From positions 1 through 45,446 of the forward strand of contig JAGUXT010000005.1 of assembly GCA_020061705.1 (NCBI GenBank): a stretch of DNA of 45,446 bases. Direction: 5' to 3'. This document shows, piece by piece, positions 1 through 45,446 of this stretch (the first letter of the stretch is position 1; each line of letters opens with the position of its first letter). The notes beneath the pieces were generated by a model, which saw only the letters and a program-made list of their open reading frames with translations, was not told where the DNA came from and made no database searches. Made by a program: the position numbers and the translations under genes. Origin of the DNA: Halothiobacillus sp. (lineage in GTDB: Bacteria > Pseudomonadota > Gammaproteobacteria > Halothiobacillales > Halothiobacillaceae).

Positions 1-36
1 ATCACTAAACTTTATTAGCGCCGAAGTGAGCTGAAC

Positions 37-64
37 ATATTAACACGCTTTCTTCGTTTGTCAA
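37..64 (-). promoter_or_regulatory. rRNA-type promoter 3
   Basis: Minus-strand -35 TTGACA (59-64), a 16-bp spacer and -10 TAATAT (37-42). It is followed by the same CAGCTCACTTCG block as promoter 2. This is the promoter nearest the left edge. Its transcript would leave the window within about 30 bases, so neither the boxA antiterminator nor the rRNA gene can be seen. Confidence 0.7.
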
Positions 65-88
65 CTATCCGTTTCTTCCGATTCGGGC

Positions 89-119
89 GATTAAGTTACT
101 TAACTTAAGTAACTTAATC
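89..119. repeat. Perfect 31-bp palindrome between promoters 2 and 3
   Basis: Arms of 15 bp (starting GATTAAGTTAC) surround a single central base, with no mismatch. It lies directly upstream of promoter 3 and in the early transcribed region of promoter 2. It could be a protein-binding site (for example for a nucleoid protein) or an RNA hairpin. The sequence alone does not decide. Confidence 0.7.
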
Positions 120-123
120 TTCT

Positions 124-157
124 TTCGATATCAATTAAATACTTATTTGATATCGAA
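124..157. repeat. Inverted repeat just after promoter 2 start
   Basis: Arms TTCGATATCAA (124-134) and TTGATATCGAA (147-157) are perfect, with a 12-base loop. On the minus strand the hairpin would form within the first bases of a promoter-2 transcript. It is AT-rich and has no T-tract, so it is not an ordinary terminator. Confidence 0.65.
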
Positions 158-168
158 GTGAGCTGACA

Positions 169-196
169 AATATAACATTATTTTTTGTTTTGTCAA
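169..196 (-). promoter_or_regulatory. rRNA-type promoter 2
   Basis: Minus-strand -35 TTGACA (191-196), a 16-bp A-rich spacer and -10 TATATT (169-174). The segment after the -10, CAGCTCACTTCG, is repeated after promoter 3, so promoters 2 and 3 look like copies of one roughly 70-bp unit. The spacer length equals that of promoters 1 and 3. Confidence 0.75.
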
Positions 197-251
197 CAAC
201 GGTTTCTTTCGAATTCCGGCCATTGCTGCGTGTCGCTGCAATGTGGGGCGC

Positions 252-279
252 ATTATAGAGGGCATCGAAAAGCTGTCAA
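252..279 (-). promoter_or_regulatory. rRNA-type promoter 1 (consensus sigma70)
   Basis: Read on the minus strand there is a perfect -35 TTGACA (274-279), a 16-bp spacer and a perfect -10 TATAAT (252-257). The -10 is followed by a GC-rich discriminator beginning GCGCCCC. A consensus promoter with a GC discriminator is typical of growth-rate-controlled rRNA promoters. It starts just past the tyrS stop and reads out of the left edge. The target (an rRNA operon) is inferred, because the window ends first. Confidence 0.8.
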
Positions 280-288
280 TACCTTTTG

Positions 289-1503
289 TCAAAAAACTTT
301 CACACGGGCAATCCGTCGCTTTCCGACCTGAATAATGACATTTGCGCCTCGTTCAAGCCTCATACCACGATCACCGACCTTTTCCCCGTCAATGCGCACG
401 GCTGCCTGCTGGATCAGGCGATAGGCTTCCGAAGTGCTATCAACCAATCCTGCCTCCTTGAGCACGCTTGCGATAGGTAACATGCCACCCTCTTGGGCAG
501 GCAAACTAAACTCCTCAATCTCATCCGGCAGCGCACCTTTCTGAAAGCGCTCCACGAACGCCTGGCAGGCTTGTTCACCTGCTCCCGCGCCATGAAAGCG
601 ATTGACCAACTCGACACCTAACTCAAATTTAATATCGCGCGGATTGCGCCCTTCGCTTGCCTGACGCTTGAGTTCGACGACCTGCTCAAGCGGACGAAAG
701 CTCAGTAACTCAAAATAGCGCCACATCAATGTGTCTGAAATTGACATCAGCTTACCGAACATCTCATGCGGTGGCTCACTCACTCCAATATAGTTGTCCA
801 GCGACTTCGACATTTTTTGCACGCCGTCCAGGCCTTCAAGAATCGGCATTGTCATCACGACCTGCTGCGGCTTGCCATATTGACGTTGCAATTCGCGCCC
901 GACGAGCAAATTGAATTTTTGATCGGTGCCGCCCAGTTCAACATCCGCCTCCAAAGCCACCGAGTCGTACCCCTGCACCAGTGGATACATGAATTCATGA
1001 ATCGCAATCGGTTGTTGGCTACTGTAGCGCTTACTAAAGTCATCGCGCTCCAACATCCGCGCCACCGTGTAACGCGAGGCGAGGCGAATCATCTCGCTTG
1101 AGTCCATCGTACTCATCCAGCGCGAGTTGAACTCTACGCGCGTCTTCTCCGGATCAAGAGTCTTGAACACCTGCTCTTCATAACTGCGGGCATTATCCAG
1201 AACCTGCTCGCGAGTTAATGGTTTGCGCGTGACGCTTTTGCCCGTGGGGTCGCCAATCATCCCGGTGAAGTCGCCAATCAGAAAGATAACCTCATGTCCC
1301 AACTCCTGGAAGGTACGCAACTTATTAATAAGTACCGTGTGTCCAAGATGCAAATCTGGCGCAGTGGGGTCAAAGCCGGCCTTGATGCGCAGCGGTCGCC
1401 CTAGCTTCAACTTTTCAAGCAAGTCTGCTTCGACAAGGATTTCTTCGGTGCCACGGCGTATTTCGCGCAAGGCGCCTTCAATAGTGTGCATGTCAAGCCT
1501 CAT
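289..1503 (-). CDS. tyrS: Tyrosyl-tRNA synthetase
   Basis: Charges tRNA-Tyr with tyrosine in the cytoplasm (class I aminoacyl-tRNA synthetase). The 404-residue protein has the HIGH-type signature HLGH at residues 52-55 and KMSKS at 230-234, both needed for adenylate formation. An S4-like RNA-binding domain fills roughly the last 70 residues. Length and motifs fit the tyrS form common in pseudomonads and relatives. The start at 1503 gives [10 protein letters not shown]; a second Met at residue 5 is also possible and neither has a strong Shine-Dalgarno. The gene is divergent from mepM and sits immediately upstream of the rRNA-type promoters, an arrangement known from Pseudomonas. No terminator is visible after the stop, so transcripts may run into the rRNA promoter region. 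Confidence 0.96.
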
Positions 1504-1507
1504 TTTG

Positions 1508-1536
1508 TTGACCGGTGGTTAAGTGAGCGCTATTTT
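1508..1536 (+). promoter_or_regulatory. Probable mepM-anmK promoter
   Basis: TTGACC (1508-1513), a 17-bp spacer and TATTTT (1531-1536) on the plus strand, ending 33 bp before the mepM start. The -35 lies a few bases from the tyrS start codon, so both directions are packed into the 66-bp gap. Prediction from sequence only. Confidence 0.5.
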
Positions 1537-1569
1537 AACCGGATTATTACAATACCTTGAGAATTCGTA

Positions 1570-3033
1570 ATGCATAGACCCATGGCCATCAAGAATCGCA
1601 GCCACATGTCCTTCCGCAAGCGTTCTCATAATTTATTACGTTTTGGCGTTCTTGCAGTCGGTCTAACAAGCCTTGGTGCCGTCATCGGCAAAGTCAGCGA
1701 ACATCCTTTTGGCAGTCATGACGACCCGCTCGCACCATCCAACCAACTGAGCGCTTCCGTACTTCCTCCCCCTGTTATTTCACTCACGCCCTCGATTGAT
1801 TCAACGCCGCCCTCCGCCTCGATCGCAGATCATGCACAACCAAGCAATCAAATCCCTCCCGAACAGACCGTAGACGCAACACCGGAAAACCCAGAGCTAA
1901 AAACTGTTGATGTCACCATCGAAAAGGGTTCTAGCCTGTCCAAGATTTTTGCGCAATTTTCACTACCCACCAGTGAATTGGATCAAATTCTCAAGCTAGG
2001 CAGCGATGCCAAATCACTCACCCGCTTACGCACCGGCGAATCCATCAGTTTGGAGCTGTCGAACGAACACGCGGGCGATGCACAACTACAACGCCTCAGC
2101 TACGACCTTGGGTTTGACCGCACCTTGCACGTGGTACGCACTGAGGATGGCGACTTCAAAGCCGAAGTTGAACAACATCCACTCGAATACCGCCAGGCTC
2201 TTGGTCGCGGAACCATTCACGACTCCTTTTACAACGCTGCCACCGAAGCGGGCATTGCGCCTGACATTGTGATGCAGCTCGCTGATATTTTCGGCTGGAA
2301 AATCAACTTTCTCACCGATATTAAAGATGGCGACAGCTTTAGCATTCTTTACGAGTCTGTCTATAAAAACGGCGAACAAGTCACCACAGGCGACATCCTC
2401 GCTGCCTCGTTCACCAATAATGGCAAGCTCTATCAAGCAGTGCGCTACAGCGACAGCACTGGCAACACGGCCTACTACACCCCGGATGGCAAAAGCCTGG
2501 AGCGCGGATTCCTGCGCTATCCCGTTGAATTTTCACGCATTAGCTCGGGATTTAGTCACTCCCGCCTGCATCCCGTGCTCAATGTTGTGCGCGAACACAA
2601 GGGTGTCGATTTTGCCGCCCCAGCAGGCACGCCGATCCGCGCCTCTGCCGATGGGAAAATCACTTTCCAAGGTTGGAAAGGCGGTTACGGCAAAGTTGTC
2701 ATGCTGCAACATGACGGCGTATACAGCACCGTTTACGGTCACATGTCACGCTTTGAGCCCAGTCTGAGCCAAGGCGAAAGCGTCAAACAAGGCCAGGTCA
2801 TTGGCTATGTCGGCGCAACGGGCTATGCCACAGGACCGCACCTGCATTACGAATTCCGCATCAATGGTGCACACCAAGACCCGCTTTCCGCCAAACTTCC
2901 AGAAGCCATGCCCATTGCCGCCAACCAGCGCCCACGCTTCCTGAGCGAGTCAGCGCAACTGATGACCCAACTGGCACGCATGGAAAATGAAGCCAAAACG
3001 GCCAGTCTCAATACCGACACCCGCAACGAATAA
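1570..3033 (+). CDS. mepM: M23 family murein endopeptidase (MepM-like)
   Basis: Likely cleaves the D-Ala-meso-DAP crosslinks of peptidoglycan in the periplasm, making room for new strands. The 487-residue protein has a basic N-terminus followed by one hydrophobic segment (about residues 22-37) acting as a signal anchor. A proline-rich linker and a LysM/OapA-like middle region follow, then a C-terminal LytM (peptidase M23) domain. Zinc ligands are visible: HxxxD at H343 and D347, and HxH at H424 and H426, so the domain should be active rather than a degenerate activator such as EnvC. It is followed after 14 bp by anmK, so synthesis of a wall hydrolase is coupled to recycling of the fragments it helps release. 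The same pair follows tyrS in Pseudomonas. Confidence 0.9.
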   Translation: MHRPMAIKNRSHMSFRKRSHNLLRFGVLAVGLTSLGAVIGKVSEHPFGSHDDPLAPSNQLSASVLPPPVISLTPSIDSTPPSASIADHAQPSNQIPPEQTVDATPENPELKTVDVTIEKGSSLSKIFAQFSLPTSELDQILKLGSDAKSLTRLRTGESISLELSNEHAGDAQLQRLSYDLGFDRTLHVVRTEDGDFKAEVEQHPLEYRQALGRGTIHDSFYNAATEAGIAPDIVMQLADIFGWKINFLTDIKDGDSFSILYESVYKNGEQVTTGDILAASFTNNGKLYQAVRYSDSTGNTAYYTPDGKSLERGFLRYPVEFSRISSGFSHSRLHPVLNVVREHKGVDFAAPAGTPIRASADGKITFQGWKGGYGKVVMLQHDGVYSTVYGHMSRFEPSLSQGESVKQGQVIGYVGATGYATGPHLHYEFRINGAHQDPLSAKLPEAMPIAANQRPRFLSESAQLMTQLARMENEAKTASLNTDTRNE

Positions 3034-3047
3034 GACTTAACTCATCC

Positions 3048-4172
3048 ATGTCGATCTATCTTGGCCTGCTCTCCGGCACCAGCATGGATGGCGTGGATGC
3101 CTGCATTGTTGACTTTACCGATGATGGTCGTGCGCAACTGATTGCCCAGCACACAACGCCCTTTACGAATGATTTGCTGGTTGAGTTACGCGCCCTCATG
3201 CAGACGGATGCCGTGCGCGCCATGCCTCGCGTGGCGCGTCTGGATGCCTGGCTCGGCGAGTTTTTTGCACAGGCCGCCAATGATCTGCTCGACAGCAGCG
3301 AGACCAAACGCAGTGACATCACAGCCATCGGCTCGCATGGACAAACCCTTCACCACGACCCGCATGGCGATTACCCCTACAGCCTGCAACTCGGCGATCC
3401 ACATCGCATCGCGGAACGTACCGGCTTAACCGTTGTGGCCGATTTTCGCCGCCGCGACATTGCCGCCGGGGGTCAAGGTGCGCCGCTGGTGCCGCCCGCT
3501 CACGCAGCGTTGTTTGCCGATACCGTTGAGACCCGCGTGATCGCCAATATCGGCGGCATTGCCAATATCACCATCCTGCCGCCCAAAAACGACCCGGCAA
3601 CATCTGTGCGCGGCTTTGACACCGGCCCCGGCAACACCTTGATGGATGCGTGGACGCAGCGCCATCTTGGGCAGGCGTATGACCGCGATGGCGCATGGGC
3701 ACAAAGCGGTCAAGCGCAGCTCGACCTACTCGCACACTTACTGGCTGAACCTTATTTTGCGCAAGCCGCGCCCAAAAGCACCGGGCCGGAGTTGTTTAGC
3801 TTGGCATGGCTACAAGCTCGGGCAGGCAACGTACTCGGCACGATTCCCGCGCAAGATATTCAAGCTACGCTGCTTGAACTCAGCGCACACAGCCTCATGG
3901 CGGCGATTGAAGCGAATGCTCCCGATGCAAAACGCGCGCTTATCTGTGGCGGAGGTGCTTACAATACCGCATTGATGCAGCGCATGCGCGCGCTGGCAAA
4001 AGGGATGCACATCGAAAGCACCGCAGATTACGGCATCGAGCCGGCCTGGGTTGAGGCCGTTGCCTTTGCCTGGCTGGCGCGGCAAACCGTACTCGGCCAG
4101 CCGGGTAATTTGCCCGCAGTCACAGGCGCGAAGGGGTTAAGGGTTTTGGGTGCGATTTATTCGGCTCATTAG
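3048..4172 (+). CDS. anmK: Anhydro-N-acetylmuramic acid kinase
   Basis: Converts 1,6-anhydro-MurNAc released by lytic transglycosylases, with ATP and water, to MurNAc-6-phosphate. This is a step in peptidoglycan recycling in the cytoplasm. The 374-residue length is normal. The family N-terminal phosphate-binding signature GTSMDGVD is at residues 10-17. A second glycine-rich motif (GFDTGPGN, near residue 190) and the late GGGAYN are also present. The start ATG at 3048 follows the mepM stop by 14 bp, so the two are probably cotranscribed. The gene ends against a cluster of hairpins that separates it from convergent gltA. Confidence 0.96.
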   Translation: MSIYLGLLSGTSMDGVDACIVDFTDDGRAQLIAQHTTPFTNDLLVELRALMQTDAVRAMPRVARLDAWLGEFFAQAANDLLDSSETKRSDITAIGSHGQTLHHDPHGDYPYSLQLGDPHRIAERTGLTVVADFRRRDIAAGGQGAPLVPPAHAALFADTVETRVIANIGGIANITILPPKNDPATSVRGFDTGPGNTLMDAWTQRHLGQAYDRDGAWAQSGQAQLDLLAHLLAEPYFAQAAPKSTGPELFSLAWLQARAGNVLGTIPAQDIQATLLELSAHSLMAAIEANAPDAKRALICGGGAYNTALMQRMRALAKGMHIESTADYGIEPAWVEAVAFAWLARQTVLGQPGNLPAVTGAKGLRVLGAIYSAH

Positions 4173-4317
4173 CAGGGGGTTGAAAAACACCCTGTTGAAG
4201 CGAGGCATGAATGCCTCGCACGACAATCAAATACGCATGTATTTGATTGTCGTAGACACGCACGGACATGTGCCGGGCGTGGCGCGTTGAAAAAGGGCAG
4301 GAAAGCCCTCTTTCAAC
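4173..4317. repeat. Cluster of hairpins between anmK and gltA
   Basis: Four inverted repeats are stacked in about 145 bp between convergent genes. They are an imperfect one at 4173-4194; GCGAGGCAT/ATGCCTCGC at 4200-4219 (2-base loop); a perfect 15-bp stem ACGACAATCAAATAC with a 4-base loop at 4220-4253; and GTTGAAA...AGGGC paired with GCCCT...TTTCAAC at 4286-4317. None has a long T-tract. They may act as a bidirectional transcription barrier or be REP-like elements. No gene is visible here. Confidence 0.65.
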
Positions 4318-4363
4318 ATCTGTTAGAGTCGTCGCAATCAAGCCATCCCTTTAGGCCATCCTT

Positions 4364-5539
4364 TTAGGCTTGGCGCGCGGAAAGCTCAACATACTCCCGC
4401 GTTTCTGCCCCGACATACTCCTGCGTAGGGCGGTAAATCCGGTTATTCGCAATCTGCTCCTTCCAATGCGCCAGCCAACCTGCGGTGCGTGAAATGGCAA
4501 AAATTGGCGTGAATTGATCCTCGGGAATGCCCAGTGCGTCATACAGCACGCCTGAATAATAATCCACATTGGGATGCACACCTTTTTGCGACAGGCGTTC
4601 GTGAGCCGCTGTTTCCAAGGCTTTGGCAATATCATAAAGCGGGCTGATATTGCCACCACGATGCTCACGCAGCTCCTCCAGCATGCTTTGCAGAATATCG
4701 GCACGCGGATCTTTGACCTTGTATTCACGGTGACCAAAGCCCCAGACCACCTGCTTGTTGGCTAGACGCTTTTCAAGCCAGCTTTCGGCATTTTCCGGCG
4801 AACCGATTTCACGCAACATTTCCAGCACACGCTGATTCGCACCACCATGCAAAGGCCCCGCCAGCGTGCCAATGGCTGACGCAACCACCAGGTTTGGCGC
4901 AGCCAAGGTCGAGCCACACACCAAGGCCGCAAAGGTCGACGCATTGATGGTGTGCTCGGCATGCAGCACCAAGCAGGCATCCATAATCCGCGCTTCCACT
5001 GCGTCCGGTTCGCGCTCATTCATCATGTAGAGAAAATTTGCCGCATAGCTCAGGTCCTCGCGAGGGGGCACGGGGTCATCACCTTCGCGAATGTGGTTCC
5101 ACATGGCCACGATCGTCGCCATGGTCGCCAGAATCTTGATGGCTGTGCCATTGACGAATTCTTCGCTGGGGCCATTGCCCTCGGCGGTCATGCGCTCGCT
5201 ACCGGGATAAAACATACCCAAACTGGCCACGCAGGTTTGCAGCATTTCCATCGGGTGCCCGTTGGTGGGCAAAAACTTCATGATCTCGCGCACGTTGTAC
5301 TTTACGCGCCGATTGAGTCGTAACTCATTGGAAAAGCCGGCTAAAGCACCGGCCTCCGGTAATTCTCCATTGAGTAGAAGAAAGCAGGTTTCTTCAAAGC
5401 TACTGTGCTTTGCCAGTTCGACAATGGGGTATCCCCGATAGGTCAAAATGCCCTTTTGTCCATCGAGAAATGAAATCGCCGAACGGGTAGCTGGCACATT
5501 TTGCAAGCCAGGAATGTAGGAACTGCTCTCTGTACTCAT
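4364..5539 (-). CDS. gltA: Citrate synthase (short type)
   Basis: Condenses acetyl-CoA and oxaloacetate to citrate, the entry step of the TCA cycle. The catalytic residues of the family are visible: H231 in GPLHGGANQ, H270 in GFGHREYK and D326 in NVDYYSG. At 391 residues with an N-terminus that goes straight into the catalytic fold, it resembles the shorter citrate/2-methylcitrate synthase type rather than the roughly 427-residue NADH-inhibited hexamer of enterics. A 2-methylcitrate role cannot be excluded, but no prp genes are nearby. The start is placed at the ATG at 5539 because GGAAGGA lies just before it. An upstream ATG at 5599 would overlap the erpA 3' end. It is the last gene of an apparent argC-erpA-gltA operon. 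Confidence 0.92.
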   Translation of the reverse strand: MSTESSSYIPGLQNVPATRSAISFLDGQKGILTYRGYPIVELAKHSSFEETCFLLLNGELPEAGALAGFSNELRLNRRVKYNVREIMKFLPTNGHPMEMLQTCVASLGMFYPGSERMTAEGNGPSEEFVNGTAIKILATMATIVAMWNHIREGDDPVPPREDLSYAANFLYMMNEREPDAVEARIMDACLVLHAEHTINASTFAALVCGSTLAAPNLVVASAIGTLAGPLHGGANQRVLEMLREIGSPENAESWLEKRLANKQVVWGFGHREYKVKDPRADILQSMLEELREHRGGNISPLYDIAKALETAAHERLSQKGVHPNVDYYSGVLYDALGIPEDQFTPIFAISRTAGWLAHWKEQIANNRIYRPTQEYVGAETREYVELSARQA

Positions 5540-5555
5540 AGTGAATCCTTCCAAA

Positions 5556-5900
5556 TTAAACCGAAAATGAAGAACCACAACCGCAGGTGGTGGTGGCATT
5601 CGGGTTGCGTATCACAAACTGAGCGCCTTCCAAGCCTTCGGTATAGTCGATGGTGGCACCGGTCAGATATTGCAGGCTCATCGGATCAACCAATAGCGCC
5701 ACGCCAGCTTTTTCCATGCGCGTATCGCCTTCCTGCTCGTTTTCATCAAAGGTAAAGCCGTACTGGAAGCCAGAGCAGCCGCCGCCGGTGATAAACACGC
5801 GCAACTTGAGTGCCTCGTTTCCTTCCTCGTCGATCAACTGGCGCACTTTGGCTGCAGCACTATCGGTAAAAATCAGCGGATCTTCAAATTCGGTGGACAT
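5556..5900 (-). CDS. erpA: Iron-sulfur cluster insertion protein ErpA
   Basis: A-type carrier that passes Fe-S clusters to apoproteins; in E. coli its clients include the isoprenoid enzymes IspG/IspH. The 114-residue protein has the three conserved cluster-binding cysteines: C42 in GGGCSGFQY, and C106 and C108 in the C-terminal CGCGSSF motif. Other A-type carriers (IscA, SufA) share these. The acidic N-terminus, the FTDSAA start and the position next to anmK/argC favour ErpA. GAGGAGA lies 7 bases before the ATG at 5900. It lies between argC (57 bp upstream) and gltA (16 bp downstream) on the same strand. Confidence 0.93.
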
Positions 5901-5957
5901 TTTTTTCTCTCCTCATAGGTTCATTAGCAGCAAACGCGCCAAGTGTACGTCCTGGGC

Positions 5958-7001
5958 TTAAGGCAATAACCCAACAATGCGCAGCCCCATATCCTCGGGG
6001 AATCCAAACATCAGATTCATGTTCTGCACGGCCTGCCCCGATGCGCCCTTGACCAGGTTGTCGATCACCGAAGATACCACCACGGTATCGCCCCCCTGCG
6101 GACGATAGACCGCCAAACGACACATATTATTACCGCGCACGCTGCGTGTTTCCGGCAGGCTGCCCGGCGGCATCACATCCACAAACGGCTCGTCGGCATA
6201 CGCCTGCTCAAACAGCGCCTGCACATCAACCTGCGCGCTCATGGCCTCGGTAGTCAAGCGCGCGTACAGCGTGGCCTCAATCCCGCGCACCATCGGCACC
6301 AAATGCGGCACAAAGGTCAAACCGACCTGCTGCCCGGCCACCAGGTTGAGGGTCTGGCAAATTTCGGGGTGATGGCGATGTCCACCCACGGCATACGCAC
6401 GGAAGCTCTCGCCCGCTTCGGCCATCAAGGTGGGAATTTCGGCCTTGCGCCCTGCGCCGCTCACGCCGGATTTGGAGTCAGCAATCAAGGACGAGACATC
6501 CACCCACCCCGCCTTGACCAGCGGCAATAGCCCCAACGTCACGGCAGTGACATGGCAACCGGGATTAGCCAGCAAACGTGCCCCGCGAATGGCCTCACGA
6601 TTCAACTCGGGCAGACCGGACACCGCCTCACGCACCAAATCAGGGCTGGCATGGGTCATGCCGTACCATTTCGACCAAACATCCAGATCCTGAATGCGAA
6701 AGTCCGCCGCCAAATCCACCACGCGCACGCCTGCGTCCAGCAGCTCACGCGCCGCACCCATCGCAATCCCGTTCGGGGTGGCAAAAAACACCACATCACA
6801 GGACTTCAAATCCGCTGTGGCCGGGTCGCTGAAGGCCAGATCCACATAACCGCGCAGATTAGGGAACATCTCCGCCACCTTCTCGCCGACGTTGCCGCGC
6901 GAGGTAATCGCCGCCAACTCGACTTCAGGATGCAACGCCAATAAACGCAGCAACTCCACGCCCGTATATCCCGTACCGCCGACGATACCCACGCGAATCA
7001 T
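5958..7001 (-). CDS. argC: N-acetyl-gamma-glutamyl-phosphate reductase
   Basis: NADPH-dependent reduction of N-acetylglutamyl-phosphate to the semialdehyde, the third step of arginine biosynthesis. The Rossmann motif [14 protein letters not shown] is at residues 8-21. The catalytic cysteine is C149 in NPGCHVT. A normal-length (347-residue) type-1 ArgC. AGGAGC stands 6 bases before the ATG at 7001, a strong ribosome-binding site. It is first in the argC-erpA-gltA direction. The linkage of argC with erpA is conserved in pseudomonads, and no other arginine gene is in the window. Confidence 0.96.
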
Positions 7002-7084
7002 GTGTAAGCTCCTATTGCCAAAGTGTTTGAATACGTTGAATCATAACCGCATATCATGCCGATAAACCCTACGGAACCCTGAAA

Positions 7085-7579
7085 ATGCTCACCCGCCGCC
7101 GTTTTTTGACCTGCTCACTGGCTTTCACACCATTTCTCTTCAGTGCTTGCGCGTCCAAAGACAACGCGCCGGATGCTCCGTTAATCATGCTTGATGCCTC
7201 CGCCACCACCCTGGCCGCCCTGCACGGCAAACCGGTTTTGCTGACCTTTTGGGCAACATCCTGCCCCGGCTGCATCGAAGAGATTCCGCTCCTGACCGCG
7301 CTGCACAACACCTACTCCGCACGCGGCTTGCAGGTGATTGGTGTAGCCATGAACTATGACAAAGAGGCACAAATTCGCGCCCTGCGTGATCGCTTACAGG
7401 TTGCCTACCCGCTGGCATGGGATAAGGATGGCAGCGTCAGCGCAGCCATGGGCACGGTGCGGCTGACTCCGACCACCTTCCTGCTCGACCCCCAAGGACA
7501 GGTGGTGTACCAAAAAATCGGCATTTTTGACTTGGATAAGGTGAAGGGATTGATTGAAGGCATGTTGGCAAAAAGCTGA
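7085..7579 (+). CDS. TlpA-like thioredoxin-fold lipoprotein
   Basis: A thiol-disulfide oxidoreductase of the TlpA/ResA type acting outside the cytoplasm. The 164-residue protein begins with a twin-arginine-like motif TRRRFL, a hydrophobic stretch and a lipobox-like FSAC (C22). It may therefore be exported folded and lipid-anchored. The thioredoxin fold follows with active-site CPGC (C60, C63) in FWATSCPGC and a cis-proline region at LTPTTFLLD. TlpA/ResA proteins commonly reduce apocytochrome c or maintain copper-site thiols. Which applies here cannot be told, as there are no cytochrome-maturation genes nearby. It is convergent with feoB, separated by a 24-bp inverted repeat. Confidence 0.85.
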   Translation: MLTRRRFLTCSLAFTPFLFSACASKDNAPDAPLIMLDASATTLAALHGKPVLLTFWATSCPGCIEEIPLLTALHNTYSARGLQVIGVAMNYDKEAQIRALRDRLQVAYPLAWDKDGSVSAAMGTVRLTPTTFLLDPQGQVVYQKIGIFDLDKVKGLIEGMLAKS

Positions 7580-7580
7580 A

Positions 7581-7644
7581 TGCAGGAGCGAACCTTGGGT
7601 CGCGATGGATGCCGAATGTTCGCGACCCAAGGTTCGCTCCTGCA
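7581..7644. repeat. REP-like 24-bp inverted repeat
   Basis: A perfect 24-bp inverted repeat (arms 7581-7604 and 7621-7644, starting TGCAGGAGCGAACC) has a 16-base loop and starts 2 bp after the TlpA-like gene stop. The core GGAGCGAACCTTGGGTCGCG resembles the REP palindromes spread between genes in pseudomonads and xanthomonads. In this convergent gap it probably also stops transcription from both sides. Confidence 0.75.
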
Positions 7645-7652
7645 AAATCGTC

Positions 7653-9443
7653 TTAATACCCCAGCCCACGCGCCACCTGATAAAACGCGAAACTCACCGC
7701 ATAAGCCAAGCCGACCGACCAAAGCACGCTGGTCAGCGTTAAACGCCAGCTTTTGCCTTCGGCCTGAATGGCCGCCAAGGTGGACACGCAGGGCGTGTAG
7801 AGCAAGGTAAACAGCATGAAACTGTAGGCCTGCACCCAGTCCATGTGCAGTTGCACGGCCTGCGTCAAGCCATCTTCCTGCACGCGATACAACACTGCCA
7901 AGCCGCCCAGCACGATTTCCTTGGCCACAAAGCCAAACAACAAAGCGACCCCCAACAGCGCATCAAAGCCCAAGGGCGCAAAAATAAAGCCGACTGACTG
8001 GCTCAATTGCCCGGCAAAACTCGCGGGACTGGAGGGCTCCACACCCCAGGGCAAATGCGTCAGCAACCAGATCGCCACCACACCGACCACAATAAACTGC
8101 GTGGCGCGGCGCAAAAAGCCTGATATTTCATTCCACGCGGATTTGAACATGCTGCCTACTTGCGGCAGACGGTAGGGTGGCAACTCAAGAATCACCGGTT
8201 CCACTGCGTGATAACGACGTTTGAACACTGCCGCCGTCAACACCGCCGCCAACAGGCTCAACACATACAAACTAAACAACACCAGGGCTGCCTGTGCCGG
8301 AGCAAACAGGGCGGCGATCAAAAACAGAAACACCTGCAAGCGCGCCGCACACAAGGCAAAAGGCAGCACCAGCATGGTCAGAGCACGCAACGCGGGCGAG
8401 CGCATCACCCGCGTGCCCATCACCGCCGGCACATTGCAGCCCATGCCGAACAGGTGCAGCACAAAGCCGCGCCCATCCAGTCCGATGCGCGCCATAAAAC
8501 CATCCACCAAAAACGCCGCACGCGCCAGATAACCGGAATCTTCCACCGCCGACATCACGATAAAAAACAGCGCGATGATCGGCAAAAAACTCGCCACCGT
8601 AGCGACGCCATCGTACACACCGCCGATCAGTAAACCCTCACCAAACGGCGGCAGGACATGCGCCACCGGTTGCACGATGGCATCACGCAGCAGATTCAGC
8701 AGATTGGCCACCGCATCTTGCAATGGCGCGCCGACTGTAAAAATGAATTGAAACAGCAGAAACAGGCTGAGGAAGAAAATCGGCAAGCCCCACAGAGGAT
8801 GCAACAACACATGATCCAGGCGTGCGCTCATGCCATCCGACAGCTCGCGCGGCGACTTCACCGTCATGCGCAGCAGGGCATCAGCCTCGTCCTGCACAGT
8901 TTCATCAGGTGCAAGGCGTAACGCCAACTCCGCCTGCGACACTTTGTTGCTCACACGCAAGCCGTCGGCAATCGCCTGACGCAGCACGTCCAAACCCTCG
9001 GCACGGCGCGCGCTAACTTCCAGCACCGGAAAACCCAGCGCCGTACTCAAACGTGCTGTATCGATGTTCACCCCAAAACGCTTGGCCTCATCGCTCATAT
9101 TGAGCACGGCCAGCATGGGCACCCCCAAGGCTTTAACCTGTAACAACAGATTGATTTGACGATCTATTTGCGCTGCGTTCAGCACGATGACCAAAAAATC
9201 GAGCGGCACGCGCTCCAGAAAACGCCGCACCACATGCTCGTCTTCCGTCATACCGTGCAGATCATAAAAACCTGGAAGATCAACCAACTCGACCAAATCC
9301 GTGCCCAACGGTAATTTGGCGGCCAATAACTCGACCGTCAGACCTGGCCAATTGCCGGTACGCGCCGAGGCTCCGGTCAAGCGGTTAAATAGAGTGGATT
9401 TGCCCGTATTGGGCATCCCGAGAAGGGCGACGCGCTTGGACAC
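7653..9443 (-). CDS. feoB: Ferrous iron transporter FeoB (compact)
   Basis: Inner-membrane Fe(II) importer with a cytosolic G-protein domain. Motifs: P-loop GMPNTGKS at 9-16 (the Asn before TGKS, which in this GTPase class helps bind K+, is kept); switch-I GNWPGLTVE; G3 DLPGFYD at 55-61 (most relatives have DLPGTYS); and G4 NMSD at 115-118. The membrane part contains both gate regions, with GMGCNVPAVM and FALCAARL, and the conserved late segment YTPCVSTLAA. At 596 residues it is a compact form without a long C-terminal extension. It begins with GTG at 9443, 32 bp after feoA, and there is no feoC. Control by Fur is expected from the site at 9750. Confidence 0.93.
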   Translation of the reverse strand: MSKRVALLGMPNTGKSTLFNRLTGASARTGNWPGLTVELLAAKLPLGTDLVELVDLPGFYDLHGMTEDEHVVRRFLERVPLDFLVIVLNAAQIDRQINLLLQVKALGVPMLAVLNMSDEAKRFGVNIDTARLSTALGFPVLEVSARRAEGLDVLRQAIADGLRVSNKVSQAELALRLAPDETVQDEADALLRMTVKSPRELSDGMSARLDHVLLHPLWGLPIFFLSLFLLFQFIFTVGAPLQDAVANLLNLLRDAIVQPVAHVLPPFGEGLLIGGVYDGVATVASFLPIIALFFIVMSAVEDSGYLARAAFLVDGFMARIGLDGRGFVLHLFGMGCNVPAVMGTRVMRSPALRALTMLVLPFALCAARLQVFLFLIAALFAPAQAALVLFSLYVLSLLAAVLTAAVFKRRYHAVEPVILELPPYRLPQVGSMFKSAWNEISGFLRRATQFIVVGVVAIWLLTHLPWGVEPSSPASFAGQLSQSVGFIFAPLGFDALLGVALLFGFVAKEIVLGGLAVLYRVQEDGLTQAVQLHMDWVQAYSFMLFTLLYTPCVSTLAAIQAEGKSWRLTLTSVLWSVGLAYAVSFAFYQVARGLGY

Positions 9444-9475
9444 GGAGGTAGTTCCTCAGCAGCGAGGAGAGAAAA

Positions 9476-9703
9476 TCAAGCGGGCGACTGCACCGAAATG
9501 GCATCGGCCTCACGCGCACGCAGGAAAAACTCTGTCGAACCGACACGCAAATGCAGTGGACCATTAAATGCGGCGCGACGGACTACGTTGACTGCTCGAC
9601 CCGGGTGCACACCCAAGGCCTGCAAGCGCCGCACAAAACACGCATCACCCTCAACGCAGGTCACAGAGGCCAACTCACCACAACGCAAACAAGATAGCTT
9701 CAT
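9476..9703 (-). CDS. feoA: Ferrous iron transport protein A
   Basis: Small SH3-like cytosolic protein required for FeoB function. It has 75 residues from the ATG at 9703, with the usual layout: LSCLRCGELASV at the start, VRRLQALGVHPGRAVNVVRR in the middle and a C-terminal FFLRAREADAISV. An ATG 15 bp upstream (9718) is possible, but the chosen start has GGGGCGG at a sensible distance and matches the family N-terminus. The cysteines C5, C8 and, after a gap, C17 and C23 are more than usual for FeoA. Whether they bind metal is unknown. It is the first gene of feoAB. Confidence 0.88.
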   Translation of the reverse strand: MKLSCLRCGELASVTCVEGDACFVRRLQALGVHPGRAVNVVRRAAFNGPLHLRVGSTEFFLRAREADAISVQSPA

Positions 9704-9749
9704 TGATACCGCCCCCATGCCACAAAAACGCCTACAGAATTACTGCACG

Positions 9750-9768
9750 GCAAATGATAATGATTCCC
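9750..9768 (-). promoter_or_regulatory. Fur box upstream of feoAB
   Basis: The 19 bases at 9750-9768 match the classic Fur consensus GATAATGATAATCATTATC at 14 of 19 positions, with the AATGATAAT core intact. It sits 46 bp upstream of the feoA start and overlaps a possible minus-strand -10 (TATCAT) paired with TTGCAT 17 bp upstream. Iron-loaded Fur would therefore block the promoter. Confidence 0.7.
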
Positions 9769-9913
9769 ATACATAAATGCAATAAACCTCAACTGACGGG
9801 TTCCTTTGCCTATGCAAGTTAATAGTGCATGGATCGTGCCGTTCTGAGTTCATCGTGAAAAATGCGCTGGAATGCGGCTTTTCGATGACCTAGACACGCA
9901 AGATGTCTGTCCT

Positions 9914-9971
9914 TTGTCGTATTTACGACAACCCCCCGTGACATTGAGTCTCGGTTGACTTCATACGACAA
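9914..9971. promoter_or_regulatory. Palindromic operator candidate upstream of pap
   Basis: A perfect palindrome TTGTCGTA-TT-TACGACAA at 9914-9931, with a third copy of the half-site TACGACAA at 9964-9971. The extra half-site lies just after a -35-like TTGACT (9955-9960). The two sites are 50 bp apart start to start, close to five helical turns. This suggests a dimeric repressor or activator controlling the polyphosphate gene. The regulator is not identified. The rest of the 254-bp gap shows no gene. Confidence 0.4.
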
Positions 9972-10022
9972 CGGCGGATCATCACTTAACCAGTTCATGC
10001 GTTACTTCAAAAGGAACTCATC

Positions 10023-11513
10023 ATGCGCAATTCGATTGATCTAGGCCGCAGCGTTAGCAAAGAAGACTACAAAAAGGAACTGCCTGAACTGCGTTCACGA
10101 TTACTCAAAGCTCAGCGCAACTTGCGCACTGCCGGGGTTAGTGTGCTGATTATCATTGAGGGCATGGACGGTTCGGGACGCGCCGAAGTGGTAAATCGAC
10201 TGCATGAGTGGCTCGACCCACGAGGCTTGCAAACCCATACGTTCTGGAACCCTTCCGACGAAGAGCGTGAGCGTCCGGCGTTTTGGCGTTTTTGGCGCGT
10301 ACTGCCCGGCGCAGGTGAGATTGCCCTGTTTCTTGGCGGCTGGTATCGCGAAATCATCACCGATGCCACCCATGAGCGCATTCAGGATGGCGATCTGGAT
10401 GCTCGCCTCACGCCCGTGTTAGCGATCGAGGACATGTTGGCAAATGGTCGCACCTTGATTCTAAAATTCTGGTATCACCTGCCGAGCGAAACGCAGGAAA
10501 AACGATTGAAGGAAGAACACGCCACACCGGATGATCGCTGGCCTAGCATCAAAGCAGCCATCAAAGGACGTGAAGCCTTGGCTCAATGGTCCGAGCGCAT
10601 TTTACGGCGCAGTGACACCGCCGATGCACCATGGTTTTCGATTGAGGCCGAAGATGAGCGCTACCGCGACCTCGCCACGGGCTACACCCTGTTGGAGAAC
10701 ATTGAAAAACGCCTAGCCCTGCAAGATAACCGCCGCATCCCAGCGATTCCGCCATCAGAGCCCGCACTGCCTATGGCGGCCAGCGCCCGCATCACCATTC
10801 TCGACCATGTTGATCTAAGCGCCGAGGTAAGCAAATCCAGCTACGACGAACAACTTGCCGTCTTGCAGGGCGAGATTCGCAACCTGTTGTGGAGGGCGCA
10901 TGACTTGGGTATCACCACGTATTTGGTGTTTGAAGGCTGGGACGCGGCGGGCAAGGGTGGCACCATTCGCAAACTCACCGCAGGCATGGACGCCCGGCTG
11001 TACCGCGTCATTCCCTACGGAGCACCCAGCTCGCACGAACTTGAGCACCATTATTTATGGCGTTTTTGGCGGCAAATCCCCCGAGCCGGACGCGTTGCCA
11101 TTTTTGATCGCTCCTGGTACGGACGAGTGCTTGTCGAACGCGTGGAAGGCTTTGCTACGCCCGCCGAATGGCAGCGTGCTTACCATGACATCAATGAATT
11201 TGAGGAGCAGCTGGTCAACAACAAGGGGCTATTACTCAAGTTTTGGCTGCACATCTCACCTGAAGAGCAGTTACGTCGCTTTGAAGATCGCCAAAACACA
11301 CCTTGGAAGAACTACAAAATCACCCCCGATGACTGGCGCAATCGTGAAAAGCGCCCGCTATATGAACTGGCGGTGAATGAAATGGTACTCCGCACCGACA
11401 CCGAGTTTGCCCCGTGGCATTTGGTCGCCAATGAAAATAAAAATGCGGGGCGGTTGCGCGTGTTGGAACTGGTGCGCGATGCCCTGAAGAAGCGGATTAA
11501 AGCGGCGGTGTAA
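10023..11513 (+). CDS. pap: Polyphosphate:AMP phosphotransferase (two-domain PPK2)
   Basis: Uses polyphosphate to phosphorylate AMP to ADP (PPK2 class II). The 496-residue protein is two PPK2 domains in tandem, about 1-230 and 265-496. The C-terminal copy has an intact Walker A (EGWDAAGKGG, K311), the RWYGR-like DRSWYGR and the lid arginines. In the N-terminal copy the Walker lysine is replaced (EGMDGSGRAE, residues 46-55) and DRSWYGR has become LGGWYRE, so it is probably catalytically dead. This is the known pattern of Pseudomonas Pap. AAAGGAACTC precedes the ATG. The gene stands alone, convergent with ptsP. Confidence 0.9.
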   Translation: MRNSIDLGRSVSKEDYKKELPELRSRLLKAQRNLRTAGVSVLIIIEGMDGSGRAEVVNRLHEWLDPRGLQTHTFWNPSDEERERPAFWRFWRVLPGAGEIALFLGGWYREIITDATHERIQDGDLDARLTPVLAIEDMLANGRTLILKFWYHLPSETQEKRLKEEHATPDDRWPSIKAAIKGREALAQWSERILRRSDTADAPWFSIEAEDERYRDLATGYTLLENIEKRLALQDNRRIPAIPPSEPALPMAASARITILDHVDLSAEVSKSSYDEQLAVLQGEIRNLLWRAHDLGITTYLVFEGWDAAGKGGTIRKLTAGMDARLYRVIPYGAPSSHELEHHYLWRFWRQIPRAGRVAIFDRSWYGRVLVERVEGFATPAEWQRAYHDINEFEEQLVNNKGLLLKFWLHISPEEQLRRFEDRQNTPWKNYKITPDDWRNREKRPLYELAVNEMVLRTDTEFAPWHLVANENKNAGRLRVLELVRDALKKRIKAAV

Positions 11514-11521
11514 AAACATGT

Positions 11522-11600
11522 TTAGCCACAGAGAGCAACGAGGCAATCACTGCTCCAGCGCAATGCATCCTTCGCGATTTCGGGTGCCTTTTGTGGCTAA
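11522..11600. repeat. Inverted repeat after pap
   Basis: TTAGCCACA (11522-11530) and TGTGGCTAA (11592-11600) are perfect 9-bp arms about 60 bases apart. The left arm continues as CAGAGAGCAACGAGG, resembling the CACAGAG-type dispersed repeat also seen near 33815. It fills the gap between convergent pap and ptsP. No T-tract is present. Confidence 0.45.
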
Positions 11601-11615
11601 TTTATTGCCCGCGCT

Positions 11616-13916
11616 TCAAATGTCCTCATCACTGCGCACCAGGCTACCCAAACCATAGCCGCGCAGCGCGTCACGCAGTAGATGACGCACATCCTCACCG
11701 CGCTCACAATTCAGTGCCTCGTGCGCCAAACGGCGCGCATGCTCCAGCGGCACACTGCGAATTACGCGCTTGATGCGCGGCAAACTACCGGCACTCATGC
11801 TCAAGGAGTCAATGCCAAAGCCGAGCAACACCAGTGCACCCAACGGATCGCCCGCCAACTCACCGCACACACTCACCGGGCAGTCGGCTCGCTGCCCACC
11901 GGCCACAATCTCGGCCAAGGCACGCAATACCGCCGGATGCAGGCTGTCATATAACGGTGCCACGCGGGCGTTATTACGATCCACCGCCAATAAATATTGC
12001 GTCAGATCGTTTGTACCCACGGAAAGAAAATCTACCCGTTTGGCCAGCGCATCAATTTGATATACCGCCGAAGGCACTTCGATCATCACGCCCACGGGCA
12101 CGTCACCAATCGGCATGCCCTCTTCACGCAACTCGTTTCCAGCGCGGGCAATCAGCTCCAAGGCCTCATCCAGTTCGCCCACGCCGCTAATCATGGGCAG
12201 CAGGATACGCAAATTATCCAAACCCACATTCGCCGTGAGCATGGCACGCACCTGGGTGAGAAAAATATCCGGGTGATCAAGCGTTAAACGCATCCCGCGC
12301 CAGCCGAGAAACGGGTTGTCTTCAATAATCGGGAAATAACTCAGGGGTTTATCGCCACCAACATCCAAAGCACGCAAAACAGCCGGGCGGGGCGCGTATG
12401 CTGCCAACACCTCACGGTAAACCCGCGTTTGCTCGTCTTCACCAGGGAAATTATCGCGTACCTGAAAAGGAATCTCGGTGCGGTAAAGGCCAATCCCTTC
12501 CGCGCCAACGTTATCCGCCGGAGCCATATCCGCCAAAAGCCCAACGTTGACATACAAATGCACGCTGGCTCCATCCGGCGTAATCGCGGGCTCATCGCGC
12601 AAGGTCGCAAGCTCGGCAGAAAGTTGCGCCTCCTCGCCCACCAAGCGCTCCAAAGCCTCACGCAACACGCCCTGCGGATCAACATGCACAGCGCCGCGAT
12701 AACCATCAAGGAACAACTCGCGCGCATCCAAACGCTCAATGGGCAAGTCACTCGCACCCATGACCGCCGGCACACCCAAAGCTCGCGCCAAGAGCGCCAC
12801 ATGCGATGAACTGGAGCCACGTGCGGACACGATGCCCGCCAATCGCCCTTCCGGCACGCTCGCAAGGTGGGTCACGGTAATTTCACGTCCCACCAAAATC
12901 GTATGCGGCGGGTACTCACGCGCCTGACCTTCTACATCCTGCAAATGCTCCAGAATGCGACTACCCAGATCACGCACATCGTCGCCACGCTGCCGCAGGT
13001 AGTCGTCATCCATGCCCGCAAACACGGCCGCATATTCGCGCACTGTGTCACGCAGGGCTGCCGGTGCCCATTGCCCGTCAAGAATGCGTCGCTCCATCCC
13101 CTGCAACAGGCTTTCACTGTTGAGCATCATGGTAAACGCATCGAACAGGGCGCACTCCTCTTCGGTCACCCGCATGGCCATGCTCTGGCGCAATACGACA
13201 AAATCCTTGCGCACCGCCTCACGCGCAGCGTGCAATCGCTGGAGCTCCTGCTGCGGGTCATCACACACGCGATCAGGCACGCCCTCCAAATCGGCCAGCG
13301 GGTACACCACCACAGCCACACCAAAGGCTACGCCGCTTGCGCCGGGCACCCCGCGCAGAGGCTCACTGCTCAGTGACGATGGGCGATTTGCCGATGCTGG
13401 CGCCTGCATCACCGCCTCACTCAACTCGGCTTGTACAATGCTACTGGCAAGCTGCGCCGCCAGTGTCACAAGGAAAGATTCCTGATCGTCGGAGAAATGG
13501 CGCGGCTCACGATCCTGCACCACCAACACCCCCAGAACCTCACCGCGCAACAAAATTGGCGCGCCTAAAAAGGCGTGATAAGGCTCCTCGCCGATGTTGG
13601 CGATATGTTTATAGCGCGGGTGCAATGGCGCATCAGCCAGATTCAGCGGCTCGGCGCGCTGCGCCACCAGCCCGACCAAGCCCTCATCCAGGGCCATCGA
13701 AACATGCCCCACGGCCTCCGCCGCCAAACCCTCGTTCGCCATCAGCACCAGGCGCGCATCGACCTGCCCCACCTGCACACGCGGCACGAGATAAACCGAG
13801 CTGACAGCGACATCAAGGCTATCGCGCACTCCATGCACAATCGCCGACAAGGCGGCGTTGAGATCACGCGCCCGCCCAACGTGTCCAACAATACTTCGCA
13901 AGGTATCGAGAATCAT
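11616..13916 (-). CDS. ptsP: PEP-protein phosphotransferase PtsP (enzyme I-Ntr)
   Basis: First enzyme of the nitrogen-related phosphotransferase system; takes phosphate from PEP and passes it to NPr. The 766-residue protein has an N-terminal GAF sensor domain (about 1-165). The enzyme I N-terminal domain carries the phosphorylated histidine in [15 protein letters not shown] (H372). The PEP-binding TIM barrel includes [11 protein letters not shown] and, near the end, [17 protein letters not shown] with the catalytic cysteine region [12 protein letters not shown]. The ATG at 13916 overlaps the rppH stop by 4 bp, so translation is coupled. The rppH-ptsP pair is conserved in gammaproteobacteria. 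The partners NPr and EIIA-Ntr are not in the window. Confidence 0.95.
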
Positions 13917-14446
13917 GCCTCCCCCAAACGCGCCAAAGTACGCGCGTCCAAGGAAGGTAAGGCGACAACGTTATGTCCAGCGACCAAGGGCGCAAGCTCA
14001 TGCATCGCACGGCGATAAACCTCGCGCTTGAATGACACGACTTCGCGCAATGGATGCCAAAAATCCACCCAGCGCCACGCGTCAAACTCCGGATGCTGTG
14101 TAGCCGTCAAATGCACGCTGTGATCTTCGGCCACCATGCGTAGCAAGAACCATTTTTGCTTCTGGCCAATACACACCGGAAAGGTACGTTTACGCACCAA
14201 ATTTCCCGGCAGCCGATAACGCAGCCAATCACGGGTACAGCCGAGCAAGCGTACATGCTCGGGCAGCAGCCCCGTCTCTTCGCGCAGCTCTCGGAACATC
14301 GCCTCCAGGGGGGATTCCTCGCAGTGAATTCCGCCTTGCGGAAACTGCCACGAGTCGTGCCCCAGACGACGTGCCCAAAATACTCGACCTTCCGCATTCA
14401 CCAGAATGATGCCCACATTGGGGCGATAACCTTCTGAGTCGATCAT
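13913..14446 (-). CDS. rppH: RNA pyrophosphohydrolase
   Basis: Nudix hydrolase that removes pyrophosphate from the 5' end of mRNAs, opening them to RNase E decay. The start at 14446 gives [17 protein letters not shown], the canonical RppH N-terminus, and 177 residues. An in-frame extension to 14551 has no family similarity. The Nudix box is [20 protein letters not shown], and the downstream WLRYRLP segment is also typical. The gene is divergent from the HAD phosphatase with a 127-bp gap that must hold both promoters. It overlaps ptsP by 4 bp. Confidence 0.94.
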
Positions 14447-14573
14447 GGGTAAACACAATGTTTTGATAATTGGAAGGGATTGTTCCACAAGCGTTGCGCG
14501 TGCGCAAAAAAACATACGTCCAAAGCATAGGCGTTTACAATGCCGAATCACTCATCTGCAACTTGAAAGACCC

Positions 14574-15227
14574 ATGAATTTAGCTATTTTCGACCTTGAC
14601 AACACCCTGCTCGCCGGCGACTCCGATTATTTATGGGGGCGTTTTCTCTGCGCGCGAGGCATTGTGGATTCAACCCAGTATGAAGCCGCCAACCAGCGTT
14701 TTTATGAAGACTATAAATTGGGCACGCTGGATATTGATGCCTTTCTGCGCTTTTCACTCGCCCCGCTCGCACTGCACAGCGCCGAACAACTGGCGGCCTG
14801 GCACGCAGAATTCATGCGCGAATTCATTGAGCCAATTATCCTGCCACAAGCCGTCGAATTGATTGAAAAGCACCGCGCACGTGGCGACCACCCGCTCATA
14901 ATCACCGCCACCAACGCCTTCGTCACCAAACCGATTGCACAACGGCTCGAGGTCGCCGATATTCTCGCCACCCAGCCTGAAATGCAGGACGGACGCTACA
15001 CAGGACGCTACATCGGCACGCCAACCTTTCAGCAGGGCAAAATCAAAGCTCTGCGCGACTGGACGCTCTCCCAGCCAAATCCCTTTGACAAGACATGGTT
15101 TTACAGCGATTCACGCAATGACCTACCACTGCTTGAGCAGGTCACGCACCCCGTCGCCGTGGATGCGGACCCAGTGCTTGCCGCAGAAGCCGCGCGCCGA
15201 GGCTGGCCGCAGATTTCATTGCGTTAG
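14574..15227 (+). CDS. HAD-superfamily subfamily IB phosphatase (SerB-like)
   Basis: Cytosolic phosphatase of the HAD-IB group. Motif I FDLDNTLL (residues 5-12) carries the nucleophile and acid/base aspartates, motif II is IITATNAFVTKP, and motif III/IV is YSDSRNDLPLL. The 217 residues include a helical cap between motifs I and II. The family is close to phosphoserine phosphatase, and its members next to rppH are usually annotated as histidinol-phosphatase or SerB-like. The substrate cannot be read from the sequence. The start ATG at 14574 is chosen because the family begins right at the LAIFDLDNTL strand. The gene ends at a REP-like palindrome. Confidence 0.88.
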   Translation: MNLAIFDLDNTLLAGDSDYLWGRFLCARGIVDSTQYEAANQRFYEDYKLGTLDIDAFLRFSLAPLALHSAEQLAAWHAEFMREFIEPIILPQAVELIEKHRARGDHPLIITATNAFVTKPIAQRLEVADILATQPEMQDGRYTGRYIGTPTFQQGKIKALRDWTLSQPNPFDKTWFYSDSRNDLPLLEQVTHPVAVDADPVLAAEAARRGWPQISLR

Positions 15228-15237
15228 GGATTTTTGA

Positions 15238-15267
15238 GGGTAGGTGCGAATTCATTCGCACCTACCC
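15238..15267. repeat. REP-like palindrome
   Basis: A perfect 14-bp inverted repeat with a 2-base centre (GGGTAGGTGCGAAT / ATTCGCACCTACCC) sits between the convergent HAD phosphatase and dcd genes. Its 22-base core is the same as the paired units at 27198-27253, so this is a dispersed family in this genome. Confidence 0.8.
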
Positions 15268-15272
15268 CAGCA

Positions 15273-15839
15273 TCAAGCCTTGGGCAAAGTCACCCCGGTT
15301 TGTCCCATGTACTTGCCGCCGCGATCCTTGTACGACACATCGCATACCTCATCCGACTCAAGGAACAACATCTGCGCCACACCTTCGTTGGCGTAAATTT
15401 TGGCGGGCAACGGCGTGGTATTGGAAAACTCCAGAGTCACATGCCCCTCCCACTCGGGTTCCAGTGGAGTGACATTCACAATAATGCCGCAACGTGCATA
15501 GGTGCTTTTTCCAAGGCAAATCGTCAAAACCGAGCGCGGAATGCGGAAATACTCAACTGTGCGTGCCAAAGCAAATGAATTCGGCGGAATAATGCACACA
15601 TCGGACTTCACCGAAACAAAACTTTTTTCGTCAAAATTTTTCGGATCAACAATCGTGCTGTTGATATTGGTGAAAATTCGAAACTCATCCGCGCAGCGCA
15701 CATCGTAGCCATAGCTCGACGTGCCATAGGAAATAATGCGCTGACCATCGGCCTCACGCACCTGCCCTTGCTCAAACGGTTCAATCATGCCGTGCTGCTG
15801 CGCCGCACGCCGAATCCAATGATCGGACTTGATACTCAT
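15273..15839 (-). CDS. dcd: dCTP deaminase
   Basis: Deaminates dCTP to dUTP, feeding thymidylate synthesis. The 188 residues begin [11 protein letters not shown], the standard length and N-terminus. Conserved segments are SSYGYDVRC, the catalytic region with [18 protein letters not shown] (the glutamate of LEFSN is the general base in the family) and [14 protein letters not shown] at the end. GGAGTT lies 7 bases before the chosen ATG; an ATG 12 bp upstream is less likely. Downstream is the REP-like palindrome and upstream the 143-bp fold-back element. Confidence 0.95.
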
Positions 15840-15867
15840 CAGTAACTCCAAAATTTTAATTGAGCCA

Positions 15868-16010
15868 AGAACCTGCTTGCGATCTTGATCAACGGATGCA
15901 GCGCAAGCGGAAATCGGTCGAAAAAGCGCAGCATGGACAGACTATGTGAGCATTTTGAGACTGATTTCTACGCCACAATGCGCCGTTCAGCAAGATCGTA
16001 AACAAGTTCT
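15868..16010. repeat. 143-bp fold-back element, copy 1
   Basis: The terminal inverted repeats are 20 bp (15868-15887 and 15991-16010, beginning AGAAC and ending CGATCTTG), matching at 17 of 20 positions. The interior contains GGATGCAG, AAAAAGCGCAGCAT and ACTATGTGAGCATTTTGAG, all shared with copy 2 at 32245. It carries no coding frame of its own. It overlaps the 3' end of the asparaginase-like gene by 24 bp and supplies that gene's last codons. Confidence 0.75.
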
Positions 16011-16547
16011 AAATACGCCATTCTGACGGTCTTTAGCGATTTGCGTATAGGGCAAAACCAAGCCGTGCATCCCGATATAAACGCCCGGCGCATCATCCGC
16101 GAGCAACCAGCCCAGACTCAAGGCAACATTCATTGCTGCCTCTTGCACGCCAAAAGCATAAGGCAGCATCGCGCCAGTAAGAACAATCCGCTTCTTGGGG
16201 CACGCCTGCGCCACATGCGCCGCGCTCAGGTGCATGGTATCGGTACCATGCACCACCAGCACGCGGGCCTCATCCGCTTCAAGAATCGCCCGAGCCATGC
16301 TGGCACGATCCTGCTCATTCATGTCAAGGCTGTCCTTGTACAGCAGCCCTTGAATGCGGCAAGCCACATTGCCCTGCAATACCGCAAGAATGGACTCCAC
16401 CGCCTGATTATCCTGCGGCACAAACAGTTCGCCACGAATCGGATCGTAGCGCTTGTTTAATGTGCCACCGGTATTGAGTACCAATACCCCCCGAGACTGA
16501 CCCATTATCTTGCCCAAGCTTTTGACCTGTTGTTGTTTAGTCGCCAT
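15987..16547 (-). CDS. Short asparaginase-domain protein
   Basis: Related to the N-terminal domain of type-I/II L-asparaginases. It has the first threonine motif LVLNTGGTLN (residues 21-30), the second catalytic motif VVHGTDTMHLSAAHVA and the third IVLTGAMLPYA. It has 186 residues and lacks the C-terminal domain of full asparaginases (about 320 residues). Stand-alone proteins of this size exist in several gammaproteobacteria, so the length itself need not mean truncation. The last seven codons (R-T-C-L-R-S-C) and the stop lie inside the 143-bp fold-back element, so the natural C-terminus was replaced. Activity and substrate are uncertain. The start at 16547 lacks a clear ribosome-binding site; an ATG at 16505 is an alternative. 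Confidence 0.75.
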   Translation of the reverse strand: MATKQQQVKSLGKIMGQSRGVLVLNTGGTLNKRYDPIRGELFVPQDNQAVESILAVLQGNVACRIQGLLYKDSLDMNEQDRASMARAILEADEARVLVVHGTDTMHLSAAHVAQACPKKRIVLTGAMLPYAFGVQEAAMNVALSLGWLLADDAPGVYIGMHGLVLPYTQIAKDRQNGVFRTCLRSC

Positions 16548-16617
16548 TTCGTAGGTGCCGGAACACCAATTCGCATAGAATAGCGCCCAATTTTCTACAA
16601 GACGACAGAGTATAACT

Positions 16618-16932
16618 ATGGATCAGGCTCAGCCCTTCCGTTACATCATCGAAAGTGTCACCCAGGACGGCAAGCGTTTCCGCCCCAGCGACTGGATTGA
16701 CCGTCTTTCCAGCTGGGATGCCACCTTCGCGCAGCACCGTCTGGTGTTCTCCGAACGCCTGCACCCGGTCAATATCAAGGGTGAGAAGTGCCTCGCGATT
16801 GAGCCCACGCTAAAGGAACAAGCGCCTGCCATGTATGAGCAGATCCTTGGCTTTGCCCGCGCCAACAATCTCAAGGCCCACCGCCAGACTGAAGATGGCG
16901 TGATGACTGAAATCGCACTTGATGACCTCTAA
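16618..16932 (+). CDS. DUF3579 protein
   Basis: A 104-residue cytosolic protein of the DUF3579 family, recognised by the opening [24 protein letters not shown] and the middle [27 protein letters not shown]. No function is established for the family. It is mixed alpha/beta with no signal or membrane segment. It overlaps the rimO start by 11 bp, so the two are translated together. A link to ribosomal modification or to small-molecule binding is only a guess from this context. Confidence 0.8.
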
Positions 16933-18268
16933 TAAGTTGAGCGCGCACGCCCCAAAAGTCGGTTTCGTGAGCCTCGGCTGCCCCAAGGCGCTGGTTGACT
17001 CCGAACGCATTCTCACCCAGCTGCGCGCTGAAGGCTACGCCATTTCCCCCAGCTACCAGGATGCTGACCTGGTGGTGGTCAACACCTGCGGCTTTATCGA
17101 CTCAGCGACCGAAGAGTCGCTGGACACTATTGGCGAAGCGTTGGCCGAAAACGGCAAAGTCATCGTCACTGGTTGTTTGGGCGCACGCGAAGATGGTGCT
17201 CTGGTGCGTCAGGCGCATCCCAGCGTGCTGGCCATCACCGGGCCTCACGCCTATGAAGAAGTGATGCATGCCGTGCATGATCACCTGCCGCCATTGCACG
17301 ACCCATTCACCGACCTGATTCCTCCGCAAGGCGTGAAACTCACACCCAAGCACTACGCCTACCTGAAAATTTCCGAAGGCTGCAACCACCGTTGCAGTTT
17401 TTGCATCATCCCACAGTTACGCGGAGACCTGGTCAGCCGCCCGATTGGCGAAGTGATGACCGAGGCCGAAAATCTGGTTAAAGCTGGGGTGAAAGAACTG
17501 CTCGTGGTCTCGCAGGACACCAGCGCCTATGGCCTCGACCTGAAATACAAAACCGATTTCTGGGGTGGTCGCCCGCTTAAAACCAAGTTCTACGACCTTG
17601 CACAAGCCTTGGGTGAACTCGGTGTGTGGGTGCGCATGCACTACGTCTACCCCTACCCGCATGTGGATGAAGTCATTCCGTTGATGGCGGAGGGCAAAAT
17701 CCTGCCTTACCTGGATATTCCCTTTCAACATGGTAGCCAGCGCATTCTTAAGTCGATGAAACGCCCGGCCTCCAGCGAAAACGCTCTTGCGCGCATTAAA
17801 GCCTGGCGCGAGATTTGTCCGGAATTGGCGATTCGCTCAACCTTTATCGTCGGCTTCCCCGGTGAAACCGAAGACGATTTTGAGCAACTGCTGGAATTCA
17901 TCGACGAGGCCAAAATCGACCGAGCGGGTTGCTTTAAGTACTCGCCCGTCGATGGCGCACCCGCCAATGACTTGCCCGACGCGGTGCCGGAGGAGATCAA
18001 GGAGGAGCGTTGGCACCGCTTTATGGCGCGCCAAACCGAAGTCAGCACCTCGTGCCTGGAAGACAAACTGGGCAAACGTATGACCGTACTGGTGGATGAA
18101 ATTGATGCCGAAGGCGCAGTGGCACGCTCCTATGCCGACGCACCGGAGATTGACGGCAACGTGTTTATCGACGGTGCGACCGAGCTCAAGCCCGGCCAGT
18201 TTGCCGAGGTCGAAATCACCGAGTTTGGCGAACATGACTTGTGGGGCCGTGTAATCCCAAGAACCTGA
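16922..18268 (+). CDS. rimO: Ribosomal protein S12 methylthiotransferase RimO
   Basis: Radical-SAM enzyme that methylthiolates the conserved aspartate of ribosomal protein S12. The 448 residues show an N-terminal UPF0004 domain with its three cluster cysteines (in [18 protein letters not shown] and TGCLGARE). The radical-SAM motif CNHRCSFC (C154, C158, C161) follows, and then a C-terminal TRAM domain that holds S12. The start is the ATG at 16922, inside the DUF3579 3' end; a TTG three bases upstream is not needed. Motifs such as [12 protein letters not shown]-like [12 protein letters not shown] separate it from the tRNA enzyme MiaB. Confidence 0.95.
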
Positions 18269-18321
18269 ACAACCCTTGGCGCCCTTGGCCTTGACTCACG
18301 CACGTTGTCACCGAGGCGCTC

Positions 18322-19029
18322 ATGTGTTTTTCCGCCCCTGTTAGCTTCGCCGCAGCCGCTCTGCTCATACCGGTCGGGGTGTATACGCTGCGCCTCGCAT
18401 GGCAATCCGATCGCCGCCTGCTTGGGCTGGCCGCATTCCCCTTGTTTTTTGGTGTCCAGCAATTTATCGAAGGTGTGCTTTGGCTCAACCTGGGTGGATT
18501 TTATGCGGAATACACGCAAGCATCGGCGCTCGGCTTCCTGTTTTTTGTATATCTTTTTTGGCCCGTGTTCGTGCCCCTTGCCGCACGGGCTTTAGACGAG
18601 CGCCCCCTTCCGCGTCGTGTGCTTTTGGGACTGGCTCTGGTCGCGGGTGTATTGGGTCTACTGCTCTATATCTCACTACTGCGGGGGCAAGCCGAGCTTA
18701 ACGTCAGCATCGTGCAGCACTCCATTTTTTATCAACACCGCCCTTTGTTTGATCTGTATTTGGGCGACTGGGTGGTGCGCACCCTCTACGCGTTGGTCGT
18801 AACCTTGCCTCTTTTGGCTTCAAACACCATCGCACTGAGAATTTTTGGGGCATTGATCGCCCTTTCCCTGGGGCTAAGCGCGCTGTACTTCGATCACGCG
18901 TTTACCTCAGTGTGGTGTTTCTTTGCCGCAATTCTTTCCCTCGTGCTCATGCGTTTGCTGCATGCGGGTGCGAAACAGCCGTCCGTCGGGTTAATATCGT
19001 CCCCATCCCGTATATCCGAAGCGAGCTGA
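18322..19029 (+). CDS. Integral membrane protein (DUF6629-like)
   Basis: A 235-residue polytopic membrane protein with about seven hydrophobic helices. It opens MCFSAPVSF, and this N-terminus (Cys-Phe-Ser-Ala) with the following LLIPVG segment is the hallmark of the uncharacterised DUF6629 family as I recall it. Other marks are FFGVQQFIEGVLWL in helix 2 and YQHRPLFD in a loop between helices. No function is known. GAGG stands 5 bases before the ATG. moaB starts 2 bp after the stop, so the genes are very likely cotranscribed, although no role in molybdenum metabolism follows from that. Confidence 0.75.
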   Translation: MCFSAPVSFAAAALLIPVGVYTLRLAWQSDRRLLGLAAFPLFFGVQQFIEGVLWLNLGGFYAEYTQASALGFLFFVYLFWPVFVPLAARALDERPLPRRVLLGLALVAGVLGLLLYISLLRGQAELNVSIVQHSIFYQHRPLFDLYLGDWVVRTLYALVVTLPLLASNTIALRIFGALIALSLGLSALYFDHAFTSVWCFFAAILSLVLMRLLHAGAKQPSVGLISSPSRISEAS

Positions 19030-19031
19030 GC

Positions 19032-19553
19032 ATGAGCACTGAACGTCAATTTATCCCGCTAAATATCGCAATTCTCACCGTGTCGGATACTCGCCAGATC
19101 GACAACGACACCTCTGGCCAGACCCTGGTCGCTCGCATCGAAGCTACGGGACACCGCACCCATGCGCGCCGCATCGTCAAGGATGACAAATATGCTATCC
19201 GCGCGGTGGTTTCAGCATGGATTGCCGAGCCTGAAGTGCAAGTCATAATCAGCACGGGCGGTACGGGGCTTACTGGGCGCGATGGCACGCCCGAAGCCAT
19301 ACGTCCCTTGCTCGACAAGGAAATCGAGGGCTTTGGTGAGCTGTTTCGCGTGCTTTCGTTCAACGATATCGGCACATCAAGTCTGCAATCGCGCGCCACG
19401 GCAGGCGTGGCCAACGGCACCTATATTTTCGTCCTGCCCGGCTCCTCCGGCGCCTGCCGCGACGGCTGGGACAAGCTCATTCAGGCGCAACTCGACTACC
19501 GCACTCAGCCCTGCAACATGGTCGAGCTCATGCCGCGCTTACTGGAAAAGTGA
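19032..19553 (+). CDS. moaB: Molybdenum cofactor biosynthesis protein B
   Basis: MogA/MoaB-fold protein; members adenylylate molybdopterin before molybdenum insertion, though in some bacteria MoaB is dispensable. The 173 residues contain the MPT-binding signature STGGTGLTGRD (residues 76-86) and the second conserved stretch LPGSSGACRDGWDKLI. The N-terminus IALLTVSDTR-like IAILTVSDTR is diagnostic. The start ATG at 19032 follows the membrane gene stop by 2 bp. The gene ends only 4 bp from the convergent secreted-protein gene, with no terminator between them. No other moa or mog genes are in the window. Confidence 0.9.
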   Translation: MSTERQFIPLNIAILTVSDTRQIDNDTSGQTLVARIEATGHRTHARRIVKDDKYAIRAVVSAWIAEPEVQVIISTGGTGLTGRDGTPEAIRPLLDKEIEGFGELFRVLSFNDIGTSSLQSRATAGVANGTYIFVLPGSSGACRDGWDKLIQAQLDYRTQPCNMVELMPRLLEK

Positions 19554-19557
19554 ACGA

Positions 19558-20031
19558 TTAAGGCCAGGCGAAAAAAGCGCGTACCTGCTTGCCATCCAAT
19601 ACCTTCACTGTCTTGCTTTGGGTGGCATACTCTCCGGGGTGCAGACCACTGACATCAAGCTTATAGTGTCCTTCGGGCAGCATGACATACAGCAATGGCC
19701 CGTCCGAGAGCGTGTCCAACACCAGAGCGCCCGCAGCATTAAAAACGCGCACACGCATATCTCCCAAATATGACCCGCTTTTTGCCGCCATTTCAATGCG
19801 CAGGCTATAACCCTTGGCCCATTGCTCCAGCGCCTTGCGCTCGACCACACCGACCCCGCCACCAATGAAACTGATCCCATTTTGCTGCGCAGGAATCAGC
19901 AGCACGGCGTCTATTTCCTCTTGGGTTGCCACGGGCTTTTCAACCAGGCTTTCGTCCAGCGTTTGCGCCGCCACACTCAATGTATACAGCCCCAAGACAA
20001 AAACCACGACCGCAGACAGATGTCGAAACAT
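19558..20031 (-). CDS. Small secreted protein, unknown function
   Basis: I do not recognise this gene. The 157-residue product starts with a clear signal peptide (MFRHLSAVVVFVLGLYTLSVAAQ, cleavage after about residue 22). The mature part is rich in beta-strand patterns: RIEMAAKSGSYLGDMRVRVFNAAG, LVLDTLSDGPLLYVMLPEGHYKLDV and VKVLDGKQVRAFFAWP. This looks like a single transthyretin/carboxypeptidase-regulatory-like sandwich. It has no cysteines in the mature part and no lipobox. GGGAG precedes the ATG at 20031; an ATG 21 bp upstream would add seven residues. A fold-back element lies 43 bp upstream and may carry or disturb its promoter. Confidence 0.7.
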   Translation of the reverse strand: MFRHLSAVVVFVLGLYTLSVAAQTLDESLVEKPVATQEEIDAVLLIPAQQNGISFIGGGVGVVERKALEQWAKGYSLRIEMAAKSGSYLGDMRVRVFNAAGALVLDTLSDGPLLYVMLPEGHYKLDVSGLHPGEYATQSKTVKVLDGKQVRAFFAWP

Positions 20032-20073
20032 GATGCACTCCCTACAAGACACTTTTCAAAACACTTTGGCAAC

Positions 20074-20175
20074 AGGACTTACGCAAAAGTGACCCAGCAA
20101 GACAAGGCGACGAAGACAGTACAACCTAGTACGGCGAGGCGCTTTAACGTCGCTGGGGCGGTTTTGCATAAATCC
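20074..20175. repeat. 102-bp fold-back element, copy A
   Basis: It starts AGGACTTACGCAAAAGTGAC and ends GGGGCGGTTTTGCATAAATCC, so the terminal inverted repeat (AGGACTTACGCAAAA) is partly decayed at the right end. It has the internal CCAGC/GCTGG pairing and a central GTAC...GTAC tip. It lies between the LysR gene 3' end and the small secreted-protein gene. Same family as the copies at 33006, 41300 and 42288. Confidence 0.8.
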
Positions 20176-20234
20176 CAGGCAAAACAAAGGCGACCGGTGT
20201 CGCCTTGATTGCGGAGCCTCAAAACAAGGCTCTA

Positions 20235-21131
20235 TCAACTCTGCTTGGAGCAGAATGCACGCGCAAACGTCAGCAGCGCTTCCATGGCGGGCAAGCGGAA
20301 CTTGTGGCGTTGACGCACAAACGAAAAGCCGCGCAGCAAGGGCGGATCCAACGGCACGCTGACCAACATATCCAGCTTGAGCTCTTTGGCAATGCCGGAT
20401 TTGGACATGACCGACAAACCCATGCCAGCCTCAACCGCTCCCTTGATGGCCTCGGGACTACCCAGTTCCATGCATACTGTCCAGCCGTCGGGATAGCCTT
20501 GCTCAATCAGATAGTTAAAGATGGCCTCACGCGTACCGGAACCTTCTTCACGACAGATAAACTGATACGGCATCAACTGATCAACCGTGAGCGTTTCATT
20601 TTTCGCCAGAGGGTGATCGGGCGGCATGATAACTACAAGCTCATCGTCGCGGCAGGCTTCAACCAGCAAGTTTTTGTTGCTGATACTACCCTCGACAATC
20701 GCCAGGTCGATCACGTTATGTTCAACCATGGACACGATCGACTCGCTGTTACCCACTTTCAGGCGCACATTCAAGTCGGGGTGCTTCTTTCTGAACTGAC
20801 CGAGCAGAGCGGGCAACATATTCTCCGCCACCGTCATGCTTGCGCCGATGTTCAGTGAACCGCCCATCTCCCCGGTCATCTCACGTACCCGACGCTCCAT
20901 TTCGTCGTAGTGCTCGAAGATGCGTTCGGCCACCTCATACACCACCACACCGACATCAGTCAGCGTCACGCGGTTGTGCGTGCGGTCAAACAGGCGCGTG
21001 TCGAAATGTTCTTCCAGCTGGCGTACCTGAAACGTCACTGCCGGCTGGGTCATGTGCAAGGATTCAGCCGCCTTGGTAAAGCTAAGCAAACGCGCGACAG
21101 TGTAGAAAACCTTGAGTCTGCGATCGGCCAT
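20235..21131 (-). CDS. LysR-family transcriptional regulator
   Basis: A 298-residue LysR regulator with an N-terminal winged helix (residues 1-60, with FTKAAESLHMTQPAVTFQVRQLEEH as the recognition region). A linker helix and a two-lobed periplasmic-binding-like effector domain follow (about 90-298, including GNSESIVSMVEHNVIDLAIVEG). The effector domain is of the CysB/CbbR-like size class, but the ligand cannot be deduced. AAGGAAC is 6 bases before the ATG. It lies 89 bp downstream of the RND pump gene on the same strand rather than divergently, so control of the efflux operon is possible but not implied by the layout. Confidence 0.88.
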   Translation of the reverse strand: MADRRLKVFYTVARLLSFTKAAESLHMTQPAVTFQVRQLEEHFDTRLFDRTHNRVTLTDVGVVVYEVAERIFEHYDEMERRVREMTGEMGGSLNIGASMTVAENMLPALLGQFRKKHPDLNVRLKVGNSESIVSMVEHNVIDLAIVEGSISNKNLLVEACRDDELVVIMPPDHPLAKNETLTVDQLMPYQFICREEGSGTREAIFNYLIEQGYPDGWTVCMELGSPEAIKGAVEAGMGLSVMSKSGIAKELKLDMLVSVPLDPPLLRGFSFVRQRHKFRLPAMEALLTFARAFCSKQS

Positions 21132-21220
21132 GTCTAGTTCCTTATTAGAATTCGCTCACATATTCTATCTGCTATCTAGAGCATTTATAAGGGCATGGAG
21201 CATTTAGCGCAAAATCAGTC

Positions 21221-24200
21221 TCAGGCTTGCGCCCCAAGTGCGCTTTTGCGCTGCCAACGCCAGTAAACCAGGGGGATAACAATCAAGGTCAGCAATGTCG
21301 AAGCCAAGGTGCCAAAAATCAGCGAAACCGCCAAGCCACCAAACACCGGGTCGGACACCATAATGACCGAGCCAAGCATGATCGCCAGCGCAGTGAGCAG
21401 GATTGGGCGGAAACGTACCGCACCCGCTTCTATCACCGCCTGCTCCAGACTGTAACCCTGCCTGCGATAATCAAGAATAAAATCGATGAGCAGCAAGGAG
21501 TTACGCACCACCACCCCGGCCAGCGCAATCACCCCGATCATGGATGTCGCGGTAAACGCCTGCTCCGTGACCCAGTGACCGGGAAAGATGCCGACCAGGG
21601 TCAGAGGAATCGCGCCCATCACAATCAGGGGCAGCATGAAGGATTTGTAGTAGGCCACAAGCATCAGGTAAATGAGGATAATCGCCACGATAAACGCCGA
21701 ACCCAGATCACGGAACACATCCAGGGTCAGGCGCATTTCACCGCCCCAGAGCAGGGTGTAATCCACAATATCCTTCGGCTCGGCCTGCACAAAGCCAAGG
21801 TTGCCCGTGGTAAAGCGAACACCATTGGGAAGCGTTTGGCCATCCAGCGCCTTGTCCAGCGCCAGCACCGCATACACCGGACTGGAGCGCAGCAGCTCGC
21901 CACCGACCATCACCATCGGATGTTGATCACGGTCGAGGTAGGGCTTGTTAGCTGCAACCTGCTCCAGTGTTGCCAATGTCGAAAGTGGAATGAACTTTCC
22001 TTGGGCATTTTTCACCCCCATGCTCAACAGCTGCGCGGGCAACGAGCGCGCTGACTGTGGCAAACGCAGCACGATTTCGACCGGTTCACGCGCCTGATTT
22101 ATTGCACTCAACTCATGCAGGGTTCCGGCGGGCAAGCCGGACACCGCATCGCGCAATAACTGCGCCACCTGCCCCGCCGCCACGCCGGAGAGCATGGCTT
22201 TTTCCTTATCCAGTACCACGCGGTAGGTCTGTACATCCGCCCCCACGGAATCATCCACGTTAATCATGCCGTAGGTTTCACGGAAAGCCTGATCGACAAA
22301 CATGGCGGATTGGCGCAGCACTGCATAATCCGGCCCATACAACTCAGCCAGAATTTGCGACTGCACCGGCGGCCCCGGCGGGGTTTCATAGATTTTCAGC
22401 TTGGCCTGCGGGAAGGCGCGACGCAGCGGATCCAAGGCATGGTCAATCTGCTCGGCCAGTTCATGCGAGCTGACGCTGCGCGCATGCTTATCGCGCAAAT
22501 TGACTCGGATTTGCGCAATGTGTGTCCCGCGCTTCACCAGATCACCACGCACCAGCGCAGCAAAATCAATCGGCGCGGTCATGCCGGTATAGCTGCTGTA
22601 ATCCAGCACCTGCGGCTGCGTCGCCAACACCTCACCTATTGCCCCCACCACACGGTCGGTATCGGCCAGCGCTGTACCCTGTGGCATATCCAACTGCAAC
22701 AAGAAGGTATTGGTGTTGTCGTTTGGCAACATCTTCAGCTCCACACCCAAAGGCGAAAGCGGGCCGCCGATACCGGCGGGACGAATAAACTGCCACGCCG
22801 GCATCAGCATCGCTGCCGTAAGCAGCACCAACACCATGAAGATGGTCACCCAGCGCATCCAGCGCGTACGCAACAACGGCTCCATCACGGCAACATAGGC
22901 GCGATGCAAAATATCCTTTTGATCGTGACCGCGTTCTTCCAGCGTCGCACTATTTACAAGCGCGCGGGCAGCGGCCTTGTTCGACAGCCAGATGCGCGCC
23001 GCCCAGGGTACGACGATATAGGCAATCACCAGGGAGGCGATCATGGCCACAGGCACATTCAACGGAATCGGGCGCATGAAAGGCCCCATCATGCCGCTGA
23101 CGAAGGCCATGGGAATAAAGGCCAGAATCACCGCAATGGTCGCCACATTGGTCGGGTTGCCGATTTCATTGGTCGCTGTCACCAGCATGGCGGAAAAATC
23201 TCCCCCCTTGTGGTGATGCATGTGGCGGTGAATATTTTCGATCACCACAATCGCGGCATCGACCAGTAAGCCAAGCGACAAAATCAGCGCAAAAAGGGTA
23301 ATGCGGTTAATCGTCTGCCCCATGAGCAGACCGGTCGCCAGAACCACAAACAGAATCAGCGGCACGGTAAGCGTCACAATGCCCGCCTCGCGCCAGCCGA
23401 GGAAGAAAATCAGAATCAGCACCACCGAACCCACGGCAATCGCCAAGTGCTCAAACAGCGTATTTACCGCCTCGTTGGCTTTTGCGCCATCGTTGCGGGT
23501 GACCACGACCTCAATACCCTGCGGCAAGGCGAGCTTTTTAAGCTCATACAGCTTGCTCAACACCGCATCTGCCACCACCACGGCATTCGTGCCCGCCTGC
23601 TTGGCCAGCACCAGGGTCACGGCAGGCTCAGCGCCCCGGAACGGCGGGGTTTCAGCCGCAGCGCCAAACCCCAGCCGACTCACACTTTCTACCTCACGCA
23701 CACCATCTTCAATACGCGCAATATCGCGCAGATAAATAGCCTGCCCCTGCATGACGCCCTTTGACGGCGGCGACACGCCGACAATCACCTCGCCGACTTC
23801 CGCCGCCGAGCGCAAAACACCATTCAATCGCAAGGGAACAGTCTCATCCTGCGCCACCAACTCGCCAAGCGGTGCAGCGACGTTACTGCCCTGTAACATC
23901 TGACTGACCTGCTCGATACTCACCCCGCGCGACTGCATACGCAGAGGGTCAAGCCAGACATTCACCGCCCGCGCGCGCCCACCAACCACCTCGGTCAGCG
24001 ACACACCAGGAACATTGCGTAGTTGCTCCATCAATAGCAAACCGACTTCACGCAACTTTTGCTCATCAACCGCCTCGGGATTCGATACAGCCAGTGCGAT
24101 TGTCATGATCGGCACATCATCCACATTGATCGGCTTAACGATGGGCTGCATCGCTCCTGGCGGCATACGATCCATGTTCTGCATCAACTGGTTGTAGAGT

Positions 24201-24589
24201 TTGACCAGGCTGTCTTCCTGATTCTGTCCAACCTTGAACTGCACCGTGACCACACCGACATCGTCCATCGCATAGCCAAAGGTATGATCGACCCCCGACT
24301 GAGCGCGCATAATCGCCTCAAGCGGGCGCACCACCAAGTCGCGTACTTCGGCGGCATTCGCTCCCGGCTTCGCCACGATGATATTCGCCGCTGGCACCAC
24401 AATTTTCGGGTTGTACTCACGCGGAGTTATCACCAAAGCCAGCAGCCCCACCAGAGTGATGGCAATAATCATCAGCAAGGTGATTTTGGAATGAATAAAG
24501 GCCTGGGCGAGTTTGCCGGCAATGTTCAAAGGCTGCGCGTCAGAGGTGTGGCCAGATTCATGACCAGGCTCGTGGATGCTGTCTTGCAT
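21221..24589 (-). CDS. RND efflux pump, inner-membrane permease
   Basis: Proton-driven pump of a tripartite efflux system. The 1122-residue protein has the RND duplication: TM1, a large periplasmic loop, TM2-7, a second loop and TM8-12. In TM4 the motif is LGLLVDAAIVVIENIHRH (D444-A445). A single Asp followed by Ala resembles the metal-exporting subgroup more than the Asp-Asp of AcrB-type drug pumps. The N-terminal strand reads TPREYNPKIVVPAANI, unlike AcrB. The substrate is not known. The ATG directly abuts the adaptor stop (TAAATG), so the stoichiometry is translationally coupled. The first 25 residues are hydrophilic and His/Glu-rich, in front of TM1. Confidence 0.9.
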   Translation of the reverse strand: MQDSIHEPGHESGHTSDAQPLNIAGKLAQAFIHSKITLLMIIAITLVGLLALVITPREYNPKIVVPAANIIVAKPGANAAEVRDLVVRPLEAIMRAQSGVDHTFGYAMDDVGVVTVQFKVGQNQEDSLVKLYNQLMQNMDRMPPGAMQPIVKPINVDDVPIMTIALAVSNPEAVDEQKLREVGLLLMEQLRNVPGVSLTEVVGGRARAVNVWLDPLRMQSRGVSIEQVSQMLQGSNVAAPLGELVAQDETVPLRLNGVLRSAAEVGEVIVGVSPPSKGVMQGQAIYLRDIARIEDGVREVESVSRLGFGAAAETPPFRGAEPAVTLVLAKQAGTNAVVVADAVLSKLYELKKLALPQGIEVVVTRNDGAKANEAVNTLFEHLAIAVGSVVLILIFFLGWREAGIVTLTVPLILFVVLATGLLMGQTINRITLFALILSLGLLVDAAIVVIENIHRHMHHHKGGDFSAMLVTATNEIGNPTNVATIAVILAFIPMAFVSGMMGPFMRPIPLNVPVAMIASLVIAYIVVPWAARIWLSNKAAARALVNSATLEERGHDQKDILHRAYVAVMEPLLRTRWMRWVTIFMVLVLLTAAMLMPAWQFIRPAGIGGPLSPLGVELKMLPNDNTNTFLLQLDMPQGTALADTDRVVGAIGEVLATQPQVLDYSSYTGMTAPIDFAALVRGDLVKRGTHIAQIRVNLRDKHARSVSSHELAEQIDHALDPLRRAFPQAKLKIYETPPGPPVQSQILAELYGPDYAVLRQSAMFVDQAFRETYGMINVDDSVGADVQTYRVVLDKEKAMLSGVAAGQVAQLLRDAVSGLPAGTLHELSAINQAREPVEIVLRLPQSARSLPAQLLSMGVKNAQGKFIPLSTLATLEQVAANKPYLDRDQHPMVMVGGELLRSSPVYAVLALDKALDGQTLPNGVRFTTGNLGFVQAEPKDIVDYTLLWGGEMRLTLDVFRDLGSAFIVAIILIYLMLVAYYKSFMLPLIVMGAIPLTLVGIFPGHWVTEQAFTATSMIGVIALAGVVVRNSLLLIDFILDYRRQGYSLEQAVIEAGAVRFRPILLTALAIMLGSVIMVSDPVFGGLAVSLIFGTLASTLLTLIVIPLVYWRWQRKSALGAQA

Positions 24590-25663
24590 TTAGTTCACCA
24601 CCCGGTCGCCATTTTGCAGCATTGCATCGCCCTGGCTAATGGCCACACGCTCTCCCGCCCCAAGTCCTGCCAGCACTTCAACCATGCCATCTGCCTGCGC
24701 CGCACCGGTTCGCACCATGCGGTAATGCGCAATGCCATCCTTATCCAGCACAAACACGCCGCGTATCCCGGCACGATCCAAAAGCGCCGCCTGAGGAATC
24801 AGCAGTGTCTGCCGCGCGCCTTGGGGGAAAAGTACCCGCGCAAACGCACCACTTTTCAAACCTGGCGCGGCAATATCCAGCGTGACCGGATAGGTATGTG
24901 CCTGCGGGTCGGCGGTCGGGGTCATGCGTGACACGGTTGCGCTCAAAGGCTGCGCCTGCCCGTCCACTTCAACCTGCACCGTATCGCCCAGTTTGAGGCT
25001 ACGGTAAACCGACTCGGGCACCGCCGCCCGCACCTGCAAATGCGCGGTATCTTCCAGCACCAACACCGGATGCCCCGGAGCCGCCATATCACCTTCATTC
25101 GCCAGCTTCGCCGTGACGATTGCATCCATGGGCGCACTGATGCGGGTGTAGCTGATCTGTCCTCGCGCCACCGTCAAGCCCGCCTTGGCCTGCGCCACGC
25201 GACTTAGACTTACCTCATAATTCATGCGCATTTTTTCCAGCTGCTGCTTATTCACCGCATCATCCTGATACAGGTTTTTGAAACGATCGTAATCAAGCTT
25301 GGCATCCCGCAACGCCGCCTCGGCCTGCACCAGAGTCTGTTTGGCCAGATCGACCGCCCCTTGCGTATCGACCGGGTCAACAACAAACAGGACCTCATCA
25401 CGCTTGACTGCCTGCCCCTGCACCACGTTGAGTTCGCGGATATGCCCCATCACCCGCGAGCTGAGCTGTACGGTGTCCACCGCCTCAACTACGCCCGCCA
25501 CCGGAAAAGCCTCGGCCAAAGCCGCTGTCTGCACCGTCACGACTTTTGCGCTCACCTCGCGTGCGGGCGGCGGCGAGCTGCTGGATGGCGTCTCATGTGA
25601 ACAGCCTGCCAATAATGTGGCCAAAACTGCCCCCGCCATCATTTGCGTTGCAATAAGCTTCAT
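24590..25663 (-). CDS. RND efflux periplasmic adaptor (lipoprotein)
   Basis: Membrane-fusion protein linking the pump to the outer-membrane channel. The 357 residues begin with a lipoprotein signal ending LLAGC (C21), then a beta-barrel, a lipoyl-like half-motif pair, a coiled-coil hairpin (about 85-160) and a C-terminal membrane-proximal domain. The ATG at 25663 is preferred to the ATG two codons upstream because GAGG is then 8 bases away. It ends directly at the pump gene and starts 16 bp after the tolC-like stop. Confidence 0.9.
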   Translation of the reverse strand: MKLIATQMMAGAVLATLLAGCSHETPSSSSPPPAREVSAKVVTVQTAALAEAFPVAGVVEAVDTVQLSSRVMGHIRELNVVQGQAVKRDEVLFVVDPVDTQGAVDLAKQTLVQAEAALRDAKLDYDRFKNLYQDDAVNKQQLEKMRMNYEVSLSRVAQAKAGLTVARGQISYTRISAPMDAIVTAKLANEGDMAAPGHPVLVLEDTAHLQVRAAVPESVYRSLKLGDTVQVEVDGQAQPLSATVSRMTPTADPQAHTYPVTLDIAAPGLKSGAFARVLFPQGARQTLLIPQAALLDRAGIRGVFVLDKDGIAHYRMVRTGAAQADGMVEVLAGLGAGERVAISQGDAMLQNGDRVVN

Positions 25664-25679
25664 CGTCATATCCTCAAAA

Positions 25680-27140
25680 TCATGATGCCGACACAGCGGC
25701 CTTGATCGGAGCAGGGCTTGAATGGGGGTCGATATGCTCTGGCGTCAACCGCCCCAAAAGACGCATCCACTCCGCACGCTGCACAACCTGTTCATAGCGC
25801 GCCGAAATCAGATCCGCATGCGCCTTATCCTGTTGCGCTTGCGCCGTCAGCAGTTCCAACATGGTCGCCAAACCATTTTCATAACGCTTTTTCGTCAGGC
25901 GCACCGCTTCCTCTGCCTGTGCACGCGCACGCTCACGCGCCACCAGCCGCTCTTCAATCTCCTGCGCCTTGCGCGCCGCATCACGCACTTGCAAGCGCAC
26001 GCCATCTTCCGCCTGACGCAGTTTGGCATTCATTTCAATCCGCGCCGCCTGCGCCCGATCGACCGACGCTGCCGTTGCCCCGCCGTCAAACGCATTCCAG
26101 CTCAACACCCCGGCCACGGTGTAGGACGAGGCGGCAAACTCCAGACTCGGGTCATTCCACTCCTGCCGCGCCATTAAATTCACCTGAGGCAGCCCCGCAG
26201 CCCGCGCCGCATTAACCCCGGCACTGACGCCCGCGAGTTGGTGCCGTGCAGCATTGAGTTGCGGGTTTTGCGCCAACGCCTCAGTCTGCCAGGCATCCAA
26301 AGTGCCTTCCGCTGCAGGCAAACTCACGGGCGAACCAAGTTGCAGCGGGCTATCAAGCGGCAACCCCAACAAAATATGCAGCTGATCGAGCGCCACCGCC
26401 TCTTGATTACGCGCCTGCGCCAGCTGCACCTGCACATCATCAAGTCGCACCTGCGCCATCAGATAATCGCTTTTTAACGACACGCCCTGCGCCAGCATTT
26501 TCTCGGCAATACGTACATATTCCTGCGAGGCCATACGCGCCTGTTCGCCGACTTTCACAAAGGCACGCGCCGCGTGGATGCCCTCATACGCCATCGCCAC
26601 CTGCTTCACTAAGGCCTGGCGCGCCGCCGCGTCACCGTCCTGCGCCGCGCGCACCTGCGCCCGCGCTTGCTGTACATAGCTTTCGACCATTCCACCGTTG
26701 TAGACCGGCACCAGCAATTCAATCCGCGAATTCACATTGCCGGTCGCACCCGGGTCGTTGAGTGTGCCTGGCGCCACGTTAAGGATATTGGGGTTGCTCG
26801 GGTCATACTGCCCCAAACCCAAATCGCCAAACGTCGCGTTACGCTGGCTTAACTTCAAACCAAAGGCATTCAGTGCATCATTGGTATAGGTTCCGGTCAT
26901 CGACAGATTCAGACGCGGCATCCACCCGGCTTCGGCCTGACGCACGGCGGCAGTGGCCTGCTCAATCTGCGCCTGTGTCATCTCCATTTCCGGGTTCAGC
27001 GCCAAGGCACGCGCCACGCAGGCAGGAAAGTCCAGGCGCTGCCCCGCATCAGCCTGCGCCGCGCCCGCAACCAAAAAAGCGAGCAACGAGCAAGCCCACA
27101 ATACGCGCGGTCTAAACCGCTGCAAAACAGCATGCTTCAT
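25680..27140 (-). CDS. TolC-family outer-membrane efflux channel
   Basis: Outer-membrane exit duct of the same tripartite pump. The 486-residue protein has a signal peptide (cleavage near AGAAQADA, about residue 31) and the two OEP repeats that build the 12-strand barrel and helical tunnel. These show long heptad-like stretches such as AQARNQEAVALDQL and EERLVARERARAQAEEAVRLTKKRYENG. It has no lipobox, in contrast to many OprM-type channels. It is the first gene of the channel-adaptor-pump operon; upstream is the BIME at 27198. Confidence 0.9.
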   Translation of the reverse strand: MKHAVLQRFRPRVLWACSLLAFLVAGAAQADAGQRLDFPACVARALALNPEMEMTQAQIEQATAAVRQAEAGWMPRLNLSMTGTYTNDALNAFGLKLSQRNATFGDLGLGQYDPSNPNILNVAPGTLNDPGATGNVNSRIELLVPVYNGGMVESYVQQARAQVRAAQDGDAAARQALVKQVAMAYEGIHAARAFVKVGEQARMASQEYVRIAEKMLAQGVSLKSDYLMAQVRLDDVQVQLAQARNQEAVALDQLHILLGLPLDSPLQLGSPVSLPAAEGTLDAWQTEALAQNPQLNAARHQLAGVSAGVNAARAAGLPQVNLMARQEWNDPSLEFAASSYTVAGVLSWNAFDGGATAASVDRAQAARIEMNAKLRQAEDGVRLQVRDAARKAQEIEERLVARERARAQAEEAVRLTKKRYENGLATMLELLTAQAQQDKAHADLISARYEQVVQRAEWMRLLGRLTPEHIDPHSSPAPIKAAVSAS

Positions 27141-27197
27141 ATTGATTCCAAGAATTGCAGGATTTACACAAATGCGTCATCCGGCCAACAGTTTTTT

Positions 27198-27253
27198 GTA
27201 GGTGCGAATTCATTCGCACAGTTCATGCCATGTGCGAATGAATTCGCACCTAC
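27198..27253. repeat. BIME-like pair of REP palindromes
   Basis: Two 22-base units in opposite orientation (27198-27219 and 27232-27253), exact reverse complements of each other, are separated by 12 bases. Each unit is itself palindromic around GTGCGAAT-TC-ATTCGCAC. The unit matches the palindrome at 15238. It lies 13 bp after the rlpA stop and 57 bp before the tolC-like start, dividing two same-strand operons. It may terminate the cell-wall operon or shield mRNA 3' ends. Confidence 0.85.
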
Positions 27254-27266
27254 CTCCAGAACAAAC

Positions 27267-28127
27267 CTACTCAACCACCATATGGCGATTACCCACGCCC
27301 GCAGCATCGAGTTTAGCCGCTAAAGCGTCGGCGTCATCCACCGAAGCCAGGGGGCCGATGCGCACGCGGAACAAGCCGTCATCCTTTTGCACCACATTAA
27401 CGCCGCGTATATTAGACAACTCTAATTTACTACGCAATTGCTCTGCGTTCGGGCGCAGGGTGAACGCCCCGATTTGTACATACACGTTGCGCCCCCATTC
27501 GGGCATGGGTCGCTGCTCGTCGCTGAACATTACACTGGGAGGCTGAGCCGGGGTCACTCGCGGTGACGGAACGGGAGCAACGGGCTGCGCCATGGCCTGC
27601 AATGTAGTGTCGAGCGACTCGCTCGGCATATCGCCGTCAATATGGCGCACCTCAACCATGGCCGTGCCGCTGCCAATCACACCAAGTTTTTCTGCCGCCG
27701 CCTTGGAAAGATCAATGATCCGATTCTCATGAAATGGGCCACGATCATTTACGCGCAACACGGCTTTGCGGCCATTTTGCAGGTTGGTCACTTCGACATA
27801 GCACGGAATGCGCAGGGTCTTGTGCGCCGCCGTCATCGCATTCTGATCGTAGGTTTCACCCGCCGAGGCGCGCTTGCCATGAAAGCCCGGCCCATACCAC
27901 GAGGCAATGCCGGTTTCCTTGTAGCCCCGATTGTCACGCATGACCGAATAACGCTCGCCCAAGACCTCGTAACTATTGGGATTGCCATATTTGCTGTAAC
28001 CATCCGCCCCCTTGGGCGGCGGTTTCGGCGTGGACGAACAACCCGCCAGCCATGCAGCACCCATGACCATGCCCAATGCTATGCTCGGCACCGCCAGTGA
28101 ACGCAACATGACCTTGATCGTCATCAT
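27267..28127 (-). CDS. rlpA: Septal-ring lytic transglycosylase RlpA
   Basis: Lipoprotein that in Pseudomonas cleaves peptide-free (denuded) peptidoglycan at the septum. The 286 residues from 28127 contain a lipoprotein signal with lipobox LAGC (about residue 31). The double-psi beta-barrel domain follows, with GIASWYGPGFHGKRASAGETYD and the catalytic-site residues in VNDRGPF. The C-terminal SPOR domain (about 205-286) binds denuded glycan. The start is at the ATGATG that overlaps the mltB stop; a 15-residue extension upstream is not family-like. Last gene of mrdA-rodA-mltB-rlpA. Confidence 0.93.
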   Translation of the reverse strand: MMTIKVMLRSLAVPSIALGMVMGAAWLAGCSSTPKPPPKGADGYSKYGNPNSYEVLGERYSVMRDNRGYKETGIASWYGPGFHGKRASAGETYDQNAMTAAHKTLRIPCYVEVTNLQNGRKAVLRVNDRGPFHENRIIDLSKAAAEKLGVIGSGTAMVEVRHIDGDMPSESLDTTLQAMAQPVAPVPSPRVTPAQPPSVMFSDEQRPMPEWGRNVYVQIGAFTLRPNAEQLRSKLELSNIRGVNVVQKDDGLFRVRIGPLASVDDADALAAKLDAAGVGNRHMVVE

Positions 28128-29179
28128 GCTGCCGCCTTTGCCCGCAGACGAATCGCCTGTGCCAGTTCCCACACCGCCATCGCGTAATGCTGGCTATGGT
28201 TGTAGCGCGTAATCACATAAAAATTGGGCAGCCCGACCACATAGCGTATGGAGTCTTCATACTGAAACGCCATCAGCATGGTGGGCAAATTTTCCGCACC
28301 TTGGCTAATCGGTACATTCACGCCCAAAGCACGCAACTCACCCAAGGTGGTCTTAGCGGCCAAATCACGCCCGCGATTAAGCATGGCATCCAGTTTTTCC
28401 GGCGAATCAAGCAGGCTTTCCGGCAACTGCACCGGTACGGTTACGCTCGCACCGCGCTGCCAGCCGTGCTGCACAAAATAATTTGCCACGCTGGCCAGCA
28501 CATCATCGGTACTCAGCCACAAATTGCGTTTGCCATCAACATCACCATCCACCGCCCACTGACGGTAACTGGAAGGCATAAACTGCGGCATCCCCATCGC
28601 CCCAGCGTACGAGCCTTTTACCGAAGCGAGGGGTATGTTTTCTTCTCGGGACAAAAGGAAAAACTGCTCCAGCTCCTTGCGAAAGAAAGGTGCACGCGGC
28701 GGATACTCGAACGCCAACGTGGCCAGAGCATCCAGCACATCATACTTGCCGACATTGCGCCCATAACCGGTTTCCACGCCCACAATTGCCACCAGGACTT
28801 CTGCAGGAACACCGTACTTCTGCTCCAGTTCAGACAGTTTGGCCGCGTGTTCACGCATAAACACGGCACCATCGGCAATACGCTTTTCATTCAGGAAAAT
28901 GGGGCGGTACTGGTGCCAAGGCTTGCTTTCTGCCGGTCGCTGCATCGCCTGGATAATTGAGTCCTGAATGTTTACCTGCGCCAGGCCAACCAACACATCG
29001 GCCTCATTCAGCCCATTGCGAGTACTGATCTCTCTTGCAAATTCACGCACATCAGCACGCTCGGTAAATTCACTGCCAGAAGGCTCGGCGCAGGCCATAT
29101 GCAAGGGCAATAGCGTCAAGGCGAAACCCATAAGCGCCGCACGGCGCAGCCAGGCATGTGAAGTCATCAATTTGCTCAT
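28124..29179 (-). CDS. mltB: Membrane-bound lytic murein transglycosylase B
   Basis: Cleaves the glycan backbone between MurNAc and GlcNAc with formation of 1,6-anhydro-MurNAc, the substrate source for anmK at 3048. It has 351 residues and an N-terminal hydrophobic signal to about residue 31. A classical lipobox is not clear (LHMAC), so it may be soluble or lipid-anchored. The catalytic glutamate is E136 in GVETGYGRN, followed by the lysozyme-like segment GAMGMPQFMPSSYRQWAVD. The ATG overlaps the last base of the rodA stop (TAATG). Confidence 0.93.
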   Translation of the reverse strand: MSKLMTSHAWLRRAALMGFALTLLPLHMACAEPSGSEFTERADVREFAREISTRNGLNEADVLVGLAQVNIQDSIIQAMQRPAESKPWHQYRPIFLNEKRIADGAVFMREHAAKLSELEQKYGVPAEVLVAIVGVETGYGRNVGKYDVLDALATLAFEYPPRAPFFRKELEQFFLLSREENIPLASVKGSYAGAMGMPQFMPSSYRQWAVDGDVDGKRNLWLSTDDVLASVANYFVQHGWQRGASVTVPVQLPESLLDSPEKLDAMLNRGRDLAAKTTLGELRALGVNVPISQGAENLPTMLMAFQYEDSIRYVVGLPNFYVITRYNHSQHYAMAVWELAQAIRLRAKAAA

Positions 29180-30324
29180 TAACGTGCCGCCATAAAAGGT
29201 CGATGAGTGTGGATAGACATGAGCATACCGAAACCCGCCATCAGGGTCACCATGGCCGTACCGCCATAACTCACCAGAGGCAGGGGCACGCCGACCACCG
29301 GCAGCAAGCCCGTGACCATGCCCGTATTAACAAAAACATAGACGAAAAAACTCAAGCTCAAGCTACCTGCCACCAGGCGACCGTACACCGTCGGTGCCTG
29401 CACCGCGATATACAGACCACGCAGGATTATGAACAGATACAAGGACAACAACACGACCACACCCACCAATCCAAATTCCTCGGAAAACACCGCGAAAATA
29501 AAGTCGGTATGACCTTCAGGCAAAAAGTCCAGATTGGACTGGGTACTGTTCAGCCACCCCTTGCCCGACACACCGCCGGAGCCAATGGCAATTTTTGACT
29601 GAATAATATGATAGCCCGTGCCCAGCGGATCGGCCTCAGGATTGAGCAGTGTCAGAACGCGCTGGCGCTGATAATCATGCAGACCGAACTGCCACATCAA
29701 AGGGATCAGCCCCGCCAGCGCAACCGCAAAAGCTGTAATGTATTTCCATGACAACCCGGCGAGAAACAGGACAAACATCCCCGCCGCCGCCACCAAAATT
29801 GATGTCCCCAAATCTGGCTGCAGCATAATCAATACCACCGGCACGATGATAATCAGCAGCGTAGCCAGAATATCCAGCGGCCTGGGGGGCAAAGCACGCA
29901 AGGAGAGATACCACGCTGCCATCATCGGCACCGCCAGCTTCAAAATCTCGGAGGGCTGAAAGCGCATAAAACCAAGATCCAGCCAACGCTGCGCGCCCTT
30001 GCCTACATGCCCGAACAACTCCACCGCCAACAGCAAGACCACGCCTACTGCAAACAACCACGGTGTCCAGAACTGGTATACCGTTGGTGGGATGCGAGCC
30101 ATCACCAGCATCAACACCAACCCCATGCCGATGCGCGCTCCGAGACTCACCATCTGCGCCATGTTCTGGTGCGAGGCACTAAACACCGTCACCGCCCCCA
30201 CCCCAAGCAAGAGCAACAGAGCAAACACCAGCCAGGGATCGAGCTTCAGCCAGCGCAGAAGCACACCCTCATCCACGCGCAGTCCGGCCATGGTGCTGCC
30301 CATCTTCTCCCGCCACGGGCTCAT
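29179..30324 (-). CDS. rodA: Rod-shape peptidoglycan glycosyltransferase RodA
   Basis: SEDS-family polymerase that makes glycan strands for cylindrical growth, partnered by PBP2. It has 381 residues and about ten transmembrane helices. Conserved stretches are FSASHQN after TM1, KLAVPMMAAWYLS, LQPDLGTS (with the catalytic aspartate of the family) and LPLVSYGGTAM near the end. The start at 30324 is chosen because AGGAGG lies 6 bases upstream and the ATG overlaps the mrdA stop (ATGA). A longer frame to 30393 overlaps mrdA without family similarity. The order mrdA-rodA is nearly universal in rod-shaped gammaproteobacteria. Confidence 0.94.
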   Translation of the reverse strand: MSPWREKMGSTMAGLRVDEGVLLRWLKLDPWLVFALLLLLGVGAVTVFSASHQNMAQMVSLGARIGMGLVLMLVMARIPPTVYQFWTPWLFAVGVVLLLAVELFGHVGKGAQRWLDLGFMRFQPSEILKLAVPMMAAWYLSLRALPPRPLDILATLLIIIVPVVLIMLQPDLGTSILVAAAGMFVLFLAGLSWKYITAFAVALAGLIPLMWQFGLHDYQRQRVLTLLNPEADPLGTGYHIIQSKIAIGSGGVSGKGWLNSTQSNLDFLPEGHTDFIFAVFSEEFGLVGVVVLLSLYLFIILRGLYIAVQAPTVYGRLVAGSLSLSFFVYVFVNTGMVTGLLPVVGVPLPLVSYGGTAMVTLMAGFGMLMSIHTHRPFMAAR

Positions 30325-32219
30325 TCCCGACCTCCTGCACCAGTGGCATCCAGCGTCACAGCGTCCTTGCTCACCGTCTCGCCCAACAACCACGCATCCA
30401 TCACCTTGCGCACCATCGGCGCGGCCACACCCGAGCCGCTACTGCCATGCTCAACAAAAGCAGCCACCGCAATACGTGGTGCATCCGCCGGCGCAAAGGC
30501 GATAAATACCGCATGATCAAGCAATTTCTTATTCAAGCCCTTGGCGCTATAGGTTTCGTTCTGCTTCACGGTAAACACCTGCGCCGTTCCCGATTTACCC
30601 GCGATGCGATACGGCGCGGTCTTGCCAATGTATTTGTGCGCTGTGCCATACTCGGCCTGCACGACATGCTCCATACCGCCGAGTGCCGCGTCCCAGAAAC
30701 CAGCTTTCGCCAGCTTGATTGGCGGCAAGGCTTCCGCAGGGCGATCACGCCACAGATGCGGACGGAAACCTGCGCCGCGTTGCGCTAACGTCGCCGTCAT
30801 GTGTGCCAACTGCAGAGGCGTGGAAAGCATAAAGCCCTGCCCAATTCCAGCAATCAATGTTTCACCCGGATACCACGCCTGCTTTTTCGTCGCCCGCTTC
30901 CAGTCTTTTGAAGGCACCAAACCCGCAGTCTCACTAGGCAAGTCAACCCCGGTCATCCGCCCAAGACCAAAATTCAGTGCGAAATCATGCAGACGATCAA
31001 TCCCCATGCGATAAGCCAAGTCGTAAAAATACACATCGCACGATTGCGCAATGGCACGATCCAAGTCCACCCAACCGTGACCACCCTTGCGCCAGTCGCG
31101 GTAGCGGTGATCGTCATTCGGCAACTGATAATGCGGCCCGGCAAACATGCGGTATTCCGGCGTAATAAGTCCATATTCCAGACCCGCCAAGCCCATCACG
31201 GGCTTCACCGTCGAACCGGGCGGGTACGCTGCACTCAGCGCACGGTTAAACAAGGGGCGATCCGGGTTATCCATCAAGGCGCGGTAATCCTTGGTCCGAA
31301 TGCCATTCACAAAAAGATTCGGATCAAAGGTCGGCTTGCTCACAAACGCCAGCACCTCGCCGTTACGCGGGTCAATCGCCACGATCGCGCCCAAAAAATC
31401 ACCCAGCGCAGTTTCGGCTGCCGCCTGCAAACGCACATCAAGGCTTAGGTGCAAGTCCTCGCCCGGTGTTGCGGGCAGCTCCTCCAGCACACGCAGGCTA
31501 CGTCCGTGCGCATCCACCTCCAGCTTGCGCGAACCGACCTTCCCACGCAGCGTGTCCTCGTAAAAACGCTCCAGCCCGGTCTTGCCGATATGCGAAGTAC
31601 CCGCATAAGCCTCGCTATCAATGGATTCGGCTTCGCGTTCGTTAATCCGCCCAACATAACCAACCGCATGCGCCGTCAGGCCTGCCTGCGGATAAATACG
31701 CGTCAAACGCGCCTGCACCTCGACGCCGGGCAGGCGCGGACGCTCCACCGCCAGGCGCGCAATATCAAGCTCACTCAGATTGAATTTGAGCGGAATACCG
31801 TCAAACGAGCGCCCGCTCTTCAGAGCCTTGCGAAAGCGTTCCAGATCATCCTCATCCAGCGCCAGAATCTCGGTCAAAAGTGCCAGCGTGGACTCCATAT
31901 CCTTGACCTGCTCCGGCACAAGCTCTACCTGGAACGAGGGCGTATTATCCGCCAACAGCACGCCGTTGCGGTCATATATCAACCCGCGCGAAGGCGGAAT
32001 GGGTTCAGCTCGGGTGCGGTTTTTTTCTGCCAGCTCAGTGAAGTGATCATGCGCCGTGACCTGCAACCAGACCACCCGCGCCACGACACCGGCAAGCACA
32101 AAAAAACACACCAACCCGGCAAGAATGGCGCGCCGCAACAAGATGTCGCGCACGCGCGCCTCATCTTCTACAGCCTTGGAAACAGACCTGGCTTCTTTCC
32201 AGATCCGCTTCATGCCCAA
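30321..32219 (-). CDS. mrdA: Penicillin-binding protein 2
   Basis: DD-transpeptidase of the elongasome, the RodA partner. The 632-residue protein has a short cytosolic tail, one transmembrane helix (about 31-53) and a pedestal domain. The transpeptidase domain has the catalytic S336 in YPPGSTVKPVM, the SxD motif in AQSCDVYFY (as in E. coli PBP2) and K542 in AGKSGTAQVF. Length and motifs are normal. It is the first gene of the cell-wall operon. The 166 bp upstream to the ppa stop are mostly the 143-bp fold-back element, so the operon promoter lies in or beyond that element, or the operon is read from ppa. Confidence 0.95.
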   Translation of the reverse strand: MGMKRIWKEARSVSKAVEDEARVRDILLRRAILAGLVCFFVLAGVVARVVWLQVTAHDHFTELAEKNRTRAEPIPPSRGLIYDRNGVLLADNTPSFQVELVPEQVKDMESTLALLTEILALDEDDLERFRKALKSGRSFDGIPLKFNLSELDIARLAVERPRLPGVEVQARLTRIYPQAGLTAHAVGYVGRINEREAESIDSEAYAGTSHIGKTGLERFYEDTLRGKVGSRKLEVDAHGRSLRVLEELPATPGEDLHLSLDVRLQAAAETALGDFLGAIVAIDPRNGEVLAFVSKPTFDPNLFVNGIRTKDYRALMDNPDRPLFNRALSAAYPPGSTVKPVMGLAGLEYGLITPEYRMFAGPHYQLPNDDHRYRDWRKGGHGWVDLDRAIAQSCDVYFYDLAYRMGIDRLHDFALNFGLGRMTGVDLPSETAGLVPSKDWKRATKKQAWYPGETLIAGIGQGFMLSTPLQLAHMTATLAQRGAGFRPHLWRDRPAEALPPIKLAKAGFWDAALGGMEHVVQAEYGTAHKYIGKTAPYRIAGKSGTAQVFTVKQNETYSAKGLNKKLLDHAVFIAFAPADAPRIAVAAFVEHGSSGSGVAAPMVRKVMDAWLLGETVSKDAVTLDATGAGGRE

Positions 32220-32244
32220 ACCTGCCGGATTTTAAACAACGCCT

Positions 32245-32386
32245 TAAGCCTCTTTACGATCTTGATCAACGGATGCAGTGCAAGCGGGAATGAGCCGAAA
32301 AAGCGCAGCATAGAAAACTATGTGAGCATTTTGAGGCTTATTTCTGCGCCGCAATGCGCCGTTCAGCAAGATCGTTGACAAGTCCT
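32245..32386. repeat. 143-bp fold-back element, copy 2
   Basis: Second copy of the element at 15868. It shares CGATCTTGATCAACGGATGC, AAAAAGCGCAGCAT, CTATGTGAGCATTTTGAG and CAATGCGCCGTTCAGCAAGA. The inner terminal repeat CGATCTTG/CAAGATCG is intact and the outer 8 bases at the left are decayed. A perfect tip hairpin CATAG-AAAA-CTATG is at the centre. The right end AAGTCCT runs into the ppa stop codon. Confidence 0.75.
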
Positions 32387-32925
32387 CAGTCCGCCATGCT
32401 GGCTTGCAGACGCTCCACCGAGGCAACAATTTCAGCGCGCGCCGCTGCCGCATCCGCCCAGCCATCCACCTTGACCCACTTGCCCTTTTCCAACGCTTTG
32501 TATTGCTCAAAGAAGTGCGCAATCTGTGCGCGCAGCAACTCCGGCAGGTCGGTGACTTCCTGCACGTGGTCATACAGCGGGGTCAGCTTGCCAAACGGAA
32601 CGGCTACCAGCTTGGCATCAAAGCCCGCCTCATCACTCATGCGTAACATCCCGACAGGACGGCAACGAATCACCGCACCGGGCTGCAGCGGGGTTGGCGT
32701 GACCACCAAAACATCGACAGGATCGCCGTCATCAGACAAGGTGTGTGGAATAAAACCATAATTGCAGGGGTAAAACATGGCGGTAGCCATAAAGCGATCG
32801 ACCACCAGCGCGCCGCTGTCCTTGTCGATTTCGTATTTGACCGGTGCACCCTGCGCAGGGATTTCGATAACCACATTGATGTCTTCAGGCAAGCTTTTAC
32901 CTGCAGGGATATTGTCGAGCAACAT
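32386..32925 (-). CDS. ppa: Inorganic pyrophosphatase
   Basis: Hydrolyses pyrophosphate, pulling biosynthetic reactions forward. The 179 residues have the family I signature [10 protein letters not shown] with its three metal-binding aspartates (near residues 67-72). [12 protein letters not shown] and the N-terminal [19 protein letters not shown] are also typical. Length is normal for the hexameric bacterial enzyme. GAGG is 9 bases before the ATG at 32925. The TGA stop shares its last base with the end of the fold-back element, so the element lies exactly against the gene. Divergent from adk. Confidence 0.96.
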
Positions 32926-33005
32926 AGCGCAAACCTCGTTAAGAATGATGGAGCGTGTATCATAATCGTTTTGGACGGTGGCGTTTCACTCCACCACCGC
33001 CATTT

Positions 33006-33107
33006 AGGACTTACGCAAAAGCGTTCCAGCAAGGCAAAGCGCCTAAGCCAGTACAACTTAGTACTGCGAGGTGCTTGAACGCCGCTGGGGCGGTTTTGCG
33101 CAAGTCC
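33006..33107. repeat. 102-bp fold-back element, copy B
   Basis: Starts AGGACTTACGCAAAAGCG and ends CGGTTTTGCGCAAGTCC; left flank TA, right end followed by AA. The central tip is AGTAC-AACTT-AGTACT. It occupies about half of the 206-bp divergent gap between ppa and adk and ends 24 bp before the adk start. It therefore lies in the 5' leader or promoter region of at least one of them. Confidence 0.85.
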
Positions 33108-33131
33108 AATCATTATCATACGGAGAAAAAC

Positions 33132-33785
33132 ATGCGTATCGTCCTTCTCGGTGCCCCAGGTTCAGGCAAAGGCACTCAATCGAAGTTCCTCGTTGAGCGT
33201 TACAACATCCCGCAAATTTCCACGGGCGACCTGTTGCGCGCCCAGGTGACCCAAGGTACCCCGCTTGGACTTGAAGCCAAGCAGGCCATGGATAACGGGC
33301 AGTTAGTGAGCGACGCCATCGTACTCGGCATGATTCGTGACCGCCTGGGTGAAGCGGATGCGCAAAATGGCTTCATTCTCGACGGCTTCCCGCGCAATAT
33401 TCCGCAAGCCGAAGCCTTGGATGTCATGCTTGCCGAGATCGGCAAACCGTTGCAGGCTGCCATGCTGCTGGACGTGCCATTTGACGACTTGATGCGCCGC
33501 CTGACCGGCCGCCGCACCGCAGTGCAAAGCGGCATGATCTACAACATTTACACCAACCCGCCCAAGCAGGAAGGCATCTGCGACGTATCCGGCGAAGCAC
33601 TGGTACAGCGCGCCGACGACAACGAAGATACCGTAGCCAAGCGTCTGCATACCTTTGAGACGCAAACCGCACCTTTAATTGAGTTTTACGATCAGGCAGG
33701 CAAGCTGCACCGTATCAATGGGCAACGCGGCATGGATGTGATTTTCAATGATTTTTGCGCCATTCTTGATCCGCTGAAAGCCTGA
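33132..33785 (+). CDS. adk: Adenylate kinase
   Basis: Interconverts ATP + AMP and two ADP. The 217 residues carry the P-loop GAPGSGKGTQ (7-16), the NMP-binding ISTGDLLRAQV, DGFPRNIPQAEAL, and a long-form LID domain with YNIYTNPPKQEGICDVSGEALVQRADD. The LID has one cysteine, so it holds no zinc. GGAGA is 5 bases before the ATG at 33132, and the family begins exactly MRIVLLGAPG. An in-frame extension to 32955 passes through the fold-back element and is not real. Confidence 0.97.
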   Translation: MRIVLLGAPGSGKGTQSKFLVERYNIPQISTGDLLRAQVTQGTPLGLEAKQAMDNGQLVSDAIVLGMIRDRLGEADAQNGFILDGFPRNIPQAEALDVMLAEIGKPLQAAMLLDVPFDDLMRRLTGRRTAVQSGMIYNIYTNPPKQEGICDVSGEALVQRADDNEDTVAKRLHTFETQTAPLIEFYDQAGKLHRINGQRGMDVIFNDFCAILDPLKA

Positions 33786-33814
33786 GCCTTAACCACGGAA
33801 GTCAGCCCCGGAAG

Positions 33815-33945
33815 TTAGCCACAAAAAACACAGAGGGCACAGCGTTTGCAATCCTTGCGCCAACAATTTGCGTTGACTTCCTTGGCTCACGCGAGCACAA
33901 CGCGTTCCATTATCTCTTCGTGGGCTCTGTGACCTCTGTGACTAC
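33815..33945. repeat. CACAGAG-type inverted repeat reaching the lptD start
   Basis: The left part GCCACAAAAAACACAGAGGG (33818-33837) is partly complementary to GGCTCTGTGACCTCTGTGAC (33922-33941). Such CACAGAG repeats are dispersed in many bacterial genomes. The right arm contains the only plausible lptD start codons. A shorter related piece is seen at 11522. Confidence 0.45.
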
Positions 33946-36196
33946 TTTCCGGATTTCACTTCGTGCTGCAGCCTTTTTCTTGCTGCCCACATGTCCGGTT
34001 CTGGGCGCCAACAACTTCACCCTATGCCCACCGTTTGCCCCCGAATTGCCTGATTTACCCGCGTTGGGCATCAACACCCCAGCGCAGGCCGAAGCCGACC
34101 GTGGGCGCTATGACGGCAAGCTCGCCACACTCAAGGGCGCCGCACAGTTGCAATATGCCGACCAGCGTCTGTTGGCTGAACGCATTGATTACACCCTAAG
34201 CCCTGAGAACATTGAAGCCCAAGGCGCACTGCGTTATTGGGATAGCACGCGTATCCTGTTTGCCGAACGTGGCGTGTTCCAGCCCAGCCTTGAACAAGGC
34301 CAGGCTGAAAATGTGCGCTTCTGGCTGCCGGCACCGCACCTATCCGGCACAAGCGAGCAGGTTACGCGACTCAATGCCCAGCAAGACCAACTCAAGCGCG
34401 TCAGCTTAAGCAGTTGCCCCGAACCCCAAGCGGGGGAAGTGCGCGATTGGACGCTGAATGCAGCGCAAGTTGACCTCAACCACAGTACAGGGCGCGGCGT
34501 GGCGCGTGATGCCTGGCTGAATTTCAAGGGTGTACCCCTGATGTACGCCCCCTATTTTGATTTTCCGCTGGACGACCGTCGCGCCAGTGGCTTCCTCTAT
34601 CCCAGTGTCAACTACAACAGCCAGGTCGGAGCCAGCGTCACCGTACCCTATTACTGGAACATCGCCCCGGATAAGGATGCCACCTTCACTCTGCGCCCGA
34701 TGACCCAGCGCGGCGTCATGCTGGGTGCAGAATACCGCCAGCTCTGGCAGGACGGGCGTGGCAGCCTGCGCGGCGACTGGTTGCCGAATGACAACGACAC
34801 CGGCGAGTCGCGCTACCTGTATGACATTCAAGCGCAGCACCGCCTTGACGCCTGGGATAGCTCGCTGGCCGTTCGCCGTGTGTCCGACATCAACTACATG
34901 CGTGACTTCGGCTCCTACTCCACGCTCAGCAACACCGCCTATCTTGAGTCGCATCTCAGCGCGAACCGCACGTTCAATAGCTCAATCAACGAGCAAGCCG
35001 GTCAATGGAATCTCTCGCTGCTGGCACAGGAATATCAAAACCTGAGTTTCAGCGTGAATGGCGCAAGTCTGCCCTACAAGCGTATGCCGCAAGTGCTGCT
35101 GTCCGGTGAGCAGGCGCTGGGGCCATTGCGCCTGAACCTGTTGACGGAAGCCGTGCGTTTTCAGAGCGAGTACGCCAACAACCCGGAAGGCGAGCGCTAC
35201 GCCATCATTCCTACACTCTCGCTGCCACTGGGCGAGCGTTGGTACAGCATTACACCGAGCGTCGGCCTGACCAGCCTGCAGTACCAACTTGATACAACGA
35301 ACACCGCAGCACAAAACCCCTCGCAAAACATCCCCGTCAGCAGTGTGGATGCGCGCTTTTTCTTTGACCGGTACGGCGAGCACTTCAACCAGCAACTTGA
35401 GCCGCGCCTGTACTACCTCTACGTGCCTTACCACGAGCAAAACGCGCCGCTGTTCGACACCGATTTACCGCTGCCCAGCCTGTCGCGCCTGTTCAGCTCC
35501 AACCGTTTTATTGGCCGTGACCGCCAAGGCGATGCCAACGCGCTTAGCTATGCCCTGACTTGGCGCGCCCTTGATGCCAAGGAAGGCTATGAACGCCTGA
35601 GCTTCGGCCTCGGCCAGCAATACCGTTTCAGCGAAGAGCGCGTCACGCTCAACCCCGGCGACCCTGTCACGCCGCGTGGCGCAGGTGAAACCATTGCCGA
35701 ACTCAACGCAGGTATTAGCCGCGAATGGAGCACACGCATCACTGCCTCCGAAAGTCAGACGTATGCCGTTTTAAGTTACCGCCCGCTGCAACCTGCCTCG
35801 TTAGACCCGCTGTCACATCAACAGCACGCCATTAATCTGTACTATGGCAATCAAGCCGAAATCTCTGGTTTGCCCAGCGTGAACCAACTCGGTGTGTCCT
35901 TTGTTTGGCCACTGAGTCGCCAATGGCAAATCCTTGGCAATGTTGCGCAAGACCTGGATGCAGAAAAGCCCGTACAACTCCTTGCCGGCCTGGCCTATGA
36001 AAGCTGCTGCTGGCGGGTCAAATTCGGCGCCGAATACTACGCCATCAGCAACCCGAACCCCGACATCGTTGAATACTCCACCTCGGCGCTGTTGCAATTT
36101 GAACTCAAGGGTTTAGGTAGCGCAGGCTCACAGGCTGACCGACGCTTTGAACGTGCTATTCTTGGCTACCAGCCGGATAGTCCATCCCGGTTCTAG
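33920..36196 (+). CDS. lptD: LPS-assembly outer-membrane protein LptD
   Basis: Outer-membrane barrel that, with LptE, places lipopolysaccharide in the outer leaflet. The 758-residue protein has a signal peptide (hydrophobic AAAFFLLPTCPVLGA), an OstA/LptA-like jellyroll (about 55-170) and the C-terminal barrel. The four disulfide cysteines of the family are visible at C36, C166, C696 and C697, which supports full function. No ATG fits the N-terminus: the frame opens with GTG at 33920, 33929 or 33938. All are in a CACAGAG-type repeat and none has a good ribosome-binding site, so the exact start is open. First of lptD-surA-pdxA-rsmA, the usual gammaproteobacterial order. Confidence 0.92.
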   Translation: MGSVTSVTTFRISLRAAAFFLLPTCPVLGANNFTLCPPFAPELPDLPALGINTPAQAEADRGRYDGKLATLKGAAQLQYADQRLLAERIDYTLSPENIEAQGALRYWDSTRILFAERGVFQPSLEQGQAENVRFWLPAPHLSGTSEQVTRLNAQQDQLKRVSLSSCPEPQAGEVRDWTLNAAQVDLNHSTGRGVARDAWLNFKGVPLMYAPYFDFPLDDRRASGFLYPSVNYNSQVGASVTVPYYWNIAPDKDATFTLRPMTQRGVMLGAEYRQLWQDGRGSLRGDWLPNDNDTGESRYLYDIQAQHRLDAWDSSLAVRRVSDINYMRDFGSYSTLSNTAYLESHLSANRTFNSSINEQAGQWNLSLLAQEYQNLSFSVNGASLPYKRMPQVLLSGEQALGPLRLNLLTEAVRFQSEYANNPEGERYAIIPTLSLPLGERWYSITPSVGLTSLQYQLDTTNTAAQNPSQNIPVSSVDARFFFDRYGEHFNQQLEPRLYYLYVPYHEQNAPLFDTDLPLPSLSRLFSSNRFIGRDRQGDANALSYALTWRALDAKEGYERLSFGLGQQYRFSEERVTLNPGDPVTPRGAGETIAELNAGISREWSTRITASESQTYAVLSYRPLQPASLDPLSHQQHAINLYYGNQAEISGLPSVNQLGVSFVWPLSRQWQILGNVAQDLDAEKPVQLLAGLAYESCCWRVKFGAEYYAISNPNPDIVEYSTSALLQFELKGLGSAGSQADRRFERAILGYQPDSPSRF

Positions 36197-36255
36197 GCCT
36201 GCAAAACACAATCCAATCGCATTCTTACCTCATTTTTACTTTGGCGGTCGCCCAC

Positions 36256-37686
36256 ATGCCTCGTTTAACACTCAGCATCACCACCCTACTTCTAAGTCTT
36301 GCCAGCGCGCACGCCCTCGCAGCCGAAGCAGTCACAACCCCCGTCAAGGCACAGGCCAAAGCGACCACAAAAGCCGCCGGCAGCCCGGTGGTAGCAGCAC
36401 CCGCGAGTACTGCCCCGGTCGCACTGGATCGCATCGTGGCCATTGTCAACGATGATGTCATTACCGAGCGCGAGCTGTTGCGTCAAATGGCCTTGATTAG
36501 CAACCAGTTGCGCGCCAACAAGCGTCCACTGCCGCCAACCGACGTACTGCTTCCCCAAGTGCTCGACCAGATGGTCACGCAATTGGCCGAATTGCAGATT
36601 GCCAAGCGCGCAGGCGTAACCGTCGATGATCTCTCGCTTGATAACACCCTGCGCGGCATTGCCAGCGACAACGGCATGAGCGTGGAGCAATTCCGCGAGG
36701 CACTCGCCAAGGAAGGTACCAGCTGGGGTGACTTCCGTGAACAGATTCGTCGTGAGATCACTATCAATCGCGTGCAAAAACGCGAAGTGATTGATCGCAT
36801 TCAAATTTCCGACAAGGAGATCGACGATGCCATGAATGTAAAACGCGGTCAGCAAAAAACCGGCCAAGCCAACATGGAATACCATGTGCGCCAGATTTTG
36901 ATTGCCTTGCCGGAATCAGCCACCCCCGAAGATATCGCCAAGGCACGCAGCAAGGCTGAAAACACCTTGCAAGCCCTGCGTGCAGGGGGTGATTTTGCAG
37001 CCATGGCCGCCAGCGTCTCCGGCGCACGCGATGCGCTGGAAGGGGGGGATCTTGGTTGGCGCAGCGCAGAGAATCTGCCAAGCATTTACACTGAAGCCGT
37101 CATGGCCATGCAGCCCGGACAAATCTCTGAGCTTATTCGCAGCCCCAGTGGTTTTCATATTGTTCAACTTGAAGAAACGCGCGGTGCTTCGGCCAGTGCG
37201 GCCAACACGCAAGACGTAAAACTCATCGAAACCCACGCGCGCCACATCCTGATTCAAACCAGCGATGTGGTGAATGATGACGAGGCGCGTCGCCGCCTTG
37301 AAGATATTCGCCAGCGCCTCACCAAAGGCGAAGAGTTCGCAGTTCTGGCGAAAACCTATTCCAACGATAAAGGTTCCGCCGAACGCGGGGGCGATCTCGG
37401 CTGGGCACGCCCCGGCATGATGGTTGAAGAATTCGAGCGCGTCATGAACAGCACCCCGAAGGGGCAGGTCAGCGCCCCCTTCCGCAGCCAGTTTGGCTGG
37501 CACATTCTGGAAGTGCTGGAAACTCGCGATGCCAGCGGCAATGTCGAATTCCTGCGCCAGAAAACCCGAGAAGGACTCACCCGCCGTCGTGCTGAAGAAG
37601 AACTGGAGCGCTGGCAGCGCCGCATCCGCGACGAAGCCTATGTGGAAATTCTGCTGGGTGCTGCGCCTGCTCCCGCCAAACCATGA
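36256..37686 (+). CDS. surA: Periplasmic chaperone and prolyl isomerase SurA
   Basis: Escorts unfolded outer-membrane proteins, including LptD, to the Bam complex. The 476 residues have a signal peptide ending near AHALA (about residue 24) and a linker rich in Ala/Thr/Lys. The N-terminal chaperone domain follows, then two parvulin (PpiC) domains at about 203-300 and 322-425, with [10 protein letters not shown] and [10 protein letters not shown] as their opening strands, and a C-terminal helix. The ATG at 36256 is used rather than the TTG at 36241. The stop overlaps the pdxA start (ATGA). Confidence 0.95.
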
Positions 37687-38708
37687 TCCCGACCACAGGC
37701 GAGACTCGGCCTATAAAGTTCGCGCTCACCCCTGGTGAGCCAGCGGGCATCGGTCCGGATCTCGTCATCCAACTCGCACAAAAAGCACTGCCCATCGAGC
37801 CGGTGATATTTGCCGATCCTGAGCTTTTAAAGGCTCGGGCACAGCAGCTTGGCCTGCCCCTGCGTCTGGTTGCACATGATCATCACCGCCCCGCGCGCCC
37901 CTCCAATGCGGGCGAACTTACGATCTATCCCGTGCCCCTGCGCTCGCCGGCGCACCCCGGCCGGCTTGATACCGCCAATGCGGCGTATGTGCTGGATACC
38001 CTGCGCATAGCCACACGTGCCTGCCTTTCGGGCGAGCTGGCTGCCCTGGTTACTGGCCCAGTGCACAAGGGCATTATCAACGAAGCGGGTATCCCGTTTA
38101 GCGGGCACACTGAGTTTTTGGCTGAACTCTGCACTTCTGAGGGCGATGAGACCCTGCTGCCTGTCATGATGCTGGCTGCAGGTCATTTGCGCGTAGCCCT
38201 CGCAACCACACATCTTCCTTTGCGTACTGTTGCCGATGCCATCAATGCCCCTCTAATTACTCGCGTCTGCCGCATTCTCGACCACGACCTGCGCACACGC
38301 TTCGGCATTGCCGCACCGCGCATTCTGGTGGCCGGACTCAACCCCCACGCGGGAGAAGGCGGGCACCTTGGCCGCGAAGAAATCGAAATCATCGAACCGG
38401 TGCTTGAGGCTCTGCGCGCACAAGGCTTGAATCTTATCGGCCCGCTCCCTGCGGACACGCTGTTTACCCGCGAGCGCGTACAGCAGGCTGATGCCGTACT
38501 TGCCATGTACCACGACCAAGGCCTGCCTGTGCTCAAGTACGCAGGCTTTGGCGAAGCGGTGAATATTACCCTTGGCCTACCGCTGATTCGCGCCTCGGTC
38601 GATCACGGCACCGCTCTCGACCTCGCCGGCACGGGTCGCGCCCATATTGGCAGCCTGCAGCACGCCGTCATCATGGCACACACTATGGCACAGCAGACAC
38701 CCACATGA
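37683..38708 (+). CDS. pdxA: 4-hydroxythreonine-4-phosphate dehydrogenase
   Basis: NAD-dependent step of DXP-dependent pyridoxal phosphate synthesis. The 341 residues include the family marks [35 protein letters not shown] (with metal-ligand His), [15 protein letters not shown] and [14 protein letters not shown]. It overlaps surA by 4 bp upstream and rsmA by 4 bp downstream, so all three are translationally coupled. No other pdx genes are in the window. Confidence 0.96.
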
Positions 38709-39523
38709 ACTCCAACACCAATCACATCCCGCGCAAACGCTTTGGCCAACACTTTCTGCACGATCAAGGCGTGATTGGGCGCATTGTCGACGCGATTGCC
38801 CCACAACCCATGAGCGTCTCCGGAGAGCGCCTCGTGGAAATTGGCCCCGGCCTGGGTGCATTGACCCTGCCCGTGCTGGCGCGTTGCCAACAGCTCGACG
38901 TGGTCGAACTGGATCGGGATGTCATTCCACTGCTCATCGCTGCCGCTCAAGGCAAGGGCGAGATCATTGTGCATCAGGCCGATGCGCTGCAGTTTGATTT
39001 TGCCAGCCTGTCGCAATACGGCGAAAAACTGCGCGTGATCGGCAATTTGCCCTACAACATCTCCACACCGCTGATGTTTCATTTATTTGAGCAGCGCTTG
39101 GGCGACTCGCCACTGATTAGCGACATGACCTTCATGCTGCAGCTCGAAGTCTGTGAACGCCTCGTCGCCCCGCCCAACAGCGAGCACTACGGCCGCTTGT
39201 CGATCATGGCACAGTACCATGCCGACATTGAATTCTTATTCCATGTCGGCCCCGAAGCCTTCGACCCGCCCCCCAAGGTGGATTCAGGCATCGTGCGCCT
39301 CACGCCCTACACCACACCACCGGTGGACGTGGGCGATCATGCCTTGTTCTCGCTCATGGTGTCGCGCGCCTTCAATATGCGCCGCAAAACCCTGCGCAAT
39401 GGACTCAAAGGGCTGGTGGACGACGCGGGCTTTGAGGCGGCGGGTATTGACCCGGTGCGCCGCGCAGAAACCCTGAGCTTGCATGAGTTTGCGACACTAA
39501 GCCGACTCGCCAAACCCGCCTAG
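38705..39523 (+). CDS. rsmA: 16S rRNA (adenine1518/1519-N6)-dimethyltransferase
   Basis: KsgA/RsmA dimethylates two adjacent adenines near the 3' end of 16S rRNA, a late check in small-subunit assembly. The 272 residues contain KRFGQHFL at the N-terminus, SAM-binding motif [10 protein letters not shown], and the catalytic NLPYN (in [12 protein letters not shown]). The C-terminal helical domain ends [14 protein letters not shown]. It starts in the pdxA stop (ATGA) and is followed after 13 bp by pgl. Confidence 0.96.
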
Positions 39524-39536
39524 CACGAGGCCATCC

Positions 39537-40268
39537 ATGCAACACATCCACCCCGACATTTCAGCTCTTACCGCCACCGTCGCGCAGCGATGGCTCACGT
39601 TGGCCGAGCAAGCTATTGCGCAGCGCGGACGCTTTACCGTCGCACTATCCGGAGGACGCACGCCGCGTGCGCTGTACACCTTGCTCGCCAGCCCTGCGTG
39701 GCGTGAGCGCATGCCATGGGCACAGACTGAGCTGTACCTTGGGGACGAGCGCTGCGTGCCCGCCAACCATCCCGACAGCAATGCGCGCATGGTGCATGAA
39801 ACCTTGCTCGATCAGCTTGCCAAACCGCCGGTGTTCTTTCCGATGGTCGACCACCCGGATCAGCCCGCTCAAGATGCCGCACATTATGCGCAACTTCTGC
39901 GTGAGCGTTTGACCGAAGATGAGACCTACGCCCCGCCCTGTTTCGATTTGGTACTTTTGGGCATGGGCGCAGATGGGCATTTCGCTTCACTTTTTCCAGG
40001 AACCAGCGCCGTTGAGGATCGCGAAAGTCTGGTGCTCCCCGTCTGGGTGGACGCATTGAACGCGTGGCGCATCTCACTGGGACGGCGCGTGATTGCTGCA
40101 GCAAGACAACGCATTGTGCTGGTCACTGGTGAGGATAAACGCGCCACCCTGGATGAAATCATCCACAACCCGCTCTCAACCAAGCCGATTGCCCGCTTGC
40201 AGCGGCAAACCGAACTTGAGTGGCATATTGACTCTGCGGCATCGATTCAACCCGATAGGCAAACCTGA
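39537..40268 (+). CDS. pgl: 6-phosphogluconolactonase
   Basis: Hydrolyses 6-phosphogluconolactone in the oxidative pentose phosphate or Entner-Doudoroff route. The 243 residues belong to the DevB/SOL type: VALSGGRTPRALYTLL, the ELYLGDERCVP motif and LLGMGADGHFASLFPG are all present. GAGG lies 6 bases before the ATG. Its insertion between rsmA and apaG is not the common enteric layout, and zwf is not in the window, so the pathway partner sits elsewhere. Confidence 0.92.
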   Translation: MQHIHPDISALTATVAQRWLTLAEQAIAQRGRFTVALSGGRTPRALYTLLASPAWRERMPWAQTELYLGDERCVPANHPDSNARMVHETLLDQLAKPPVFFPMVDHPDQPAQDAAHYAQLLRERLTEDETYAPPCFDLVLLGMGADGHFASLFPGTSAVEDRESLVLPVWVDALNAWRISLGRRVIAAARQRIVLVTGEDKRATLDEIIHNPLSTKPIARLQRQTELEWHIDSAASIQPDRQT

Positions 40269-40283
40269 TTGACAAAGCAGGCC

Positions 40284-40658
40284 ATGAAGAACTCTGACAT
40301 TGAAATAACCGCCATTCCGACCTTTCTTGAGGAGCATTCCGATGCGGCGCAAAACCGCTTCGTCTTTGCCTACACCATTACCTTGCGTAATCGTGGCCAC
40401 GAGGCGGCGCGCCTTATTGAGCGCCACTGGGTCATCACCCATGCCGACGGGCAAACCGAGGTCGTACGTGGCCCCGGCGTAGTCGGCGAACAGCCCTTAC
40501 TCGAGCCTGGTGAGAGCTACACTTATTCAAGCGGCGCGGTGATTCCTACACCGGTGGGCACCATGCAGGGCGACTACCTGTTTGTGCGCGCGAATGGCGA
40601 GCGCTTTACCGTAGACATCCCCAGCTTTACGTTATCCATTCCGCGCGTACTGCATTAG
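40284..40658 (+). CDS. apaG: ApaG
   Basis: A 124-residue fibronectin-III-like beta-sandwich protein of the ApaG family. Signatures are FVFAYTITLRNRG, ARLIERHWVITHADG and the glycine-rich VRGPGVVGEQPLLEPGESYTYSSG. The family name comes from its neighbour apaH, and the biochemical role is not settled. The ATG at 40284 is preceded by AGCAGG; a TTG at 40269 immediately after the pgl stop would add five residues. The gene lies in the rsmA-apaG-apaH cluster, interrupted here by pgl and a methyltransferase. Confidence 0.93.
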   Translation: MKNSDIEITAIPTFLEEHSDAAQNRFVFAYTITLRNRGHEAARLIERHWVITHADGQTEVVRGPGVVGEQPLLEPGESYTYSSGAVIPTPVGTMQGDYLFVRANGERFTVDIPSFTLSIPRVLH

Positions 40659-40668
40659 AGCTGCAGCC

Positions 40669-41301
40669 ATGTTAACCAAGCAGCCGAGCACCAAGCCCTT
40701 ACGCTACGCGTATACGCTTTGGTCACCTTTTTATGATGTGCTGCTTGGTGCGTCCGCAATACAGAAGGCGCGCCGCAATAGCCTGGCGTTACTGGATGAC
40801 TGGCTGGACAAAAGTGTACTTATCACAGGTATTGGCACGGGCTTGGACATTCCCTTGCTGCCCCGCGAGGCGATCTACACTGGCATCGACATAACACCGG
40901 CAATGTTGGATCGCGCACGTTGCTGTGCGCAAAAAAGCGATGCGCGGATTGAACTCCTAACAGGCAATGCGATGCAGTTGGACTTTGCCGACGAAACCTT
41001 TGACCGGGTTGTCCTGCACCTGATTCTTGCCGTCGTACCCGACCCACTCAGCGCGCTCTCCGAGGCAGCTCGTGTTCTCAAACCTGGCGGAGACATCCTG
41101 ATTCTGGACAAGTTTTTGCGACTGGGTCAAATCGCCCCCTTGCGCCGTGCCCTGAGTATCCTGACACGCAATCTCGCCACTCGCACTGATGTGGTGTTTG
41201 AAGACATACTCGCGCCATGTGACAACCTTAAAGTGATTCTCGACCAACCCGCGCTCTTCCGTGGCTGGTTTCGTCACATTGTATTGCGCAAAAATTTTTA
41301 G
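40669..41301 (+). CDS. Class I SAM-dependent methyltransferase
   Basis: A 210-residue Rossmann-fold methyltransferase. SAM-binding motif I is ITGIGTGLDIPLL (about 51-63), motif II includes YTGIDITPAML, and the Methyltransf_11 layout continues with FDRVVLHLILAVVPDP and RVLKPGGDILILDKF. The nearest named relatives are UbiE/PmtA-like lipid or quinone methyltransferases, but the substrate is not evident. The stop codon TAG (41299-41301) is formed at the left edge of a fold-back element: T and A of the flank plus the first G of the element. The original C-terminus may have been longer or different. Confidence 0.8.
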   Translation: MLTKQPSTKPLRYAYTLWSPFYDVLLGASAIQKARRNSLALLDDWLDKSVLITGIGTGLDIPLLPREAIYTGIDITPAMLDRARCCAQKSDARIELLTGNAMQLDFADETFDRVVLHLILAVVPDPLSALSEAARVLKPGGDILILDKFLRLGQIAPLRRALSILTRNLATRTDVVFEDILAPCDNLKVILDQPALFRGWFRHIVLRKNF

Positions 41302-41402
41302 GACTTACGCAAAAGTGTTCCAGCAAGGCAAAGCGCCGAAGACAGTACACCGAGTACGGCGAGGTGCTTGAACGCCGCTGGGGCGGTTTTGCGTAAGTCC
41401 TA
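41299..41402. repeat. 102-bp fold-back element, copy C (best preserved)
   Basis: The left end TAGGACTTACGCAAAAG and right end CGGTTTTGCGTAAGTCCTA form an essentially perfect terminal inverted repeat of 15-17 bases. Inside are CCAGC/GCTGG, CGCC/GGCG and a central GTAC-ACCGA-GTAC tip. It is flanked on both sides by TA. It lies between the methyltransferase and apaH, and its left edge supplies a stop codon. Confidence 0.9.
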
Positions 41403-41430
41403 ATTCTGTCATCTCAACGGGATAGCCCAC

Positions 41431-42276
41431 ATGCCTACTTACGTCATCGGTGACCTGCAAGGTTGCCTCGACCCACTCAAACGCCTGCTTGATCAAATTC
41501 AATTCAACTCCGCCAAGGATACGCTTTGGTTTGTTGGCGATATTGTCAATCGCGGACCACAGTCACTGGAAACGCTGCGCTATGTACGTGACCTTACGGA
41601 GTCCTCCATCACTGTACTCGGCAATCACGATCTGCATCTGCTTGCCGTTGCCTTCACCGGCAAGAAAAGCAAAGGCAAAGATACCTTGGGTGACATTCTC
41701 CAGGCGCCCGATCGAGATGAGTTATTGGACTGGTTACGCAAGCGCCCGCTGGTGCACCATGATGCCAAACTGGCTGCACTCCTCGTGCACGCGGGCATAC
41801 CACCCACATGGGGTATTCAAGAAAGCTTGGCGCATGCCAATGAAGTGCAGCAAGTTTTGAGCGGCGACAGTGCCAGCGAGCTACTGAGCATGATGTACAA
41901 CGACCAGCCTGACCTCTGGCGCGATGATCTTAGTGAAAGCGAGCGTCTGATCTACAGCATCAACGCCTTCACTCGAATGCGGTACTTCAAAGCTGATGGG
42001 CGCATGGAGTTCAAAAACAAGGGCACGCCAAAACTCGCGCCTGCCAACCTGACGCCGTGGTTCGATATTCCACGCCAACCACTAGGCGCGCGCATATTCT
42101 TTGGACATTGGTCAACGCTGGGACTGATTCGCCTGCCAAACCACGCCGTGGAGGCGCTAGCCATGAACTCGGGTTGTTTATGGGGCGGGCGCCTAACAAC
42201 CATCCGTGCCGATGACCCTGAGTTACCCATGTATTCCGTGCCTTGTGCAGAAGCATCAAAACCCGGGCTAGAGTAA
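41431..42276 (+). CDS. apaH: Diadenosine tetraphosphatase (symmetrical)
   Basis: Splits Ap4A and relatives symmetrically to ADP and, in E. coli, removes Np4 caps from RNA. It thus complements RppH at 13913. The 281 residues carry the metallophosphatase motifs GDLQG (7-11), GDIVNRGP, GNHDLHLLAVA and the later HAGIPPTW and FGHWSTLG. GGGATAG precedes the ATG. It is separated from the upstream genes by fold-back copy C and followed by copy D. Confidence 0.96.
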   Translation: MPTYVIGDLQGCLDPLKRLLDQIQFNSAKDTLWFVGDIVNRGPQSLETLRYVRDLTESSITVLGNHDLHLLAVAFTGKKSKGKDTLGDILQAPDRDELLDWLRKRPLVHHDAKLAALLVHAGIPPTWGIQESLAHANEVQQVLSGDSASELLSMMYNDQPDLWRDDLSESERLIYSINAFTRMRYFKADGRMEFKNKGTPKLAPANLTPWFDIPRQPLGARIFFGHWSTLGLIRLPNHAVEALAMNSGCLWGGRLTTIRADDPELPMYSVPCAEASKPGLE

Positions 42277-42287
42277 AAAAGGCATAT

Positions 42288-42395
42288 AGGACTGAACCAA
42301 AAGCGCTCCAGCAAGGGAAAACGGCGAAAGCAGTATAACCAACCGGGTACGGCAAGGTGCCTGAACGTCGCTGTGACGGATTTGCGTAAGTCCTA
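42288..42395. repeat. 102-bp fold-back element, copy D (diverged)
   Basis: Left end TAGGACTGAACCAAAAGCGC (substituted in the terminal repeat) and right end GGATTTGCGTAAGTCCTA (intact); TA on both sides. The interior is recognisable by CTCCAGCAAGG, GGGTACGGCAAGGTGC and CTGAACGTCGCTG, with a longer tip. It lies between convergent apaH and rplQ, just before the rplQ terminator. Confidence 0.8.
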
Positions 42396-42399
42396 ACAT

Positions 42400-42422
42400 A
42401 AAAAAACCGGGAAAACCCCGGT
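42400..42422 (-). terminator. Intrinsic terminator of the alpha ribosomal operon
   Basis: On the minus strand ACCGGG pairs with CCCGGT around a GTTTT loop and is followed by seven T residues. A textbook rho-independent terminator 35 bp after the rplQ stop. Confidence 0.9.
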
Positions 42423-42456
42423 ATATCTTATTCCAACTCAAGATGAGCGCTGAATA

Positions 42457-42840
42457 TTACTCAGCAGCAACATCTGGCGCATTGGGGCGGTCAACCAACT
42501 CGACATAGGCCATAGGCGCATTGTCTCCCGGACGGTAGCCACAACGCATGATGCGAATATAACCACCTGGACGGGTTTTAAAGCGTGGACCCAAATCGGT
42601 AAACAACTTGGCGACAATGGACTCATCGCGCGTTTGGGCAAAAGCCGAACGACGGTGAGCTACGCTGTCATCCTTGCCCAGGGTAATGAGCGGCTCGGCC
42701 AAACGACGCAGCTCCTTAGCCTTAGGGACAGTGGTACGAATGATTTCGTGCAAAAAAAGCGAATTGGTCATGTTCCGCAGCATAAGCTTGCGGTGCGAGC
42801 TATCACGACTCAGCTGACGACCGATATTACGATGACGCAT
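42457..42840 (-). CDS. rplQ: Ribosomal protein L17
   Basis: Large-subunit protein near the peptide exit tunnel. The 127 residues open [24 protein letters not shown], the family signature, and continue with [21 protein letters not shown] and [34 protein letters not shown] is 6 bases before the ATG. Last gene of the operon. The 44-bp gap to rpoA holds a strong hairpin that overlaps the rpoA stop. Confidence 0.97.
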
Positions 42841-42865
42841 AGTAACGTTCCTTAAACTTGCCCTA

Positions 42866-42889
42866 CCTGATTAGACAATGCTAATCAGG
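42866..42889 (-). promoter_or_regulatory. Intercistronic hairpin at the rpoA stop
   Basis: CCTGATTAG and CTAATCAGG form a perfect 9-bp stem with a 6-base loop. The rpoA stop codon lies inside one arm and the rplQ start is 26 bp further on. No T-tract follows on the minus strand, so it is not an intrinsic terminator. It could stabilise or process the mRNA between the two cistrons. Confidence 0.55.
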
Positions 42890-43886
42890 CGGACTTGTCT
42901 GACAAATTTTGAAGTTCAACGGGCGGCCAGCTCTCGAGCGCAACGCCGAGTGATAAGCCGTGTTTCGCCAAGACATCCTTGATTTCAGTCAACGACTTCT
43001 TGCCAAGATTTGGAGTTTTGAGCAACTCCATCTCTGAACGCTGAACCAAATCGCCAATGAAATAAATGTTCTCAGCCTTGAGGCAGTTCGCTGAACGAAC
43101 CGTCAATTCAAGATCATCCACAGGACGCAGAAGAATAGGAGCAACCCCACTCTCACGCACTACAGGACGATCCATAGACTCGGTATTCAGATCAACAAAC
43201 ACTGCCAACTGGTCACGAAGAATTGCAGCAGCAGACCGGAGTGCGTTTTCAGGTGAAATTGAACCATCAGTCTCGATTTCAAGCACCAGCGAGTCAAGGT
43301 CGGTACGCTGTTCAACGCGAGCGCGCTCAACGGCATAAGACACTTTGCTTACAGGTGAAAACGACGCATCCAAGCGTAGGCGTCCTACCGAAGATGACTC
43401 TTCAAGCCCTTCACGGCGAGTCGATGCGGGCACATAGCCACGACCAATCTCCACCTTCAGGCTCATGTTCAGCTCACCTTCTTTATTAAGGTGTGCAATC
43501 ACATGTTCAGGGTTAAGGACCTCAACAGAAGGATCGCCACTCAGATCAGCCGCAGTAACCACACACGGCCCCTTCTTGCGAAGATTTAGTGTGGATGAGG
43601 TACGGCCATGCAACGCGAGCGACAAGCCTTTAAGGTTCAAGAGGATCTCGATGACATCTTCCTGTACGCCTTCGATGGCGGTGTACTCATGTACCACACC
43701 CTCGATTTCCGCCTCTACAACCGCTGTACCGGGGATGGACGACAACAGAATCCGACGCAGCGCATTCCCCAAGGTGTGGCCAAATCCACGCTCGAGCGGT
43801 TCCAAGACAACACGCGCTTGACGGGTGCTGTGTGAACGAACCTGAATCGAGCGTGGGCTCAACAGCTCACTGATATTGTCCTGCAT
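42885..43886 (-). CDS. rpoA: RNA polymerase subunit alpha
   Basis: Scaffold of RNA polymerase and contact point for activators and UP elements. The 333 residues comprise the N-terminal dimerisation domain (to about 230; [26 protein letters not shown] is the signature) and the C-terminal domain. The latter has helix-hairpin-helix motif [22 protein letters not shown] near residue 290-312. The ATG at 43886 is used; the TTG just before it is unlikely. It follows rpsD by 18 bp. Confidence 0.98.
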
Positions 43887-43904
43887 CAAAAGGGAACCCC
43901 AGAA

Positions 43905-44531
43905 TTACTTCGAGTAAAGTTCAACAACGAGTGACTCGTTGATGTCCGCCGGCAAATCGGCACGGTCTGGCAAACGCTTGAACACACCTTCAAACTTGGA
44001 AGCTTCAACAGCAATCCAGGAAATCTCTGTGCGGCGCGCAGACAACTCCAACGCATCCTTGATACGCTGTTGTTGACGTGATTTCTCACGCACTGCCACC
44101 ACATCTTCAGGTTGAACCTGATACGACGCGATATTGACCGACTGACCATTCACGGTGATTGACTTGTGAGAAACCAACTGACGAGCTTCAGCGCGCGTCA
44201 TGGCAAAACCCATACGGTAAACCACGTTATCCAGGCGCGACTCCAAAAGACGCAACAGGTTTTCACCAGTCGAACCCTTCAAAGAGCTAGCCTTGGTGTA
44301 GTAATTGTGGAACTGACGCTCCAAAACACCGTAGATACGACGCAGCTTCTGCTTTTCACGCAACTGCAACGCATAGTCAGAAATCTTGGGACGTCGACCC
44401 GATGCACCATGCATGCCGGGTGGGCGTTCAAGCTTACACTTTGAATCAAGCGCACGAACGCCTGATTTCAAGAAAAGATCCGTGCCTTCGCGACGGCTTA
44501 ACTTACATTTGGGACCGATATAACGTGCCAT
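43905..44531 (-). CDS. rpsD: Ribosomal protein S4
   Basis: Small-subunit assembly initiator; in E. coli it is also the translational repressor of this operon. It has 208 residues, starting [16 protein letters not shown], with the S4 RNA-binding domain (about 97-160, [25 protein letters not shown]) and C-terminal LVVELYSK. Only two of the possible N-terminal zinc cysteines (C9, C32) are present, so this is the zinc-free form. Order and spacing in the operon are standard. Confidence 0.98.
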
Positions 44532-44546
44532 TTTAATTATTCTCCA

Positions 44547-44939
44547 TCACACACGACGACGCTTGGGAGGGCGGCAACCGTTATGGGGGATAGGGGTCAC
44601 GTCAACAATATTGTTAACTTTGTAACCGATGTTGTTCAGCGCACGAATCGCAGACTCACGACCCGGCCCCGGACCCTTGACGTGCACATCAAGATTCTTC
44701 AATCCATATGCCTTCGCAGCCTCACCAGCACGTTCAGCCGCAACCTGCGCAGCGAATGGGGTGCTCTTACGTGAACCACGGAAACCCGAACCACCTGATG
44801 TCGCCCAGGAAAGTGCATTGCCTTGACGGTCAGTAATGGTCACGATGGTGTTATTGAAAGAAGCGTGGACATGCGCGAGGCCGTCGGTAACAACTTTTTT
44901 TTTAATTTTTTTGCGCGTTTGCGCGGATGGTTTTGCCAT
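44547..44939 (-). CDS. rpsK: Ribosomal protein S11
   Basis: Platform protein of the small subunit, contacting the mRNA exit region. The 130 residues include [37 protein letters not shown] and the C-terminal [18 protein letters not shown], all canonical. It lies 15 bp before rpsD and 108 bp after rpsM; the latter gap is larger than in most relatives. Confidence 0.98.
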
Positions 44940-44997
44940 TGAATCCTACTCTGGTAACAGAAGCATTAAGCCCAAATCAACGCGTACTATTCAGCAT

Positions 44998-45052
44998 TTG
45001 CCAATTAACAACCGCCAGTTGGCGCTTGCCAATTAACTCTTGCCAAATTAAC
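44998..45052. repeat. Three near-identical 12-mers in the rpsM-rpsK spacer
   Basis: TTGCCAATTAAC at 44998-45009 and 45026-45037, and TTGCCAAATTAAC at 45040-45052, the last running into the rpsM stop codon. An inverted CGCCAGTTGGCG lies between the first two. No coding frame is present in the 108-bp spacer. Probably local duplication of the rpsM 3' end. Confidence 0.6.
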
Positions 45053-45404
45053 GCTTGATCGGGCGGCGCGGACCCTTGCGGGTACGTGCATTAGTCTTCG
45101 TACGTTGACCGCGCACTGGCAGCCCACGACGATGACGAAGACCACGATAGCAGCCCATGTCCATCAATCGCTTGATGCTCATGGAAACTTCGCGACGAAG
45201 ATCACCCTCAACAGAAAACTTAGCTACTTCAGCGCGTAACGCCTCAACTTCGCTTTCCACTAGATCTTTAACTTTTGACTCTGGACGAACATTAGCATTC
45301 GCACAAATTGACTTTGCACGAGTTGCCCCAATGCCGTAGATCGCGGAAAGCGCAATCACGACATGCTTATTCACCGGAATGTTTACACCAGCGATACGCG
45401 CCAT
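45048..45404 (-). CDS. rpsM: Ribosomal protein S13
   Basis: Head protein of the small subunit, contacting the P-site tRNA and L5. The 118 residues from the ATG at 45404 begin [19 protein letters not shown], the family start, and end [19 protein letters not shown] precedes the ATG. An in-frame 13-residue extension is not family-like. The genes that normally precede it (rpmJ, secY) are beyond the right edge. Confidence 0.98.
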
Positions 45405-45446
45405 AACTCCCCCAACTAAAACGGAAAGCCGGGGATAATACACCCC

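Follow-up and report, generated by a model that had tools for sequence, protein, structure and literature searches.

The window, that is, the whole stretch of 45,446 nucleotides that was analysed, carries four copies of a fold-back element, all on the minus strand. Copy A (20073-20177) has the CA...CA form of the YA...TR ends, and is flanked by an exact 5-bp duplication (GGCAA; 20068-20072 and 20178-20182). Copy B (33005-33109) lies 5′ of an adenylate kinase gene (Pfam ADK) and is flanked by CCATT and TCATT, which agree at four of five positions. Copy C (41299-41402) has perfect terminal repeats of 15-16 bp and is flanked by ATTTT and ATTCT (four of five by position: A, T, T, T). Its first bases, TAG, are the stop codon of an upstream methyltransferase-like gene (40669-41301), and the open frame of this gene continues in the empty allele of a sister genome, G004, as read by eye from the alignment. 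Copy D (42287-42395) is decayed; it lies between a metallophosphatase-like gene (41431-42276) and the ribosomal protein L17 gene, and its flanks GCATA and ACATA agree at four of five positions. Window alignment, end-motif search and folding confirmed the four related copies where the original prediction had placed them, at 20074-20176, 33006-33108, 41300-41401, and 42288-42394. The predicted length of 102 bp holds for the size class but not exactly, since the copies span 102-107 bp. The common terminal sequences relate all four copies, but both ends are perfect in copy C only, and copies A, B, and D are mismatched in at least one end; likewise, the inner left and right motifs are present but are common to the copies only approximately. 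The end motif has 11 matches in the window at up to 3 mismatches (0.69 expected). The copies are imperfect palindromes, of which copy C pairs nearly end to end, and they fold better than shuffled sequences (z of -3.7 for A, -8.3 for B, and -7.8 for C), the decayed copy D being marginal at -2.0. A scan of the window against Rfam at gathering thresholds gave no match. The site of copy B is empty in the sister genome G003 and occupied in G004, that of copy C is empty in G004, and that of copy D is empty in G003. The proposed empty-site comparison revealed the absence of copies, but the flanks are too diverged for the duplication to be read base by base.

The ends of the element are YAGGACTTACGCAAAA...TTTTGCGTAAGTCCTR, with a 5-bp target duplication directly outside. 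For 110 non-redundant insertions, the left flank was compared with the right, mismatched pairs serving as background. Identity was 70-78% per position at five positions and about 30% for the mismatched pairs, and identity rises strongly above background at one offset only, which places a 5-bp duplication two bases outside GGACTT. Exact 5-mer duplications were found at 28 of 66 insertions in the own genome (G000) and 24 of 46 in G003, compared with 0.4% in the cross-pair background. They were also found at 12 of 24 further places, of which two are autonomous elements (L322 and L324, see below) and 22 have other interiors or lie in viral contigs. A search of the literature on the terminal sequence found nothing relevant. 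The original prediction noted TA on both sides of copies C and D, which is correct, but this TA belongs to the terminal repeat; the TA target duplication that was read from it is excluded, the duplication being one of 5 bp outside the YA...TR ends. A Tc1/mariner (IS630) type MITE with a TA target duplication would explain the TA at both ends of C, D, and many other copies, but CA or TG replaces TA without a matching opposite side, matching at the TA offset (T=2) is 0.73/0.70 against a background of 0.70/0.67 and so shows no excess, the own genome has 0 matches to the IS630 domain DDE_3 (PF13358), and the autonomous elements with matching ends are of the IS701/ISAba11 type, so that the 5-bp duplication and these cognate elements rule this mobilisation out almost beyond doubt. 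The inverted end pairs of about 100 bp and the conserved hairpin features also recall REP/REPIN-like palindromes moved by a RAYT (Y1) transposase; this is very improbable in view of the perfect terminal repeats, the 5-bp duplications, and the cognate DDE elements that share these ends.

How large is this family? Other copies, on whose existence the original prediction hung, are plentiful. There are about 90 in the own genome (2.27 Mb in 62 contigs), where 92 candidates yielded 40 scored copies and the ends gave 120 matches at up to 1 mismatch versus 3 for a reversed control pattern. Of the four sister genomes, three contain copies (many in G003, some in G004, and few in G002), and none was found in G001. 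Single matches were found in two genomes of the same taxonomic family (G012 and G014) and in one of the same class (G047). With this abundance and no transposase gene inside 102-107 bp, the prediction of an abundant non-autonomous inverted-repeat element is upheld: the window element is a MITE, a non-autonomous transposable element. Eight near-consensus copies in G003 (L094, L426, L118, L429, L091, L313, L092, and L083) end at TTTTGCGTAA, without the last bases and without a duplication. Several of them abut gene starts (rnr, zipA, and a nifA-like gene, by eye) and the gene order nearby seems normal; a deletion or an assembly artefact may be responsible. At one site common to G003 (L033) and the own genome (L022), the element lies in opposite orientations, due to an inversion or an independent insertion.

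The same ends also bound other interiors. The sequence TAGGACTTACGCAAAA was found in 12 of 370 genomes. In seven of the genomes (G085, G095, G155, G191, G273, G313, and G008), the same ends bound fold-backs whose interiors are unrelated and whose lengths range from 50 to about 180 bp; several of these fold-backs have exact 5-bp duplications. These elements with other interiors and the same 16-bp ends are from Gammaproteobacteria genomes. A 43-bp copy in G004 (L117) consists of the ends and almost no interior. Thus, the ends are the mobile signal, and the core is not part of them. In G085 (L289), a pair of ends lies 2.8 kb apart, and no transposase-like ORF was seen by eye between them. The same ends also enclose an interior of CCCTCTCCCC-type repeats in another element, about 170 bp long, which was observed in G003 (L099, L105, and L108), the own genome (L121), and G008 (L290).

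The original prediction proposed finding an insertion sequence with the same ends. In genome G058, three contigs terminate, and a fourth starts, about 80-95 bp inward of such ends; the coding tail there, ..YIYITFA, has its stop codon in the terminal repeat. These contig ends reveal a collapsed IS. The short C-terminal peptide had no match in plasmids, Pfam, or NCBIfam, and a search of genomes related to G058 with the coding tail revealed intact ISs in Thioploca (L322) and Legionellales (L324). Their transposases of 342-374 aa match NCBIfam NF049921 (IS701 family; E-values of 2e-122 and 1e-112) and Pfam DDE_Tnp_1. GTDB contigs were scanned with an alignment of these two transposases, and with plasmid records included, 37 IS loci were examined. 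Most have the terminal repeat YAGGACTTACGC, that is, YAGGACTTACG(C/A)(A)AAA, and many have an exact 5-bp duplication, such as ACCTC in Paraburkholderia pBN3 and TTCAA in ISPlag1. Autonomous ISs with the same 16-bp ends occur in Thioploca, Legionellales, Paraburkholderia, Planktothrix (ISPlag1), and Chloroflexi. The terminal repeats of the window element agree with many of them at 16 of 16 positions or nearly so, and with ISAba11 over the first 13 bases. ISAba11 resembles the window element in its terminal repeats, TAGGACTTACGCA.., and in its 5-bp duplication, the target duplications TATAG and ATTTA having been described (PMC7885321). ISPlag1 resembles it in the terminal repeats CAGGACTTACGCA.. 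and in its own 5-bp duplication. In contrast to the window element, both include a transposase gene within a length of about 1.1-1.3 kb, and no likeness was seen beyond the ends. The ISAba11 transposase also belongs to NF049921, yet it is only 30% identical to that of the Thioploca IS. Thus, insertion sequences with the same ends were found as proposed, but they are of the IS701/ISAba11 type and not IS630.

Is an autonomous partner present in the host genus? A profile search with NF049921 gave nothing above the cut-off in G000-G004: no match in G000-G003 and one weak partial match in G004. Among the exact end matches listed for the own genome, none lies near a checkable contig end, unlike in G058. 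The host-genus assemblies are drafts. MITEs usually have an autonomous partner in their own genome, although this is no strict requirement. These results suggest that the element was mobilised in trans or that its source was lost or unassembled; the autonomous partner in the host genus is absent or unassembled.

Between the ends lies a conserved hairpin core. Covariance model R1, made from hairpins with unrelated arms including those of a gonococcal Correia element, Massilia, and viral contigs, detects it on the minus strand in copy A (20089-20160; 73.1 bits, E 2e-15), copy B (33021-33092; 56.7 bits, E 3e-11), copy C (41315-41385; 70.3 bits, E 1e-14), and copy D (42303-42378; 27.4 bits, E 7e-4). 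R1 also matches two MITE interiors on which it was not trained, in G273 (E 0.004) and G191 (E 0.006), as well as Correia copies left out of training. On a Massilia litorea plasmid, the BLAST match to the family consensus covers the core only, and the ends differ. The outer arms of this plasmid locus (L465, 270-390), GCCTAAC...GTTAGGC, resemble the R sites of integron attC (RYYYAAC/GTTRRRY), which may be a coincidence in a palindrome. Hairpin-tip patterns revealed long hairpins with differing outer arms in viral contigs; a related tip motif, GCTCACATA..TATGCTGCGC, had no matches in viral sequences. In Burkholderiales, the core occurs at 12 places in a Cupriavidus metallidurans CH34 record and at 5 in an Eleftheria terrae record, with the arms AGAG...TATCAAAA or AGAG...TAACAAAA in the one copy sampled per record. 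An Rfam scan by E-value of three core loci gave as its sole match a sub-threshold sRNA at the Correia locus.

The Correia locus (L469) came from a Neisseria gonorrhoeae record found by BLAST. Correia elements (CREE) are not known to occur outside Neisseria. They are MITEs of about 104 bp with the same hairpin core, GCGTTGCCTCGCCTTGCCGTACTATCTGTACTGTCTTCGGCTTCGTCGCCTTG, but they reside in Neisseria and their ends, TATAGTGGATTAA..., are unrelated to YAGGACTTACGCAAAA; the Correia terminal repeat TATAGTGGATTAA was looked for in the window element and not found. Thus, a different mobilising system is likely for them. MITEAba12 of Acinetobacter is another MITE, 113 bp long, whose 16-bp TIR matches a known IS (PMC6382973), but it differs in the TIR GGCTTTGTTGCACAAA, a 9-bp duplication, and its partner ISAba12.

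The original prediction held that the conserved interior pairs along its length, which is borne out by folding and by covariation. In an almost gapless alignment of 15 cores (A4), 86.6% of the cells are paired versus 70.5% in shuffles, a percentage that is inflated because the structure was read from the same elements. More weight falls on the double changes: 80 cells versus 28.5 expected (sd 4.6), reached in 0 of 500 shuffles, although related sequences can exceed shuffles. Shifting the pairing partners abolishes the signal. A test for covarying pairs in stem and tip had been proposed; helix 1 (the arms) and helix 2 do covary, but helix 3 (the tip) is nearly constant. The internal-loop bases are also nearly constant (GTT; CTTC or CTGC; and the TT of GCCTTG). 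Selection on the fold, which was also suggested, is thus supported across unrelated elements but only weakly within the host genus. There, the interiors of 107 copies have 181 broken pairs versus 201 in shuffles and 23 double changes versus 8.8, the own-genome copies alone are within the shuffle range, and RNAalifold gives a weak structure. Where a site is common to G000 and G003 and both flanks can be aligned, the MITE copies are 85-98% identical, compared with about 73-90% for the flanks. Orthologous copies in the host genus are no more conserved than their flanks and decay about equally, so that any local function is putative. The module is conserved across elements, while individual copies mostly drift, as expected if master copies are selected for mobility.

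Taken together, the window element is very probably a MITE mobilised by an IS701-group transposase of the ISAba11/ISPlag1 type and carrying an exchangeable hairpin module. On sequence grounds, I take the ends, the duplication length, and the cognate transposase family to be established. A DDE transposase supplied in trans would bind and cut the ends, and insertion would duplicate 5 bp of the target; transposition in trans seems probable. The module between the ends, with its covarying helices and constant internal loops, would be exchangeable; it is present in Neisseria Correia elements too, and in further hairpins whose ends differ. The autonomous partner may have gone from the host genus or escaped assembly, and most copies would now be drifting. 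The core is conserved and structured, and the ends and the core occur separately. For this orphan MITE family, a likely mobilising transposase type can now be named and the reading of the target duplication is corrected. Moreover, one terminal sequence of 13-16 bp has been kept from ISAba11 to Chloroflexi-type elements, even though the transposases are only about 30% identical.

What is the core for? It would most likely act as a hairpin, either in RNA, with effects on RNase III processing or mRNA stability of the kind reported for Correia elements, or in single-stranded DNA as the element is mobilised. For Correia elements, the reported properties are binding and cleavage by RNase III, promoter activity, and, in the long forms, IHF binding (PMC2649163). 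These reports make a role in RNA the nearest precedent. I tentatively propose that the module is an independently conserved cassette in MITEs of several unrelated transposase systems in Beta- and Gammaproteobacteria, kept because its fold, in RNA or single-stranded DNA, is of use to the element or the host. The end classes in which it is found are the ISAba11 type (the window), Correia (Neisseria), the AGAG..TAACAAAA type (Burkholderiales), and several single cases. Alternatively, though this is somewhat doubtful, the core may be only what is left of a single ancestral MITE that spread by recombination; the covariation would then stem from self-templated (quasi-palindrome) mutation of the hairpin and not from function. 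The weak covariation within the genus, most of it at a few adjacent pairs (34-37 with 65-68), and the drift of copies at the rate of their flanks are consistent with such a remnant. However, across unrelated arms the loop bases stay constant while the helices change, and self-templating would not preserve loops; in the genus copies too, the GTT and GCCTTG loops are the least divergent parts (0.019 and 0.022, versus 0.058 for the ends). The common core ties Correia elements to hairpins of many different bacteria; what it is for becomes testable.

Other hairpins were observed in the window. A further fold-back repeat, about 150 bp long, occurs at 15872-16025 and 32249-32401, with MFE values of about -63 and -70 kcal/mol, and it gave no match to R1. 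The G004 orthologue lacks the copy at 32252-32387, so this repeat may be another mobile hairpin family. Near-perfect hairpins of the GGTAGGTGCGAATTCATTCGCACCTACC type lie at 15225-15275 and 27177-27255, and a decayed end, AGGATTTACACAAAT, at 27159 adjoins the latter.
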